DNA of 64,000 nt from Serratia sp. FDAARGOS_506 (lineage in GTDB: Bacteria; Pseudomonadota; Gammaproteobacteria; Enterobacterales; Enterobacteriaceae). The DNA lies in NCBI RefSeq assembly GCF_003812745.1, contig NZ_CP033831.1, positions 2,542,001-2,606,000 on the forward strand, in the 5' to 3' direction. The notes under the pieces are model-generated. The model saw only the letters and a list, made by a program, of their open reading frames with translations, was not told where the DNA came from and did no database searches. The position numbers and the translations under genes are program-made. Shown one piece after another: positions 1 to 64,000 of this stretch; the first letter of the stretch is position 1, and the number at the start of each line of letters is the position of its first letter.

Positions 1-848
1 GCCGCGTAACGCAAAACCTGCGCGGCGCGCTGACCAAGCGCGTGTTGCAGATGCTGGATAAGCTGGCCAAAGACGACGCCGAAGGCTACCAGAAATTCTG
101 GCAGCAGTTCGGTCTGGTGCTGAAAGAGGGCCCGGCGGAAGACAACGGCAACCAGGAAGCGATCGCCAAACTGCTGCGCTTTGCCTCCACCCACGGCGAC
201 AGCTCGGCGCAGACGGTGTCGCTGGAAGAGTACGTCGGCCGCATGGCGGAAGGGCAGGAGAAGATTTACTACATCACCGCCGACAGCTACGCCGCCGCCA
301 AGAGCAGCCCGCACCTGGAGCTGTTCCGTAAGAAAGGCATTGAAGTGTTGCTGCTGTCCGATCGCATCGACGAATGGATGATGAGCTACCTGACTGAGTT
401 CGACGGCAAGCCGTTCCAGTCGGTCAGCAAAGCGGATGAAACGCTGGATAAACTGGCGGATGAAACCGAAGAGCAGAAGGCCGCCGAGAAGCAGCTGGAG
501 CCGTTCATCGAGCGCGTGAAAACCCTGCTGGGCGAGCGTGTGAAGGATGTGCGCCTGACGCACCGCCTGACCGATACGCCGGCGATCGTGGTGACCGACG
601 CCGATGAAATGAGCACCCAGATGGCCAAGCTGTTTGCCGCCGCCGGTCAGCAGGCACCGGAAGTGAAGTACATTTTCGAGCTTAATCCGGAGCATGCGTT
701 GGTCAAACGAGCATCCGACGTGGGCGATAACGAACATTTCGCCGAATGGATCGACCTGTTATTGGATCAGGCGCTGCTGGCCGAACGCGGCACGCTGGAG
801 GATCCGAACCTGTTCATCCGTCGCATGAATAAGTTGCTGTCCGCCTAA
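1..848 (+). CDS. htpG: HtpG (Hsp90) chaperone, C-terminal part
   Basis: This is the 3' part of the gene; the reading frame is already open at the left edge (frame starting at base 3), so the start codon and the N-terminal ATPase domain lie outside the window. About 280 codons are visible, covering the end of the middle domain and the C-terminal dimerisation domain. The text following [20 protein letters not shown] and the ending NKLLSA are typical of enterobacterial HtpG. HtpG is a cytosolic ATP-dependent chaperone working with the DnaK system. The neighbour adk follows on the same strand, as in E. coli. A terminator-like hairpin follows the stop codon, so adk is probably expressed separately. 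Confidence 0.95.
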
Positions 849-858
849 AGCTGTAGAT

Positions 859-902
859 ATGCGCCCTTAACGGCTCCGTTAGGGGCGCATTGTCGATTTT
901 TC
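859..902 (+). terminator. Terminator-like hairpin after htpG
   Basis: ATGCGCCC pairs with GGGCGCAT, and the inner TAACGG pairs with CCGTTA, giving a long near-continuous stem with a two-base loop. A run of five T follows seven bases later. The T run is not directly adjacent, so efficiency is uncertain. Confidence 0.6.
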
Positions 903-1023
903 CCCGCATTTTCTCGCCTTTTGCTTGTCCGTTTTTTTGCACATTCCGCAATCGATTTCCTTCGCGCGCCTTGAGCCTGCCCCCCCTGAAATGGTATCGT
1001 TGAGCGTTTTCGCAATTTTATAA

Positions 1024-1695
<672 letters not shown>

Positions 1696-1715
1696 TCGCA
1701 AGCGGGTTGTGCATG

Positions 1716-1746
1716 ACGCCGGGCCTGTGGCCCGGCGTTTTTTTTG
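1716..1746 (+). terminator. adk intrinsic terminator
   Basis: ACGCCGGGCC and GGCCCGGCGT form a perfect 10-bp stem with a TGT loop, followed directly by a run of eight or more T. Confidence 0.92.
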
Positions 1747-1860
1747 CCGTTTTCCCGCCAAATTGTGATCGCGGCAGCTTGTTGCAGCCGTGCCCGTTAA
1801 TCGCCCGCACCAAATGGCGTATAACAAGCCTGCGTTTTCACCCTCAGCAGGGAGCCGGGC

Positions 1861-2994
1861 ATGCTCAGACAGACCAATCTTCTGGCGGAAGCCACCGCGC
1901 GCCAGATCGTCCAGCGGGCGATGGGCATCATCAGCCATTCCGTCAACGTGATGGACAGCAACGGTGTGATCATCGCCTCCGGCAACCCGCAGCGCCTGTT
2001 CCAGCGCCATGAAGGCGCGGTGCTGGCGCTGGCCGAGAACCGGGTGGTGGAAATCGACCGCGCCACCGCCGAGCACCTGAAGGGCGTGCGGCCCGGCATC
2101 AACCTGCCGTTCAGCTTTCGCAACCAGCGGGTGGGGGTGATCGGCATCTCCGGCGAACCGGCCGAGGTGCGCGCCTACGCCGAGCTGGTGAAGATGGCGG
2201 CGGAGTTGATGGTGGAGCAGGCGGCGCTGCTGGATCAGCACCAGTGGGAAAAGCGCTACCGGGAAGAGCTGGCGAACCAGCTGCTGCAGCCGCAGCCGAA
2301 CACCGCGTCGCTGCAAGCGATGGCGGCCTATCTGGGATTGGATCTGCGCCAGGCGCGCATCGTGTGGATCGTCGAGCTGCAAGAGGCGCAGCCGCACCTG
2401 CTGCGCGAGCTGCTGGCGGAGCTGGAGGCCACCCAGCGCGACGCGTTGATCGCCATTACCGGCTTCAATGAAATGACCCTGCTGCGCCCGGCCTGTATGG
2501 CGCAGGGCGAATGGAGTTTGAAGCTGGAGCGCCAGCAGGCGCAGCGTTTGCAAAATCAACTCAAACACCGCTTTCGGGTGCGCTTGATCGTCGGTGGTTT
2601 TTATGACGATCCGCAAAGCGCCTACCGTTCCAGCCTGACGGCGCGCGCCACTCAGGCGATGGCGCAGCGCCTGAAACTGCGTCACGCCACGCTGTTTTAC
2701 CACGACTACCCGCTGCCGTCGCTGTTGTGCGATCTGGGGGAGGACTGGCGCGCACAGGAGCTGGGGCGCCCCTGGCGGACGCTGGGTGAACAGGATGAAA
2801 AAGGCGTGCTGCGCAGTACGTTGCGCCACTATTTTTCGCAGAATTGTGATCAGACGCAGACCGCCGCGCAGCTGCATATCCACGTCAATACCCTGCGCTA
2901 TCGCCTGCAGCGCATCGAAGCGATAACCGGCATGAAAATCAATCAATTAACTGACGCTCTGCGGTTGTATATCGGCATGCTGATGCACGATTGA
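1861..2994 (+). CDS. cdaR: CdaR-type sugar-diacid/glycerate regulator
   Basis: Transcription regulator of the CdaR/PucR family, 377 residues. The N-terminal part (about 1-135) is the putative sugar-diacid recognition domain, the middle is the GGDEF-like spacer of this family, and the C-terminus carries the PucR-type helix-turn-helix (about 315-375, with LRHYFSQNCDQTQTAAQLHI then VNTLRYRLQRIEAITG). In E. coli CdaR activates uptake and breakdown of galactarate, glucarate and glycerate. The next two genes encode a GntP-type permease and glycerate kinase, so I infer that it activates them in response to glycerate or a related acid. A terminator separates it from the permease, so they are not one simple transcript. 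Confidence 0.88.
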   Translation: MLRQTNLLAEATARQIVQRAMGIISHSVNVMDSNGVIIASGNPQRLFQRHEGAVLALAENRVVEIDRATAEHLKGVRPGINLPFSFRNQRVGVIGISGEPAEVRAYAELVKMAAELMVEQAALLDQHQWEKRYREELANQLLQPQPNTASLQAMAAYLGLDLRQARIVWIVELQEAQPHLLRELLAELEATQRDALIAITGFNEMTLLRPACMAQGEWSLKLERQQAQRLQNQLKHRFRVRLIVGGFYDDPQSAYRSSLTARATQAMAQRLKLRHATLFYHDYPLPSLLCDLGEDWRAQELGRPWRTLGEQDEKGVLRSTLRHYFSQNCDQTQTAAQLHIHVNTLRYRLQRIEAITGMKINQLTDALRLYIGMLMHD

Positions 2995-3016
2995 GTTGTG
3001 CCAACCCACAAATTCC

Positions 3017-3040
3017 ACGCCGTTCCCCCGGCGTTTTTTT
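3017..3040 (+). terminator. Intrinsic terminator after cdaR
   Basis: ACGCCG and CGGCGT form a 6-bp stem with a six-base loop, followed by seven T. It supports placing the next gene's start downstream, at 3114. Confidence 0.75.
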
Positions 3041-3113
3041 GTTGTTTCCCCTCAGGCCAACGCCGGGCGCGCGGGATATGTTGACCTGCACATCAACCAC
3101 GGAGAAAACAACA

Positions 3114-4379
3114 ATGACAACCGTATCCACTCTGGGGGCGCTGGTGGCGTTAGCCGTCGCCATCGTCCTGATCCTACGCAAGGTGCCACCGGCTTACGGC
3201 ATGATCGCCGGCGCGCTGGCAGGCGGGCTATGCGGCGGCGCCGACCTGGTGCAGACCGTAACGCTGATGATCGGCGGGGCGCAGGGCATCACCAACGCCG
3301 TGATGCGCATTCTGGCGGCGGGGGTATTGGCCGGGGTGCTGATCGAATCCGGCGCGGCGCACACCATCGCCGAAACCATCGTGCGTAAGGTGGGCGAAAC
3401 CCGCGCGCTGTTGGCGCTGGCGGTGGCTACACTGATCCTGACGGCGGTGGGGGTATTTATCGACGTGGCGGTGATTACCGTCGCGCCGATCGCGCTGTCG
3501 ATCGCCCAGAAGGCCGGCATTTCGCGCGCGGCGATCCTGCTGGCGATGATCGGTGGTGGCAAGGCCGGCAACGTGATGTCACCTAACCCGAACACCATTG
3601 CGGCGGCGGACAACTTCCACGTGCCGCTCACTTCGGTGATGATGGCCGGCATCGTGCCGGGGCTGTGTGGCCTGGTGGTGGCCTATCTGCTGGCGCGTCG
3701 CCTGAGCGATAAAGGCAGCAAAGTGATGGCCGAAGAGCTGACTCAGCATGCCGAAGGGGCGCGGCCGGGCTTCGCTGCGGCAATCAGCGCACCGCTGGTG
3801 GCGATCTTGCTGCTGTCGCTGCGGCCGATCGCCGGTATCGCCGTCGATCCGCTGATCGCGCTGCCGGCCGGTGGGTTGGCGGGCGCGCTGCTGATGGGGC
3901 GTATCCGCCAGTGCAATCAGTTTATGGTCTCCGGCCTGTCGCGCATGGCGCCGGTGGCGATCATGCTGCTCGGCACCGGCACGCTGGCGGGCATTATCGC
4001 CAACTCGGCGCTGAAGGATGTCTTGATTAACGGCTTAACGCACACCGGGCTGCCGGCCTGGCTGCTGGCGCCGCTGTCCGGCGCGCTGATGTCGATGGCG
4101 ACCGCGTCGACCACCGCCGGCACCGCCGTGGCTTCCGGGGTGTTCAGCTCCACGTTGCTCGAGCTGGGCGTGAGCGGGTTGGCCGGCGCGGCGATGATCC
4201 ATGCGGGCGCCACGGTGCTGGATCACCTGCCGCACGGTAGCTTCTTCCACGCCACCGGCGGCAGCGTCAATATGGCGGTGCACGAGCGGCTGAAGCTGTT
4301 GCCGTATGAAACGTTGGTGGGATTCACCATCGCGGCAATCTCGGCGCTGATGTTTGGCGTATTTAACCTGGCGGGATAA
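3114..4379 (+). CDS. GntP-family permease, probably glycerate uptake
   Basis: Inner-membrane permease of about 421 residues with many hydrophobic segments, of the gluconate:H+ symporter (GntP) family. The typical GGGKAGNVMSPNPNTIAAAD segment and the conserved MIHAGATVLDHLPHGSFFH stretch are visible. The frame is open further upstream, but that part crosses the cdaR terminator; ATG 3114 has GGAGAAA upstream and begins with a proper first transmembrane helix, so I use it. The next gene, six or more bases downstream, is glycerate kinase, and the regulator is CdaR-like. I therefore infer D-glycerate as substrate; gluconate or another sugar acid remains possible. Confidence 0.87.
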   Translation: MTTVSTLGALVALAVAIVLILRKVPPAYGMIAGALAGGLCGGADLVQTVTLMIGGAQGITNAVMRILAAGVLAGVLIESGAAHTIAETIVRKVGETRALLALAVATLILTAVGVFIDVAVITVAPIALSIAQKAGISRAAILLAMIGGGKAGNVMSPNPNTIAAADNFHVPLTSVMMAGIVPGLCGLVVAYLLARRLSDKGSKVMAEELTQHAEGARPGFAAAISAPLVAILLLSLRPIAGIAVDPLIALPAGGLAGALLMGRIRQCNQFMVSGLSRMAPVAIMLLGTGTLAGIIANSALKDVLINGLTHTGLPAWLLAPLSGALMSMATASTTAGTAVASGVFSSTLLELGVSGLAGAAMIHAGATVLDHLPHGSFFHATGGSVNMAVHERLKLLPYETLVGFTIAAISALMFGVFNLAG

Positions 4380-4388
4380 GGAACAGTG

Positions 4389-5537
4389 ATGAAAGCGCTG
4401 AAAAAAGTGGTTATAGCTCCGGATTCTTTCAAAGAGAGCCTGAGCGCGCTCGGCGTCGCCGACGCCATTGAGCGGGGATTCCGCCAAATTTATCCGCAGG
4501 CACACTATGTGAAGCTGCCGATGGCGGACGGCGGCGAAGGCACGGTGGAGTCGATGGTGGCGGCCACCGGCGGCGAAATCGTCCAGGTGACGGTCACCGG
4601 GCCGCTGGGAGAGCCGGTGCTGGGATTCTATGGCCTGCTGGGCGACGGCGAAACCGCGGTGATTGAAATGGCCGCCGCTTCCGGGCTGCACCTGGCGCCG
4701 CCCGGCCGGCGCGATCCGCGCATCACCACCAGTTACGGCACCGGCGAACTGATGCTGGCGGCGTTGGAGCGCGGTGTGAAGGCGATCATTCTCGGCATCG
4801 GCGGCAGCGCCACCAACGACGGCGGCGCTGGGATGATGCAGGCGCTGGGCGTGAAGTTGCTGGATAAGGACAGTCGGCCGCTGCCGGTGGGCGGTGCGGC
4901 CTTGGCACAGCTGGCACATCTCGATCTCACCGGGCTGGATGCGCGTTGGCAGCGGGTAAGCGTGACCGCCGCCTGCGACGTCGATAACCCGCTGTGCGGC
5001 GAAAAGGGCGCCTCGGCGGTGTTCGGGCCGCAGAAGGGGGCGACGCCGGAGATAGTGGCGCAGCTCGATGCGGCACTGCATCACTATGGCGAACTGCTGG
5101 AGCGGGAAACCGGCCGCACCGTGCTCACCCAGCCGGGCGCGGGCGCGGCGGGCGGTATGGGGGCGGCGTTGCTCGGCATGCTCAGCGCACGTTTGCGGCC
5201 GGGCATCGAGATCGTCACCGAAACCCTGCGTCTGGATGAGGCGGTGCGCGATGCCGATCTGGTGATCACCGGCGAAGGGCGGCTGGACAGCCAGTCGATC
5301 CACGGCAAAACGCCGATCGGCGTGGCGCGGGTGGCCAAGCGCCACGGCGTGCCGGTAATCGCCATCGCCGGCAGCCTGACGCCGGATTACCAGGTGGTGC
5401 ATCAACACGGCATAGACGCGGCGTTTTCGGTGCTTGATCGCATCGTAACGCTGGAAGAAGCGTTGGCGGACGCCGATCGCAATCTGCAGGTGACGGCGCG
5501 CAACGTGGCGGCGGTGTGGCGGCTGGCGCAGGCGTGA
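4389..5537 (+). CDS. glxK: Glycerate kinase (GlxK/GarK type)
   Basis: Phosphorylates D-glycerate to a phosphoglycerate, feeding glycolysis. The protein is 382 residues, the normal length for the GlxK/GarK family. Conserved stretches include VIAPDSFKESLSA at the N-terminus, the MADGGEGTVE motif, GIGGSATNDGGAGM in the middle, and ITGEGRLDSQS near the C-terminus. ATG 4389 is preferred over the adjacent GTG 4386; AAGGA lies just upstream, overlapping the permease stop region. Co-transcription with the permease is very likely. Whether it is the garK or glxK orthologue cannot be settled from the sequence alone. Confidence 0.93.
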   Translation: MKALKKVVIAPDSFKESLSALGVADAIERGFRQIYPQAHYVKLPMADGGEGTVESMVAATGGEIVQVTVTGPLGEPVLGFYGLLGDGETAVIEMAAASGLHLAPPGRRDPRITTSYGTGELMLAALERGVKAIILGIGGSATNDGGAGMMQALGVKLLDKDSRPLPVGGAALAQLAHLDLTGLDARWQRVSVTAACDVDNPLCGEKGASAVFGPQKGATPEIVAQLDAALHHYGELLERETGRTVLTQPGAGAAGGMGAALLGMLSARLRPGIEIVTETLRLDEAVRDADLVITGEGRLDSQSIHGKTPIGVARVAKRHGVPVIAIAGSLTPDYQVVHQHGIDAAFSVLDRIVTLEEALADADRNLQVTARNVAAVWRLAQA

Positions 5538-5547
5538 TGAGACCGGA

Positions 5548-5570
5548 TGACCACCGCCAGGCGGTGGTCA
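5548..5570. terminator. Hairpin between convergent glxK and the MBL gene
   Basis: TGACCACCGC and GCGGTGGTCA form a perfect 10-bp stem with a CAG loop, located exactly between two convergent genes. There is no clean T run on the plus strand, so this may be a weak or Rho-assisted bidirectional stop. Confidence 0.5.
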
Positions 5571-5578
5571 CATACCGA

Positions 5579-6565
5579 CTATTTGTTTTCTACCTGCCAC
5601 ATTCTGATGCCGTTATGTTCCGGTTGGGTTGAAATTTCAAATCGCATCAAATCTTCACCGACCACGAAGCTGCCGTCATATTTTGCGCCGACTTGCCGCA
5701 CGATATCGCCGGTGGTGACGTCGCCGTTCAACCCGATATGGCTGAAGACTGCCAGCTTGGGGCGCGCCGCGTTGAGCACGCGCGCCACGTCGTCGGGAGA
5801 GGAAAGGTGGGCGGCAATTGCCCGATAACCCGGGTTGGCTTTCATCTGCGCTTGTGAGGTGATGGAGATGCAATGCACCAGCATATCGGCATGGGTCGCC
5901 TGTTTCACGACTTCGGCGCTGTAGCGCGTATCGCCGGAGATCACCACCGAACGTCCGCGATACTCGATGCGGTAGCCGAACGACGGTTTGATGTTGACGC
6001 CATGATCGTTGTTGAAGGCGAAGACTTTCACGCCGTCTTTGGCGTAGACCAGACCGGGTGCGTCGTCATGGGCGTTGATCGTCACGCCGTCGAGCGGCGT
6101 GCCTTCATCCTTTTGCCGTGTCGCAATATCGCTGGCGAACGCTTGCCGTAGCCCGGCGGCGAACTCGACGGTGCCGGTTGGGCCATGCAGCTCCAACGGC
6201 ACGGCGCGGCGGCCATAGGCGGGTTGCAGCCACCCCGTCAGCCATAGATCGGGGAAGCCGATGGTGTGATCGGAGTGAAAGTGAGTCAGAAAGAAGGCGT
6301 CGATTCGCCCCAGCGGGATACCCACTTGCCACAGCCGGGTGCTGGCATTGCGGCCAAAATCAAACACCAGCTTCTGTTTGCCGGCCTCCACCAGTGTACT
6401 GTTGCCCGCACGCGCGATGCGCGGCACCGGATTGCCGGTGCCCAGCAGGGTGACGCGTATGGCATTTTCGGCGGCGCCAGGTACTGCCGTTTGCGCTGAG
6501 GCGTGCCAGGCCGATAGTGCGAGCGCCAGGCCAAACAGCGCGTGTGGGAGCGTGCGGTATTTCAT
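5579..6565 (-). CDS. Exported MBL-fold metallo-hydrolase
   Basis: 328 residues with a Sec signal peptide (cleavage probably after ASAQ, near residue 25), so the product is likely periplasmic. The zinc-binding motif THFHSDH lies at residues 94-100, with further metal ligands expected at the VISGDTRYS segment and the FSHIGLNG segment. It belongs to the RNase Z/arylsulfatase-like (AtsA/ElaC) branch of the MBL superfamily; members act on varied esters, so the substrate is unknown. It is divergent from the LysR regulator at 6678, which probably controls it. Start is ATG 6565 with AAGGAAT upstream. Confidence 0.85.
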   Translation of the reverse strand: MKYRTLPHALFGLALALSAWHASAQTAVPGAAENAIRVTLLGTGNPVPRIARAGNSTLVEAGKQKLVFDFGRNASTRLWQVGIPLGRIDAFFLTHFHSDHTIGFPDLWLTGWLQPAYGRRAVPLELHGPTGTVEFAAGLRQAFASDIATRQKDEGTPLDGVTINAHDDAPGLVYAKDGVKVFAFNNDHGVNIKPSFGYRIEYRGRSVVISGDTRYSAEVVKQATHADMLVHCISITSQAQMKANPGYRAIAAHLSSPDDVARVLNAARPKLAVFSHIGLNGDVTTGDIVRQVGAKYDGSFVVGEDLMRFEISTQPEHNGIRMWQVENK

Positions 6566-6677
6566 GTTGGTATTCCTTGAAGGGCGGTACGCATCACTTT
6601 ACTGGAGCGGATTTGGATGATAAATGTAGCGAAAAGCGTTTATTTCGAAACGTTTGGTTTCTAATGGTGGTGGAGCG

Positions 6678-7571
6678 ATGGACCGAATAACCAGCATGGC
6701 TATTTTTGTCAGCGCGGTCGAGGCGGGGTCGTTCGCCGGCGCGGCGGAAACGTTGCATATCAGTCCGCAGGGCGTGGGCAAGCATGTGCGTTCCCTGGAA
6801 CACTGGTTGGGTGCCAGGTTGTTGCATAAGACGACCCGCCAACAAAGCCTGACCGAAGTCGGCGCGCGATTTTATGAGCGTTGCAAAGCGGTGCTGATGG
6901 AAGTTGAAGCCGCGGAGGCCGTCGCCCAGGAACTCTCCGCCAGGCCTAAAGGGCAGTTGCGTATCGCCGCCCCTTTGAGTTTCGGACATCATCAATTGGT
7001 CCCGCTGTTGCCGCGCTTTCTTGAAGCCTACCCCGAGATACACATCGACCTGCATCTTTCCAACCGGTTGGTCGATGTTGCGGAGGAGGGGTTCGATGCG
7101 GTTATTCGGGTGCCGCTCGCCGGGGATGAGCTGCTGGTAAGCAAACGCCTGAAAACGGAGTCTTTTTGCCTGTGCGCCTCACCGGAGTATCTGGCGCGGC
7201 ACGGCGTGCCTTTGACCCCCGAGGCGTTGGCCGATCACCAGTGCTTGCACGGCAACTGGAGTGCGAACGAAGTCTGGCAATTTCAGGGGGAAGATCGGCT
7301 TCATCGCATTAAGGTGAACAGCCGCCTCAAGATCAATAACTGGCTGGCGTTGCTCAATGCCGCGCGGCATGGCGGCGGCATTACGCTGCAGCCGCTCTCG
7401 CAGGTGAGCGGCTTGATCGCCGATGGGGAGTTGGTGCCGCTGTTGCCGGCGTACCGCATTCCGGTCAAAGAGGTCAGCCTGCTGTTTTTACCCGATCAAA
7501 AAATGCCGCTTAAGCTACGAAGCTTTATGGATTATGTGTGTGGCTGCTTCAACGACGGTCACGAGGCATAG
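6678..7571 (+). CDS. LysR-family transcriptional regulator
   Basis: 297-residue LysR-type regulator. The N-terminal winged helix (about residues 1-60, MDRITSMAIFVSAVEAGSFA followed by HISPQGVGKHVRSLE) binds DNA, and the remaining part is the periplasmic-binding-protein-like effector domain. An in-frame upstream ATG exists, but ATG 6678 matches the usual family start and has GGTGGAG upstream. It is divergent from the MBL hydrolase gene, with 112 bp between the starts. By the usual LysR arrangement I infer that it regulates that neighbour; the effector is unknown. It resembles the large YafC/DmlR-like group. Confidence 0.9.
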   Translation: MDRITSMAIFVSAVEAGSFAGAAETLHISPQGVGKHVRSLEHWLGARLLHKTTRQQSLTEVGARFYERCKAVLMEVEAAEAVAQELSARPKGQLRIAAPLSFGHHQLVPLLPRFLEAYPEIHIDLHLSNRLVDVAEEGFDAVIRVPLAGDELLVSKRLKTESFCLCASPEYLARHGVPLTPEALADHQCLHGNWSANEVWQFQGEDRLHRIKVNSRLKINNWLALLNAARHGGGITLQPLSQVSGLIADGELVPLLPAYRIPVKEVSLLFLPDQKMPLKLRSFMDYVCGCFNDGHEA

Positions 7572-7690
7572 CCTGTTGCTGTTATCGGTTTCGACGCAGG
7601 ACTTTTCCGTTACAATAGCCGGCATTAATGGCTGCTGACATCCCGACCCAGAACGGAATGCCGGCCGGAAAGGAAATGAGGGGAACTGAG

Positions 7691-8653
7691 ATGAAGCAAG
7701 AGAAACACGGCGTATTGCTGGTGAACCTGGGCACGCCAGATGCGCCGACCTCGTCGGCGGTCAAACGCTATCTGAAGGAATTCCTCAGTGACGATCGCGT
7801 GGTCGACACGGCGCCGCTGATCTGGTGGCCGATCCTCAACGGCGCGATCTTGCCGATCCGTTCGCCGCGCGTGGCGAAGCTCTATCAGTCGGTGTGGATG
7901 GAAGAGGGCTCGCCGCTGCTGGTGTACAGCCGTCGCCAACAGCGGGCGCTGGCGGCACGCATGCCGAATACGCCGGTGGAGCTGGGCATGAGCTATGGCT
8001 CGCCGAGCCTGGCGGAAGCCATCGACAAGCTGTTGGCGCAGGGTGTGACCAACCTGGTGGTGCTGCCGCTCTATCCGCAATATTCCTGTTCCACCAGCGC
8101 GGCGGTATGGGACGGCGTGGCGCGGGTGCTGAAAGGCTATCGCCGTTTGCCTTCTGTGGCCTTCATCCGCGATTACGCCGAACATCCGGCCTACATCGCC
8201 GCGCTGCAGCAAAGCGTGGAACGTTCGTTCGCTGAGCACGGCCAGCCGGACCGGCTGGTGCTGTCGTTCCACGGTATCCCCAAACGCTACGCGCGCCTGG
8301 GCGACGACTACCCACAGCGCTGCGAGGATACGCTGCGTGCGCTGAGCGCCACGCTGCCGCTGGCACCGGAGCGAGTGATGATGACGTACCAATCGCGCTT
8401 TGGCCGCGAGCCATGGCTGACGCCATACACCGATGAGACCCTGAAAGGGCTACCGGCGCAGGGCGTGAAGCACATTCAGCTGATTTGCCCCGGTTTCTCG
8501 GCGGACTGCCTGGAAACGTTGGAAGAGATTAAAGAACAGAACCGTGAGATCTTCCTCAAGGCCGGCGGCGAGAAGTTTGAATATATCTCTGCGCTGAACG
8601 ACGAGCCGGCGCATATCGATATGATGCAGCAGCTGGTGGCGCAGCGCCTCTAA
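7691..8653 (+). CDS. hemH: Ferrochelatase
   Basis: Inserts Fe2+ into protoporphyrin IX in the last step of haem synthesis; acts at the inner face of the membrane. The protein is 320 residues when started at ATG 7691, the same length as E. coli HemH, and this start has GAGGGGA upstream. The open frame upstream would add 21 unrelated residues. The catalytic histidine is in the SFHGIP motif (His194), and the iron/porphyrin segment [11 protein letters not shown] lies near 125-135. It follows adk in E. coli; here the glycerate genes and the MBL/LysR pair are inserted between them. Confidence 0.97.
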
Positions 8654-8743
8654 TCATCCATAATCTGTATATTAGAATCATCGTGATCGGGCGGGAATGT
8701 GTTAACATTCTCCGCTTGTTAAACCGTCACCACCGCCAATCAC

Positions 8744-10048
8744 ATGAAATTTCCTGGTAAACGCAAGTCTAAACACTATTTCCCGGTGAGCGCCCGCGAT
8801 CCGCTTCTGCAGCAGGCCCAGCCCGAAAGTGAAATCAGCACCTCGTATATCGTCGGCATCGACCAGACGCTGGTGGATATCGAGGCGAAGGTGGACGACG
8901 CTTTTGTCCAGCGCTACGGCCTGAGTCTGGGCCACTCTCTGGTGATCGAAGACGACGTCGCCGAGGCGCTGTATCAGGAACTGAATGAAAACAACCTGGT
9001 TACCCATCAGTTCGCCGGCGGCACCATCGGCAATACCATGCACAACTATTCGGTGCTGGCAGACGATCGCTCGGTGCTGCTCGGCGTGATGTGCAGCAAC
9101 GTGAAAATCGGCAGCTATGCCTATCGTTATCTGTGCAATACCTCCAGCCGTACCGATCTTAACTATCTGCAGGGCGTAGACGGCGCCATCGGCCGCTGTT
9201 TCACGCTGATTGGCGAAAGCGGCGAGCGTACCTTCGCCATCAACCCAGGCCAGATGAACCAGCTGCGCCCGGAAAGCATTCCTGAAGAGGTGATCGCCGG
9301 CGCGTCGGCGCTGGTGCTGAGCTCTTATCTGGTGCGCTGCAAGGAAGGGGAGCCGATGAAGGCCGCCACCCTGCAGGCGATCGAATACGCCAAAAAGCAT
9401 GATGTGCCGGTGGTGTTGACGCTGGGCACCAAGTACGTGATCGCCGACAACCCGCAGTGGTGGCGCGAGTTCCTGAAGGAAAACGTGACGATTCTGGCGA
9501 TGAACGAAGACGAAGCGCTGGAGCTGACCGGGCTGAGCGATCCGTTGACCGCCTCGGACATGGCGCTGGAGTGGGTGGATCTGGTGCTGTGCACCGCCGG
9601 GCCGAACGGCCTGTATATGGCGGGCTACACCGAAGAAGCCAACAAGCGCCAGACCCAGCACCCGCTGCTGCCGGGGCATATCGCCGAGTTCAACCGCTAC
9701 GAATTCAGCCGCGCCATGCGCCGCGAACACTGTGAAAATCCGCTGCGCGTTTATTCGCACATCGCGCCTTATATGGGCGGCCCCGAGAGGATCATGAACA
9801 CCAACGGCGCCGGCGACGGCGCGCTGTCGGCGTTGCTGCACGATATTGCCGCCAACGGCTATCACCGCCATAACGTGCCCAATTCCAGCAAGCACGTGCG
9901 CAGCTACCTGACTTACTCCTCCCTGGCGCAGGTGTGCAAATACGCCAACCGCGTCAGCTACCAGGTGTTGAACCAGCATTCGCCGCGCCTCACCCGCGGT
10001 CTGCCGGAGCGGGAAGACAGCCTGGAAGAGTCCTACTGGGAGCGTTAA
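8744..10048 (+). CDS. gsk: Inosine/guanosine kinase
   Basis: Phosphorylates guanosine and inosine for purine salvage in the cytosol. It is a 434-residue PfkB (ribokinase)-family protein; the C-terminal PfkB signature with the catalytic aspartate is NTNGAGDGALSALLHD. It is located directly after hemH as in E. coli (where aes may intervene) and ends in a strong terminator. The start ATG at 8744 gives the family's usual N-terminus MKFPGKRKSKHYFPV. Confidence 0.96.
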   Translation: MKFPGKRKSKHYFPVSARDPLLQQAQPESEISTSYIVGIDQTLVDIEAKVDDAFVQRYGLSLGHSLVIEDDVAEALYQELNENNLVTHQFAGGTIGNTMHNYSVLADDRSVLLGVMCSNVKIGSYAYRYLCNTSSRTDLNYLQGVDGAIGRCFTLIGESGERTFAINPGQMNQLRPESIPEEVIAGASALVLSSYLVRCKEGEPMKAATLQAIEYAKKHDVPVVLTLGTKYVIADNPQWWREFLKENVTILAMNEDEALELTGLSDPLTASDMALEWVDLVLCTAGPNGLYMAGYTEEANKRQTQHPLLPGHIAEFNRYEFSRAMRREHCENPLRVYSHIAPYMGGPERIMNTNGAGDGALSALLHDIAANGYHRHNVPNSSKHVRSYLTYSSLAQVCKYANRVSYQVLNQHSPRLTRGLPEREDSLEESYWER

Positions 10049-10061
10049 CTCGTTGAAAAAG

Positions 10062-10090
10062 AAAAGGTCCGGCATGCCGGACCTTTTTTT
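10062..10090. terminator. Bidirectional terminator between gsk and ybaL
   Basis: AAAAGGTCCGGC and GCCGGACCTTTT form a perfect 12-bp stem with an AT loop, with seven T on the plus side and an A-rich left flank, so it can work in both directions between the convergent genes. Confidence 0.9.
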
Positions 10091-10106
10091 ATGCGCCCGT
10101 GGCGCT

Positions 10107-11798
10107 TCAGATCGGGCAGCCGCCCATTTTTTCTTCTTCGCTCAGGGTGTCCAGCTGCAGGATGTTCAGCATGCTGTTGGCGATCTCCCGTTCACCCATT
10201 ACCACCTGGTTGGCGCCGCGATCGGTGATGTAGGCCACTTCGTCGTCGTAGTGGGCGCGGGCGATGATCTCGATGTTCGGCCGCTTGGCGCGCGCCGAAG
10301 CGACGATCTCGCCGGCCTCATAGCCGTTGGGAATGGTCAGCAGCAGCCAGCGTGCGCAGTCGAGCCGCGCCAGATCCATCACTTCCGGATTGGCGGCGTT
10401 GCCCAGCACTGTCTTGATGCCCTGTTCGCGCAGCGCTTCCACCCGCGGGCGGGAGTTCTCGATCACCACCAGCGGAATACCCGCCTCGGCCAGTTTGCCG
10501 CCCAGCAGGCTGCCGACGCGGCCGTAGCCGACCACCAGCGCGTGATTGCACATGTCCACCGGGATCTGCTTCTCTTCTTCCACCGCCTCTTCGAGAATTT
10601 GCTCTTCGATGGTTTCGGTTTTGGCCAGATAGCGCTCCAGCAGGGTGAACAACAGCGGGTTGAGCATGATGGACAGAATGGCGCCGGCCAGCACCAGATT
10701 GCGGCCGTGTTCCGACATCATGCCGAGCGCGATGCCGAGGCCCGCCAGAATAAACGCGAACTCGCCGATCTGCGCCAGACTGGCGGAAATGGTCAGCGCG
10801 GTGCGCTTGGAGTGGCCGAACATTTTCACCAACAGGAATGCGGCGGCGGATTTGCCGAACACGATGATCGCCAGCGTCGCCAGCACCGCCAGCGGTTCGT
10901 TAATCACGATCATCGGATTGAACAGCATGCCGACCGAGACGAAGAACAGCACCGCGAACGCGTCGCGCAGCGGCAGGGTGTCGTGCGCCGCGCGGTGGCT
11001 CAGTTCGGACTCGTTCAGCACCATGCCGGCGAAGAAGGCGCCCAGCGCGAAGGAGACGTCGAACAGCTTCACCGCGCCGTAGGCGATGCCGAGTGCCAGC
11101 GCTAATACCGCCAGGGTGAACAGCTCGCGTGAGCCGGTGCTGGCGGTTTTCGACAGGATCCACGGCACCAGGCGGCGGCCGACCACGATCATCAACGCGA
11201 TGAAGGCGATGACCTTACCGATGGTCAGCGCCAGCTCCATCAGTAGCTGGCTGCTGCTGGCGTTGTCGTTGCCCAGCATATTGCCGAAGGCCGGCAACAA
11301 TACCAGCGTCAGCACCATCGCCAAATCTTCGACGATCAGCCAGCCGATGGCGATTTGCCCGCGTTGGCTGTCGATCAGCTGCCGTTCCTCCAGGGCGCGC
11401 AGCAGCACCACGGTGCTGGCGGTGGAGAGACAGAGGCCGAACACCAGGCCGGAGATCAGATCCCAGCCGAGGAGTTTGGACAGCCCCATACCGAGCAGGG
11501 TCGCGACGGCTATTTGCGCCACGGCGCCGGGAATGGCGATAGATTTTACTGCGAGGAGGTCTTTCAAAGAGAAGTGCAGGCCAACACCGAACATCAACAG
11601 GATAACGCCGATTTCCGCCAGTTCCGGCGCCAGTGAGGTATCGGCGACGAAACCGGGAGTGAACGGGCCGGCGAGCACCCCTGCGGCCAGATACCCCACC
11701 AGAGGGGAGATGCGCAGGCGGTTCGCCAGCATGCCGAGGAGGAAGGCGAGTACTAACCCTCCGACGATGGTGGTGATGAGCGGTGTTGAATTATGCAT
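10107..11798 (-). CDS. ybaL: YbaL, CPA2-family K+/H+ antiporter
   Basis: Predicted inner-membrane cation:proton antiporter of the KefB/KefC (CPA2) family, 563 residues. About twelve transmembrane helices fill the first 390 residues. A cytosolic RCK-N (Rossmann) nucleotide-binding domain starts near residue 415 with VVGYGRVGSLLGGKLAEAG. The C-terminus ends near the RCK domain (MGGCPI), as in YbaL rather than the longer KefC. It is convergent with gsk and keeps the gsk-ybaL-fsr order of E. coli. The transported ion is inferred from the family. Confidence 0.93.
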   Translation of the reverse strand: MHNSTPLITTIVGGLVLAFLLGMLANRLRISPLVGYLAAGVLAGPFTPGFVADTSLAPELAEIGVILLMFGVGLHFSLKDLLAVKSIAIPGAVAQIAVATLLGMGLSKLLGWDLISGLVFGLCLSTASTVVLLRALEERQLIDSQRGQIAIGWLIVEDLAMVLTLVLLPAFGNMLGNDNASSSQLLMELALTIGKVIAFIALMIVVGRRLVPWILSKTASTGSRELFTLAVLALALGIAYGAVKLFDVSFALGAFFAGMVLNESELSHRAAHDTLPLRDAFAVLFFVSVGMLFNPMIVINEPLAVLATLAIIVFGKSAAAFLLVKMFGHSKRTALTISASLAQIGEFAFILAGLGIALGMMSEHGRNLVLAGAILSIMLNPLLFTLLERYLAKTETIEEQILEEAVEEEKQIPVDMCNHALVVGYGRVGSLLGGKLAEAGIPLVVIENSRPRVEALREQGIKTVLGNAANPEVMDLARLDCARWLLLTIPNGYEAGEIVASARAKRPNIEIIARAHYDDEVAYITDRGANQVVMGEREIANSMLNILQLDTLSEEEKMGGCPI

Positions 11799-12003
11799 CC
11801 ATACTCCTTCTGGCTATGCATCGCGGCACGGGAGAAACGCAACAAAGTTACGAAAAGATACATTTAGTTTATTGCATTTGTTCGCGGCTTGCTTGGCTAA
11901 TTTGGCCTTTTTTGTAAAAAAGCAGAGGATTTCACTTAAGACGCGGCAATGAGGGGATTTTGTGTCAGATAGACCAAATAACATTGGTTTATCCGTGGGA
12001 TAA

Positions 12004-12031
12004 CCCGGATGAATAAATAATTTCATCCGGG
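12004..12031 (-). terminator. Hairpin after fsr
   Basis: CCCGGATGAA and TTCATCCGGG form a perfect 10-bp stem just past the fsr stop codon. On the minus strand it is followed only by a short TTAT stretch, so it may be a weak terminator. Confidence 0.5.
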
Positions 12032-12043
12032 CAGCCAGCGGGG

Positions 12044-13264
12044 TTATTGCGTTTTATGCTCCATATTGGGCAGTAGTGCAGTGATAATGCCGATCAGCGG
12101 CAGGAAAGCACAGATTTGGTAGACCAGTTCGATACTGGTCAAATCAGCGACATAACCAAGAACTGCCGCGCCTAACCCACCCATACCGAAAGCAAAACCG
12201 AAGAATAAGCCGGAAACCATGCCAACTTTTCCCGGGATCAGCTCTTGCGCGTAGACCAGGATGGCGGAGAACGCCGAAGCGAGAATAACCCCGATGATCA
12301 CCGTCAAAATGCCGGTCCAGTACAGAGATGCATAGGGTAAAACAAGGGTAAACGGTGCCGCACCAAGAATAGAGCCCCAAATAACATATTTTCGCCCTAT
12401 CTTATCGCCGAGAGGCCCGCCGATAATGGTTCCGGCTGCCACCGCGAACAGAAAGGCGAACAGGTGTATCTGCGCGTTCTGCACCGAAACGCCGAACTTA
12501 TGTATCAGATAAAAGGTGTAATAGCTGCTGATACTGGCCAGATAGAAGTATTTGGAGAAAATCAGCACCAGCAGGATGCCGAGCGAGTAGACTACGGTAC
12601 GTTTTGGCAGCGGTTTCAGCATCGACGGGCTTTTGGGCAGCCCTTTAGTTGCCCGATGCTGATGTTGATACCACTTGCTGACCTGCAGCAGCACCACGAT
12701 CGCCAGCAGCGCCGCCAGCGAGAACCAGGCGACGTTGCCCTTACCGTAGGGCGCGATGATCAGCGCCGCCAGCAGCGGGCCGAGCGAGCTGCCGAAGTTG
12801 CCACCGACCTGGAACAGCGACTGCGCCAGACCATGCCGCCCGCCGGAGGCCATGCGCGCCACGCGCGAGGATTCCGGGTGGAAGACCGATGAACCGGTGC
12901 CCACCAGCGCCGCTGCCAGCAACACCAGCGGGAAGGTGCTCGCTACCGACAGCAGCAGCAGGCCGGACAGGGTAAAGCCCATACCGATCGGCAACGAGTA
13001 AGGCTGCGGGTGTTTATCAGTGTAATAGCCAATCAGCGGCTGCAGCAGCGAGGCCGTCAGCTGATAGGTCAGGGTAATCATGCCGATCTGCACGAAGCTG
13101 AGGTGAAAATCGGCTTGCAGGATCGGGTAAATCGCCAGGATCAGCGACTGGATCATATCGTTGAGCAGGTGAGACACGCTGATGGCGCCAAGGATGGAAA
13201 AGGCGGTTCCCTTCACCGCACTGCCCTTGGCGGGCGGCATCGCGCTTTGGCTACTGTCGGTCAT
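12044..13264 (-). CDS. fsr: Fosmidomycin-resistance MFS exporter
   Basis: Major facilitator efflux protein of the inner membrane, 406 residues with about twelve transmembrane helices. In E. coli overproduction gives fosmidomycin resistance. Long stretches such as GAISVSHLLNDMIQSLILAI and SSVFHPESSRVARMASGGRH match Fsr as I remember it. Starting at ATG 13264 (MTDSSQSAMPP) gives exactly the E. coli length; an upstream in-frame ATG would add 14 unrelated residues. It lies between ybaL and ushA as in E. coli. Confidence 0.95.
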   Translation of the reverse strand: MTDSSQSAMPPAKGSAVKGTAFSILGAISVSHLLNDMIQSLILAIYPILQADFHLSFVQIGMITLTYQLTASLLQPLIGYYTDKHPQPYSLPIGMGFTLSGLLLLSVASTFPLVLLAAALVGTGSSVFHPESSRVARMASGGRHGLAQSLFQVGGNFGSSLGPLLAALIIAPYGKGNVAWFSLAALLAIVVLLQVSKWYQHQHRATKGLPKSPSMLKPLPKRTVVYSLGILLVLIFSKYFYLASISSYYTFYLIHKFGVSVQNAQIHLFAFLFAVAAGTIIGGPLGDKIGRKYVIWGSILGAAPFTLVLPYASLYWTGILTVIIGVILASAFSAILVYAQELIPGKVGMVSGLFFGFAFGMGGLGAAVLGYVADLTSIELVYQICAFLPLIGIITALLPNMEHKTQ

Positions 13265-13442
13265 ATTATTATTAGCCTGATAAGTTGTTGAGCACAGAGA
13301 TGACATCTTAGGCAGGGCGCTTAATTTTTACCATATCTGAAATAATCAGACTCACATCGCAAAAATTTGAAATCAGCTGTCATTAATTCGCGCTACAATT
13401 TCGCCCTCATCATAAAAGCCATTTAATACACGGAGATCCGCC

Positions 13443-15095
13443 ATGCGTTTTTCGCTGAAAACCACCGCATGCGCGTTGGCCGTTTCCCTGACGTTGCTGT
13501 CGGGGGCCGCCAGTGCCTGGGAAAAGGATAAGACCTACGCCATCACCATTCTGCACACCAACGATCATCATGGTCATTTCTGGCAGAACGATCACGGCGA
13601 ATATGGCCTGGGCGCGCAGAAAACGCTGGTGGACGGCATTCGTCAGGAAGTGGCGGCGCAGGGCGGCAGCCTGCTGCTGCTGTCCGGCGGCGATATCAAT
13701 ACCGGCGTGCCGGAATCGGATCTGCAGGACGCCGAGCCGGACTTCCGCGGCATGAACCTGGTGGGCTACGACGCGATGGCGATCGGCAACCACGAATTCG
13801 ACAACCCGCTGAGCGTACTGCGCCAGCAGGAAAAATGGGCGACCTTCCCGCTGCTGTCCGCCAACATCTATCAGAAAAGTACCGGCCAGCGGCTGTTCAA
13901 GCCTTACGCCTTGTTCGACAAGCAGGGTATCAAGATCGCGGTGATCGGCCTGACGACCGACGACACCGCGAAAATGGGCAACCCGGAGTATTTTACCGAC
14001 ATTGAATTCCGCGTGCCGGCGCCGGAGGCGAAGCGCGTGGTGGAGCAATTGCGTAAAGACGAGAAACCGGACGTGATCATCGCCGCTACCCACATGGGGC
14101 ACTACGACAACGGCGAACACGGCTCCAACGCGCCGGGCGACGTGGAGATGGCGCGCAGCCTGCCGGCCGGATATCTCGACATGATCGTCGGCGGCCACTC
14201 GCAGGATCCGGTGTGCATGGCCGGTGACAACCGCAAGCAGGTCGATTATGTGCCTGGTACGCCGTGCTCGCCGGATCGCCAGAACGGCACCTGGATCGTG
14301 CAGGCACATGAGTGGGGCAAATACGTGGGCCGCGCCGACTTCGAATTCCGCAACGGTGAGTTGAAGCTGGTGCATTATCAGCTGATACCGGTGAACCTGA
14401 AGAAGAAAGTGGAGAAGGCGGACGGCACCAGCGAGCGCGTGTATTACACCCAGCAGATCGCGGAAGATCCGGCCATGATGAAGCTGTTGACGCCGTTCCA
14501 GGAGAAGGGCAAAGAGCAGCTGAGCGTGAAGATCGGCAGCGTTAACGGCAAGCTGGAGGGCGATCGCAGCAAGGTTCGCTTCGTGCAGACTAACCTGGCG
14601 CGGGTGATGTTGGCCGCGCAGATGGAGCGCGCCGATGCCGACTTCGCGGTGATGAGCGGCGGTGGGGTGCGCGATTCCATTGAAAGCGGCGATATTACCT
14701 ACAAAAACGTGCTCAAGGTACAACCGTTCGGCAACACCCTGGTGCATGTCGATATGAAAGGCAGCGAGATTGAGCAGTACCTGGCAGTGGTAGCCAACAT
14801 GAAGCCGGACTCCGGCGCTTACGCCCAGTTCGCCAACGTCAGCCTGGTGGCGGACGGCAAGGGCGTCAGCGAGGTGAAGATCAACGGCCAGCCGCTGCAG
14901 GCGGATAAAACCTACCGCATGGCGACGCTGAACTTCAACGCGCTGGGCGGCGACGGCTATCCGAAGTTGGACGGGCTGCCGAGCTACGTCAACACCGGCT
15001 TTATCGATGCCGAGGTGCTGAAGCAGTACATCGAGAAACACTCACCGCTGGATGCGGCGGCCTATGAGCCAAAGGGCGAGATCGTTTATCGCTAA
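13443..15095 (+). CDS. ushA: UshA UDP-sugar hydrolase / 5'-nucleotidase
   Basis: Periplasmic enzyme that cleaves UDP-sugars and 5'-nucleotides to nucleosides for uptake. It has 550 residues, as in E. coli. The signal peptide ends at AASA (cleavage near residue 25). The metallophosphatase motifs ILHTNDHHGHF, GGDINTG, GNHEFDNP and the GGHSQDP segment provide the two-metal site, and the C-terminal nucleotidase domain binds substrate. Translation starts at ATG 13443 with a GGAGA Shine-Dalgarno. It is divergent from fsr. Confidence 0.97.
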   Translation: MRFSLKTTACALAVSLTLLSGAASAWEKDKTYAITILHTNDHHGHFWQNDHGEYGLGAQKTLVDGIRQEVAAQGGSLLLLSGGDINTGVPESDLQDAEPDFRGMNLVGYDAMAIGNHEFDNPLSVLRQQEKWATFPLLSANIYQKSTGQRLFKPYALFDKQGIKIAVIGLTTDDTAKMGNPEYFTDIEFRVPAPEAKRVVEQLRKDEKPDVIIAATHMGHYDNGEHGSNAPGDVEMARSLPAGYLDMIVGGHSQDPVCMAGDNRKQVDYVPGTPCSPDRQNGTWIVQAHEWGKYVGRADFEFRNGELKLVHYQLIPVNLKKKVEKADGTSERVYYTQQIAEDPAMMKLLTPFQEKGKEQLSVKIGSVNGKLEGDRSKVRFVQTNLARVMLAAQMERADADFAVMSGGGVRDSIESGDITYKNVLKVQPFGNTLVHVDMKGSEIEQYLAVVANMKPDSGAYAQFANVSLVADGKGVSEVKINGQPLQADKTYRMATLNFNALGGDGYPKLDGLPSYVNTGFIDAEVLKQYIEKHSPLDAAAYEPKGEIVYR

Positions 15096-15245
15096 TCGCC
15101 ACCGCAGCGGCCTGCTCCCCTGTGGGTGGGCCGCCTGTTTCCCGCCGAAAACCCTCCTTCAAACGCACGCAAAAGTCGCCGCCGCCGCCTTCCAATGATA
15201 GCCTGAGCAACAATTTTGTTCTGATAACGCAAGCAGGGAGATGAC

Positions 15246-16712
15246 ATGTTGAAAACCGCAGGCTGGCTGCTGCCCGCCATCCTGGCGTTGGCGGGGTGTT
15301 CGTCATCCGGCCAACGCCATGAGCAAACGCTCAGCCAGGCGCTGGCGGCCATCGGCCAAGACAAGGCGCTGGTTGGCGCGTCGAGCGGCGTGATGGTGCG
15401 CGATGCCGACAGCGGAACCGTGCTGTATCAGGCGCATGCGGAGCAGCGCCTGGCGCCGGCTTCCAACATGAAGATGTTCACTTCTCTGGCGGCGTTCGGC
15501 GTGCTGGGGGCGGATTACCGGTTTGAAACCCGGCTGCTGGCCACCGGCGAGCAGCGTGGCGACACCTTGCAAGGGGATCTCTATCTGCAGGGCAGCGGCG
15601 ATCCGACGTTGCATCCAGACGATCTCGACACTTTCGCCGCCACGCTGGCGCAGCGCGGCATTCGCCATATTCATGGGCGGCTGATCCTGGACGCCAACGC
15701 GTTCGATCAAACGCCCTTCGGCGCCGGCTGGAGCTGGGACGACGAACCCTTCGCCTTTGCCGCGCCGATCTCGGCGCTGAACTACGCCTTTACCCCCGGC
15801 GGCGATATCAACGTGGTGCGGGTGGACGTGCAGCCGGGCGCCCGCGCCGGTGCGCCAGGGCAGGTGAGTTTCTATCCCGCCAATGACGCGGTGACGCTGG
15901 TCAACCACACCACCACCGGCGGCGACACCGCACTGACGTTCGATCGCCAGCCGGGCAGTAACCGGATCGTGGTCAGCGGCACCATCGCCGCGCAGGCGGA
16001 GACCCGCTCGCGATTGATCACCGTCGATCAACCGGCCCGCGTGATCGGCGCCTTATTGCAAAATGCCCTGCGCGCGCACGGCATCACGCTGCGTGGCAAC
16101 GTTGAAGAGGGCGTGACGCCGGCAGGCGCACAGCGGCTGGCCGAAAAAACCTCGCCGCCGCTCTCCCGCTTGGCCGTCACCTTCCTGAAGGTGTCCAACA
16201 ACGGTTACGGCGAGATATTGACCAAAGCGATGGGCCGAAAGACGCAGGGCAAGGGGGATTGGGCCGCCGGTCTGCAGGCGATTAGCCGGTTTGTGCAAAG
16301 CCAGGGCGTCGAGGCCGGCGCGTACCGCCAGGTGGACGGTTCCGGGCTGTCGCGCATGAATCAGGTCACGCCGCAGCAGCTGACGACGCTGCTGCTGGCG
16401 GCCAGGAAACAGCCGTGGTTCGCCGACTGGTATAACGCCTTGCCCATTGCGGGCCAGCCGGGGCTGCTGGTGGGCGGGACGCTGCAGAGCCGCATGGTGA
16501 AGACGGCGGCGGCGGGCCGCGCCCACGCCAAGAGCGGTTCCATGACCGGGGTGTCGTCGCTCAGCGGCTATGTCGACTCGGCGACCGGGCGGCCGCTGGC
16601 GTTCGCCATCATCAGCAACAACTATCTGGTGCCCGGCGCGGAGGTGAAGGCGCTGGAAGACCGCCTGGTCGAGACGCTGGCGGCCTGTGACGCCACGGTA
16701 GTGTGCCGCTGA
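15246..16712 (+). CDS. Lipoprotein PBP4-family D-Ala-D-Ala carboxypeptidase
   Basis: DacB (PBP4, peptidase S13) family enzyme, 488 residues, predicted to trim or cut peptidoglycan cross-links. All three active-site motifs are present: SNMK at 73-76, SNN at 317-319 and KSG at 429-431. The N-terminus is a lipoprotein signal peptide with lipobox LAGC (Cys18), followed by SSS, so the enzyme should be anchored to the outer membrane, unlike soluble E. coli PBP4. E. coli has no such gene between ushA and ybaK; the true dacB normally lies elsewhere, so this is probably a second paralogue. GGGAG precedes ATG 15246. Confidence 0.87.
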   Translation: MLKTAGWLLPAILALAGCSSSGQRHEQTLSQALAAIGQDKALVGASSGVMVRDADSGTVLYQAHAEQRLAPASNMKMFTSLAAFGVLGADYRFETRLLATGEQRGDTLQGDLYLQGSGDPTLHPDDLDTFAATLAQRGIRHIHGRLILDANAFDQTPFGAGWSWDDEPFAFAAPISALNYAFTPGGDINVVRVDVQPGARAGAPGQVSFYPANDAVTLVNHTTTGGDTALTFDRQPGSNRIVVSGTIAAQAETRSRLITVDQPARVIGALLQNALRAHGITLRGNVEEGVTPAGAQRLAEKTSPPLSRLAVTFLKVSNNGYGEILTKAMGRKTQGKGDWAAGLQAISRFVQSQGVEAGAYRQVDGSGLSRMNQVTPQQLTTLLLAARKQPWFADWYNALPIAGQPGLLVGGTLQSRMVKTAAAGRAHAKSGSMTGVSSLSGYVDSATGRPLAFAIISNNYLVPGAEVKALEDRLVETLAACDATVVCR

Positions 16713-16722
16713 GAGCGCGGCG

Positions 16723-17202
16723 TCAGTCGCGTTTGGCGATGTCGGCGAAGCTGCCCGCCAGCAGGCGGCACAGATCGGCGGCGGCCAGCTCGATGTCCAG
16801 CCCGCGTTTGCCGCCGGAAACGTAGATGGTGGCGAACGCTTGCGCCGGGCTGTCGATCACCGTCGGCAGCCGTTTTTTCTGCCCCAGTGGGCTGATTCCA
16901 CCCACCAGGTACCCGGTGACGCGCTGCGCCAGCTGCGGATCGGCCATCTCGGCCTTTTTAGCGCCGAGGGCGCGGGCGACCTTTTTCAGATCCAGCTGGG
17001 TGGCGACCGGTGTGACCGCCACCGCCAGGTGTTTGGCGTCGCCGTTCAGCGCCACCAGCAGCGTTTTGTAAACCCGATCGGCATCCAGCCCCAGCTTTTT
17101 CACCGCTTCGTCGCCGAAATTAGTTTCGTCGCTGTCGTGGTGATACGGATGAAGGGTAAAGGCGATCTTTTGTTTCTCAAGCAGAACGACTGCGGGCGTC
17201 AT
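16723..17202 (-). CDS. ybaK: YbaK Cys-tRNA(Pro) deacylase
   Basis: Trans-editing enzyme of the INS/YbaK family that hydrolyses cysteine from tRNA(Pro) mischarged by ProRS. It has 159 residues, as in E. coli. Characteristic segments are [20 protein letters not shown] at the N-terminus, the central [20 protein letters not shown], and the [17 protein letters not shown] loop with the conserved lysines. It is convergent with the PBP4-like gene. The small RNA gene chiX lies behind its start, as in E. coli. Confidence 0.95.
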
Positions 17203-17308
17203 GATGTGTTGTCCAGAATGTCCCCTGCGGGGAAAGGGTGATAACCAGCCTTAAAAATACAAAAATCCGCCCAGCGCGGCAACCTGAGCGGCTGTTACAT
17301 AAAGCGGG

Positions 17309-17338
17309 TTGCCAAGATATTCACCGGGTTGCTACCCT
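17309..17338 (+). promoter_or_regulatory. Probable chiX promoter
   Basis: TTGCCA (17309-17314) and TACCCT (17333-17338) are separated by 18 bp and would start transcription near 17345, just ahead of the first ChiX hairpin. Confidence 0.55.
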
Positions 17339-17344
17339 ATTTAC

Positions 17345-17432
17345 TGTAACCGTTAACACGGTTGCTATGCGTATAACTAAAATACAAGAAATTCCTCTTT
17401 GACTGGCCAATAGCGATATTGGCCTCTTTTTT
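17345..17432 (+). ncRNA. chiX: ChiX (MicM/SroB) small RNA
   Basis: An Hfq-type small RNA that keeps chitoporin (chiP) mRNA silent until chitobiose is available; in S. marcescens it also affects chitinase production. The sequence has a first hairpin AACCG/CGGTT, an A-rich linker, the conserved seed GAAATTCCTCTTTGACTGGC, and a terminator stem GGCCAATA/TATTGGCC followed by CTTTTTT. The seed and terminator match E. coli ChiX nearly base for base as I recall it. The location between ybaK and ybaP is also the E. coli one. The 5' end is estimated to within a few bases. The tail overlaps the ybaP stop codon on the other strand. Confidence 0.92.
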
Positions 17433-18237
17433 AGCCCTGCGGCTGCAGCATCGCCGGCAGGTTATCCTCGCCATACAGGTGCAATGCGCCAACCGCCACC
17501 ACATAGTCACCGGCCGGCAGCGCCTCCAGCTGACGCCGCCAATCGCGATTGCGCTGATGCATCAGCACGTCGTACAGCCCCGCGCTGAAGGTGGCGGGCA
17601 GGGTGTCCAGCGTGCCGCGCGGTTTGGCGTCCAGCCACCAGCTCACCATGGTTTGCAGCAGCCGCGCGTTGGTGTGCCAGTGCTCCAGCGTATCGCGCAG
17701 CAGCGCAATGCCGCCTTCCGGCAGCTGTTCCAGCATCGCCAACTGCTGCTGCGCCCCTTCCAGCTCGATCACCGGTTTGTCCTGTGCCCGGGCGGCCTGC
17801 AGCAGTTGATAGTCCACGCCATACTCCGCCCGCAGCCCCAGACGCTGAGCCTGGCGCGCCTGCATCATCAGCGCTACCTGCCAGCCGGGCAGGGTGGCGA
17901 AGGCGTGCGGGTCGGCGTTCAACTCACGGCACAGCGCCAGTAGCCGTTGATATTCTTCGGCGGACAGGCGCTGTTCCAGTACCGGCTGCAGCTCGGCGTG
18001 GTCGAAAGGCGAGGCGGAATCGGTGATATCGGCTTCGACGATCAGCGCGTCGGCCTGTTGCAGCCGGGCGGCCAGCCGGGGCGGCAACGGCGACATATCG
18101 ACGGTGCCCATATGGATGCTGCCCACCAGATGCAGCCGACGATCGCCCGGCAGGGTGATATCCAGCGCCGGATAAGCGTATCGTTTGGGCGAGATCAGGC
18201 CGAGAAAGGCGGCGAGGCGGCGTAACAGTTGACCCAT
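17431..18237 (-). CDS. ybaP: YbaP, TraB/GumN-family protein
   Basis: 268 residues, TraB/GumN (Tiki-like) family; members are thought to be metal-dependent proteases, but YbaP's role is not established. The conserved GSIHMG motif near the N-terminus, IEADI-type strand, EYGIDYQLLQAA-like segment (EYGVDYQLLQAA here) and the C-terminal VGALHLYGEDNLP are present. ATG 18237 has AGGAG eight bases upstream and matches the E. coli start; the frame stays open a further 39 codons upstream without a better signal. No clear signal peptide is seen. Confidence 0.9.
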   Translation of the reverse strand: MGQLLRRLAAFLGLISPKRYAYPALDITLPGDRRLHLVGSIHMGTVDMSPLPPRLAARLQQADALIVEADITDSASPFDHAELQPVLEQRLSAEEYQRLLALCRELNADPHAFATLPGWQVALMMQARQAQRLGLRAEYGVDYQLLQAARAQDKPVIELEGAQQQLAMLEQLPEGGIALLRDTLEHWHTNARLLQTMVSWWLDAKPRGTLDTLPATFSAGLYDVLMHQRNRDWRRQLEALPAGDYVVAVGALHLYGEDNLPAMLQPQG

Positions 18238-18370
18238 ACGGCGTGACTCCTGGATGACGGGCGTGCGTTTAAGCATGAAAGATGAGGAAAAATCGTCATT
18301 CATGCTAAACGCTATCCGCCGCGCAGGAAAGCCCGGAAAACAGCGGGGCGCCATGACGGCGCCCCGGAGA

Positions 18371-21082
18371 TTACTTCCTGGGTTTAAAACGCAGCAGCCG
18401 GTTGGCGTTGCTGACTACGGTAATGGACGACAGCGCCATCGCCGCGCCCGCCACCACCGGGCTGAGTAGCGTGCCAGTTAGCGGGTAGAGCACGCCCGCG
18501 GCGATCGGGATACCCAGCGTATTGTAGATAAAGGCGCCGAACAGGTTCTGCTTCATGTTGCGCAGCGTGGCCTTCGACAGTTCCACCGCATCCGCCACTC
18601 CGTGCAGGCTGTGGCGCATCAGGGTGATGGCGGCGGTCTCAATGGCGATGTCGCTGCCGCCGCCCATCGCGATGCCCACGTCGGCCTGCGCCAGCGCCGG
18701 GGCGTCGTTGATGCCGTCGCCGACCATCGCCACGCGCCGGCCCTGTGACTGCAGCTGCTTGATCGCCGCCGCTTTGCCGTCCGGCAGCACGCCGGCAATC
18801 ACCCGATCGATTCCGGCCTCTTTGGCGATGGCGTTGGCGGTCACCGGGTTATCGCCGGTCAGCATCACCAGCTGATACCCCTGCTGGTGCAGGCGCTGCA
18901 GCGCCGCGACGCTGTCCTCGCGCAGCGGATCGCGAATGGCGAACAGCGCGGCCGGCTTACCGTCAATGGCCAGCAGCACCGGCGTCACGCCACGTTCAGC
19001 CTGGGCGCGCATCGGCGCTTCCAGTTCGGCGGTCGCGACCTGATGCTGTTCCAGCAGCGCGGCGTTGCCCAGCAACAGCTGCGCGCCGTCGATTTCCCCG
19101 CTGACGCCGGCGCCACGCAGGGTGCGGAACTGCGCTATCTGCGGCAGCGTTTGCCCGGCGGCGCGTTCCATGATGGCGCGCGCCAACGGGTGGTTGGAGC
19201 TTTGCTCCAGCGCGGCGGCCCAGCCGATCGCCTGTTGCTCGCTGACCTGATTGAAGGTCAGGATCTCCACCACCTGCGGCTTCCCTTCGGTCAGGGTGCC
19301 GGTTTTGTCGAACACCAGGGTATCCAGCTGGCTGGCCTGCTGCAGGGCGTCGGCGTCGCGTACCAGCACGCCGAACTCCGCCGCGCGGCCTACGCCGGAG
19401 ATGATCGACATCGGCGTTGCCAATCCCAATGCGCACGGGCAGGCGATGATCAGCACCGTGGTGGCGATCACCAGCGTGTAGACCAACTGAGGCTGCGGGC
19501 CGAAGAAGTACCACATCGCCGCGCTGAACAAGGCTATCGCCACCACTGCCGGCACGAACACCGCCGAGACGCGGTCGGCCAGCTGGCCGATCGCCGGTTT
19601 ACTGCTCTGCGCCTGACGCACCAGTTTGATGATGCGCGCCAGCGTGGTTTGGCTGCCGATGGCGGCGGCGCGGAACAGCACGCTGCCGTCGTCGACCACC
19701 GTCCCGGCATGCACCGTATCGCCGGCGCCTTTCTGTTGTGGCACCGCTTCGCCGGTCAGCATCGCTTCATCGAGCCAGACTTCGCCCTGCACGATTTCAC
19801 CGTCGACCGGCACGCGATCGCCGGTGGTCAGCCGCAGCGTCATGCCGAGCTGTACCTCCGCCAGCGGGATATCGCGCTCGCCGTCGTCGGTTACCAACCG
19901 CGCTGTGGGCGGCGTCAGATCCAGCAATCGCTCCAGCGCCTGCGAAGAACGCTGACGAGCACGCTGTTCCAGCGCATGGCCGAGGTTGATCAAGCCGATA
20001 ATCATCGCGCTGGCCTCGTAATAGAGGTGGCGCGCCTCCATCGGGAAGAAATCGGGCCAAATGTTGACGGCGATCGAGTAAAGCCAGGCGGCGCCGGTGC
20101 CGAGCGCCACCAGGGTATCCATGGTGGCGCTGCCGTTCATCAGCGCGCGCCAGGCGTTGCGGTAGAAGTGCCCACCGGCGAACACCATCACCGCCAGGGT
20201 GATGACGCCGACCAGCAACCAGGGGCGCTGGGTTTCCGGCGTCAGCGTCATGCTGCCGCCGAACAGTCCCCAGGCCATCAGCGGGATACCCAACGCCAGC
20301 CCGAGCGCCGCCTGCCAGCTAAAGCGCTTCATGTTGGCGCGTGCGGTCTGCTGCTGGCGTTCGCGGCGTTCGGTCTCGTCCTGAATCATTTCGGCGCCGT
20401 AGCCGGCTTTTTCTACCGCCGCCACCAGCGCCTGCGCATCGGCGGCGCCGGTTATCAGCGCGCTGCGTTCCGCCAGGTTGACGCGCGCATGCTCTACGCC
20501 GGGAACGCTCTGCAGCGCCTGCTGTACTTTATTGACGCAGCTGGCGCAGGTCATGCCGCTGAGCAGCAGCTGCACGCTGTCGTCCGTGTTATCGGTTGCC
20601 GGAAGAGAGGATTGCGCCGCTGGCTGAACGTCCGGCAACGAAGGTGTTGCGTCAGTCAACGGCTCAGTTTTTGGGGCGACGGCGTCCGCTACGCTGGCGT
20701 GATAACCGGCATCTTCCACCGCGGCGATCAGCGTTTGCGGATCGGCATCGCCGTACACTTTCGCGCCGTCGATAGCGACGTCGGCGGCGAACACGCCCGG
20801 CACCGCTTCCAGCGCCTTGCGGGTGGTGCCGACGCAGTGCATGCAGCTCAGGCCGCTCAGTTGCAGTTCGGTATCGGCGTGCGGCGCGACTTCGGCCTGA
20901 TAACCGGCGGCGATCACACTATCGATCAGCGCGCTGTCCGGCGCGTCGCCGGTCACTTTGGCGTAATGCACGTTAACGTCCGCCTGTTCGACGTCGCTGC
21001 GGCTTTCCAGGGCTTTTTTCACCCGCTGCGCGCAGTTCATGCAGGACAGCCCCTGCAATGCCAGCATAGTGGTGTGTGACAT
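18371..21082 (-). CDS. copA: CopA copper-exporting P1B-type ATPase
   Basis: Inner-membrane Cu(I) export pump, 903 residues. There are three N-terminal heavy-metal-binding domains with CxxC pairs at Cys14/17, Cys80/83 and Cys179/182, where E. coli CopA has two. The membrane CPC motif ([11 protein letters not shown]), the phosphorylation motif DKTGT, and the hinge [10 protein letters not shown] identify a copper ATPase. AAGGAG lies seven bases before ATG 21082. Upstream is a promoter with the 19-bp spacer and operator typical of CueR control, although cueR itself is 1.8 kb away, beyond two unrelated genes. Confidence 0.96.
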
Positions 21083-21150
21083 GATTGGACTCCTTGCTTA
21101 GAAGGCGGTGTTTAAAGGTTAACCGCCTGACCTGTTTTCACTAAGAATGG

Positions 21151-21181
21151 AGCTTAAACCTTCCAGCAAGGGTAAGGTCAA
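21151..21181 (-). promoter_or_regulatory. copA promoter with CueR operator
   Basis: On the minus strand TTGACC (-35) and TAAGCT (-10) are 19 bp apart, the over-long spacer of MerR-family promoters. The spacer carries the imperfect dyad CCTTACCCTTGCTGGAAGG, nearly identical to the E. coli copA CueR site as I recall it. CueR bound to Cu(I) should unwind this promoter and activate copA. Confidence 0.88.
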
Positions 21182-21288
21182 ATTGTTTTTACGCTTTAAT
21201 AATGAAAATAACTCAGCGACCGCATGTTTAATTTGCGATGACACCTTATTCCTTGAGGGGGTATTTATCGATTGAGTCTTTTGGACAA

Positions 21289-21726
21289 CTATCCAAATAG
21301 ATCTAATTTCGCGACCAATTTTGATATCGCTTTTTTATTGCCGACCAACGCCAATCCTGAATAAATCATGTCGGGTAATGGAGTTTTTGAAACGGCATGC
21401 AGAAACGCATCATAATCCTTGGTTTGTTGTCCTTGGATAGGAAAATCAATCAAATCAATATGGAGCAACTCGCATGCCTTTTCACGCACGTTACGCATCG
21501 TCTCGACGGAGGTTGATAATACGGTGACGCCTATTGGGATAAGGCCAGGATGAGAGACATTGGTGGCATCGATCAAGGGGGAACCGACCAACTCCGGGTG
21601 GCGCTGTCCTATGGTGAGGGCAATAACCGCTGCGGCATTGGCTGCCTGGCCTAACGGCAGATCATTGTTAAGAATAATCACACATTTTTCCTGGCTAATA
21701 TTCTGGGTGACTTTATTTTCTGTCAT
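21289..21726 (-). CDS. DUF2000-family protein
   Basis: 145-residue protein of the DUF2000 (PTH2-like fold) family, recognised from the N-terminal KCVIILNNDLPLGQAANAAA segment and the ATNVSHPG and PIGVTVL stretches. No function is established for the family. Codons and intergenic DNA are visibly more AT-rich than in the flanking copA and cueR genes, which suggests acquisition. It is divergent from the AraC-type gene at 21929, so that protein probably regulates it. Confidence 0.85.
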   Translation of the reverse strand: MTENKVTQNISQEKCVIILNNDLPLGQAANAAAVIALTIGQRHPELVGSPLIDATNVSHPGLIPIGVTVLSTSVETMRNVREKACELLHIDLIDFPIQGQQTKDYDAFLHAVSKTPLPDMIYSGLALVGNKKAISKLVAKLDLFG

Positions 21727-21928
21727 GGTTTATCCTCATGTTATTTATCAACGAAAGCGTTATCATCAGTGCGCTATTAAAACCTATTTCTGTTGAGGGG
21801 CTTTAACGCGATATCTAATTTGTACGGCGAGCGGACGTAAAGTTAATAGACACTATGCTAGAATCGAAATAACCTGTCTTGAACGCTATTGCAAAAACGT
21901 TACTTATTGCGGTTTTGGAGTTTGCCAA

Positions 21929-22750
21929 ATGACACCAATTCAATCGGACATTAGTATCTGGCGCTCTTCTGAGTTGCAGGCAGAGCTGATTCATGGGCGT
22001 TTTGTAGACTATGCATATGATGTGCATACTCATGAAACGGCTTGCTTCGCTTTGCTTACAGAAGGCAGCATTCGCATTAAAATGCGTGGGAGCGAGTTCG
22101 TCGCCCATAAGGGAGAGCTCTATGCCATTGATGCCGAAGAGCCGCATGCAGGTTGGGCAATTGACGAAAATGGCTGGCGATTGCGCACGCTGTATGTTGA
22201 TGTCGGCTATTTACGTCAGTTGGTCAGAGAAGGGCATGGCGCACAGCTGCCTATGCTTGCCGGCCCTATCATCAAAGATCCTGAGGTGATTGCTGATCTT
22301 TACTCGTTGCATCACTGCTCAGAAGTTGAAGGTTCCCGTCTGTTTAGGGATCAGGCGTATCTCTCCTTTGCCGATAAACTGTTTGAGCGGCATGTAAGGC
22401 ATCGCCACGTTGTGACAAGAGAAGGCAAGGAGTTGAATCGGGTTAAGATGGCCAGAGATTTTTTGGATGCTCACTTATGTGACAATATCAGCTTGATTGC
22501 AATTGCTGGGGAGGTGGGGCTTCCACAGTACAAATTATTTCGCGCCTTCGAACGTACCTATGGAATGACACCCCACGCATATCAGCGCCAAGCTCGGGTG
22601 CGCTATGCTATGCAGCTGTTGAGGCAAGGTATCTCGCTCATCGATGCCGGGGAGGTGTCGGGTTTTTCTGATCAGGCTCATTTTACACGCTGGTTTAAAC
22701 GTTTTATGGGCATCACGCCGGGGCAATATCAAAAAGCGGTGATTTCATAA
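21929..22750 (+). CDS. AraC-family regulator with N-terminal cupin
   Basis: 273-residue AraC/XylS-type regulator. An AraC-binding cupin domain occupies about residues 10-150 (HTHETACFALLTEG and HKGELYAIDAEEPH segments), and the double helix-turn-helix DNA-binding domain fills about 170-270, ending with FSDQAHFTRWFKRFMGITPGQY. GGAG lies upstream of ATG 21929. It is divergent from the DUF2000 gene, with 202 AT-rich bases between the starts. The two together sit between copA and cueR. The effector is unknown. Confidence 0.9.
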   Translation: MTPIQSDISIWRSSELQAELIHGRFVDYAYDVHTHETACFALLTEGSIRIKMRGSEFVAHKGELYAIDAEEPHAGWAIDENGWRLRTLYVDVGYLRQLVREGHGAQLPMLAGPIIKDPEVIADLYSLHHCSEVEGSRLFRDQAYLSFADKLFERHVRHRHVVTREGKELNRVKMARDFLDAHLCDNISLIAIAGEVGLPQYKLFRAFERTYGMTPHAYQRQARVRYAMQLLRQGISLIDAGEVSGFSDQAHFTRWFKRFMGITPGQYQKAVIS

Positions 22751-22909
22751 ACACGTTGTATGCTGGTGGCAGTTGCAACTGCGCTGTGCTTGTCGTTATT
22801 GAGTGATGACGGGACAGGAATGCGGTTAAACGAGCATCTGGTCTGTGAAGCACTTGATTCGGATGGCAGGAATTTTCCTTCCGGTCAGTGGGATAGACAA
22901 GGAGTAAAC

Positions 22910-23311
22910 ATGAATATTAGCGACGTCGCGAAAAAAACAGGGTTAACCAGCAAAACGATTCGTTTTTACGAGGAGAAAGCGCTGATTACTGCCCCGATTC
23001 GCAGCGATAACGGTTACCGCCACTATTCCGCCAGGCACGTTGAAGAGCTGACGCTGCTGCGCCAGGCGCGGCAGGTGGGCTTCAACCTGGACGAGTGCCG
23101 CGAGCTGGTGGCGTTGTTCAACGATCCGGCCCGCCACAGCGCCGACGTGAAGGCGCGCACGCTGCAGAAGGTGGCGGAGATCGAAAGGCACATCAGCGAA
23201 CTGGGCGAAATGCGCCAGCGCCTGCTGGCGCTGGCCGACCAATGCCCGGGCGACGAGGGGGCGGAGTGCCCCATCATCAACAACCTGGCGGGGTGTTGCC
23301 GTTCTAATTAA
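22910..23311 (+). CDS. cueR: CueR copper-responsive MerR-family activator
   Basis: 133-residue MerR-family regulator that senses Cu(I) and activates copA (and normally cueO). The N-terminal winged helix ([20 protein letters not shown]) is followed by the dimerisation helix. The C-terminal metal loop [11 protein letters not shown] carries the two Cu(I)-binding cysteines, and the end has the usual GCC. AAGGAG is five bases before ATG 22910; the long upstream open frame is not the start. Its usual close link to copA is interrupted here by two genes. Confidence 0.95.
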
Positions 23312-23769
23312 CGCTTGATGGCGCGGATCACCAGCGTCACGCCTTCCACGGCCACCACTTCCACTTCGGTGCCGGCGGGCAGATCTTCCGCCGCCTGAGC
23401 GCGCCAGCTGCTGTCGCCGATATTGATGCGCCCCATACCGTTGTGCATTGGCTCCGTCAGCGTGGCGCGGGTGCCGATCAGCTGACGGTTGCGCTGGTTA
23501 AGCACCGGCGAGCCGCCGGATGCGGCCGTGGGGCGCCGGCGCAGCCAGTACCACCAAAGGTAGGCGACGACGACGGTCAGGACGGCGAAGATTACGCCCT
23601 GCCACTCCCAGGAGAGCGGCGGCAGCAGCCAGATCAGAGCGCCGACCAACAGCGCCGCCACGCCGCTCCACAGCAGGTAGCCGCCGGCGCCGAGCATTTC
23701 CGCCGCCAGCAATACGCCCCCGAGGGAGAGCCAAAACCACAGCGGATTCGCCGCGATCAGTTCGAGCAT
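23308..23769 (-). CDS. ybbJ: YbbJ, NfeD-like membrane protein
   Basis: 153 residues: three or four N-terminal transmembrane helices followed by a C-terminal OB-fold domain (from about residue 95, with [20 protein letters not shown]) typical of NfeD-like proteins. Such proteins pair with SPFH proteins. Indeed ATG 23769 lies two bases past the qmcA stop codon, so the two form an operon. The gene end overlaps the end of cueR by 4 bp (convergent). In E. coli YbbJ and QmcA form a membrane pair whose loss affects stress phenotypes; the exact role is unclear. Confidence 0.93.
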
Positions 23770-23771
23770 GA

Positions 23772-24677
23772 TTATTTGCCTTTGCTTTCTTTCAGCAGCT
23801 CGGTAATGCCGCCGATCGAGCCAAGCAGGCTGCTGGCGTCCAGCGGCATCATCACCACCTTGCTGTTGTTGGAGGAACCGATCTTCTGCAGCGCGTCGGT
23901 GTATTTCTGCGCCACGAAGTAGTTCACCGCCTGAATGTTGCCGCTGGCGATGGCGTCGGACACCAGCTGGGTGGCGCGCGCCTCGGCCTCGGCGGCGCGT
24001 TCGCGCGCTTCCGCCTGCAGGAACGCCGACTGGCGTTCGCCCTCGGCCTTCAGGATCTGCGATTGTTTCTCCCCTTCGGCGCGCAGAATGGCCGCCTGAC
24101 GCACCCCTTCCGCCTCGAGGATGTCGGCGCGCTTGGTACGCTCGGCCTTCATCTGGGCGTTCATCGAGGCGATCAGTTCCGCCGGTGGGCGTACGTCGCG
24201 GATCTCGATACGGGTGATTTTCACCCCCCACGGATTGGTCGCTTCATCGACGATGTGCAGCAGGCGGCTGTTGATGCTGTCGCGTTGCGACAGCATTTCG
24301 TCCAGCTCCATCGAACCGAGCACGGTACGGAAGTTGGTCATGGTCAGGTTGACGATCGCCTGTTCGAGGTTGCTGACCTCGTAGGCGGCGCGTGCCGGAT
24401 CGACCACCTGGATAAAGCACACCGCGTCGATGGCGACGTTGGCGTTATCGCGGGAAATTACCTCCTGCGAAGGAATGTCCAGCACTTGTTCCATCATGTT
24501 GATTTTACGGCCGATGCGGTCCATGAACGGCACCACCAGGTTCAGGCCCGGCATCAGCGTTTTGGTGTAGCGGCCGAAGCGTTCTACCGTCCATTGGAAC
24601 CCCTGCGGCACAATTTTGACGCCGGCGAACACCACAATCAGTGCGACGACGATCACGATGGGAATAAAAGTAAGCAT
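23772..24677 (-). CDS. qmcA: QmcA, SPFH/stomatin-like membrane protein
   Basis: 301 residues with an N-terminal transmembrane anchor (about 3-20) followed by an SPFH/PHB domain (about 25-190) and an Ala/Glu/Arg-rich coiled coil (about 190-260, with repeats of ILRAEGEKQ type). SPFH proteins form large oligomeric membrane microdomain assemblies; QmcA is an FtsH-linked inner-membrane protein in E. coli. AGGAGG lies directly upstream of ATG 24677. It is the first gene of the qmcA-ybbJ pair. Confidence 0.95.
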
Positions 24678-24996
24678 GCAAACCTCCTGTCAGACATATG
24701 TAAACAGATATTACGTCAGCGCCGGAAAAATGCCTACCGTTACCGCGACTTAATCCAGAGCGTTGACCAAACCGGCGAACAGCGGATCTTGCGTCTGGAA
24801 CAGAGTGCTATCACGACAAGTGTGGCACAGCTAAAAAATAAGTATGCCTAAATGGCATGATTTCAATAATTTTTATTCATTTCATGATGTTGCTCGCCTT
24901 GGCTAGAGTAAAAACACCCCCGTGTTTATCGTCAAAAATTTGTCATTTCTATTTGCGACTATGCTTTTTGAAATGACATTTCGGCCAAGGATTGTT
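24678..24996. other. Intergenic region between qmcA and cfa
   Basis: 319 bases without a supported gene. It must hold the divergent promoters of qmcA and cfa. It has a small inverted repeat AAACAC/GTGTTT at 24912-24927. The open frame extending 75 bases ahead of the cfa start is not supported by a ribosome site or by family alignment. Confidence 0.6.
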
Positions 24997-26148
24997 ATGG
25001 ATTCGCTCAGTGTTGATGAACTCGCCCAGAAGAAGGATCGCTGGTATCGCATTGTGGAGGAGATGTTGGCGGAAGCCGGCATCGCCATCAACGGCCCGCG
25101 CGCCTGGGATATCCGGGTGCACAACCCGGCGCTGTTCAAACGCATTTTGCAGGAAGGCTCGCTCGGCTTTGGTGAAGGCTATATGGACGGTTGGTGGGAG
25201 TGCGAACGGTTGGACGTGTTGTTCACCCGCATTCTGCAGGCCGGCGTCGATGAGCGGCTGCCGAAAAGCCTGAGCGACATCGCGCGCATCGCCTATGCCC
25301 GGCTGTTCAACCGCCAATCGCGCAAGCGCGCCTGGCAGGTGGGCAAAGAGCACTACGACATCGGCAACGACCTGTTCCGGGCGATGCTCGATCCTTATAT
25401 GCAATACTCTTGCGGCTACTGGAAAGAGGCGCAGACGTTGGAACAGGCGCAGCAGGCCAAACTGCGGATGATCTGCGAAAAACTGCAGCTGAAACCGGGC
25501 ATGACGCTGTTGGATATCGGCTGCGGCTGGGGCGGGTTGGCGCAGTTCGCGGCGCAAAACTACGGCGTCTCGGTGCACGGCGTGACGATTTCTGCCGAGC
25601 AGCAGAAGCTGGCGCAGGCGCGCTGTGCCGGGCTGGACGTTGAGATCTTGCTGCAGGATTACCGCGATCTGGATCGCCAGTTCGATCGCATCGTGTCGGT
25701 CGGCATGTTCGAGCATGTCGGGCCGAAAAATTACGAAACCTATTTCAGCGTCGTGGCGCGTAACCTGAAGCCGGACGGCCTGTTCTTGCTGCACACCATC
25801 GGATCCAATCAGACCGATCTCAACGTCGACGCCTGGATAGACAAATACATTTTCCCCAACGGCTGCCTGCCTTCGGTGCGGCATATCGCCGAGGCCAGCG
25901 AGGGGCGTTTCGTGATGGAAGATTGGCACAACTTTGGCGCCGATTACGATCGCACCCTGATGGCATGGCTGGAAAACTTCAAACGGGCGTGGCCGGATCT
26001 GGCGGGCGGTTATTCCGAACGCTTCGAGCGCATGTTCACTTATTACCTGAACGCCTGCGCCGGCGCGTTCCGTTCGCGCAACATTCAGCTGTGGCAGGTG
26101 TTGTTCAGCCCGGCGGGCGTGGAGGGTGGGGTGCGGGTTTATCGCTGA
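24997..26148 (+). CDS. cfa: Cyclopropane-fatty-acyl-phospholipid synthase
   Basis: Transfers a methylene group from S-adenosylmethionine to the double bonds of membrane phospholipid acyl chains, usually in stationary phase and acid stress. 383 residues from ATG 24997, one more than E. coli Cfa, with AAGGA upstream. The SAM motif DIGCGWGGLAQFA lies near residue 170, and conserved segments include YMDGWWECERLD, GKEHYDIGNDLF and SVGMFEHVGPKNY. In E. coli cfa lies elsewhere, so its place next to qmcA is a lineage difference. An ERIC element follows. Confidence 0.96.
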   Translation: MDSLSVDELAQKKDRWYRIVEEMLAEAGIAINGPRAWDIRVHNPALFKRILQEGSLGFGEGYMDGWWECERLDVLFTRILQAGVDERLPKSLSDIARIAYARLFNRQSRKRAWQVGKEHYDIGNDLFRAMLDPYMQYSCGYWKEAQTLEQAQQAKLRMICEKLQLKPGMTLLDIGCGWGGLAQFAAQNYGVSVHGVTISAEQQKLAQARCAGLDVEILLQDYRDLDRQFDRIVSVGMFEHVGPKNYETYFSVVARNLKPDGLFLLHTIGSNQTDLNVDAWIDKYIFPNGCLPSVRHIAEASEGRFVMEDWHNFGADYDRTLMAWLENFKRAWPDLAGGYSERFERMFTYYLNACAGAFRSRNIQLWQVLFSPAGVEGGVRVYR

Positions 26149-26149
26149 T

Positions 26150-26280
26150 ATCCCCGTTATATTTCAAGCTGCATCTGTGTTGGCTGCGTTTGCGCGCCCC
26201 GGTCGCTTACTTGAGTAAGTTCCCGGGACTGACGAACGTGCAGCCAACAACGATGCGGCTGGGAAGACGAAGAATATATC
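26150..26280. repeat. ERIC (IRU) intergenic repeat
   Basis: About 127 bp forming an imperfect palindrome: the left arm TATATTTCAAGCTGCATC and the right arm near GATGCGGCTG with a terminal GAATATA. The conserved ERIC centre is visible as GTCGCTTACTTGAGTAAGT and CGAACGTGCAGCCAAC. ERIC elements are non-autonomous repeats found between enterobacterial genes. This copy fills the space between the convergent cfa and cnoX genes and reaches the cnoX stop codon. Confidence 0.88.
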
Positions 26281-27133
26281 AGTACAGCAGGGAGTACAGC
26301 TGGCGGCGATATTTACCGGCCAGCGCGTCGCCGGTGCCGAGTGCGGCCAGAATGTCCATCAGGGTCTTGCGCGCGTTGCCGTTGGCGGCAGCCAGATCTT
26401 TCTTCAGATGTCCCATCAGCAGTTCCAGCGCTTCTTCGTTACGCCCGACCTGATGCAGCTGCAGCGCCAGCTGCACCGCCAGTTCGACGTTGCCTGGCTG
26501 TTGCTGCACCTGCTGTTGCAGCTGTTGGATTTCCGGCGTGTCCGCTGCCTGCTTCAACAGTTCAATCTGTGCCACCAGGCCCTGATAGCGAGTATCGCGA
26601 TCCTGCAGCGGGATGGTCGCCAGCACCGATTCGGCGTCTTCGCTGCGGTTGAGTGCGATCTGAGTTTCGGCCAGCGTCAGGCCGATGTCGCTGCGCTGTT
26701 GGCTGCTCTGCCAGGCGTCTTTCAGCAGCGGCAGCGCTTCGGCGGCGTTGCCGGCGGCCAGCAATTCCTGCGCCTGCGCCAGTTTCAGATCTTCTTCCTT
26801 CGGCAGGAAACGCTGCAGCAAGTCGCGGATCGCTTCTTCCGGCTGCGGGCCCTGGAAGCCGTCGACCGGCTGACCATCTTTAAACAGGTAGACCGTCGGA
26901 ATGGAACGCAGCCCGAACTGGGAGGCGATCATCTGTTCGGCGTCGCAGTCCACCTTGGCCAGAATGAACTGACCGGCGTATTCCGCCGCCAGTTTGTCCA
27001 ACACAGGCGTGAGCTGCAGGCAGTGTTGGCTGCGCTCGGACCAGAAGTAGAACAGCACCGGAATGGACATCGACTGTTCCAGCGTCTGGTGCAGGTTAGT
27101 TTCGTTAATATCAACAACAGCTTGAGCTAGCAT
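26279..27133 (-). CDS. cnoX: CnoX (YbbN) thioredoxin-like chaperedoxin
   Basis: 284 residues: a thioredoxin fold (about 1-110) followed by TPR-like helical repeats. The active-site position reads SQHC (SxxC) instead of CxxC, as in E. coli CnoX, so it lacks oxidoreductase activity and protects proteins as a holdase under hypochlorite stress, passing them to GroEL. The C-terminus ends in the conserved [14 protein letters not shown] 27133 gives exactly the E. coli length. It is followed upstream in the same direction by ybbO. Confidence 0.95.
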
Positions 27134-27210
27134 CTTTTTTCTCTCTGATCGTGCGGAGCCATGGGGTGTAAATGGGGGCGCGCCGCCATTCTTCAACCCC
27201 GGCGGACGAA

Positions 27211-27987
27211 TTAAGCGTTGCTGCGCAGCAGCCAATCCAGGCAGCGGCCGGGCAAAATGCGGCGCAGCACGCTCATCGCGTGCGCCAGCAGGGTCACCGG
27301 GTAGCGCAGTTTGGCGCGCGGGCTTTCCAGCGCGTGGCGCAGCTTGGGCAGAATGGCCTCCGGCGGCAGCGTCAGGCGCTTGGCGATGCCGGGGTTGTGC
27401 ACCGGCTTGTCGCTCTGCGCCTGGTTGACGTTCTGGCTAAAGTGGGTGGAAATCGGCCCCGGTTCGATCAGGCTGACCTGAATGCCGCTGCCGTGCAGCT
27501 CCATGCGCAGCGCGTCCGACCAGGCCTCCAGCGCGAACTTGCTGGCGGCGTAGGCACCGCGCCCGGCGCTGGAGACCAGGCCCATCACCGAGCTGGTCTG
27601 GATAATGCGCCCTTCGCCGTGCGGCAACATCGCGGGCAACAATAGCTGGGTCAACTGGTGGGTGCCGAACAGGTTGGTGGCGAACTGTCGTTCCAGCTGG
27701 CTGCGCGAAATGCGGCTGAGCGGGCCGTAAACGCCAAAGCCGCCGTTGTTGAACAAGCCGTACAGGCGGCCGCCGGTCAGCGCGATCACCTCGGCGGCGG
27801 CGCGCTCGACGCTGGCGCTGTCGTCCAGATCCAGCTCGATGCCTTCCAGCCCGAGCTGGCGCATGTTTTCCACGTCCTGCGGCTTGCGACAGGCGGCCAG
27901 CACCCGGTAGCCGCGGTTGCGCAGATCCTGTGCCGCAATCAGTCCAATCCCGCTGGAGCAGCCGGTTATCAATACTGCTTTTTGCAT
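27211..27987 (-). CDS. ybbO: YbbO short-chain dehydrogenase/reductase
   Basis: 258-residue SDR-family oxidoreductase. The nucleotide-binding TGCSSGIG motif lies at residues 8-15, NNGGFGVYG contains the NAG-like motif, and the catalytic YAASKFA (Tyr-x-x-x-Lys) is near 150. E. coli YbbO reduces aldehydes and ketones with NADPH. It lies between cnoX and tesA in the conserved order, reading in the same direction as both. Confidence 0.92.
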
Positions 27988-28013
27988 AACTTTACCTAGT
28001 GTACGACCCTAAT

Positions 28014-28655
28014 TTAGTGAGACTCATGTTTTACTAACGGTTCCAGGCGCTCCGCCATCCAGGAGGCGATAAACGGCTGGGCGTCCCCATTGGGGTGCAA
28101 TCCGTCATCCTGCATCCATTCCGGCTTCACCACCACCTGTTCCATATAGAACGGCAGCAGCGGAATGTTGAACTGCTTGGCCAGCGCCGGGTAGACGGCG
28201 CTGAACGCCTCGGTATAGCGGCGGCCGTAGTTAGGCGGGATGCGGATCTGCATCAGCAACGGCTGCGCGCCGGCCTGTTGCACCAGCGTGATGATCTGGC
28301 CAAGATCGCGCTGCACGTCCTGCGCCGGGAAGCCGCGCAGGCCGTCGTTGGCGCCCAGCTCAACCAGAACCCAGCGTGGCTGATGTTGTTTCAGCAGTGC
28401 GGGCAGCCGTGCCAGCCCCTGCGCGGCGGTGTCACCGCTGATGCTGGCGTTGACCAGCTGTGGCGCGCCCGGTTTTTTCTGCCACTGTTCGGCCAACAGC
28501 GTCGGCCAGGCCCGCTCGATCGGCAGGCGGTAACCGGCGCTTAAACTGTCGCCCAAAATCAACAAGGTATCGGCGGCGACAGCGCGTAAACTGAATAATC
28601 CCAACAGCAAAAGGAAGGGAAGATGCCAGCGGAAAACGTTCTTGAAGTTCATCAT
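28014..28655 (-). CDS. tesA: TesA thioesterase I / lysophospholipase L1
   Basis: Periplasmic SGNH hydrolase with acyl-CoA thioesterase, lysophospholipase and arylesterase activity. 213-residue precursor with a signal peptide cleaved after about Ala28 (AVAA). The nucleophile is in GDSLS (Ser37 of the precursor), the GAND motif follows, and the Asp/His pair is in DDGLHPNG. The start MMNFKNVFRW at 28655 matches E. coli TesA. The first 33 bases overlap the start of the divergent ybbA gene. Confidence 0.96.
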   Translation of the reverse strand: MMNFKNVFRWHLPFLLLLGLFSLRAVAADTLLILGDSLSAGYRLPIERAWPTLLAEQWQKKPGAPQLVNASISGDTAAQGLARLPALLKQHQPRWVLVELGANDGLRGFPAQDVQRDLGQIITLVQQAGAQPLLMQIRIPPNYGRRYTEAFSAVYPALAKQFNIPLLPFYMEQVVVKPEWMQDDGLHPNGDAQPFIASWMAERLEPLVKHESH

Positions 28656-29309
28656 CTTAGTAAACACGTTGGTCAGGGTGAGCATCAGCTCACCATCCTT
28701 ACCGGAGTCGAGCTGCTTGTCAAACCCGCGCAGACGATCGCCCTGATCGGCGAATCCGGATCGGGGAAATCGACCCTGCTGGGCATTTTGGCCGGGTTGG
28801 ATGACGGCAGCGAGGGCGAGGTGCGCCTGCTCGGCGAGTCGCTGACCGCGCTGGACGAAGAAGGCCGCGCCGCGCTGCGCGCCAGGAACGTCGGCTTCGT
28901 GTTTCAGTCGTTCATGCTGGTGCCGACGCTGAATGCGCTGGAAAACGTGCAGTTGCCGGCGCTGCTGCGCGGCGAGAGCGACAGGCAGAGCCGCGAGCAG
29001 GCGGTGCAGCTGCTGGAACAGCTGGGGCTGGGCAAACGGCTCGATCACCTGCCGGCGCAGCTGTCCGGCGGCGAGCAGCAGCGTGTGGCGCTGGCGCGTG
29101 CCTTCAGCGGCCGGCCGCGGGTACTGTTCGCTGATGAACCGACCGGCAACCTCGATCGCCAGACCGGCGACCGCATCGCCGATCTGTTGTTCTCTCTCAA
29201 CCGTGATTTTGATACCACCCTGATTCTGGTTACCCATGACGAAACCCTGGCGGCGCGCTGCCAGCGGCGGCTGCGGCTGCGCGAAGGCAAGCTGTGGGAG
29301 GAAGCATGA
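28623..29309 (+). CDS. ybbA: YbbA ABC-transporter ATPase
   Basis: 228-residue ATPase of the LolD/MacB-like group. Walker A GESGSGKST, the signature LSGGEQQRVALARAF, Walker B VLFADEPTG and the H-loop THDE are all intact. It pairs with the FtsX-type permease YbbP, whose ATG overlaps its stop codon (ATGA). The substrate of this complex is not established; links to export or membrane stress are proposed in E. coli. The 5' end overlaps the divergent tesA start. Confidence 0.94.
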   Translation: MPAENVLEVHHLSKHVGQGEHQLTILTGVELLVKPAQTIALIGESGSGKSTLLGILAGLDDGSEGEVRLLGESLTALDEEGRAALRARNVGFVFQSFMLVPTLNALENVQLPALLRGESDRQSREQAVQLLEQLGLGKRLDHLPAQLSGGEQQRVALARAFSGRPRVLFADEPTGNLDRQTGDRIADLLFSLNRDFDTTLILVTHDETLAARCQRRLRLREGKLWEEA

Positions 29310-31738
29310 TCTGGCGCTGGTTTTGGCGCGAATGGCGCTCGCCGTCGCTGCTGATCGTTTGGCTGGCGCTGACGCTCTCCGTCGCCTGTGTGCTGGCGCT
29401 GGGCAGCATCAGCGATCGCATGGACAAAGGGCTTAGCCAACAGAGCCGCGATTTTATCGCCGGCGATCGGGTGCTGCGCAGCGCGCATCCAGTGCCGGAA
29501 GGCTGGTTGCTGGACGCGCAGCAGCAGGGGCTGAAGGTGAGCCGTCAGCTGTCGTTCACTACCATGACCTATGCCGGCGATCGACCGCAGCTGGCGGACG
29601 TGAAAGCCACCGATCTGGCCTATCCGCTGTACGGCAAGCTGGAAACGCGCCCGGTCAACATCAAGCCTGAACCGGGCAGCGTGCTGGTGGCGCCGCGTTT
29701 GCTGGCGCTGCTGAACGTGAAAGTGGGGGATTCGCTCGAGGTGGGCGACACCACGCTGCGCATCGCCGGTGAAATTATTCAGGAGCCGGACGCCGGCTTC
29801 AACCCGTTCCAGACCGCGCCGCGTATCATGATTAACCTGGCGGACGTCGATAAGACCGGCGCGGTGCAGCCGGGCAGTCGCCTGACCTACCGCTACATGT
29901 TCGCCGGCGCCGAACCGGATATTCAGCGTTACGAAGCGCGGTTGACGCCGCAGTTGACGCCGGATCAGCGCTGGTTCGGGCTGCAGGAGTCCGGTAGCGC
30001 GCTCGGCAAATCGCTGCAGCGATCCCAACAGTTCCTGCTGTTGTCGGCCCTGCTGACGCTGCTGTTGTCGATCGCCGCCGTGGCGGTGGCGATGAGCCAC
30101 TATTGCCGCAGCCGCTACGATCTGATCGCGGTGCTGAAAACCCTTGGCGCCGGGCGCGGCGCGCTGCGCAAATTGATCGTCGGCCAGTGGCTGGCGGTGA
30201 TGGCGCTGGCGGCGGTGTGCGGCGGGGCGATCGGGTTGGCGTTTGAAGCGCTGCTGCTCCGCCTGCTCAAGCCGGTATTGCCGGCCGCGCTGCCGGCCGC
30301 CGGCGCCTGGCCGTGGCTATGGGCGCTCGGCGCGCTGGTGCTGATTTCGCTGCTGGTCGGGCTGCGGCCGTATCGCCAGCTGCTGGCTACCCAGCCGCTG
30401 CGGGTGCTGCGCCGCGACGTGGCGGCCAACGTCTGGCCGCTGCGCTACTTTCTGCCGGTGACGGCGGCGATCGTGGTGGCGCTGCTGGTGATGCTGATGG
30501 GGGCAAGCACGCTGCTGTGGGCGATCCTGGCCGGTATGGCGGTGCTGGCGCTGCTGCTGGGCGGCATCGGCTGGGGCAGTCTGCTGCTGCTGCGCCGCAT
30601 CACGCTCAAGAGCCTGGCGCTGCGGCTGGCGGTTAACCGCCTGCTGCATCAGCCGTGGGTGACCATCAGCCAGCTGGCGGCATTCTCGCTGTCGTTCATG
30701 CTGTTGGCGCTGCTGTTGGTGCTGCGTGGCGATCTGCTCGAACGCTGGCAGCAACAGTTGCCGCCGGATAGCCCGAACTATTTCCTGCTCAACATGACCG
30801 AGGCGCAGGTGCCTCAGGTGAAAACCTTCCTGCAACAGCACCAGATCAAGCCGGAAACCTATTATCCGATCGTCCGGGTGCGCCTGACTGAGATAAACCA
30901 GCAGCTGGCGACCGAGCGGGTGCATGAAGACGATCCGGGCGGCGAGGCGGTGAACCGCGAGCTGAACCTGACCTGGCTGGCCGATTTGCCGGATCATAAT
31001 CCGCTGGTGGCGGGCAGCTGGCCGCCGAAAAGCGGCGAAGTCTCGATGGATGAAGGCATTGCCGGGCGGCTGAAGATCAAGCTGGGCGACACGCTGACCT
31101 TCAGCGGCGATACCCAGGCGTTCAGCGCCAAGGTCACCAGCCTGCGCCAGGTGGATTGGGAAAGCCTGAAGCCGAACTTTTACTTCATCTTCCCGCCGGG
31201 CGCGCTGGACGGCCAGCCGCAGACCTGGCTCACCAGCTTCCGCTACGACGGCGACGGCCAGATGCTGACCCAGCTCAACCGCCAGTTCCCGACGCTCAGC
31301 CTGCTGGACATCGGCGCGATCCTGAAACAGGTCGGCGGCGTACTGCAGCAGGTTAGCCGCGCGCTGGAGGTGATGGTGGTGCTGGTAGTGCTGTGCGGCG
31401 GCTTACTGCTGCTGGCGCAGGTGCAGGTCGGCATGCGCCAGCGCCGCCAGGAGTTGGTGGTTTACCGCACGCTGGGGGCCGGCAAACGGCTGCTGCGCCG
31501 CACGCTGTGGTGCGAGTTCGCCCTGCTGGGGCTGGTGGCGGGCATCGCGGCGGCGGTGGGCGCCGAGGCGGCGCTGTGGCTGCTGCAGAGCCGGGTGTTT
31601 GACTTCCCGTGGACGCCGACGCCGGTGCTGTGGTGGGCGCTGCCGCTGGCCAGCGCGCTGCTGCTGTCACTGTGCGGCGGCTGGCTGGGCGTGCGCCTGC
31701 TGCGCGGCCGGGCGCTGTTCCGCAGTTATGAGGGGTGA
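29306..31738 (+). CDS. ybbP: YbbP FtsX-like ABC permease
   Basis: 810-residue membrane protein with ten or so transmembrane helices: one near residue 20, a large periplasmic domain to about 250, a central group of helices (about 255-480), a second periplasmic domain, and three C-terminal helices. This duplicated FtsX layout is typical of YbbP. The ATG overlaps the ybbA stop (ATGA), so translation is coupled. It is predicted to form the permease of the YbbA-YbbP complex; the substrate is unknown. Confidence 0.93.
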   Translation: MIWRWFWREWRSPSLLIVWLALTLSVACVLALGSISDRMDKGLSQQSRDFIAGDRVLRSAHPVPEGWLLDAQQQGLKVSRQLSFTTMTYAGDRPQLADVKATDLAYPLYGKLETRPVNIKPEPGSVLVAPRLLALLNVKVGDSLEVGDTTLRIAGEIIQEPDAGFNPFQTAPRIMINLADVDKTGAVQPGSRLTYRYMFAGAEPDIQRYEARLTPQLTPDQRWFGLQESGSALGKSLQRSQQFLLLSALLTLLLSIAAVAVAMSHYCRSRYDLIAVLKTLGAGRGALRKLIVGQWLAVMALAAVCGGAIGLAFEALLLRLLKPVLPAALPAAGAWPWLWALGALVLISLLVGLRPYRQLLATQPLRVLRRDVAANVWPLRYFLPVTAAIVVALLVMLMGASTLLWAILAGMAVLALLLGGIGWGSLLLLRRITLKSLALRLAVNRLLHQPWVTISQLAAFSLSFMLLALLLVLRGDLLERWQQQLPPDSPNYFLLNMTEAQVPQVKTFLQQHQIKPETYYPIVRVRLTEINQQLATERVHEDDPGGEAVNRELNLTWLADLPDHNPLVAGSWPPKSGEVSMDEGIAGRLKIKLGDTLTFSGDTQAFSAKVTSLRQVDWESLKPNFYFIFPPGALDGQPQTWLTSFRYDGDGQMLTQLNRQFPTLSLLDIGAILKQVGGVLQQVSRALEVMVVLVVLCGGLLLLAQVQVGMRQRRQELVVYRTLGAGKRLLRRTLWCEFALLGLVAGIAAAVGAEAALWLLQSRVFDFPWTPTPVLWWALPLASALLLSLCGGWLGVRLLRGRALFRSYEG

Positions 31739-31758
31739 TGTTGGCTTAGCGGGATGAA

Positions 31759-31793
31759 AAAAGGGGTTAGCCTAAGGCTAACCCCTTTTACTT
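31759..31793. terminator. Bidirectional terminator between ybbP and purK
   Basis: AAGGGGTTAGCC and GGCTAACCCCTT form a perfect 12-bp stem with a TAA loop, flanked by A6 on the left and T4 on the right, between convergent genes. Confidence 0.88.
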
Positions 31794-31807
31794 TCGGCGG
31801 CGGTGCC

Positions 31808-32875
31808 TTAGGCCAGCTTCTGCTGTGCCCAGGCCAGCCCGCTTTGGTATTCGCCCGGCAGCAGCGGCGCCAGCGCCTGCAGCGCCTGGCGCAGATCGGC
31901 GGCGTTCGGGTCGTTCAGATTGAGGTGGCCGACCTTGCGGCCCGGGCGCACTTCTTTCTCATACCAGTGCAGATGCACCAGCGGCAGCGACAGCCACTGT
32001 GGGTTGACGCCGGTGCCTATCAGGTTGACCATCACCGACGGCGTGCTCACCACCGGCTGCGGCAACGGCAGGCCAAGGATGGCGCGCAGATGCAGTTCGA
32101 ACTGACTCATGGACGCGCCGTTTTGCGTCCAGTGGCCGCTGTTGTGCACGCGCGGCGCCAGTTCGTTGATCAGCAGCCGATCGCCGACGATAAAGCACTC
32201 CATCGCCATCACGCCGACGTAGTTCAGCTCGTTCAGGATCGCCGCCAGCATCTGCTCGGCCTGTTGCTGCAGCGCCGGGTTGGGCTGCGGCAGCGCCACG
32301 CTGGTGCGCAGGATGCCGTCTTCATGCAGATTGTGGGTCAGCGGGTAGAAGACCGAACGGCCGTCGTGGCCGCGCGCGCCCACCAGCGACACTTCGCCGG
32401 AGAAATTGATGCCTTGCTCGACGATGCACTCGCCATAGGCGTCAGCCGGCAGTTCGGCTTCCTGGCCCGGGCGCAAGCGCCATTGGCCGCGGCCGTCATA
32501 GCCGCCGACCCGGCGTTTGACGATCGCCAGCTCGCCCAGCGAAGCGAATACCTGCGGCCATTCGGCGGCGCTCGCCAGCAGCTGCCACGGCGCGGTCGCC
32601 AGGTCGAGCTGATCGAGCAGCTGTTTTTGCGTCAGGCGATCCGCCAGGCGCGGGAAGATGTCGCGGTTGACGAAGGCGCTGTGGGTCGCCAATTCGCGCG
32701 TTAGCGCGGTTTCCGGCCAGCGTTCGATCTCGGCGGTAATGACGCTGTTCTGATACGGCACCGCCTCGGGCTCGGCATCGATGCCGACGGGGTAAACGGC
32801 GATGCCCAGCGGTTCGCCGGCCTGGCGCAGCATGCGCCCCAGCTGGCCGTTGCCCAGTACGCAAACCGGCTTCAT
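31808..32875 (-). CDS. purK: PurK N5-carboxyaminoimidazole ribonucleotide synthase
   Basis: ATP-grasp enzyme converting AIR and bicarbonate to N5-CAIR in purine synthesis. 355 residues, as in E. coli. The N-terminus [20 protein letters not shown] and the metal-binding segments [15 protein letters not shown] and VMAMECFI are conserved. Its start overlaps the end of purE by 4 bp, giving the usual coupled purEK operon. Confidence 0.97.
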
Positions 32876-33396
32876 GCGTCCTCCCGCGGATCGGGGTGGT
32901 TCAATACGTCCTCGGTCTGCGCCCGGCGCCAGTCCGCCAAACGCTGTGCCAGCGCAGCGTCGTGCAATGCCAGGATCTGCATCGCCAGCAGCCCGGCGTT
33001 GGCGGCGCCGGCTTTGCCGATCGCCAGCGTGCCCACCGGAATGCCACGCGGCATCTGCACGATGGAGTAGAGGCTGTCTACGCCGCTCAGCGCGGCGCTT
33101 TGCACCGGCACACCCAGCACCGGCACCAGGGTTTTCGCCGCCAGCATGCCCGGCAGATGCGCCGCACCGCCGGCGCCGGCGATGATCACGTCAAAACCGT
33201 TGGCGGTAGCCTGCTCGGCGAAGCTGAACAGCTTGTCCGGCGTGCGGTGGGCGGAAACGACTTCGACATGGAAGGGGACTTCGAGCTGGGTCAGGACTTC
33301 GGCGGCGAACTGCATGGTGGCCCAGTCACTTTTCGAACCCATTACAATTGCGATTTTCGCCCCGGTAGTGGCGGCTGAAGCGGCGTTGGCTCCCAT
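32872..33396 (-). CDS. purE: PurE N5-CAIR mutase
   Basis: Rearranges N5-CAIR to CAIR in purine synthesis. 174 residues from ATG 33396; AGGAG lies upstream. The core [10 protein letters not shown] and SAHRTPD motifs and the catalytic-loop GGAAHLPGM are present. It heads the purE-purK operon and is preceded by a promoter overlapped by a PurR box, so purines should repress it. The upstream open frame crosses that promoter and is not used. Confidence 0.97.
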
Positions 33397-33453
33397 GGGT
33401 GTAAGGCTCCTGTGATTTGTCTGGCGTCGGCTGAGGGCCGAATGAGGGCGTAG

Positions 33454-33491
33454 AGCATACCATGAGCGCACGGCGAGGAAAACGGTTGCGT
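33454..33491 (-). promoter_or_regulatory. purE promoter overlapped by PurR box
   Basis: On the minus strand ACGCAACCGTTTTCCT (33476-33491) matches the PurR consensus ANGCAANCGNTTNCNT at every fixed position. It overlaps a likely -35 (TTTTCC, 33477-33482), which is 17 bp from an extended -10 (TGG TATGCT, 33454-33459). Confidence 0.85.
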
Positions 33492-33545
33492 CGCCGGTTT
33501 TCACCGCCGAAAGCGCGAATTTTCACTCGCGCGCCAGTCCGGGGT

Positions 33546-34268
33546 TCAGAATGGGAATTGGATCAGCTCGACGGCGTCGGCGCTGACTTTGATCATCGAT
33601 CCTTCGACGTGCCAGGCGCCCAGCACCGCGCGATGGGCTTCGCCGTTGCTCAACGCCAGCCGGTGCACTGCCGGGCGATGGGTATGGCCGTGGATCATCC
33701 AGTGCACGTCGTGGCGCAGCATCGTCTGTTCGACTGCCTGCGGGTTGACGTCCATGATGGCTTCCGATTTGTACTGGTTGGATTGCTGGCTACGGGCGCG
33801 CATGTTGGCGGCGATCTTCAGTCGCCAGCGCAGCGGCAGCGCCAGGAACAATTTTTGAATCAGCGGGTTGTGCACTTTACGGCGGAACTGCTGATAGGCT
33901 TGATCGTCGGTGCACAGGGTGTCGCCGTGCAGGATCAGGATCCTGCGGCCGTACAGCTCCAGCACTTTTTCTTCCGGCAGCAGCTGCATGCCGCTGGCGC
34001 GGGCGAAGCGCTTGCCGAGCAGAAAATCGCGGTTGCCGTGGATGAAATAGCAGGGCACGCCGGCCTGTTGCAGCGCTTTCAGCGCCGCGGCGATCTCCGC
34101 GTGCAGCGGCTCGGGATCGTCGTCGCCGATCCAGGCTTCAAACAGGTCGCCGAGGATGTAAAGCGCGTCGGCGTGGACCGCTTCGCGCCGTAAAAAACGC
34201 AGAAAACCGGCAGTGATTGCCGGTTCCTGTGCGCACAAGTGCAGATCTGCGATGAACAGCGTACTCAT
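33546..34268 (-). CDS. lpxH: LpxH UDP-2,3-diacylglucosamine diphosphatase
   Basis: Calcineurin-like phosphoesterase making lipid X from UDP-2,3-diacylglucosamine, an essential lipid A step at the inner face of the membrane. 240 residues as in E. coli. Metal motifs are IADLHL at the start, [15 protein letters not shown] and GHTHRP. It follows ppiB by ten bases on the same strand, so the two are probably co-transcribed, as in E. coli. Confidence 0.96.
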
Positions 34269-34278
34269 GCAGCCGCGA

Positions 34279-34773
34279 TTACTCGCTGACGGTCACGCTG
34301 TTGATCACCACGTCTTCTACCGGTACGTCCTGGTGCATGCCGCTGCGGCCGGTTTTCACGCCTTTGATCTTGTTGACCACGTCCATGCCTTCAACCACTT
34401 CAGCAAACACGCAGTAGCCCCAGCCCTGCACGTTTTCGCCGCGGAAGTTCAGGAAGTCGTTGTCTGCCACGTTGATGAAGAACTGTGCGGTGGCGGAGTG
34501 CGGATCGTTGGTGCGCGCCATTGCCAGGGTGCCGATGGTGTTTTTCAGACCGTTGTTGGCTTCGTTCTTGATGGTCGCGTTGGTCGCTTTCTGGTTCATG
34601 CCCGGCTCGAAACCGCCGCCCTGGATCATGAAGCCGTTGATCACACGGTGGAAGATGGTGTTGTCGTAGAAACCGGCGCGGCAGTAGTTCAGGAAGTTTT
34701 CAACGGTAACCGGCGCTTTGTCAGCAAAGGTCTTGATAACGATATCGCCGTGATTGGTGTGGAAAGTAACCAT
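34279..34773 (-). CDS. ppiB: PpiB cytosolic cyclophilin-type prolyl isomerase
   Basis: Peptidyl-prolyl cis-trans isomerase B, 164 residues, cytosolic (no signal peptide). Conserved cyclophilin segments are [23 protein letters not shown], and [16 protein letters not shown]. It is divergent from cysS with 309 bases between the starts and is followed by lpxH. Confidence 0.97.
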
Positions 34774-34904
34774 AGTTTTAATCCTAACAAGGTGAAGTGA
34801 GACGTCACGTAAAGCGAGTGAACATTCAGACCGCCCTTATAACATATCCACCCCAACGAGTCAGCAGTGGCTCAACCGCGCACTGTCTGTGGTAATTGTA
34901 TTTA

Positions 34905-34919
34905 TGTTATATTATAACA
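34905..34919. promoter_or_regulatory. Zur-box-like palindrome upstream of cysS
   Basis: TGTTATATTATAACA is a perfect palindrome and equals the core of the enterobacterial Zur operator (GAAATGTTATANTATAACATTTC as I recall it). The flanks match only partly. The palindrome also contains TATATT/TATAAT and so could simply be a -10 region; no good -35 was found on either strand. Confidence 0.45.
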
Positions 34920-34997
34920 ATTATGCCGATCGCCGAATTTCGCGCATTTTATTCGCGTGAAATCAGCAAAGCATGGCCTTAACCTTGCAATAGATCA

Positions 34998-35054
34998 GGC
35001 TTCAGGTTTCAATACGCTACCGGGCGGAAAACCTGAGGCCCGGTTATCTTTTTT
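34998..35054 (+). promoter_or_regulatory. Possible attenuator in the cysS leader
   Basis: GGCTTCAGGTTT (34998-35009) pairs with AAACCTGAGGCC (35029-35040) over 12 bp with one G-U. Alternatively ACCGGGC (35019-35025) pairs with GCCCGGT (35038-35044), which is followed by TATCTTTTTT, like an intrinsic terminator. The two stems share bases 35038-35040 and lie in conflict, as expected for an antiterminator/terminator switch 29 bases before the cysS start. Confidence 0.5.
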
Positions 35055-35082
35055 GTTATCACGCACACCACGGAATCTCCCG

Positions 35083-36468
35083 ATGCTAAAGATTTTTAAT
35101 ACCCTGAGTCGTCAAAAAGAGGAATTCAAACCCATTCATGCCGGGAAAGTGGGCATGTACGTGTGCGGGGTAACCATCTATGACCTGTGTCACATCGGCC
35201 ACGGTCGTACCTTTGTCGCTTTCGACGTGGTAGCGCGTTACCTGCGTTATCTCGGCTATTCGCTGAACTACGTGCGTAACGTCACCGACGTGGACGACAA
35301 AATCATCCGCCGCGCGGCGGAAAATCATGAGACCTGCGACCAGCTGACCGAACGCATGCTGGCGGAAATGCACGCCGACTTTGACGCGCTGCTGATCGAT
35401 CGCCCGGACAGTGAACCGCGCGCGACCCAGCATATCGCCGAGATCATTGAGATCACCCAGCGCCTGATCGATCGCGATCACGCCTATGTGGCCAGCAACG
35501 GCGACGTGATGTTCTCCATCGACAGCGATCCGCAATACGGGCTGCTGTCGCGCCAGGATCTGGATCAACTGCAGGCCGGCGCGCGCGTAGAGATCGACGA
35601 CGTGAAGCGCAACCCGATGGACTTCGTGCTGTGGAAAATGTCCAAGCCGGGCGAGCCGAGCTGGCAGTCGCCGTGGGGGCCGGGCCGTCCGGGCTGGCAC
35701 ATCGAATGTTCCGCCATGAACTGCAAGCAGTTGGGCACCCACTTCGACATCCACGGTGGCGGTTCCGATCTGATGTTCCCGCACCACGAGAACGAGATCG
35801 CACAGTCGAGCTGCGCCCACGACGGCCCGTATGTCAATTACTGGATGCACTCCGGCATGGTGATGATCGATAAAGAGAAGATGTCCAAATCGCTGGATAA
35901 CTTCTTCACCATTCGCGACGTGCTCGGCCATTACGATGCGGAGACGGTGCGTTACTTCCTGATGTCCGGCCACTATCGCAGCCAGCTGAACTACAGCGAA
36001 GAGAATCTCAAGCAGGCGCGCACCGCGCTGGAGCGCCTCTATACTGCGCTGCGCGGCACCGACGCCGATGCCGTGCCGGCCGGCGGCGAAGCATTCGAAG
36101 CCCGCTTCCGCGAAGCGATGGACGACGACTTCAACACCCCGGAAGCCTACTCGGTGCTGTTCGATCTGGCGCGCGAGGTTAACCGCCTCAAGGGTGAAGA
36201 CATGGCGGCGGCTAATGGTATGGCGGCGGAACTGCGCAAGCTGGCGAACGTGCTCGGCCTGCTGCAGCAGGAGCCGGAACAGTTCCTGCAAGGGGGCGCT
36301 CAGGTTGACGACGGCGAAGTGGCGGAGATCGAAGCGCTGATCAAACAGCGTAACGAAGCGCGTGCTGCCAAGGATTGGGCGCTGGCGGATGCCGCTCGCG
36401 ATCGGTTGAACGAGATGAACATCGTGCTGGAAGACGGCCCGCAGGGCACCACCTGGCGCCGTAAGTAA
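35083..36468 (+). CDS. cysS: Cysteinyl-tRNA synthetase
   Basis: Charges tRNA(Cys). 461 residues, as in E. coli. The HIGH motif is at 37-40 and KMSKS at 266-270; zinc ligands Cys28, Cys209 and His234 are present at the same numbers as in the E. coli enzyme, so this is the zinc-dependent form. The open frame extends 126 bases upstream through the leader hairpins; ATG 35083 matches the family start. A terminator follows. Confidence 0.98.
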
Positions 36469-36488
36469 TCCGGCCGCAGGGAAAAACA

Positions 36489-36516
36489 AAAAAGGCGCTG
36501 AATTAAGCGCCTTTTT
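36489..36516. terminator. Bidirectional terminator between cysS and ybcJ
   Basis: AAAAAGGCGCT and AGCGCCTTTTT form an 11-bp stem with a GAATTA loop between convergent genes. Confidence 0.88.
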
Positions 36517-36535
36517 CTATTGCGATAACTGAGGG

Positions 36536-36748
36536 TTATGGCTTGACCATGACCTTGCCGCCATCAAATTCCACCATCTGATCTGCGACGATCTTGCAGC
36601 GTTTGCGGGTTTCGACCTTGCCGTCGACTTTCACCCGCCCTTCGGCGATGACTTCTTTGGCGGCGCCGCCGCTTTCACACCACCCCTGGAACTTCAGCAG
36701 ATCGCACAGTTCGACGTGGGGATGATTGTCCAGATTGAAAATTTCCAT
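36536..36748 (-). CDS. ybcJ: YbcJ, S4-domain RNA-binding protein
   Basis: 70-residue small protein consisting of an S4-like RNA-binding domain (HPHVELCDLLKFQGWCESGG and the EGRVKVDGKVETRKRCKI stretch). It matches E. coli YbcJ in length and sequence. The S4 fold binds structured RNA, probably ribosomal, but its target is not settled. It follows folD by ten bases on the same strand, so the two are co-transcribed. Confidence 0.93.
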   Translation of the reverse strand: MEIFNLDNHPHVELCDLLKFQGWCESGGAAKEVIAEGRVKVDGKVETRKRCKIVADQMVEFDGGKVMVKP

Positions 36749-36758
36749 ACTGCCTTAC

Positions 36759-37625
36759 TTATTTAGGTTGAACGTCGTGATATTCCTCGCAGGCCTGCAA
36801 GGTATTTTGGATCAGTGTAGCAACGGTCATCGGGCCGACGCCACCCGGCACTGGGGTGATGTAGGCGGCGCGCTCGCTGGCGGCATCGAAATCCACGTCG
36901 CCCACCACTTTACCGCTTTCCAGACGGTTGATGCCGACGTCCACCACGATGGCGCCCGGTTTGATCCAGTCGCCTGGAATGAAGCCCGGTTTGCCGACCG
37001 CCACCACCAGCAGATCGGCGTTCTCAACGTGATGACGCAGATTCTTGGTGAAGCGGTGGGTGACGGTGGTGGTGCAGCCGGCCAGCAACAGCTCCATGCT
37101 CATCGGGCGGCCGACGATGTTGGACGCGCCGACCACCACGGCGTTCAGGCCGTAGGTATCGATGTTATAACGCTCAAGCAGGGTGACGATGCCGCGCGGC
37201 GTGCACGGGCGCAGCTTAGGCGCGCGCTGGCACAGGCGGCCGACGTTGTACGGGTGGAAGCCGTCGACGTCTTTGTCCGGGTGGATGCGTTCCAGTACCT
37301 TGACGTTATCGATACCGGCCGGCAGCGGCAGCTGCACCAGAATGCCGTCGATTTCCTCATCGGCGTTCAACTGGTCGATCAACGCCAGCAGCTCGGCTTC
37401 ACTGGTGGCAGCGGGCAGGTCGTAGGAGCGGGAAAGGAAGCCGACTTCATCGCAGGCGCGGCGCTTGCTGGCGACGTAAATTTGCGAAGCCGGGTTCTCG
37501 CCGACCAGCACAACCGCTAGCCCTGGGGCGCGTTTGCCGGCCGCCAGACGTTGTTTCACTTGCTCAGCCACTTCGTTTCTAACCTGCTGCGCAATCGTTT
37601 TACCATCAATAATCTTTGCTGACAT
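36759..37625 (-). CDS. folD: FolD methylene-THF dehydrogenase/cyclohydrolase
   Basis: Bifunctional enzyme oxidising 5,10-methylene-THF to methenyl-THF and hydrolysing it to 10-formyl-THF. 288 residues, as in E. coli. The signatures are [14 protein letters not shown] with the catalytic lysine, [10 protein letters not shown], and the NADP-binding [18 protein letters not shown]. It lies beside ybcJ, and the argU tRNA is close by, as in E. coli. Confidence 0.97.
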
Positions 37626-37830
37626 CAGTGTGGAAATCCATCAATTAAGAAAAGCGGGGATGCCGCTATTCTGGCAGAAGCTGAGCGCGCTGTCAGGCGC
37701 AGAATCACCCTCGCGGCCGTTGCCGACGCCGATTTACGCTTTTTTTATGCCGGCCTCAGGATCCTCTACGCCATTTTTACCTGCATTTGGATACGCTGGG
37801 GCCGTTCACAGGGTGAAAGAGGGTAGGATC

Positions 37831-38040
37831 ATGAGAGCGATAACCCGGCTTTATCCGTTGCATCACCAGCCTGACGAGCAACCGACGGAGCCTAAACACG
37901 TGGGGGAAACGGTGTTCGATTCTTCGCTGCATCCGGCGGACAGCGCCCAGCTCACCGCGCTGCATCAGCTTAGTAAGCATGAAGTAGCGCCGTCGTGGCG
38001 TGCGCGCCTGAGTGCGCTGTGGCGGAGGCTGTGCGCATGA
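37831..38040 (+). CDS. Unknown 69-residue protein, coupled to the next gene
   Basis: Not recognised. Begins MRAITRLYPLHHQPDEQPTE at ATG 37831 with a TAGGATC/GAGGG region upstream. It is hydrophilic, with a basic amphipathic C-terminal helix (APSWRARLSALWRRLCA). Its stop codon overlaps the start of the next gene (ATGA), so translation coupling is likely; that is the main support for it being a real gene. It lies between folD and the argU tRNA, a common insertion spot. Function unknown. Confidence 0.5.
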   Translation: MRAITRLYPLHHQPDEQPTEPKHVGETVFDSSLHPADSAQLTALHQLSKHEVAPSWRARLSALWRRLCA

Positions 38041-38357
38041 AGGGCTGCGCCTGGGCAGGCTGCATGCTGTTGCTGTTTTGGGCATCGGAGAGCCTGGCTT
38101 CTTTAAACAGCTCACGCCCTGACGCCACGCTGGGAAAAAGGGTGGCGGCGACCTGCAACGCGCGGGTGGTTGAGCGCGCCGATTGGAGCGACATCGCGGC
38201 GGTGGTGCAGTCCGCTCGCCTTTGCCGGTGGTGGGGTGACGGGCGGCAGTGGTCCGAGCGCGCGCCGGTTTACCTGGGCGTCGGCCTGGTTCGGCATCGC
38301 GGCGCCCGGCTGTCGGAAACCCTAGCCGCACGGGCGCTGGCGGAAAAAACGCCATAA
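38037..38357 (+). CDS. Unknown small exported protein
   Basis: Not recognised. 106 residues starting at the ATG that overlaps the previous stop codon. It has a signal peptide (MKGCAWAGCMLLLFWASESL, cleavage probably just after LAS), and the mature part has two cysteines (in AATCNARVV and ARLCRWWGDG) that could form one disulfide. I infer a small periplasmic or secreted protein that works with its coupled partner. The tRNA promoter begins 35 bp downstream. No similarity to a known family was spotted. Confidence 0.5.
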   Translation: MKGCAWAGCMLLLFWASESLASLNSSRPDATLGKRVAATCNARVVERADWSDIAAVVQSARLCRWWGDGRQWSERAPVYLGVGLVRHRGARLSETLAARALAEKTP

Positions 38358-38391
38358 AGCACGGCCGCCGCCGTCACGTCATGAAAAGGCA

Positions 38392-38419
38392 TTGACTCGT
38401 TAACCTCTGACCGTATAAT
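38392..38419 (+). promoter_or_regulatory. argU promoter
   Basis: TTGACT (38392-38397) and TATAAT (38414-38419) with a 16-bp spacer, 34 bp before the tRNA; a near-consensus sigma-70 promoter. Confidence 0.85.
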
Positions 38420-38453
38420 CCCAACCCGCAGCCGCAGGTTGCCGCATCTCAAT

Positions 38454-38530
38454 GCGCCCTTAGCTCAGTTGGATAGAGCAACGGCCTTCTAAGCCGTAGG
38501 TCATAGGTTCGAATCCTATAGGGCGTGCCA
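38454..38530 (+). tRNA. argU: tRNA-Arg (TCT anticodon)
   Basis: 77-nt tRNA including an encoded CCA. The acceptor arm GCGCCCT pairs with AGGGCGT (G-U at the end), the anticodon loop reads CTTCTAA with anticodon TCT, and the T-arm has GGTTCGAATCC. It reads the rare AGA codon. In E. coli argU sits beside the folD region and hosts a prophage; no integrase gene is seen beside it here. Confidence 0.97.
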
Positions 38531-38662
38531 TTACTCCCTTGATTTTCATCCCCACACGTGTTCCCTCAAAAACTCGATTGCGTAACCCATACGCCCGTTG
38601 GCTGGCTGCTGAGCGTCGTGCTATGTTCATGCGCTAACTTTCAGTCAGTTGCAGAGTGAAAA

Positions 38663-38989
38663 ATGCAAAGCTTATTCGTTTACGGCACCCTGGGGCCGGG
38701 CAGACCCAACGCGCACATTATGGAAGCCATCGGCGGCAGCTGGGAAGAAGGCAGCGTTGGCGGATCGCTGCTTAACGAAGGCTGGGGCGCCGAGATGGGC
38801 TACCCAGGCATCGTGTTGGATAACAGCGGAAATCGGGTGAATGGTTTTCTGTTCCGTTCAGCTAATCTCGTCAACCACTGGCCGACTCTCGATGCGTTCG
38901 AAGGCGAGGGGTATGAACGGGTAGCGGTCAGCGTCACCACCGCCGGCGGCGAAACCGTCGATTCGTTTATCTACATGTTGAAGAAATGA
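38663..38989 (+). CDS. Gamma-glutamylcyclotransferase-like (AIG2/YtfP) protein
   Basis: 108 residues of the gamma-glutamyl cyclotransferase/AIG2 fold. The N-terminal substrate loop VYGTLGPGRPN and the DAFEGEGYERV segment with the catalytic glutamate are visible. Related proteins cleave gamma-glutamyl dipeptides or amines, but the substrate is not known for this branch. It stands alone downstream of argU. Confidence 0.85.
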   Translation: MQSLFVYGTLGPGRPNAHIMEAIGGSWEEGSVGGSLLNEGWGAEMGYPGIVLDNSGNRVNGFLFRSANLVNHWPTLDAFEGEGYERVAVSVTTAGGETVDSFIYMLKK

Positions 38990-39097
38990 TATGAGCCGCC
39001 TCGCCGAGTGGGTGCGAGGCGCTTGACCCGCCGGCAATTGAACTTTCGTTTATTTTGCCGCGCTACAATAGGCGAAAATTTCCCCATGGAGCCTATC

Positions 39098-39241
39098 GTG
39101 CGCAAATCCAGATTCTTTCTCGTGACCTTGCTGTGCCTGTGCGCCGCCGCTGTGCTGTATGTCATGGCATACCGGGCGCTGGGGCATTATCTCAGCGACG
39201 GCGAGAAGGCCTACCCGGATATCAGCGTTGAAATCCGCTGA
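39098..39241 (+). CDS. Unknown small single-pass membrane protein
   Basis: Not recognised. 47 residues from GTG 39098, which has GGAG six bases upstream; ATG 39086 in the same frame would give 51 residues with a weaker ribosome site. A basic MRKSR start is followed by one hydrophobic helix (FFLVTLLCLCAAAVLYVMAY) and a short acidic tail. Probably an inner-membrane small protein. It is confined between two other genes on the same strand. Confidence 0.5.
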   Translation: MRKSRFFLVTLLCLCAAAVLYVMAYRALGHYLSDGEKAYPDISVEIR

Positions 39242-39366
39242 AGGCCGTGCGCCGCGGCGGTGATTGCGCCGACTTTTTCACACTGATTTACCCGCCATTT
39301 ACCCGCCGTCAGCAATGATGACGCAGCGTCTCCACACTGTGTGGTTCTTTTTGGCGGAATGCGGTT

Positions 39367-40917
39367 ATGTCACTGCAACAGGTATCGAATGTCTCCTTGA
39401 GCAACAACGGCTTAAAGGGCATCGGTTACAAACATTACGCGTTGGCGATCGTGGCGTTTTCGGCGATCGTGCGGTTTATTTCCTTAACGGATCGGTACTT
39501 TTGGTGTGATGAAGCCTCCAGCGTGCTGACCAGCCGCTATGATGTGGGCGCTTTGCTGTACCACGCCTCCTTCGATGTTCACCCGCCGCTTTATTACCTG
39601 TTGCTGCATGGCTGGATGGTGCTGTTTGGCGACAGCATCATGGCGGCCCGTTCGCTGAGCCTGGTGTTCGGCGTGGCGACGGTGGCGCTGGCGATGCGCT
39701 TTACCCGGTGGTTGGCTAACGAGCGGGCGGCGCTGATAACGGGATGGCTGATGGCAATCATGCCGATGGCGGTGCGTTACAGCCAGGAGGCGCGGATGTA
39801 TGCGCTGATGGGGTTGCTGGCGATCGCCGCCGCCATGGTGTTGGCGAAGTGGCTGAAAACGCCGGATAACCGCCGCTATCTGGCGCTGTATGCGCTGCTG
39901 ATGACGCTGAGTTTTTATACCCATTACTTCACTATTTTCACGCTGATCGCTCACTGGCTGGTGGTGTTGGTGCTATCGTGCCGCCGCGAAGGCGTAAGTT
40001 ACATCAAGCAGCCGGCGTGGTGGCTGGCCAATGCAGCCATCGGTGTGGCCTACATTCCTTGGCTGCTGGTGCTGTTCAATCTGTTGGCGCATATCGCCGA
40101 ACTGCGGGTCGGTGGCGACGTCGGTTGGATCCCTCAGGTTACCTGGCGCGATCTGCCGGCGATGTACTGGCGATTTTTTACCGGCGATGATGGCGGCAAT
40201 TACCCGGCGGCTATTCTCTGGCTGCTGCCCGCGATGTTTGTCGCGTTGTGCGCGCTGCTGCTGAAACGGCGCGCGATGCCAAGGACATTCTCGCTGCTGC
40301 TGCTTGGCGGTATTCTGATCCCGGTAACGCTGGTATTCGCCATTTCCTGGCGCACGCCGCTGTTTGTCGATCGCTACCTCTATTCCGCCGCGCTCGGCAT
40401 TCCGCTGGTGTTGGGCGTGCTGATTGCCGGAACGAAAAGCCGGGTGCGCGGGATCTCTTTGCTGTTGTTCTTCAGCCTGCTGTTCGGCTGCGGCGTGCGT
40501 AACGACTACCCGGTCGAGAAAGATGAGTTCAAGGTGATGGTGCACTATATCAACAGCCACTATCAGCCTAACGATGCGGTGGTGGTCAGCAACATGTTCA
40601 ACTACCTGAGCTACGTGTATTACAACAAGAAGGGCTATCGCGCTTTGCTGTATACCCCGGCCAGGCCCAACGGCATTTCGGGTAAGCCTAATGCCTATGG
40701 CTTCGGCACCTTCTTCCACGATCGGGCGGCGCAGACCTATGTCGATAAGCTCAGCGTTTTATCGCAAGGCCATCGCCGGGTCTGGCTGGTCAGCGGCGGG
40801 GATTTCAATCAGGATTTCGGCCGTTCGCCGCCGGGGTGGGTCAATACCGGCACCTTCAAGAGCGGCGGTTTCGAATCGCGCCTGTTCGTGGTGCGCGACA
40901 CCAAAACGGCGCGTTGA
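39367..40917 (+). CDS. GT39-like membrane glycosyltransferase
   Basis: 516-residue integral membrane protein with about ten transmembrane helices. The early acidic loop YFWCDEASS and the following SFDVHPPLYYLLLH segment are typical of the PMT/ArnT-like (GT-C, GT39) glycosyltransferases that use polyprenyl-phosphate sugars. The C-terminal 130 residues are a soluble periplasmic domain. Sugar and acceptor are unknown, and no other glycan gene is adjacent. A terminator follows at 41074. Confidence 0.8.
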   Translation: MSLQQVSNVSLSNNGLKGIGYKHYALAIVAFSAIVRFISLTDRYFWCDEASSVLTSRYDVGALLYHASFDVHPPLYYLLLHGWMVLFGDSIMAARSLSLVFGVATVALAMRFTRWLANERAALITGWLMAIMPMAVRYSQEARMYALMGLLAIAAAMVLAKWLKTPDNRRYLALYALLMTLSFYTHYFTIFTLIAHWLVVLVLSCRREGVSYIKQPAWWLANAAIGVAYIPWLLVLFNLLAHIAELRVGGDVGWIPQVTWRDLPAMYWRFFTGDDGGNYPAAILWLLPAMFVALCALLLKRRAMPRTFSLLLLGGILIPVTLVFAISWRTPLFVDRYLYSAALGIPLVLGVLIAGTKSRVRGISLLLFFSLLFGCGVRNDYPVEKDEFKVMVHYINSHYQPNDAVVVSNMFNYLSYVYYNKKGYRALLYTPARPNGISGKPNAYGFGTFFHDRAAQTYVDKLSVLSQGHRRVWLVSGGDFNQDFGRSPPGWVNTGTFKSGGFESRLFVVRDTKTAR

Positions 40918-41240
40918 GCGAAATGTCATATTTCCCATTAGGCGTTACATCTGACCGAGCAAACTTACGCGGGGATGACAGTTCTATACATTGGGATTGG
41001 TACTGTAGCTCTACCCGATGATGTTGTGTGTTATCCATTCCCTGTAGTGTATTACCCCATCCCTGTTAAGTTTATCCCGCCTTGCGCGGGATTTTTTTTA
41101 TCTGCGCTGCCGGATGGCGTAACGCGATTTTTTTGAATAACACCGTCAGTTTTATTCGGTATTCAGCCGTTGCGCGCTTGATTAGATTGAACGCGAGAGG
41201 GGCGCCGTCGGCGCCTGTGTGCAATGAGTGGAGAATTTCT
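40918..41240. other. Intergenic region after the GT39-like gene
   Basis: 323 bases without a supported gene. It holds the terminator at 41074-41099 and, presumably in the remaining 140 bases, the promoter of the flavodoxin-like gene. I see no other structure. Confidence 0.6.
41074..41099 (+). terminator. Intrinsic terminator after the GT39-like gene
   Basis: ATCCCGC and GCGGGAT form a 7-bp stem with a five-base loop, followed by eight T. Confidence 0.85.
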
Positions 41241-41792
41241 ATGGCGAAGACAGTAGTGGTGTTTCATTCCGGCTACGGCCATACCGAGCGTTTGGCGAAA
41301 GTGGTGGCGGAAGGCGCCGGGGCGGAGCTGATCGCCATCGATCAGAACGGTGATATCAGCGACGAAGCCTGGCAGACGCTGGATGAGGCGGACGCCATCA
41401 TCTTTGGTTCGCCGACCTATATGGGTGGCCCATCCTGGCAGTTCAAGAAATTCGCCGACGCCAGCTCTAAGGCTTGGTTCGGCCGCAAGTGGCAGGACAA
41501 AGTGTTCGGCGGCTTTACCAACAGCGCCAGCTTGAACGGAGACAAGCAGGTAACGTTGATCGCGCTGCAGACGTTGGCTTCGCAACACGGCGGCCTGTGG
41601 GTCAGCCTGGGGCTGCTGCCGGCCAACACCAAATCGGCGCAGCGCACCGACGTCAATAACCTGGGCGGTTCGGTGGGGCTGCTGGTGCAGACCCCGGCGG
41701 ATGCCGGCGTGGATGAGATGCTGTCGGGCGATCTGGCGACCGCCAAGCTCTATGGCCAGCGCGTAGCGGGTTTTGCCGCCAAACTGGCGTAA
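41241..41792 (+). CDS. Flavodoxin-like NAD(P)H:quinone oxidoreductase (WrbA-like)
   Basis: 183 residues, flavodoxin fold. The FMN phosphate loop is HSGYGHTERLA near residues 9-19, and GSPTYMGGPSWQFKKFAD and the FGGFTNSAS segment match the WrbA/NAD(P)H:quinone oxidoreductase group, which carries out two-electron quinone reduction. It is slightly shorter than E. coli WrbA (198). The frame is open upstream, but ATG 41241 has TGGAG before it and starts the beta strand. Stands alone. Confidence 0.85.
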   Translation: MAKTVVVFHSGYGHTERLAKVVAEGAGAELIAIDQNGDISDEAWQTLDEADAIIFGSPTYMGGPSWQFKKFADASSKAWFGRKWQDKVFGGFTNSASLNGDKQVTLIALQTLASQHGGLWVSLGLLPANTKSAQRTDVNNLGGSVGLLVQTPADAGVDEMLSGDLATAKLYGQRVAGFAAKLA

Positions 41793-41872
41793 GATCTTCC
41801 GTGCGGATGGGGCGCTGACGCGGCTGAACGGATGCCGCGTTCATTTTCTCTGCACAATTGGTGTATAAGCTG

Positions 41873-41947
41873 CGAAATGTTATTAGCCTGCTTGGGCTAA
41901 CACTGCATTTCGTACAAATATTCCCGGTTCCTAGGCCGGGTTTTTTG
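41873..41947 (+). ncRNA. Candidate small RNA 1
   Basis: About 75 nt. A double hairpin (CGAAATG/CATTTCG enclosing TTAGCC/GGCTAA) is followed by a single-stranded stretch and a terminator (CCCGG/CCGGG then six T). TATAAG at 41864-41869 would start transcription at the first hairpin; the -35 (TTCATT) is weak. No known RNA was recognised. It could also be only the terminator of the upstream gene. Confidence 0.45.
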
Positions 41948-41949
41948 TT

Positions 41950-41982
41950 GCTAAGGTCCGCTTAAGCTTTCACCGCTATACT
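41950..41982 (+). promoter_or_regulatory. Promoter candidate with a PmrA-like box
   Basis: GCTAAG-N5-CTTAAG (41950-41966) resembles the PmrA/BasR direct repeat CTTAAT-N5-CTTAAT, with a degenerate first half. Exactly ten bases separate it from TATACT (41977-41982), the same distance as in the better site at 53665-53697. Confidence 0.35.
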
Positions 41983-41988
41983 GCGCGG

Positions 41989-42075
41989 CAGCACGGGCAT
42001 GCAATGCATGGCTGTGTCGTAACTGTCGATTTGCTGTTGTTCAAGCAAGCCCGCGCTATATGCGGGCTTTTTTTG
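41989..42075 (+). ncRNA. Candidate small RNA 2
   Basis: About 87 nt between the TATACT -10 box and a strong terminator (AAGCCCGC/GCGGGCTT, seven-base loop, seven T). The body contains GCATGCAATGCATG, itself partly self-complementary, and a U/G-rich linker. There is no ORF with a ribosome site. Not recognised as a known RNA. Confidence 0.45.
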
Positions 42076-42410
42076 GGTTGTTATTGCACGGACGACCCAG
42101 TTGCAGGAAAATAATCGCGTAGTTATTCAAACATTATTCAATGACCAATAACCACAAGCTTATTAATGTAATTAACGCCGTCGGCGGCCTATTACGCTAT
42201 GCGCTATGCTGACAGCAGAGTTGGCATTATTTGCTAACGCTGTGCGGCGATCCCGCCGCGGATGCATGAGGCTAAGAAAAGTCTGTTAATTAAATGTTAA
42301 TGTTTTTTATTATTGATTTGTCTGGCTTTTTTGGTTGAAATCCGAGTTGATTATCCCTCACTGGCCGGGCGAGAGAGTATGCACATTATTATTCTGGTTA
42401 TTAGCAAAAT

Positions 42411-43871
42411 ATGGGCGAGGCGATGAACGCCAGAATAAACGCCAGGCATGGCCTGCCGCTAACGGTTCAGCTGATCAATCTTTTCATGCTGGCCTTTTTA
42501 CTTTCCCTGGTGGGTATTCTTAGCCGGCCGATTGGCTCGCTTTCCTTATTTTGGCCGGTGAATGCGATTCTGCTTGGCCTGCTGTTGCGCAAACCCGTTT
42601 ACGCCACGCCGCTTGGCTGGTTCACCACCTATCTGGGCATGGTCGCCGCCGATCTCAGCACCGGCGAAGGCTGGTCTCTGGCGCTGTGGCTGAACGCCTG
42701 CAACATGTCGCTGATCGCCGTCGGTTACGGCATCATGCTGATGCTGCCCCAATCTCAACGGCGCATGGGCAAACCCCAGGCGATACTCTATATGTTCAGC
42801 GCCAGTCTGGCCGGCGCGGCGGTGGCGTCGACGCTGTCGGTGCTACGCAACGACAGCCTGTATAACAACACGGTCGTGGTTGCCTGGCTGGCCTGGTTTA
42901 GCGAGCAGTTCTCGACGACCTTGCTGCTGTTGCCGGTGCTGATGGCGGCGCCGCGGCTGAAGCAACTGTTGCGCATGCAGGTGCGTTGGCGTTTGAAAGG
43001 TTGCCTGCCGCTGCTGGCGCTACTGCTATCGCTGGCGTTCAGCGTCTATATCGGCGGGCCGGGCGCTATCGCCTTCCCGATCCCGGCATTGCTGTGGTGC
43101 GCGGTGCGCTACCAGCTGTTCCCCGTGACGTTGCTGACGCTGTTGACCGGCATGACCGAGATCAGCAGCATTTCCGCTAACCTGGTGCTGTATGAAACGC
43201 CGAACAATCATAACGCCTTCCTCGATACGCTGATGTCCGCCCGATTGGGCATCGCCATGCTGGTGATGGGCCCGCTGATCCTTGCCAGCTCTATCGCTGC
43301 CAACCGCAAGCTGATGCGGCGTCTGGAGCACAGTGCCAACCACGATTTTCTGACCGGGGTGCTGGCGCGCAGCGCGATGACGCGCAAAGCGGGCGAACTG
43401 TTGGAGCATAAGCACCGCTCCAAAGAGGCGGTGTCGCTCCTGCTGATCGATATCGACTATTTCAAGCAGATCAACGATACGCACGGCCACAGCGCCGGCG
43501 ATCAGGTTTTGGCGTCGTTCGCGCACATCGTGCGGCGCGAGCTGCGCCACGATCAGCTGTTCGGCCGCTTGGGCGGGGAAGAGTTCGCCATCATGCTGCC
43601 GCGCGCGCTGGCGGCGCAGGGCGTGGCGCTGGGGGAACATCTGCGCCGGCTGGTGGAGCAGACGGAGCTGCAGGCGGAAGGTAATCAGACCTTGAAAATC
43701 ACCATCAGCGTCGGCGTCGCCAGCCTGGCGATGAAAGAGGTGAAATCGCTGGAGCAACTGATGAATATGGCGGATATCGCGCTGTATCGCGCCAAGTCTC
43801 AGGGGCGTAATCGGGTGGAGTCGTTCAACGTGGTGAACGGCAACAGCGTCGAGCATATCCTGTTCCGTTAG
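42411..43871 (+). CDS. MASE1-GGDEF diguanylate cyclase
   Basis: Predicted inner-membrane enzyme making cyclic di-GMP. The first 295 residues form about eight transmembrane helices resembling a MASE1 sensor domain (SLSLFWPVNAILLGLLLRKP). The GGDEF domain follows from about residue 305; the active motif is GGEEF (388-392), so catalysis should be possible. The allosteric inhibitory site expected five residues upstream reads RHDQ, not RxxD, so product inhibition may be lost. ATG 42423 is an alternative start. It stands alone after a long regulatory region. Confidence 0.9.
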   Translation: MGEAMNARINARHGLPLTVQLINLFMLAFLLSLVGILSRPIGSLSLFWPVNAILLGLLLRKPVYATPLGWFTTYLGMVAADLSTGEGWSLALWLNACNMSLIAVGYGIMLMLPQSQRRMGKPQAILYMFSASLAGAAVASTLSVLRNDSLYNNTVVVAWLAWFSEQFSTTLLLLPVLMAAPRLKQLLRMQVRWRLKGCLPLLALLLSLAFSVYIGGPGAIAFPIPALLWCAVRYQLFPVTLLTLLTGMTEISSISANLVLYETPNNHNAFLDTLMSARLGIAMLVMGPLILASSIAANRKLMRRLEHSANHDFLTGVLARSAMTRKAGELLEHKHRSKEAVSLLLIDIDYFKQINDTHGHSAGDQVLASFAHIVRRELRHDQLFGRLGGEEFAIMLPRALAAQGVALGEHLRRLVEQTELQAEGNQTLKITISVGVASLAMKEVKSLEQLMNMADIALYRAKSQGRNRVESFNVVNGNSVEHILFR

Positions 43872-43895
43872 GGCTCGACGCGGGGCAAGCGGCGC

Positions 43896-44375
43896 TTACA
43901 GGCTTTTCAACGCCTTGATGGTCTCATCCATATCGATCTCGTGCTCGGAGAAGGTATGGGTGGTGTTCTGGAAGGTGGTGATGGTCAGCATGCGCAGCGT
44001 TTGCATGGTCTGCGCCTGGTCTTCTGACTGCGGGCGAATGCGGTTCATCAGCAGGCCGACCGACAGCACGGTGTTCTCTTTATCCACGTCGGCTTTGACC
44101 GGCACTTCCTTGGTGAAGGTATTGAAAGACTTGATGCTGGTGATCTTGATTCTTTCGTTGGCGATGATGATGTATTTGCTGGGCGCCAACACTTTGACCG
44201 CATAAGCCGACGGGCCTTTGGTGTTGTTGGTCGGTTCGAAAGTCACCGCCGCGTTTTTCTTAATCAGCTCCGGGTTCTGCACTTTAATCACGTGAAAATA
44301 ACGATTTTCTCCGTTCTCGTCGGTAATAAAGCCGAAGCCTTTGTCTTCAAAAAAAGTCGTTATCTTGCCGTTCAT
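43896..44375 (-). CDS. Cold-shock-domain protein with C-terminal extension
   Basis: 159 residues. The first 65 are a cold-shock (OB-fold) domain: MNGKITTFFEDKGFGFITDE carries the RNP-1 motif KGFGFI, while RNP-2 reads RYFHVI instead of the usual VFVHFS. The remaining 95 residues are a conserved-looking alpha/beta region without a recognised family (SKYIIIANERIKITSIKSF, later TITTFQNTTHTFSEHEIDM). It should bind single-stranded RNA or DNA; its role is unknown. Convergent with the cyclase gene. Start ATG 44375 gives the normal cold-shock N-terminus. Confidence 0.8.
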   Translation of the reverse strand: MNGKITTFFEDKGFGFITDENGENRYFHVIKVQNPELIKKNAAVTFEPTNNTKGPSAYAVKVLAPSKYIIIANERIKITSIKSFNTFTKEVPVKADVDKENTVLSVGLLMNRIRPQSEDQAQTMQTLRMLTITTFQNTTHTFSEHEIDMDETIKALKSL

Positions 44376-44541
44376 CGCTATTCTCACAAAAGGGTTCAAT
44401 ACAGCGCTTATGATAGCGCGGAATGCCTTGCAGCGACAGATTGCGCGGGCGGCATTTAGTCATGCGATAACGGCATTTAGCGGCTTTCCCCCCACATGCT
44501 ATGTTCAGGCTGACTTCATTCAATGCGAAAAAGGAATATCG

Positions 44542-45051
44542 ATGGGCATCAAACGTCTCAATCACGCCGTGCTGTATGTCAGCGACGTGCGGCAGAGCGC
44601 CGACTTTTATCATCAGGTGTTGGGGTTCAAGCTGAAGCCGTCCGACAGCCCCGATCGGGCGGTGTTTACCCAGGCCGCCGATTCGGATAACGATCACGAT
44701 TTGGCGTTGTTCAGCAAGAACCTGGGCCAGCAGCGCGCCGGGGTATTTCGCGCCAACAGCGAGCCGCCGGCGGAGCATGAGCCTCCGGCCGGGCTGTACC
44801 ATCTGGCCTGGGAAGTGGACAGCCTGGAAGAGCTGGAGCGCATTCGTCACCAGCTGGCCGAACGCGGCATTCTCGGGCTGGAAGAGGATCACGGTGTGCA
44901 CAAAAGCATTTATGGCCATGATCCGGATGGGCTGCTGTTCGAGGTGACCTGGTTTATTCCCCCGGCTTTACTGACCGAAGAGGACAAAAACCAGCAGGGG
45001 ATCCGCCCGCTGGATTTCGCCGCCGAGAAGCGGCGTTTCGCCGGCCTGTAG
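44542..45051 (+). CDS. VOC-family (glyoxalase/dioxygenase-like) protein
   Basis: 169 residues of the vicinal-oxygen-chelate fold, with two beta-alpha-beta-beta-beta modules. Likely metal ligands are His8 (RLNHAVLYV), His in GLYHLAWEV and Glu in GLLFEVTWF. It resembles CatE-like catechol 2,3-dioxygenases and fosfomycin/glyoxalase relatives; the substrate cannot be assigned. AAGGA lies upstream of ATG 44542. Confidence 0.83.
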   Translation: MGIKRLNHAVLYVSDVRQSADFYHQVLGFKLKPSDSPDRAVFTQAADSDNDHDLALFSKNLGQQRAGVFRANSEPPAEHEPPAGLYHLAWEVDSLEELERIRHQLAERGILGLEEDHGVHKSIYGHDPDGLLFEVTWFIPPALLTEEDKNQQGIRPLDFAAEKRRFAGL

Positions 45052-45086
45052 GGGCTCAGATGCGGGGCGCCGCGGCGCCCCGACGA

Positions 45087-45914
45087 TCACAGCACTTTGT
45101 TGAGGAAGTTTACGGTGCGCGGATGCTGCGGCTGAGCCAGCACTTGCCTGGCGTCGCCCTGTTCGACGATCTGCCCATCGACCATAAACACCACCCGATC
45201 CGCCGCTTCGCGTGCAAAGCCGATTTCATGCGTGACCACCACCAGCGTGACGCCCAGATCCGCCAACCCCTTAATCACGTCCAGCACTTCGCCGACCAGC
45301 TCGGGATCGAGCGCGGAGGTCGGTTCGTCGAACAGGATCACCTTCGGGTTTAGTGCCAGCGCCCGTGCGATGGCGATGCGCTGCTGTTGGCCGCCGGAGA
45401 GGTGGCGAGGGTAGGCGTCCGCCTTGTGGCGCAGCCCGACGGTATCAAGCAGCTCATAGGCTACCGTTTTCGCGCGCTCGCGGGAGTGGATCTTGTGCAC
45501 CACCGGCGCTTCGATGATGTTTTCCAACACCGTCAGGTGCGGGAACAGGTTGAAATTCTGGAACACGTAGCCGACGTTGATGCGTTGCCGAAGGATGGCC
45601 TTTTCCTTCAGCTCATACAGTCGGTTGCCCTTGCGGCGGTAGCCGACGTAGTCGCCGTCGATGCGGATAAAGCCTTCATCCACGCGCTCCAGGTGGTTGA
45701 TCGCCCGCAGCAGCGTCGATTTGCCGGAGCCGGAAGGGCCGAGGATCACGGTCACGGTGCCTGGCTGCAGCGTCAGGCTGACGTCGTCCAGCGCCTTGTG
45801 TTTGCCGAAGAATTTGCTGACGTTGCTGATTTCGATCAGGCCGCGCGCCGGCACCGGGGTGAGATTGCGCGCAGGCTGCTCGGGCAAGGCGTAATAATCA
45901 ATGGCTTCAGACAT
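45087..45914 (-). CDS. Amino-acid ABC transporter ATPase (TcyN/YxeO-like)
   Basis: 275-residue ATPase of the polar amino-acid uptake group. Walker [10 protein letters not shown], the signature [15 protein letters not shown], and Walker [13 protein letters not shown] are intact. A 30-residue N-terminal extension precedes the domain. It is the last gene of a minus-strand cluster with permease, acetyltransferase, binding protein and monooxygenase. By gene content I infer uptake of an S-substituted cysteine. Confidence 0.9.
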
Positions 45915-45923
45915 GCGGGTCTC

Positions 45924-46811
45924 CTAACGTTTTAGCCAGCCGGCCAGTTTCTGCCAGGGCGTCGGCGGCAGTTCGCGCACCGCGCCTCGGGCGAAATAGC
46001 GCTCGATGTAGTATTGGATCACCGACAGCGCGGTGGTGATGAACAGATACCAGACGGTGGCGACCATCAGCAGCGGTATCACCTGCTGGGTGCGGTTATA
46101 GATCACCTGGATGGTGTAAAACAGTTCAGGCAACGCCAGCACATAAACGATCGAGGTGCCTTTCGCCAGGCTGATGATTTCGTTGAAACCGGTCGGAATA
46201 ATGGAGCGCAGCGCCTGCGGCAGAATGATGCGAAAGGTGCGGCGGTAGCCCGGCAGGCCCAGCGCCGCCGCCGCTTCGTGCTGGCCGTAATCCACGCCCA
46301 GGATGCCGCCGCGGATGATCTCGGCGGTGTAGGCGGACTGCACCAGCGTCAGGCCCAGCACCGCCACGGCGAATTGGCCGAGAATGTCGATGGTCGGATA
46401 GCTGGTGAACACCACGGATGTGAAGGGAATACCGAGCGAGATGGCGTCGTACAGGTAGGAAAAGTTGTACAGAATGATCAGCACCAGGATCAGCGGCAGG
46501 GAGCGAAACAACCAGATATACCCCCAGGCCAGCGACGCCAACAGGTAAGAGCGCGACAGCCGCGCCAGCGCCAGCAGAGTGCCGAACAGGATGCTGAACA
46601 GCGTGCCGAGCAGCGTCAACAGCAGGGTTTGCCCCAGCCCCGCCAGCACCGCCGGCGCGAAGAACCACTCGGCGAACACACCCCATTCCCAGCGTGCGTT
46701 GCCCGCCACCGATTGCACGATGGCGGCCAGAATAAACAGCGAAAACAGCGCGCCAATCAGCCGCAGCGGATAGCGGGCGGGCACCACTTTCAAGACTTCT
46801 TGTTTGGACAT
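45924..46811 (-). CDS. Amino-acid ABC transporter permease
   Basis: 295-residue His/Glu/Gln/Arg-type permease with about six transmembrane helices and the EAA loop (QHEAAAALGLPGYRRTFRII then LPQALR). An early helix is followed by the region ETLLTLLGTLFSILF-like (QTLLLTLLGTLFSILFGTLL). Only one permease gene is seen, so it probably works as a homodimer. It lies nine bases before the ATPase gene in the same operon. Confidence 0.9.
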   Translation of the reverse strand: MSKQEVLKVVPARYPLRLIGALFSLFILAAIVQSVAGNARWEWGVFAEWFFAPAVLAGLGQTLLLTLLGTLFSILFGTLLALARLSRSYLLASLAWGYIWLFRSLPLILVLIILYNFSYLYDAISLGIPFTSVVFTSYPTIDILGQFAVAVLGLTLVQSAYTAEIIRGGILGVDYGQHEAAAALGLPGYRRTFRIILPQALRSIIPTGFNEIISLAKGTSIVYVLALPELFYTIQVIYNRTQQVIPLLMVATVWYLFITTALSVIQYYIERYFARGAVRELPPTPWQKLAGWLKR

Positions 46812-46841
46812 GTCATGTCTCCTGATACAGATAAAGGGGCC

Positions 46842-47369
46842 TTAGGCGATTTTCCTTTCCGACGCGCAACAACACGCATCCTCTGCAATCAGGCTTTTGC
46901 GGAACGGCAGGCGGCCATCGTAGGGCGGACGGCTGTAAACCTCGCTGTCGACGGTGGGGTCGAACTGCGGCTGATAACCGTTGCTCAGATACAGGCCCAC
47001 CGCTTCGGGCTGGCGAAAGCCGGTGGTCAGATAGAGCCGGCGGTACCCCTGCGCCAGCGCCAGCGTTTCGAGCTGCTGCAACACCCGCTGCGCCAGGCCC
47101 TGGCGACGCAGATCGCCCCGCGTCCAGATGCGCTTCAGCTCGGCGGTTTGTGCGTCATAGCGTTTAAAGGCGCCCATAGCGATCGGCGCACCGGCGCGCA
47201 TCAGCACGATGAAGGCCCCTTGCGGCGGCGCGTACAGATCCAGCGGTTCCGGTTCCTGGTCACCAAAATAGTTGCCATAACGCTGACGATATTCGCCGAA
47301 CAGCCCCTCGATCACCGGGGCGATCAGCGGGTCGGTCGGCAGTGTCTGAATGAAGGTGTCTTGCGTCAT
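46842..47369 (-). CDS. GNAT N-acetyltransferase (YxeL/SnaA-like role)
   Basis: 175 residues, GNAT fold. The acetyl-CoA motif reads RRQGLAQRVLQQLETLALAQ, followed by LYLTTGFRQPEAVGLY. Placed between the permease and binding-protein genes of the cluster, with nine bases to the latter. In the B. subtilis yxe and sna operons an acetyltransferase at this place N-acetylates S-substituted cysteines before C-S cleavage; I infer the same job here. Confidence 0.85.
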   Translation of the reverse strand: MTQDTFIQTLPTDPLIAPVIEGLFGEYRQRYGNYFGDQEPEPLDLYAPPQGAFIVLMRAGAPIAMGAFKRYDAQTAELKRIWTRGDLRRQGLAQRVLQQLETLALAQGYRRLYLTTGFRQPEAVGLYLSNGYQPQFDPTVDSEVYSRPPYDGRLPFRKSLIAEDACCCASERKIA

Positions 47370-47378
47370 CGCGCGCTC

Positions 47379-48299
47379 CTAATCGCCCAGACCGGGCGGG
47401 TTGATTTCCGACTGCGCAAGGCGTTCGACGCTCTCGCCCCAGCGGTTGAGCACTTGATCGTACTGTCCGCCGCGGATCGCGCCGTTCAGCGCTTCATTCA
47501 CCGCCTGCACCAACCCGTTGCCTTTACGGGTGGTGACGGCGATGTGCGCCGCCTTGGGCCAACCGCCTTCCACCGTACCCGCCAGCCGGGTGCGGCCGTT
47601 CAGCGCCGCTTTATAGGCGCCCAGCACGTTCGGCCCGAAGTAGGCATCGGCCCGGCCGGACTGGATCGCCAGCGTGGCGGCCGCATCGTCGGTCACGTAG
47701 ATCGGTTGGAAGGGTTTGAGCCCCTGCTGCCGATTCTGCTTGTCCCACGCCAGCAAGATGGCTTCCTGATTGGTGCCGGAGCCGACGATGATCTTTAATC
47801 CGGCGATATCGGCAGGCTGTTTGATCGTCGCGATCTTACCGCCGGTTTTGACGTAAAAGCCGAGCGAGTCGATGCGGTAGGTCGCGAAGTCGAAGCGGGT
47901 TTTGCGCTCTTTGGTCACGGTGACATTGGTGATGGCCGCGTCATACTTGCCGGAGACCACCCCCAGCGGCCAGTCTTCCCACGAGGTTTGCACTACGTTA
48001 AGCGTTAGGCCCAGGCTGTCGGCCACCAGCTGCGCGATATCCACTTCGCTGCCGATCAGCCGCCGGTTGTCGGCGGCGAACAGCGCCAGCGGCGGCGTGT
48101 TGAGCGCGGCGATCGCGACGGTGAATTGGCCCGGCTTCACGAAGTGGAAATCGGCCGGCAGTTTGGCGATCGCCTGCGGGTTTTTCGGCGCGTGGATCGG
48201 GGTTTCATTGGCCTGCAAATCGATGCCGGTGCCCGCCAGTGCGGCGCCGGTCAGGCTCAGCAAGGCCGCCACGAGGGCGGCGGTAACGGTTTTCTGCAT
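47379..48299 (-). CDS. Amino-acid ABC transporter substrate-binding protein
   Basis: 306 residues with a cleaved signal peptide (MQKTVTAALVAALLSLTGAA, cleavage near ALAG), so a soluble periplasmic protein of the SBP_bac_3 family. Signature-like segments are IGSEVDIAQLVADSLGL, YDAAITNVTVTKERKTRFDF and IVGSGTNQE. The ligand is probably a cysteine derivative, judging from the neighbouring genes. It lies 26 bases after the monooxygenase gene. Confidence 0.9.
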   Translation of the reverse strand: MQKTVTAALVAALLSLTGAALAGTGIDLQANETPIHAPKNPQAIAKLPADFHFVKPGQFTVAIAALNTPPLALFAADNRRLIGSEVDIAQLVADSLGLTLNVVQTSWEDWPLGVVSGKYDAAITNVTVTKERKTRFDFATYRIDSLGFYVKTGGKIATIKQPADIAGLKIIVGSGTNQEAILLAWDKQNRQQGLKPFQPIYVTDDAAATLAIQSGRADAYFGPNVLGAYKAALNGRTRLAGTVEGGWPKAAHIAVTTRKGNGLVQAVNEALNGAIRGGQYDQVLNRWGESVERLAQSEINPPGLGD

Positions 48300-48325
48300 A
48301 GCGGGTATCCCTGAAAGCGATCTTA

Positions 48326-49651
48326 TTATTGGGTGAATCTGTTCAACGGGCGCTTCAGGCCCAGATGCTCGCGCAGCGTGGTTCCGTGGTACTCTCGGCG
48401 GAGCAGGCCACGTTGTTGCAGGATGGGTACCACCCGATCGACAAACTGGCCGAAGGCGTTGGGCGTACCGCCGCTGATGATGAAGCCGTCGGCGGCTTCG
48501 CCGTCGAACCAGCGTTGCAGGCCGTCCGCCACCGCTTCCGGCGTGCCGCTGAACACCGGGCGCGGCGAGGCGGCTTCCAGCGCCACCTGGCGCAGCGTGA
48601 GGTTACGCTCGCGGGCGCTGCGCTTGATGGCGTCGGTGGTGCTGCGGAAACTGTTTTGCCCCAGATCGCCGATGTCCGGGAAGGGGGCGTCCAGCGGATG
48701 GCGGGCGAAGTCGTAATGCTCGAAGTAGCGGCCGAGGTAGTTGAGGGCGTTTTCGATGCTGACCAGGCGGGCGGTCTCCTGGTACTGGCGCTCGACGTCT
48801 GCATCGTCGTCGCCGACGATCACGCTGACGCCCTGGAAGATGCGCAGGTCGTCCGGTTCGCGCCCCTGTTCCACCAGCTGCCGCTTCACGTCCTGGTAGA
48901 AATCCTGCGCCTGCTCCAGCGTGTCGTGATGGGTGAAGATTGCATCGGCGTGTTGGGCCGCCAGCCGTTTGCCGTCGTCAGAGGCGCCGGCCTGGAACAG
49001 GATTGGGCGCCCCTGCGGCGTGCGGCCGATGTTAAGTGGCCCCTGTACCGAGAAAAATTCCCCCTGGTGATTGAGAGTGTGCAGTTTGCCGGCGCGGAAG
49101 AATTCGCCGCTGGCTTTATTGCGCACGAAGGCGTCGTCTTCCCAGGAGTCCCACAGCCCTTTGGCGACGTCGAGAAACTCGCCGGCGATGCGGTAACGCA
49201 GGCTGTGTTCCGGGTGTTCGGCGCGAGAGAAGTTTTTGGCCGAGCCTTCCAGCGGCGACGTCACCACGTTCCAACCGGCGCGGCCGTTGCTCAGATGATC
49301 GAGGCTGGCGAACTGGCGGGCGACGGTGAACGGATCGCTGTAGGAGGTGGAGAGGGTGCCCACCAGACCGATTTTGTCGGTGACGGCGGACAGCGTGGCC
49401 AGCAGGGTGAGCGGTTCGAAACGATTAAGAAAATGCGGAATGGATTTTTCGTTGATATATAATCCATCGGCGACAAACACGAAATCGAATTTCCCCTGTT
49501 CGGCTTTTTTCGCCGTAGCGATATTAAATTCAAGATTGATGCTGGCGTCGGCGGTGGCGTCCGGATGACGCCAGGCGGACATATTTCCCGATGCGCCATG
49601 CAGAATGGCGCCCAGGCGCAATTGCCGTTGTTTATTCGTGTTGTCGCTCAT
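48326..49651 (-). CDS. LLM flavin-dependent monooxygenase (NtaA/SnaA/DszA; YxeK/CmoJ-like)
   Basis: 441-residue FMNH2-dependent monooxygenase of the NtaA/SnaA/SoxA(DszA) group of the luciferase-like family. Conserved segments are [32 protein letters not shown] and [10 protein letters not shown]. It needs a flavin reductase, which is not encoded nearby. In B. subtilis such enzymes (YxeK, CmoJ) split N-acetyl S-alkylcysteines. It starts a transcript separate from the M20 gene, because a terminator lies between them. Confidence 0.92.
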
Positions 49652-49791
49652 TGTAATTATCCTGTCATGCGCCGCAGGGGCGCGCGGTGTCTGATGTATC
49701 CACTATTGATGAGCGGCAGCGGGATGTAAAACAACAAAACAGCATATTCAAATGTTGAAAATTGCAAATATCACGGCGGGCAAAATAATAA

Positions 49792-49820
49792 GACCCGACG
49801 CGGCATCCGCAGCGTCGGGG
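49792..49820 (-). terminator. Terminator after the M20 hydrolase gene
   Basis: CCCGACGC and GCGTCGGG form a perfect 8-bp stem; on the minus strand TCTTATTATTTT follows. The M20 gene therefore ends its own transcript, and the monooxygenase gene needs a promoter in 49652-49790. Confidence 0.75.
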
Positions 49821-49840
49821 AAATAATTCTTTTCCGTTAT

Positions 49841-51004
49841 TCAGGCATTGCTGAGGGCTTTTTCTGGCGCGATGGCTAATTGTTGCAGCGTGCGTTCCGC
49901 CAGCAGCGTAAAATATTGCGCAGCGGGGAACAGGGCCCGCTCATCGGGATTGAAACGCGGATGATGCAGGCCGAATTCGCTGGCGGAGCCAATGCTGACG
50001 AAGACGCCCGGCACATGGTGCAGATACAGGGCGAAATCTTCACCGCCCATCTGCAACTCCGCCTCTTCGACCCGGTAGCCGGCCTCGGCGGCGACGGTTT
50101 TGCTGAACGCCGCCCAATGTGGGTCATTGATCACCGCGGGCGGCCCCGGCTGCCAGCGGAGTTCGGCTTGCGCACCCAGCGCGGCGGCAACGCCGTCGAT
50201 CACTTGGCGAATCTTGTCCGGCACCTGGCGGCGCACCGCGTCGCTGTGGGTACGCACTGTGCCTTCCAGTTCCACGGTTTGCGGCAGCACGTTCCAGGTA
50301 TTGCCGCCTTCGATGCGCGTTACGCTCACCACCAGCGATTCCAGCGAGCTGAAGCTGCGGCTGGGCAGCGTCTGCAGCGCGCCGACGATCTGGCTGGCGG
50401 TGACGATGGTATCTACGCCCTGTTCCGGTTTGGCGGCGTGGGCGCCTTTACCGGTGATGAGGATCTGGAAGCGATCGACGTTGGCGTAGAACGGGCCGGC
50501 GCGAGTGGCGAAGGTACCGGTGGGCAGCTCCGGCGCGTTATGCAGGCCAAACACCGCGGCGACGTTATCCAGCGCGCCGGCATCGATCAAGTGACGGGCG
50601 CCGTTGAAGGTCTCTTCTGCCGGCTGGAAGAAGATGCGTACCGTGCCGGGCAGGTCGGCCTCACGCACTTTCAGCAGGTGCGCGGCGCCGAGCATCACCG
50701 AGGTATGAAAGTCATGGCCGCAGGCGTGCATCACGCCGCGGTTTTGCGAGCTGAAGGGCACGTCGGCGATTTCGTCGATCGGGAGGGCGTCAATGTCGCC
50801 GCGCAGCGCGATGATCGGCCCCTTGCCGCTGCCGATCTCCGCCACGACGCCGGTTTTCAGCGCCAACGGCAGCAGACGAATGCTCGCTTCTTGCAGCCAG
50901 CGCGTCAGTCGGGCGGTGGTGGCGAACTCGTGATTGGAAAGCTCGGGGTTTTGGTGCAGCTCACGCCGATAGGCGATGATTTTGTCTGCCAACTGGCTGG
51001 TCAT
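49841..51004 (-). CDS. M20 amidohydrolase / N-acyl amino-acid deacetylase (YxeP/SndA-like)
   Basis: 387-residue metallopeptidase M20D (HipO-like). Metal-binding segments include RGDIDALPI, the HACGHDFHT motif, FFQPAEETFNGA and the C-terminal GGEDFALYL. It removes N-acyl groups from amino acids. In the B. subtilis yxe/sna pathway the corresponding enzyme frees cysteine from N-acetylcysteine. I infer the same here because of the adjacent acetyltransferase and monooxygenase genes. Confidence 0.9.
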   Translation of the reverse strand: MTSQLADKIIAYRRELHQNPELSNHEFATTARLTRWLQEASIRLLPLALKTGVVAEIGSGKGPIIALRGDIDALPIDEIADVPFSSQNRGVMHACGHDFHTSVMLGAAHLLKVREADLPGTVRIFFQPAEETFNGARHLIDAGALDNVAAVFGLHNAPELPTGTFATRAGPFYANVDRFQILITGKGAHAAKPEQGVDTIVTASQIVGALQTLPSRSFSSLESLVVSVTRIEGGNTWNVLPQTVELEGTVRTHSDAVRRQVPDKIRQVIDGVAAALGAQAELRWQPGPPAVINDPHWAAFSKTVAAEAGYRVEEAELQMGGEDFALYLHHVPGVFVSIGSASEFGLHHPRFNPDERALFPAAQYFTLLAERTLQQLAIAPEKALSNA

Positions 51005-51350
51005 AGGTTTGGCTCACAGTGGGAAATAAACCCTAACCCTAGTGCAGAGGCCGCCGATGCAAAAAGACCATCTGGTTATATTTCATAGCGATTGCGTCTG
51101 CATAGGGACGTCAACGCTGGGGTAAGTGGGCTGGTTTGGGCGTTCGCTCGTTATTCGCCGGCGCATGGAGAGGATTGACCTGGAACGGTAACTTATCGCA
51201 ACCGGTGCAATCAATTTACACCGGACAACACGGATTTTTTCACTCTTTATCGGATTTCTGTGATCGCGGTGGTGGACAAAATCTTGCCTGCTTGCTGTAC
51301 TGTGATCGACACAGGTTTTGTGTCTTTCATTCACGTTAAAGGTAAGTTTG
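51005..51350. other. Intergenic region and probable cspE leader
   Basis: 346 bases between divergent genes without a supported protein. It should hold the promoters of the M20 gene and cspE and the cspE 5' leader. I see no riboswitch-like or repeated structure I can name. Confidence 0.6.
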
Positions 51351-51560
51351 ATGTCTAAGATTAAAGGTAGCGTTAAGTGGTTTAATGAATCCAAAGGCTT
51401 CGGTTTCATTACTCCGGAAGATGGTAGCAAGGACGTTTTCGTTCACTTCTCTGCCATCGTTAGCAACGGTTTCAAAACGCTTGCTGAAGGCCAGCGTGTA
51501 GAATTTGAAATCACGAACGGTGCCAAAGGCCCATCTGCCGCTAACGTTACTGCTATCTAA
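51351..51560 (+). CDS. cspE: CspE cold-shock-family RNA chaperone
   Basis: 69-residue cold-shock protein, nearly identical in length and sequence to E. coli CspE ([20 protein letters not shown], then DVFVHFSAI). RNP-1 KGFGFI and RNP-2 VFVHFS are intact. Binds nucleic acids and melts RNA structure, giving antitermination. ATG 51351 fits the family start; AAAGGTAAG lies upstream. A strong terminator follows. Confidence 0.96.
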
Positions 51561-51580
51561 GCTGCGTAGCTGAATTTCTT

Positions 51581-51607
51581 AAAACCCGCTCATTGAGCGG
51601 GTTTTTT
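51581..51607 (+). terminator. cspE intrinsic terminator
   Basis: AAAACCCGCT and AGCGGGTTTT form a 10-bp stem with a CATTG loop, followed by more T. Confidence 0.92.
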
Positions 51608-51617
51608 ATTGGGTGCG

Positions 51618-52808
51618 TTATGCCTTGCTGCGGCGGCCTAACAGGCTGAACAGCAGGATGGCGACGGCGTAGCAGCCGACGATGGTCAGCGCCATCGACA
51701 GGCTGGAAGTGCCGCCCAGCCCGGTGAGCGGCACGGCGCAGGCGCCGAGCGCGAACATGCACACGCCGATCAAGGCCGAAGCGCTGCCTGCTTTGTCACC
51801 CTGGCTTTGCATTGCCAGCGAAGAGGCGGTTGGGCCGACGATGCCGATCACCGCCACCGAGAAGAACAGCGGCACCAGCAGCAACACCAGCGGCGCATGC
51901 AGCGCGGCGGCCAACAGCAGCAACAGCGACGCGACGGCCGCCAACGTCAGCCCGCTCTTCAACACCCGGCGCTCCCCCCAACGCGAACTGAGGCGGCTGG
52001 CCAACTGCGCCGCAATGATCAGCCCGACGCCGTTAATGGCGAAGCACAGGCTGAACATCTGAGGGCTGAGGCCGTAGATTTGCTGCAAGACGAAAGGTGA
52101 GGCGCCGATATAGGCGAACATGCCGGCCATCACGAAGCCCTGCGTCAGGCACAAGCTCATGAAATAGCGTTGGGTCAACAGACTGCCCAGCGACATCAGC
52201 ATCGCCAGGATACCGCCTTGGCTGCGGCGCTCGGCCGGCAGGGATTCGCGCAGTTTAAGCGCTGACAGGCTGAACAGCAGCACGGCGATAGCCGCCAGCA
52301 CACCGAAGATGCCGCGCCAGTTCATCACCTGCAGCATGACGCCGCCCAACACCGGCGCGACGATCGGCGCCAAGCCGTTGACCAGCATCAGCAGGGCGAA
52401 GAAGCGGGTCAGCTCATGGCCGGCATACAGATCGCGGGCGATGGCGCGGGAAATCACCGCCCCACCGGCGCCGGCGATGCCCTGCAGCAGACGGGCGATC
52501 AGCAGCTGGTCGATGGTGGGTGCCAGCGCGCACCACAGGGAAGCACCCAGCAACAGGATCAGTGACAGCAACAGCGGACGCATACGGCCCAGTTTGTCGC
52601 TGTAAGGGCCGAAAATCAGCTGGCCGACGCCCAGGCCAAGCAGCCCGGCGGTCAGGCTGAGCTGCGCGGCAGCGGTGGAAGTATTCAGCTCGCCCGCCAT
52701 CTCCGGCAGGGCGGGCAGGTAGAGATCGGTGCACAGCGGCCCCAGCGCGGCCAACAGGCCAAGCACGACGGCGTACACCAGACGTTGTCTGGCTAAGTGT
52801 TTGGTCAT
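51618..52808 (-). CDS. Bcr/CflA-type MFS drug exporter
   Basis: 396-residue major facilitator efflux protein with about twelve transmembrane helices, of the Bcr/CflA (DHA1) group. Typical features are TDLYLPALPEMAGELNTS in the first loop, GPYSDKLGRMRPLLL (motif A) and LLQGIAGAGGAVISRAIARD (motif C-like). The TetR regulator gene lies six bases upstream in the same direction, so the exporter is probably under its local control. The substrate is unknown. Confidence 0.9.
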   Translation of the reverse strand: MTKHLARQRLVYAVVLGLLAALGPLCTDLYLPALPEMAGELNTSTAAAQLSLTAGLLGLGVGQLIFGPYSDKLGRMRPLLLSLILLLGASLWCALAPTIDQLLIARLLQGIAGAGGAVISRAIARDLYAGHELTRFFALLMLVNGLAPIVAPVLGGVMLQVMNWRGIFGVLAAIAVLLFSLSALKLRESLPAERRSQGGILAMLMSLGSLLTQRYFMSLCLTQGFVMAGMFAYIGASPFVLQQIYGLSPQMFSLCFAINGVGLIIAAQLASRLSSRWGERRVLKSGLTLAAVASLLLLLAAALHAPLVLLLVPLFFSVAVIGIVGPTASSLAMQSQGDKAGSASALIGVCMFALGACAVPLTGLGGTSSLSMALTIVGCYAVAILLFSLLGRRSKA

Positions 52809-52814
52809 GAGAGA

Positions 52815-53411
52815 TTAGAGTTTCCTGAACAGGTGAGAAATGGCCTGCTGATACAGATCGCGCAGCAGGGACGCATCGGCTTTTTGCGTGGTAAGGATAC
52901 GGTAACCGGTGCCTTCGCTCATGACGGCGATAAACTCCACCCGCGCGGCGATCTCTTCCGCGCTGAAATGGGGATACAGTCGCTGCAGATTGTGGCACAC
53001 GTGGCGAAACAGCCGCGCTTCCGCGTCGCTGAGCATTTTGGCCACCACCGGGTTGCGCGTGGCCTCGGCGGTCACTTCCAGCATCAGCATATGATCGGTT
53101 TCGCTCTCGCCCGGCTGCTGAAACAGCGTGCGCGCCGCCAGCGTGCCGGCGATCAGGTTAATGTGATCGCCAAGGTTTTCCAACCGCTGCATCTTGCTGG
53201 CGATGATGCGGTTGACGATTTCCTCGATAATCGCGTCTTTATTAGCGAAATAGCGATAGATTTGCCCGACGCTGAGCTGCGAGCCCTGGGCGATTTCCGC
53301 CATACTGGCGGCGTGGAAACCGTGGCGGCGGAAGCTGATTTTCGCCGCTTCGACGATCTGATCGCGGCGGGCCTGCACCTTGGCTTGTTTACTGTCGTTG
53401 GGGGAGAGCAT
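52815..53411 (-). CDS. TetR-family regulator of the adjacent MFS exporter
   Basis: 198 residues. The N-terminal TetR helix-turn-helix is seen at about residues 15-60 (RRDQIVEAAKISFRRHGFHA, then LSVGQIYRYFANKDAIIEEI), and the rest is the ligand-binding helical domain. It heads a two-gene operon with the exporter. It most likely represses this operon and is released by a transported drug-like compound. Confidence 0.92.
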   Translation of the reverse strand: MLSPNDSKQAKVQARRDQIVEAAKISFRRHGFHAASMAEIAQGSQLSVGQIYRYFANKDAIIEEIVNRIIASKMQRLENLGDHINLIAGTLAARTLFQQPGESETDHMLMLEVTAEATRNPVVAKMLSDAEARLFRHVCHNLQRLYPHFSAEEIAARVEFIAVMSEGTGYRILTTQKADASLLRDLYQQAISHLFRKL

Positions 53412-53533
53412 CTGCCCGATCCTTTGCTACGCGTGAGCCGGATTCACATTTTTGGGTGTGAACGTTCATTCTCAATTGTAGTGTAACCGACGGGAAAGAC
53501 GCAAGATGAACGCGTGCTGCGGGGAAAAGGCGC

Positions 53534-53629
53534 TTAAGCGAACAGGTAGGATTTGATAAAGGCGGCGACGATCAGCACGCACAGCGCAACGGCAAACGCT
53601 TCGGCGGCGGTTTTCGGCAGGCTAAACAT
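53534..53629 (-). CDS. 31-residue membrane peptide behind a PmrA box (PmrR-like)
   Basis: A small ORF of 31 codons, too short for routine ORF calling. It begins MFSLPKTAAEAF, has one hydrophobic helix (VALCVLIVAAF), and ends IKSYLFA. GGATGAG lies ten or so bases upstream of the ATG. It is preceded by a perfect PmrA/BasR box and a -10 box, and is on the same strand as crcB just upstream. Size, topology and this regulation resemble PmrR of Salmonella, a PmrA-induced ~30-residue inner-membrane peptide that inhibits LpxT. The orthology is inference. Confidence 0.65.
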   Translation of the reverse strand: MFSLPKTAAEAFAVALCVLIVAAFIKSYLFA

Positions 53630-53637
53630 AGCGGTTT

Positions 53638-53664
53638 CTCATCCAGTCAGGAGTACTGGATGAG
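53638..53664. other. Perfect inverted repeat between crcB and the small ORF
   Basis: CTCATCCAGT and ACTGGATGAG form a 10-bp stem with a seven-base loop. In read-through RNA from crcB it would bury the GGATGAG ribosome site of the small ORF. In RNA starting from the PmrA-box promoter the 5' arm would be largely missing. It has no T run on the minus strand. Confidence 0.6.
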
Positions 53665-53697
53665 ATTATGCGCATGCAAGATTAAGGAAACATTAAG
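53665..53697 (-). promoter_or_regulatory. PmrA (BasR) box and promoter
   Basis: On the minus strand CTTAAT-GTTTC-CTTAAT (53681-53697) is an exact match to the PmrA direct repeat CTTAAT-N5-CTTAAT. Ten bases after it is CATAAT (53665-53670), so the box covers the -35 region, as for a class II activator. Transcription would start near 53658 and lead directly into the 31-codon ORF. Confidence 0.75.
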
Positions 53698-53700
53698 GGC

Positions 53701-54084
53701 TTAGCGCCCGTTGACCCACATCACCAGCATGAAAGCCAGCAGCGTCATCGCCAGCGAGCCGGCCAGGTTGAGCAGCATGTTGGCCAGCGCCCAGCCGAAG
53801 CGGCCATCCTGCATCAGGTACACTACCTCCAGCGAAAAGGTGGAGAAGGTGGTCAGGCCGCCGCAGAACCCGGTGGTGATCAGTAATTTCCAGGTGGGAT
53901 CCAGATGCGTCATGCGGGTGAAAATTGCCATCGCCAGGCCGATGATAAAACCGCCGATCAGATTGACCATCAGCGTACCGAGCGGAATGTGGGCGTTCAG
54001 CGGATTCATTTTCATGCTTACCGCCCAGCGCAATACGCTGCCGACGCCGCCGCCGATAAATACGGCCAGTAAAGAGCTCAACAT
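53701..54084 (-). CDS. crcB: CrcB/Fluc fluoride exporter
   Basis: Small inner-membrane fluoride channel (Fluc), 127 residues with four transmembrane helices. Characteristic segments are [27 protein letters not shown] and the [16 protein letters not shown] segment of the pore. GGGAG lies seven bases upstream of ATG 54084; the six residues upstream in frame are not needed. It is preceded by a fluoride riboswitch, which confirms the function. Confidence 0.97.
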
Positions 54085-54091
54085 GGGGCAA

Positions 54092-54217
54092 CTCCCTTTC
54101 AATCAGAGAAATTCACGGGACTCGGAAAGGGACAGACGTAACGCTACGCGCCCCTCTCCGAGAGGTTACGTAGACATCATCAGCCTGTGAAGGCGGTTAG
54201 GGAGGAATGTCATCTCC
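54092..54217 (-). promoter_or_regulatory. Fluoride riboswitch controlling crcB
   Basis: The aptamer is at 54170-54217 (minus strand): GGAGATGACATTCCTCC, then TAACCGCC and GGCTGATG, ending ATGTCTAC. These are the conserved parts of the crcB motif (GGnGATG...CTGATG...CTAC). Downstream, ACGTAAC (54165-54171) pairs with GTTACGT (54136-54142) and overlaps the aptamer's last bases. CCCTTTC (54125-54131) can pair with GAAAGGG (54094-54100), covering the crcB Shine-Dalgarno sequence. I infer translational control. Confidence 0.85.
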
Positions 54218-54308
54218 AGCATGCCGCACGGCCTTTTTCGCCGTACCCGGTGGATGTTACACCTAACGCCGCCTATTTTGTAGTATCGACAATCTGCGAG
54301 GTCATCCC

Positions 54309-54737
54309 ATGGAAATCAGAACGGCGCGCCTGAGCGATCGCCAGGCTATTGCCGAATTAATGACGGCGTTGGATTATCCCGGCACCGAGGCGTTTCTGGC
54401 GCAGCGGATGCACCAGCTGCTGGCGCATCCGGACGAGGCGCTGCTGGTGGTGGTGGAGGGCGAGCGGGTGCTGGGCGTGCTGTCGTTGCATTTTCTGCCG
54501 CAACTGGCGTTGGCCGGCGACATTGGCCGCATCAGCTATTTTTGCGTCGACGACCGAGCGCGCGGGGCGGGCGTAGGGCGGCGGCTGTTGGCGGAGGGCG
54601 AGGCGCTGGCGCACCGTCGCGGCTGCGATCGGCTGGAAGTTCATTGCCACAGCCGCCGCGAGCGGGCGCATGCGTTTTACCAGCGTGAAGGCTTTGTCGA
54701 AGCGCCGAAGTATTTTGCCAAGTTATTAAACCAGTAA
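54309..54737 (+). CDS. GNAT-family N-acetyltransferase
   Basis: 142 residues, GNAT fold. The acetyl-CoA-binding motif A reads RGAGVGRRLLAEGEALAHRR, preceded by ISYFCVDDRA and followed by HAFYQREGFVE. The acceptor is not known; it resembles small YjgM/aminoglycoside-like acetyltransferases. Stands alone between crcB and a cyclase gene; convergent with the latter. Confidence 0.87.
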   Translation: MEIRTARLSDRQAIAELMTALDYPGTEAFLAQRMHQLLAHPDEALLVVVEGERVLGVLSLHFLPQLALAGDIGRISYFCVDDRARGAGVGRRLLAEGEALAHRRGCDRLEVHCHSRRERAHAFYQREGFVEAPKYFAKLLNQ

Positions 54738-54738
54738 G

Positions 54739-55806
54739 TTAGTCGCCCGTCGGCGTCGCCGTTTCCAGGCGATTGCGGCCATTTTGCTTCGCCCGGTAAA
54801 GTGCGCCGTCGGCCGCTTTCAACCAGTCCAGATAACTGCCCAGCGCAGGATGATAGTTGGCGATGCCGGCGCTGATCTGCAGCCGCAGCTGTGGCGCCTC
54901 TTTAAAGATCACGGCGTCCAGCCGCTGCTGGATGCGCCGCAGGACGGTTTCCGCCTGTTCGGCGCTGGTGTTCGGCAGCACTGCGCCAAACTCGTCGCCG
55001 CCGTAGCGCCCGACGATATCCACGTTGCGCAAGCCAATCAGCAATTCTTCCGCCAGCGCCGCCAGAGCCTCATCCCCCAGCGCATGGCCGAAAGTATCGT
55101 TGATGGTTTTAAAGCGATCGATATCCATCAGGATCAGCGTGGCGTTGTCCTGGTAGCGGCGGCAGCTGTCGAACTGGCGATGCAGCAGATGCTCCCAATG
55201 GCGGCGGTTGTACAAGCCGGTCAGCCCATCGCGGGTGCTGATGCGTTGCAGCTCCCGTTTCTTTTCCGCCAGCCGTTTGGCGGTGCGATAGGTCACCAGC
55301 CCAAGCAGCGTCGGGTAAAGGTAGATCATCGGCAGGCACAGATAGATTTGCAGCGCTGTGCTGTGCGGGTAAAACGGGAAGCCGAGCAGTGCGCCGGTCA
55401 GCGCCGCCGCGGCTAATTGAATCGCCAAGCCTTTGACAAATAATGCCTTACCGGCCGAAGCGATGTTGTTCATGCTCATCATCGACAGGATGACGATCGT
55501 CGGCAGCGCATTGAACGCCATCATCGCCGCCCAGAACCCGCCGAAGGCGGAGTCGATCAGCAGGTTGCGGAGCTCGGCTTTGAACGGATCTTTAGCGCGG
55601 CAGGCCAGGCGGTAGGCGAGATGCGGCCAGAGAAAGCCGTGAAAGGCCAGCAATAGCCAAACCTCTACAGATGGATCCAAGGGGGAGAGCGCGGCGAAGA
55701 CGCAGATGAAGCCAAGCCCCAAACCGACGGTGCGGGGCAGGTAGGTGCGTTTGGCGAAGCTGAGGCCGGATTTTCGGGCATCGAAAACGGGGGGCGCAAT
55801 ATACAT
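54739..55806 (-). CDS. MASE2-GGDEF diguanylate cyclase (AdrA/DgcC-like)
   Basis: 355 residues. The N-terminal 180 residues form about six transmembrane helices of the MASE2 type ([18 protein letters not shown]), as in AdrA/DgcC. The GGDEF domain has an intact active motif GGDEF at 269-273 and an inhibitory site RNVD at 260-263, so product inhibition should work. Produces cyclic di-GMP, which in AdrA relatives stimulates cellulose or biofilm matrix production. GGGAG lies seven bases upstream of ATG 55806. The GNAT gene end is adjacent. Confidence 0.92.
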
Positions 55807-56024
55807 CCGGCATCTCCCTGATGAGTATCACGGCAGCGTATCATGCGGGTGATAAACTAAGAATAGTCTGGGATTCACGCCGTGAGGCCGCGTGGCATTC
55901 CTGCGACGGATCTCACTCTGTTACATGTTGCAGTTGTGCGAGCCAGGGGAAAGTCGCTAAATATTCGCAGGCAAGGTCAGTTTTTCTCGCTGTTCACGCA
56001 GCGCTCTATGATAAGAAGGTGAGT

Positions 56025-56240
56025 ATGGAAGGTATCAGCATTACCAAACTTCTGGTGATTGCGGTGTTGGTGATTTTACTGTTCGGCACCAGCAAACTGC
56101 GCACGCTCGGCGCCGATCTTGGCGCGGCGCTGAAAGGCTTTAAAAAAGCCGTGGGCGACGACAGCACGCCGCCGGCCGCCGGCAACAACACCGCCGAGAG
56201 CCAGTCCGCTCAGCAGAGCGTCGAAAAGAAAGACGTTTAA
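56025..56240 (+). CDS. tatE: TatE, TatA-like twin-arginine translocase subunit
   Basis: 71-residue single-pass membrane protein with a short N-terminal helix ([18 protein letters not shown]), the conserved FG hinge, an amphipathic helix ([16 protein letters not shown]), and an acidic, polar tail. Acts as a minor TatA substitute in export of folded proteins. It lies next to lipA as in E. coli, convergent with it, and is followed by a terminator. Confidence 0.95.
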
Positions 56241-56262
56241 TTTCGTCTGATGGCGCGCAATA

Positions 56263-56295
56263 AAAAAACGGATGCCTTGCGGACATCCGTTTTTT
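56263..56295. terminator. Bidirectional terminator between tatE and lipA
   Basis: AAAAAACGGATG and CATCCGTTTTTT form a perfect 12-bp stem with a nine-base loop between convergent genes. Confidence 0.92.
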
Positions 56296-56334
56296 GGCGT
56301 TTCCGCCGTATTTAGCGTAACAAACTATTACGCG

Positions 56335-57300
56335 TTATTTCACTTCCATCCCTTTGGCCTGCAGATCGGCGTGGTAAGACGAACGCACGAACGGGCCGCA
56401 GGCGGCGTGGGTGAAGCCCATCGCCATCGCTTCTTCTTTCATCTCGTCGAACTCGGCCGGGCTGACGTAGCGCTGCACCGGCAGGTGGTGACGGCTCGGC
56501 TGCAGGTATTGGCCCAGCGTCAGCATGGTTACGCCGTGGCGACGTAGATCGCGCATCACTTCGACGATTTCCGCGTTGGTTTCACCCAGGCCGACCATCA
56601 GGCCGGATTTGGTCGGGATATCCGGGTGCGCTTCTTTAAAGCGCTCCAGCAGCTTCAGCGACCACTCGTAATTGGCGCCTGGGCGCACCTGGCGGTAAAT
56701 GCGCGGCACGTTTTCCAGGTTGTGGTTGAACACGTCCGGCGGCGTGGCGGTGAGGATCTCCAGCGCGCGGTCCATACGGCCGCGGAAGTCCGGCACCAGC
56801 GTTTCAATTTTGATGTTCGGGCTCTTGGCGCGGATGGCCGAGATGCAGTCGGCAAAGTGCTGAGCACCGCCGTCGCGCAGATCGTCGCGGTCAACCGAGG
56901 TGATCACGACGTAACGCAGCGCCATGTCGGCGATGGTTTGCGCCAGCTTTTCCGGTTCGTTGGTGTCCGGTGCGATCGGGCGGCCGTGGGCTACGTCGCA
57001 GAATGGGCAACGACGGGTGCAGATAGCACCGAGGATCATAAAGGTGGCGGTACCGTGGTTGAAGCACTCGGACAGGTTAGGGCACGAGGCTTCCTCACAG
57101 ACGGAGTGCAGGCCGTTCTTACGCATGGCGGCTTTGATGCCCTGAATACGCGTTGAGTCGGCAGGCAGTTTGATCTTCATCCACTCGGGTTTACGCAACA
57201 GCTCCTGCCGTTCGGTGACCACCGTTTTGACCGGGATCAGCGCCATTTTGTCAGCATCGCGGTATTTGACGCCGCGTTCCATCTGAATTGGTTTACTCAT
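56335..57300 (-). CDS. lipA: LipA lipoyl synthase
   Basis: Radical-SAM enzyme inserting two sulfur atoms into protein-bound octanoyl groups. 321 residues from ATG 57300, the same as in E. coli. The auxiliary cluster ligands are in [12 protein letters not shown] and the radical-SAM cluster motif is CTRRCPFC. The frame remains open upstream into lipB, but ATG 57300 is the family start. It overlaps the end of lipB by eight bases. Confidence 0.97.
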
Positions 57301-57961
57301 AATCGTGCAGGTTCCAGTTACGAAGCTCGACCGTCTGGTAGCCGAGTAAATGAACAAATTCCTGTACCAGGATTGGGTGTATGTCTTCAATGCCAACGCC
57401 GGGCGCCAGCGCGCTGACCTGCGTCATCTGCATGCCGGCGTAACCACAAGGGTTGATGCGTTGGAAGGGGCTGAGATCCATTGCCACATTCAAGGCCAGG
57501 CCGTGGAATGAGCTGCCTTTGCGGATCCGCAAACCCAACGAACAGATTTTCTGCTCCCCCACGTACACGCCGGGCGCATCCGGACGGGCGCGCGATTCGA
57601 GGCGGAAGTGGGCGAGGGTGTTGATAACCGTATCTTCTATCGCCGTGACCAATTGGCGTACGCCGACCTTGTTGCGTTTCAGATCGACCATCACGTACAT
57701 CACCTGCTGGCCAGGACCGTGGTAGGTCACCTGGCCGCCGCGATCGCTCTGGACAACCGGGATATCGCCGGGCATCAGCACGTGTTCGGCTTTGCCGGCC
57801 TGGCCCTGGGTGAATACCGGGTGATGCTGCACCAGCCACAGCTCGTCCGGCGTAGTCTCGGTACGACTGTCGGTGAAGTTATGCATGGCTTGGGATACAG
57901 GCGCGTAGGGCTGCAACCCCAGCTGACGCAAAATGATCTTGTCTGGTTGCAAAAGAGTCAT
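57293..57961 (-). CDS. lipB: LipB octanoyltransferase
   Basis: Moves octanoyl from acyl carrier protein to lipoyl domains, the first step of endogenous lipoate synthesis. 222 residues (E. coli 213). Conserved segments are [29 protein letters not shown] and [12 protein letters not shown] with the catalytic cysteine in NPCGYAGM. Its end overlaps the lipA start by eight bases, so translation is coupled; in E. coli another gene separates the two. Confidence 0.96.
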
Positions 57962-58035
57962 CGTCAGGTTACAGAAGTGGTAAAGCCATTATACCGGGCG
58001 CTCCGGCCTGCGACCAGCCTTTCGCTGACCAAAAA

Positions 58036-58072
58036 TGCGCAACCCGGGAAGACGCTGCGCCATCCCGGGTTG
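58036..58072 (-). terminator. Terminator after ybeD
   Basis: CAACCCGGGA and TCCCGGGTTG form a perfect 10-bp stem with a 13-base loop; on the minus strand GCGCATTTTT follows. It separates ybeD from lipB. Confidence 0.75.
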
Positions 58073-58095
58073 ATAAGCAGGGGTTTGTGCTGGAA

Positions 58096-58362
58096 TTACA
58101 GCACCATGCGAACAATTTCAATGTTGCCCAACTCTTCGTACAGGGTTTCGACCTGCTCGATGTGGGTGGCGTTGATGGTGATGGAAACAGAGTGGTAGTT
58201 GCCTTTGCTGCTTGGCTTAACCTGCGGGTTGTAATCGCCCGGTGCATGGCGCTGCACCACTTCAACTACCTGGTCAACCAGCTCAGGCTGCGCCAGGCCC
58301 ATCACCTTGTAGGTAAACGAGCAAGGGAATTCGAGCAGTTCGTTCAGTTTAGTTTTTTGCAT
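58096..58362 (-). CDS. ybeD: YbeD, DUF493-family protein
   Basis: 88 residues, an ACT-like ferredoxin-fold protein of the DUF493/YbeD family. Segments [20 protein letters not shown] and [14 protein letters not shown] match E. coli YbeD (87 residues). The role is not established; an allosteric or regulatory role linked to lipoate or cell-wall genes is suggested only by position between lipB and dacA. Confidence 0.93.
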
Positions 58363-58400
58363 GTGCGTGCGCTCCAGAGTGCTAGCTAATCTATAAATTA

Positions 58401-58424
58401 TAACTCCCGCCGGGGCGGGAGTTA
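58401..58424 (-). terminator. Hairpin between dacA and ybeD
   Basis: TAACTCCCGCC and GGCGGGAGTTA form an 11-bp stem with a two-base loop downstream of dacA; on the minus strand TAATTTATAG follows, so it may be only a partial terminator. Confidence 0.6.
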
Positions 58425-58466
58425 ATGTTATTCAGTATATGGGGGCAATTTCGCCCGTTTCAACCG

Positions 58467-59678
58467 TTAACCGAACCAGTGGTGGAACATCAGTTTGATG
58501 TAGTCCACGATGCGGCTGAAGAAACCGCCTTCTTTCACTTCGTTCATCACTACCAGCGGACGCTGGTCGATGGTTTTGCCGTCCAGTTGGAAGTTGATGC
58601 TGCCTACCACCTGGTTTTTCGCCAGCGGCGCGTGAATTTCAGGGGTGTTCAGCACATAGCTGGCCTTCAGATCTTTCATGCGGCCGCGCGGGATGGTCAG
58701 GTAGACGTCTTTGTCCACGCCCAGCTCAACGCGGTCGGCATCGCCGAACCAGACCGGCTCGGAGGCGAACTCTTTACCGACTTTCAGCGGTGCCACGGTT
58801 TCGAAGAAGCGGAAGCCCCAGGTCAGCAGTTTCTTGCTCTCGGCTTCGCGGCCTTTGTAGGTGCGGCCGCCCATCACGGCAGAGATCAGACGCATCTGGC
58901 CTTCGGTCGCCGAAGCCACCAGGTTGTAACCCGCCGCGTCGGTGTGGCCGGTTTTGATGCCGTCGACGTTCAGGCTGTTATCCCACAGCAGACCGTTGCG
59001 GTTCATCTGGCGGATATTGTTGAAGGTAAACTCTTTTTCTTTATAAATCGCGTACTCTTCCGGCACGTCGCGGATCAGCGCCTGGCCGATCAGCGCCATG
59101 TCGCGCGCCGAGCTGTACTGGCCCTGGGCATCCAGGCCATGCACCGTTTGGAAGTGGGTGTTCTGCAGGCCCAGCTTGCTGACGTAGGTGTTCATCAGGT
59201 TAACGAACGCGTCCTGGCTGCCGGCGACGTAGTCGGCCATCGCCACGCAGGCGTCGTTACCGGACTGCAGGTTGATGCCGCGGGTCAGTTTGGAGACCGG
59301 CACGCGATCGCCCGGCTTCAGGAACATCAGCGAGGAGCCTTTGAACACCGGGTTACCGGTCGCCCAGGCGTCCTGACCGACGGTCACCAGATCGTCCTGG
59401 CCGATTTTGCCCGCTTTCAGCGCCTGGCCGATGACGTAGCTGGTCATCATTTTGGTCAGGCTGGCCGGATCGCGACGCGCGTCGGCGTTCATCTCGGCCA
59501 GCACCTTGCCGGAGTTGTAATCAATCAGGATGTACGCTTCCGCATCGATCTGCGGGACACCTGGGATCATGGTTTTGATGTTAACGTCATCGGCATGTGC
59601 AACGGAGGCTGCGCTCATTGCGATAACGGTGCCGAGTGCGATGCTTTTGATTAAGCGAAAAGAAGTTACTTGTTTCAT
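58467..59678 (-). CDS. dacA: DacA (PBP5) D-alanyl-D-alanine carboxypeptidase
   Basis: Main periplasmic DD-carboxypeptidase, removing the terminal D-alanine of peptidoglycan pentapeptides. 403 residues, as in E. coli. The signal peptide ends at SVAHA, the active-site motif SLTK is near residue 73, then SGNDACV and KTGHTDAAG. The C-terminal amphipathic helix for membrane attachment is present ([16 protein letters not shown]). It lies between ybeD and rlpA. Confidence 0.97.
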
Positions 59679-59857
59679 GATCGGGACTACAACATCCGTG
59701 AAAGTAAAGTTAAAAAACGAGCCACACTATAGCAGATGCGATCCCGGCAGGCATTACCCATTCATCTGACTAATTGCGGTTAGAGAACTTTTAGCTGCAA
59801 GAAAATGTTTCAGCTAAATAACCGCTTATCAGCGCAAATGCCCGCCGGGCTTAATGC

Positions 59858-60940
59858 TTAAGGTGCAGCAGTAACGAAAGACTGTTGTTGCGCTTCGCTG
59901 GCCAGGCGTTGCTGCAGCTGGGCCGCCTGCTGACGGCTACTGAACGGGCCGAGCTGGACGCGATAAACGTTGCCGTTGGCTGCCACTTTACCCGGTACGC
60001 CAAACTGTTGGCTCAGGCTTTGCTGCCAGCTTTGGGCGCGCTCGGCGCTGCTCAGCGCACCGACCTGCACCACGTAACTGCCGGAGGCAGAAGAGGAGGC
60101 AGCCATGCCGGCAGCTGCGGCGCCGGCCGCGACCGGAGCGGCCACGGCGGCGGCTTCAGGTTCGGAACCTTCCAGCACGCCGGCCGGTACAGCGCTCGGC
60201 GCGCCGAGGAAACCGCTGCGGCCAGTTGTGCCGCCGGCGGCTGGAGCGTTGTTGTCGTCGGTGCGCAGGGTGCTGTTATCGATCGGGCGCACCGCCGCGC
60301 CGCTGGCGACCGGTACGTCCTGCTGGATCGGGGTGCCCATGCCGCTGGAGCCGAGATCCGGGCGCGCCGGCAGGGCGTAGCTCTGTTTCGCCACGATGGT
60401 GCCGATGGTGCCCGGGCCGCTCAGCGTGCCGTCCGGCGCCACGTTGATGAAGTCCACTTTGACCTTGGTGTTGTTGGACAGGTTGAGGCGATCGGCGGCG
60501 GCTTTCGACAGATCGATGATGCGGCCCTTGGTGTAAGGCCCGCGATCGTTGACGCGCACCACCAATTGACGGCCGTTGGCCAGGTTGGTGACGCGCACAT
60601 AGCTTGGGATCGGCAAGGTTGGGTGCGCCGCGGTCAGGCCGTTGGGATCGAACTGCTCGCCCAGTGCGGTGGTGTTGCCGTTGGCTTCTTCGCCATACCA
60701 GGCCGCCAGGCCGGTCTGCGAGAAGTTCTGCGGATCTTTTACGATGCGGTAAGTATCGCCATTAACCTTATAATCCTGCATGTTATTAGGGTTATAGGGT
60801 TCATATTGAGGCTCGACGCCACCGATTTCCACCACCGGGCCGTTGTACGGCTGCTGTGGCGCCTGCTGTTCCGTGGTCGGTGCGCTACAGGCGGAGAGCA
60901 ACACCGCCGCGACGCCGATCCAAAGCCATTCCTTACGCAT
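59858..60940 (-). CDS. rlpA: RlpA septal-ring lipoprotein
   Basis: 360-residue lipoprotein with lipobox LSAC (Cys18). A double-psi beta-barrel (RlpA) domain lies at about 75-165 (GLAAWYGEEANGNTTALGEQ then VNDRGPYTKGRIIDLSKAAA). An Ala/Pro/Ser-rich linker follows, and a C-terminal SPOR domain (about 285-358) binds denuded glycan at the septum. In Pseudomonas RlpA is a lytic transglycosylase on naked glycans; activity in enterobacteria is less clear. It lies between mrdB and dacA. Confidence 0.96.
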   Translation of the reverse strand: MRKEWLWIGVAAVLLSACSAPTTEQQAPQQPYNGPVVEIGGVEPQYEPYNPNNMQDYKVNGDTYRIVKDPQNFSQTGLAAWYGEEANGNTTALGEQFDPNGLTAAHPTLPIPSYVRVTNLANGRQLVVRVNDRGPYTKGRIIDLSKAAADRLNLSNNTKVKVDFINVAPDGTLSGPGTIGTIVAKQSYALPARPDLGSSGMGTPIQQDVPVASGAAVRPIDNSTLRTDDNNAPAAGGTTGRSGFLGAPSAVPAGVLEGSEPEAAAVAAPVAAGAAAAGMAASSSASGSYVVQVGALSSAERAQSWQQSLSQQFGVPGKVAANGNVYRVQLGPFSSRQQAAQLQQRLASEAQQQSFVTAAP

Positions 60941-60950
60941 TACTCACCTC

Positions 60951-62063
60951 TTATAAACTTTTAGACAGCATTTTCCGATGCGTGTGGATCGACATGATGA
61001 TACCGAAACCGGCCATCAACACTATCAGCGCCGAACCCCCGTAACTGACCAGAGGCAAAGGTACGCCAACTACCGGCAAAATGCCACTGACCATACCGAT
61101 GTTAACAAAGACATAAACGAACAAAATCAGCATCAAGCCGCCGACCATCACGCGGCCGAAGGTGGTTTGCGCCTTGGCGGCGATCATCAGCCCGCGAATG
61201 ATTACCAGCAGGTAGAGCGCCAGCAGCACCAACACCCCGATCAGCCCCAGCTCTTCGGCCAACACGGCGAAGATAAAGTCGGTATGGCGTTCCGGCAGGA
61301 ACTCCAGCTGCGACTGGGTGCCGTGCAGCCAGCCCTTGCCGGACAGGCCGCCGGAGCCGATGGCGATCTTCGACTGAATGATGTGGTAGCCGGCGCCGAG
61401 CGGATCGCTTTCCGGATCGAGCAGCATCATCACGCGGTCGCGTTGATAACCGTGCATCAGGAAGAACCACAGCACCGGGATAAAGGCCGCCAGCGCGACG
61501 GCGGCAACGGCGATCAGTTTCCAGCTCATGCCCGACAGGAATAGCACGAACAGGCCGGAGGCGGCGATCAGGATCGAGGTGCCCAGATCCGGCTGCGCGG
61601 CCACCAGCAGCGTCGGCAGGAAGATCAGTACCAGGGCGATGGCGGTGTTTTTCAGCGAAGGCGGGCAGACGTCGCGGTTCATAAAGCGCGCCACCATCAG
61701 CGGGACGGCGATCTTGGCGATTTCCGACGGCTGGAAGCGCACCACGCCGAGATCCAGCCAGCGTTGCGCGCCTTTGCTGATCTGCCCGAAGGCGTCCACC
61801 AGGATCAGCAAAATCACGCAGAAGATATACAGATAGGGCGCCCAGCTTTCGTATACGCGCGGCGGAATTTGCGCCATGACGGCCATCACGATCAGCCCCA
61901 TGACGATCTGCCCGATCTTGCGTTCCATCATGCCGATGTCCTGGCCGCTGGCGCTCCACATCACGAAGGCGCTGTAGACCAGCAGGGCCAGGATCAGCAG
62001 CAGGAACGTCGGGTCGATGTGGATTTTGGTCCAGATCGAGCCTTTTTGTTGGCTTTCAGTCAT
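60951..62063 (-). CDS. mrdB: MrdB (RodA) peptidoglycan glycosyltransferase
   Basis: SEDS-family polymerase of the elongasome, 370 residues with ten transmembrane helices, as in E. coli. Conserved segments are [32 protein letters not shown] (carrying the catalytic Asp of the SEDS family), and [12 protein letters not shown]. It works with PBP2, encoded immediately upstream with eight bases between the genes. Confidence 0.97.
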
Positions 62064-62071
62064 GTTCTACC

Positions 62072-63967
62072 TTAGTCACCTTCTACGCCAGGCGGCAGCG
62101 GGGCCTCGCTTGGCAATTGCGTATTGTTGTCGCCCAGCAGAATATGGTCGAGGATCTGGCGGGTAATGGTGCCCACCGCCGGACCGGAGCCGCCGTTTTC
62201 CAGAATGATGGCGACCGACACCGTCGGGTTGTTGAACGGCGCGAAGGCGGTCATCAGTTTGTGATCGCGCAGGTGCTCCGCCAGTTTGTGGGCGTTGTAG
62301 GTTTCGTAGCCGAATACCTGTGCGGTACCCGATTTCGCCGCGGCTTTGTAAGGTGCGTCCGCAAAGTACTTGCGCGCCGTCCCGTTCGGACGGTTGGCCA
62401 CCCCGTACATGCCGTCTTTGGCGATTTCCCAGAAGCCGGAGTGAATATCGCCGATCTGCGTGTCTTCTTCCTGTTTGAACGGCACCAGCGCGCCGTTGAC
62501 GCGGGTGCTCTGCAGCAGGTGCGGCGTTTTGACGTTACCGTCGTTGATCAGGGTGTTCAGCGCCTTGGCCATCTGGATCGGCGTGGCAGTCCAGTAACCC
62601 TGGCCGATGCCCACCGGAATGGTGTCGCCCTGATACCACGGCTTTTTATAGCGCTTCAGCTTCCACTCGCGCGTCGGCATCAGGCCGGAGCGCTCTTCGG
62701 ACAGATCGATGCCGGTGTATTGGCCATAACCGAATTTGGTCAGCCAGCTCGACAGCCGATCGATCCCCATGTCATAGGCGACCTGATAGAAGTAGGTATC
62801 CGCGGACTCTTCCAGCGCTTTGGTGACGTTCAGGCGGCCGTGGCCCCATTTTTTCCAGTCGCGGAAGCGTTTTTCCGAGCCGGGCAGCTGCCACCAGCCA
62901 GGATCGAACACCACGGTATTCTTGGTGATCACCCCGGCGCTGAGCGCCGACACCGCGATATAAGGTTTCACCGTCGACGCGGGCGGGTAAACCCCTTGCG
63001 TGGCGCGGTTGATCAGCGGGCGATTCGGATCGTTCAGCAGACCCTGATAGTCTTTGCTGGAAATGCCGTCCACGAACAGGTTTGGATCGTAGCTCGGGTT
63101 GGACACCATCGCCAGGATGGCGCCGGTGCGCGGATCGCTCACCACCACCGCGGCGCGGCTGCCGACCAGCAGCTGTTCGATATAGCGCTGCAGGTTGAGA
63201 TCGAGCGTCAGGTAGACGTCCTGACCGGCGGAAGGCGGCTGCTCGTGCAATTGGCGGATCACCCGGCCGCGGTTGTTGACCTCGACCTCTTCGTAGCCGG
63301 TTTTGCCGTGCAGCGTGTCTTCGTAATAGCGTTCGATGCCCAGTTTGCCGATATCGTGGGTGGCGGCGTAGTTGGCCAACTTGCCGTCTTTGTCCAGGCG
63401 TTCGACGTCGCGGTCGTTGATCTTCGACACGTAGCCGGTGACGTGGGTGAGGGCGGAACCGTAAGGGTAGTAGCGGCGCTGGTAGCCTTTCACTTCCACG
63501 CCGGGGAAGCGGAACTGATTGACCGCAAAGCGGGCGACCTGCACTTCGGTCAGCGCGGTCTTCACCGGAATGGAAACGAAACGGCGCGAACGCTTGCGCT
63601 CTTTTTCGAAATTGGTGATGTCGTCGTCGGTCAGGTCGACCACCGTGCGCAGCGCCTGCAGCGTGGCCTTGAGATCGTCAACCTTCTCCGGCATCAGCTC
63701 CAGCTGATAAATGGTGCGGTTGAGCGCCAGCGGGGTGCCGTTGCGATCGTAGATAATGCCGCGGCTGGGCGCGATAGGCACCAGCTTGATGCGGTTTTCG
63801 TTGGAGCGGGTGCGGTAATCCTCGACGCGGACCACTTGCAGATTATACAGGTTGGCGATCAGGATGCCGGTCAGCACCAGGATGACCAAGAACGCCACCA
63901 GGGCGCGGCGTACAAACAGGGCGGATTCAGCCGTATAGTCGCGAAAAGGGTTACGTTCTATTTTCAT
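62072..63967 (-). CDS. mrdA: MrdA (PBP2) peptidoglycan transpeptidase
   Basis: Class B penicillin-binding protein cross-linking peptidoglycan during cell elongation. 631 residues (E. coli 633). It has an N-terminal membrane anchor (about 20-42), a dimerisation/pedestal domain, and a transpeptidase domain with the active-site STVK near residue 330 (in PPASTVKPYIA, where E. coli has PPGSTVK), the SAD motif ESADTYFYQV and KSGTAQVF. It heads mrdA-mrdB-rlpA. The remaining 33 bases to the window edge show no start of another gene. Confidence 0.97.
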   Translation of the reverse strand: MKIERNPFRDYTAESALFVRRALVAFLVILVLTGILIANLYNLQVVRVEDYRTRSNENRIKLVPIAPSRGIIYDRNGTPLALNRTIYQLELMPEKVDDLKATLQALRTVVDLTDDDITNFEKERKRSRRFVSIPVKTALTEVQVARFAVNQFRFPGVEVKGYQRRYYPYGSALTHVTGYVSKINDRDVERLDKDGKLANYAATHDIGKLGIERYYEDTLHGKTGYEEVEVNNRGRVIRQLHEQPPSAGQDVYLTLDLNLQRYIEQLLVGSRAAVVVSDPRTGAILAMVSNPSYDPNLFVDGISSKDYQGLLNDPNRPLINRATQGVYPPASTVKPYIAVSALSAGVITKNTVVFDPGWWQLPGSEKRFRDWKKWGHGRLNVTKALEESADTYFYQVAYDMGIDRLSSWLTKFGYGQYTGIDLSEERSGLMPTREWKLKRYKKPWYQGDTIPVGIGQGYWTATPIQMAKALNTLINDGNVKTPHLLQSTRVNGALVPFKQEEDTQIGDIHSGFWEIAKDGMYGVANRPNGTARKYFADAPYKAAAKSGTAQVFGYETYNAHKLAEHLRDHKLMTAFAPFNNPTVSVAIILENGGSGPAVGTITRQILDHILLGDNNTQLPSEAPLPPGVEGD

Positions 63968-64000
63968 CCCGCTGCTTTATTTCACTCTGTCACGGTCACC

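What the first reader, a model, noticed from the sequence alone, without database searches (positions are those of the whole stretch)
53534..53697. PmrA-controlled 31-residue membrane peptide downstream of crcB
Seen: an exact CTTAAT-N5-CTTAAT repeat three bases past the crcB stop codon, a -10 box ten bases later, and immediately a 31-codon ORF with one transmembrane helix and a ribosome-site-like GGATGAG. Known: Salmonella PmrR is a ~30-residue PmrA-induced inner-membrane peptide that inhibits LpxT and so changes lipid A phosphorylation. Inference: this is the Serratia PmrR or a functional analogue, relevant to this group's intrinsic polymyxin resistance. Such ORFs are routinely missed by annotation. 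A perfect inverted repeat over the ribosome site might keep the ORF silent in crcB read-through RNA.
Basis: partly seen in the sequence, partly recalled or inferred. Interest (0 to 1): 0.75.

Follow-up and report, generated by a model that had tools for sequence, protein, structure and literature searches.

The report
Serratia PmrR peptide with read-through lock
Serratia carries, just after its fluoride-channel gene, an overlooked 31-residue membrane peptide related to the lipid A regulator PmrR, and a conserved RNA hairpin in front of it probably lets it be made only from its own promoter.

Summary
In detail: a PmrA-type box, a -10, an inverted repeat over the ribosome site, and a 31-codon one-helix ORF follow crcB on the minus strand. 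The ORF is a real gene, found in 26 of 30 genus genomes (the four misses are small genomes), dN/dS 0.31. It is homologous to E. coli PmrR by profile (96.8%; reversed control 5.7%). It sits at crcB rather than pmrB and has no hit to NCBI's PmrR model. Of 40 placed genera, 23 have it at crcB, 17 at pmrB, none at both. All 128 peptide-positive genomes also encode LpxT.

The new part is the hairpin. In both homes its arms co-vary; arms swapped between genera pair worse in every one of 20,000 permutations. The 5' arm lies between the -10 and the predicted start site, so it exists only in read-through RNA, where it buries the Shine-Dalgarno. RNA begun at the PmrA promoter lacks it and has no excess structure. 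Best reading: a PmrR branch guarded against read-through translation by a promoter-embedded lock. Start site, PmrA dependence and LpxT inhibition are inferred.

The parts
53534..53629 (-). ORF of 31 codons plus stop: PmrR-like single-helix membrane peptide
   Evidence: best 17-residue Kyte-Doolittle mean 2.62
53638..53644 (-). GGATGAG, Shine-Dalgarno-like site, 8 nt before ATG
   Evidence: unpaired probability 0.0003 in the read-through fold and 0.53-0.68 in RNA from 53657 or 53658
53637..53665 (-). Inverted repeat: 5' arm 53665-53655, 3' arm 53647-53637 (contains the Shine-Dalgarno)
53665..53670 (-). -10 element CATAAT, ten bases after the box; its last base is also the first base of the 5' arm
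   Evidence: A at the second and T at the sixth position in 132 of 132 loci
53657..53658 (-). Predicted transcription start, from -10 spacing only
   Evidence: inference; leaders cut here have no excess structure
53681..53697 (-). PmrA-type box CTTAAT-N5-CTTAAT
53701..54084 (-). crcB, fluoride channel gene (first ATG of the ORF); source of possible read-through; no terminator-like site found before the peptide gene
54164..54226 (-). Fluoride riboswitch aptamer upstream of crcB
   Evidence: RF01734, 52.2 bits

Best explanation
The ORF is a PmrR-family gene. When PmrB signals, PmrA binds the box and transcription starts about 7-8 bases after the -10 box, inside the inverted repeat. That mRNA lacks most of the 5' arm, so the Shine-Dalgarno is free and the one-helix peptide is made; by homology it most likely inhibits LpxT, leaving the lipid A 1-phosphate for EptA. 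When RNA polymerase instead runs in from crcB (fluoride riboswitch upstream, no terminator found between), the longer RNA contains both arms and the hairpin buries the Shine-Dalgarno, so little or no peptide is made. Shown here: gene conservation, homology, box and -10 anatomy, arm covariation, co-occurrence with LpxT. Inferred: start site, PmrA binding, read-through, translation block, LpxT as target.
For: Conserved gene: 26 of 30 genus genomes, dN/dS 0.31. Homology: crcB-linked (23 genera) against pmrB-linked (17 genera) profiles, hhalign 96.8%, E 2.6e-10; the same pmrB-linked peptides reversed give 5.7%. Promoter: 132 of 132 loci in 43 genera have a box of 10-12 of 12 consensus positions (82 score 12), against 250 of 2,640 random windows from the same loci at 10 or more and 26 at 12; A and T at -10 positions 2 and 6 in 132 of 132. 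Exclusive homes: 23 genera at crcB, 17 at pmrB, none both. LpxT: 128 of 128 peptide-positive genomes are LpxT-positive. Hairpin: genus-mean z -3.13 over 43 genera, against -0.05 for 47 ordinary E. coli genes. Arm swap: own -12.52 against permuted -8.64 (sd 0.41) kcal/mol, 0 of 20,000; holds separately at crcB and pmrB. Changes on both sides in 5 of 8 pairs, 16 cells against 4.5 shuffled. Structure vanishes when the leader is cut at the predicted start: mean z +0.17 to +0.20 by class. 87% of Shine-Dalgarno-region pairs have their 5' base before the start.
Against: No mapped start site and no RNA, protein or lipid A data. The hairpin is weak in several crcB-linked genera (g35 z 0.1; g3, g20, g65, g108 at -0.4 to -0.7) and in two of three unplaced loci (g70, g119). 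In the swap test 4 of 43 genera do not prefer their own arm: g3, g70, g119 and, within rounding, g20. 114 of 242 LpxT-positive genomes have no peptide at the threshold used, which I set after seeing the list. E. coli PmrR against the Serratia peptide gives no pairwise alignment, the NCBI PmrR model does not hit it, and the pmrB-linked set was itself collected with a profile made mostly of crcB-linked peptides, which favours similarity. One paper speculates that PmrR behaves differently in E. coli and Salmonella (PMC8004244, passage). In S. marcescens arn is reported PhoP-regulated, so the PmrA regulon may differ.
Confidence: 0.66

Rival explanations
1. The inverted repeat is a DNA operator for a second, dimeric regulator that represses the promoter at the start site.
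For: It lies across the predicted start site, a classic repressor position. Within the genus the arms are nearly fixed.
Against: Across genera the arm sequence changes while complementarity is kept, and hairpin loops in the folded leaders range from 3 to 21 bases. A protein dyad would be expected to keep half-site sequence and spacing.
Confidence: 0.1
2. The hairpin acts inside the PmrA-initiated mRNA itself, as an RNA thermometer or a 5' stabiliser, because transcription starts earlier than the -10 suggests.
For: The hairpin is strong and covers the Shine-Dalgarno. The -10 matches are weaker in many MKE-type loci, such as CACTAT or CACTCT.
Against: The 5' arm abuts or overlaps the -10 although leader length runs from 40 to 78 bases. 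Excess structure disappears from the predicted start onward.
Confidence: 0.17
3. The peptide is PmrR-like in sequence but in Serratia acts on another partner (PmrB, EptA, ArnT or CrcB).
For: Many small one-helix peptides regulate sensor kinases or transporters (recalled). 114 of 242 LpxT-positive genomes have no peptide at the threshold used, and pairwise similarity to E. coli PmrR is low.
Against: 128 of 128 peptide-positive genomes have LpxT, and 0 of 18 genomes of 3 Mb or more without LpxT that one search listed have the peptide. Each placed genus has one home only, as for one conserved job.
Confidence: 0.25
4. The ORF and repeat are chance features of the crcB 3' end.
For: Short ORFs are common.
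Against: Conservation, dN/dS and covariation.
Confidence: 0.01

Closest known systems
PmrR of E. coli and Salmonella (b4703; NCBIfam NF033224)
   Same: About 30-residue one-helix peptide, PmrA box, -10 ten bases on, and (noticed here) a hairpin over the Shine-Dalgarno; homologous by profile.
   Different: In E. coli it sits between proP and pmrB, overlapping the pmrB 3' end; Serratia's sits after crcB, starts MFSLPKT..., and has no hit to NF033224.
Fold-back inhibition of IS10/IS50 transposase mRNA and of phage T4 gene e early transcripts (recalled, no source read)
   Same: A hairpin present only in read-through RNA hides the ribosome site; RNA from the gene's own promoter lacks the upstream arm.
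   Different: Those protect mobile elements or time phage genes; this guards a chromosomal regulatory peptide and is embedded in a two-component-system promoter.
MgrB, PhoP-induced membrane peptide (recalled)
   Same: Small one-helix peptide in the same polymyxin-response circuitry.
   Different: Different sequence, regulator and target (PhoQ).

Membership tests
PmrR | Inner-membrane peptide of about 30 residues with one hydrophobic helix | tested here: met
   31 aa; best 17-residue hydropathy 2.62; all 132 loci at least 1.75. Location in the membrane not tested.
PmrR | Sequence homology to characterised PmrR | tested here: met
   hhalign 96.8%, E 2.6e-10 between the two location classes; reversed control 5.7%. 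Direct pairwise BLAST: none.
PmrR | NCBIfam NF033224 score at or above 30 bits | tested here: not met
   No hit for the Serratia peptide; E. coli PmrR 74 bits, two other branch members 14 and 16 bits. So it is filed as a new branch homologous to PmrR, not as a member of that equivalog.
PmrR | Promoter with PmrA box | tested here: met
   Exact CTTAAT-N5-CTTAAT, the only exact copy in the genome; 132 of 132 loci score 10-12 of 12, random windows 250 of 2,640. The consensus is recalled.
PmrR | PmrA-dependent expression | not testable with these tools
   No expression data for Serratia.
PmrR | Locus next to pmrB | tested here: not met
   At crcB; in this genome pmrB ends 36 bases from the next ORF, which I recognise as obgE, leaving no room.
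PmrR | LpxT present in the genome | tested here: met
   64% identity at G000:C2:4715883.
PmrR | Inhibits LpxT | not testable with these tools
   Needs lipid A analysis.
Read-through lock (fold-back inhibition) | Hairpin hides the Shine-Dalgarno in longer RNA only, with co-varying arms | tested here: met
   Predicted folds and covariation; several genera are exceptions.
Read-through lock (fold-back inhibition) | Own-promoter RNA starts after the 5' arm | tested here: inconclusive
   Inferred from a -10 conserved in 132 of 132 loci; no start site mapped.
Intrinsic terminator | Stem followed by a T run | tested here: not met
   No terminator-like site in 53350-54300.

The most novel reading that the evidence does not exclude
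PmrR genes of enterobacteria, E. coli's included, carry a promoter-embedded translation lock: the 5' arm of an anti-Shine-Dalgarno hairpin is written between the -10 box and the start site, so only RNA begun at the PmrA promoter can be translated. The lock has been kept by compensatory change through relocation of the gene between crcB and pmrB, because leaky PmrR made by read-through from neighbours (crcB under fluoride, proP in E. coli) would wrongly switch off LpxT.
Probability: 0.58. Interest if true: 0.74.

Novelty: new variant of a known kind. Interest (0 to 1): 0.62.

Why it matters
In the passages I saw, PmrR is described only in Salmonella and E. coli, next to pmrB. If this reading is right, it is a much wider enterobacterial regulator whose Serratia form NCBI's model misses, in bacteria where lipid A phosphate chemistry affects sensitivity to polymyxins and bile. 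The lock also gives a general, testable rule: a small regulatory ORF in a crowded genome can be made to obey one promoter only, by placing half of an inhibitory hairpin upstream of the start site. The pattern can be searched for in other small genes.

Tried and rejected
Chance ORF: rejected by conservation and dN/dS. Terminator for crcB: no T run. DNA operator: disfavoured by arm-swap and covariation results. Pairwise BLAST to E. coli PmrR and Pfam/NCBIfam scans of the Serratia peptide gave nothing; homology was reached by profiles only. The plasmid collection had no match. In the order search (295 genomes) the only match outside the family was weak, E 3.5e-4 (G483), and was left as probable chance. 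Before the leader counts I dropped two fetched hits as noise (L146, L147), never entered L038 and L040-L042 (noise), and left out L028, L029, L032 and L034-L036 as duplicates of other loci from the same genomes. Start codons of 30 of 132 loci were moved by hand to an inner in-frame ATG, and two boxes (L054, L060) were reassigned by hand. The leader set holds only hits I fetched from the genus search, and E. coli; some positives (for example G038, G069, G090) were not fetched. One search misplaced the crcB stop of L015; its box and peptide come. Literature on IS10-type fold-back inhibition was sought without success, so that comparison is recalled.

Full report
What is there. On the minus strand, three bases after the crcB stop codon, lie CTTAAT-GTTTC-CTTAAT (53697-53681), ten bases later CATAAT (53670-53665), then an 11-bp perfect inverted repeat whose 3' arm contains GGATGAG (53644-53638), then an ATG at 53629 opening a 31-codon ORF. 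The box is the only exact copy in the 4.86 Mb genome; one-mismatch matches are at background, 7 in all against 5 for the backwards control pattern. crcB carries a fluoride riboswitch (54164-54226), and no terminator-like site was found in 53350-54300.

It is a gene. The peptide was found in 26 of 30 genomes of the genus; the four without it have genomes of 1.5-3.6 Mb. All 26 have crcB beside them and the same 17-base box, all 26 peptides are 31 aa, and 24 distinct coding sequences give dN/dS 0.31. The window's CrcB is 100% identical over 127 residues to CrcB of named Serratia marcescens and S. nevei records.

It belongs with PmrR. E. coli PmrR lies between proP and basS/pmrB (passages of PMC8129183). 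E. coli K-12 has no such ORF at crcB, where cspE lies 53 bases away. Pairwise BLAST between the two peptides fails. A profile of 15 crcB-linked peptides plus E. coli PmrR recovered both kinds from 392 family genomes. After fetching 80 regions, dropping two noise hits and adding 53 earlier loci and E. coli, 132 loci in 43 genera remained: 92 at crcB, 37 at pmrB, 3 with neither found. Profile-profile comparison of the two classes gives 96.8% and E 2.6e-10, while the reversed pmrB-linked peptides, with the same composition, give 5.7%. One caveat: the pmrB-linked set was collected with the mostly crcB-linked profile, which favours similarity. Of the 40 placed genera, 23 are crcB-linked, 17 pmrB-linked and none both (best hit of each genome), and in the listed rows no genome has two places at E 0.01 or better. 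In this Serratia genome pmrB ends 36 bases from an ORF I recognise as obgE, so there is no room for pmrR there. NCBI's PmrR model (NF033224, cut-off 30 bits) gives 74 bits to E. coli PmrR, 14 and 16 bits to two other branch members and no hit to the Serratia peptide.

Promoter. The best box upstream of the ORF scores 10-12 of 12 consensus positions (the consensus is recalled) in 132 of 132 loci, 82 of them 12; of 2,640 random windows of like size from the same loci 250 reach 10 and 26 reach 12. Ten bases after the box, the -10 positions A2 and T6 are kept in 132 of 132 loci.

Among named genomes, 38 of the 80 crcB loci kept by the search (those most like the query, of 567 candidates) carry the peptide at E 1e-6 or better. 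They include Serratia, Rahnella, Ewingella, Yersinia, Hafnia, Buttiauxella, Cedecea, Enterobacter (6 of 10 loci so named), Lelliottia, Franconibacter, Rouxiella, Chimaeribacter, Atlantibacter, Silvania, Mangrovibacter, Huaxiibacter and Entomohabitans. It was not found at the crcB loci of the sampled Escherichia, Salmonella, Citrobacter, Klebsiella, Raoultella, Photorhabdus and Xenorhabdus.

Partners. This genome has homologues of LpxT (64% identity), EptA (52%) and PmrB (55%). With the wider profile A3, 128 family genomes are peptide-positive at E 2.4e-4 or better, a threshold I set after seeing the list, and all 128 are among the 242 of 392 that encode LpxT. None of the 18 genomes of at least 3 Mb without LpxT that happened to list has the peptide (Fisher 4e-6, which ignores shared ancestry). 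The converse fails: 114 LpxT-positive genomes have no peptide at that threshold, though some weaker hits may be real. In the order search the only match outside the family was one weak one (295 genomes, family members included).

The hairpin. From the -10 box to the start codon the leaders fold with genus-mean z -3.13 (43 genera; 23 below -2), while the 36 bases before 47 ordinary E. coli genes give -0.05 with 3 of 47 below -2. Arm sequences differ (CTCATCC/GGATGAG in Serratia, CTCCTCC/GGAGGAG in E. coli, CTCGCTC/GAGTGAG in L030), yet they match their own partner. Duplex energy with the own 3' part averages -12.52 kcal/mol against -8.64 (sd 0.41) when 3' parts are permuted among genera, 0 of 20,000 permutations as good; the same holds within crcB-linked genera alone and pmrB-linked genera alone. 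On a chosen alignment of 22 leaders (17 pmrB-linked, 5 crcB-linked) 93.1% of cells pair, five of eight pairs show changes on both sides, and 16 cells carry double changes against 4.5 in shuffles. Exceptions: four genera do not prefer their own arm (g3, g70, g119 and, within rounding, g20), and the excess is weak in several crcB-linked genera such as g35 and g20.

Why a read-through lock. The 5' arm sits on or just after the -10 box although leader length runs from 40 to 78 bases; 87% of pairs that involve the Shine-Dalgarno region have their 5' base before the predicted start. Cut at that start, the leaders have no excess structure (mean z +0.17 to +0.20 by class). In Serratia the Shine-Dalgarno is unpaired with probability 0.0003 in RNA running in from crcB and 0.53-0.68 in RNA from 53657-53658; E. 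coli pmrR behaves alike. Over 43 genera the Shine-Dalgarno is less accessible in read-through RNA in 38. The hairpin therefore looks made for RNA that PmrA did not start. The step that is not shown is the start site itself.

Function. PmrR inhibits LpxT according to work on Salmonella and E. coli (passages of PMC8129183, and PMC7790251), and E. coli pmrR rises with eptA and arn genes under iron selection (passages of PMC13405929). [quoted passage not shown] coli and Salmonella (PMC8004244, passage). By homology and co-occurrence the same target is most likely here. The link to intrinsic polymyxin resistance is weaker: a review passage states that S. marcescens resistance rests on arn, regulated by PhoP (PMC4244539).

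Novelty. Library searches held no paper with both PmrR and crcB and four with PmrR and Serratia, of which I read passages of two with nothing on this gene. A combined search for PmrR with hairpin, read-through and related terms listed ten papers of 1,326, none of the ten containing PmrR. The original PmrR paper (Kato 2012) was not among the listings and was not read, so it may mention the leader. I rate the gene a new branch of a known kind, and the promoter-embedded lock a new variant of a mechanism recalled from transposons and phage T4.

Noticed in passing
54164-54226 (-): Fluoride riboswitch (RF01734, 52.2 bits) upstream of crcB, which would couple any read-through into the peptide gene to fluoride.
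   Followed up: partly
G000:C2:624638-624665 (loci L155, L156): Two overlapping PmrA-like boxes (CTTAAGCAAACCTTAATCTGGCTTTAAT) between an ORF that looks like an SDR oxidoreductase and a divergent response-regulator-like ORF; possible PmrA cross-talk, but one-mismatch boxes are at background in this genome.
   Followed up: no
51184-51609 (+): cspA-type thermoregulator match (RF01766) covering the cspE-like gene near crcB.
   Followed up: no
17353-17432 (+): sroB small RNA match (RF00368, 69.7 bits).
   Followed up: no
L180: In Yersinia pekkanenii the box after crcB is present but the peptide profile matches only weakly (E 0.004), so the gene may be broken there; described only.
   Followed up: no
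L208: A record labelled Chryseobacterium carries an enterobacterial-looking crcB (67% identity); possibly mislabelled or contaminated.
   Followed up: no
G299: This genome, in the same genus (g78) as G106 and G362, has no LpxT match and no peptide hit at the threshold while the other two have both: a possible paired loss.
   Followed up: partly
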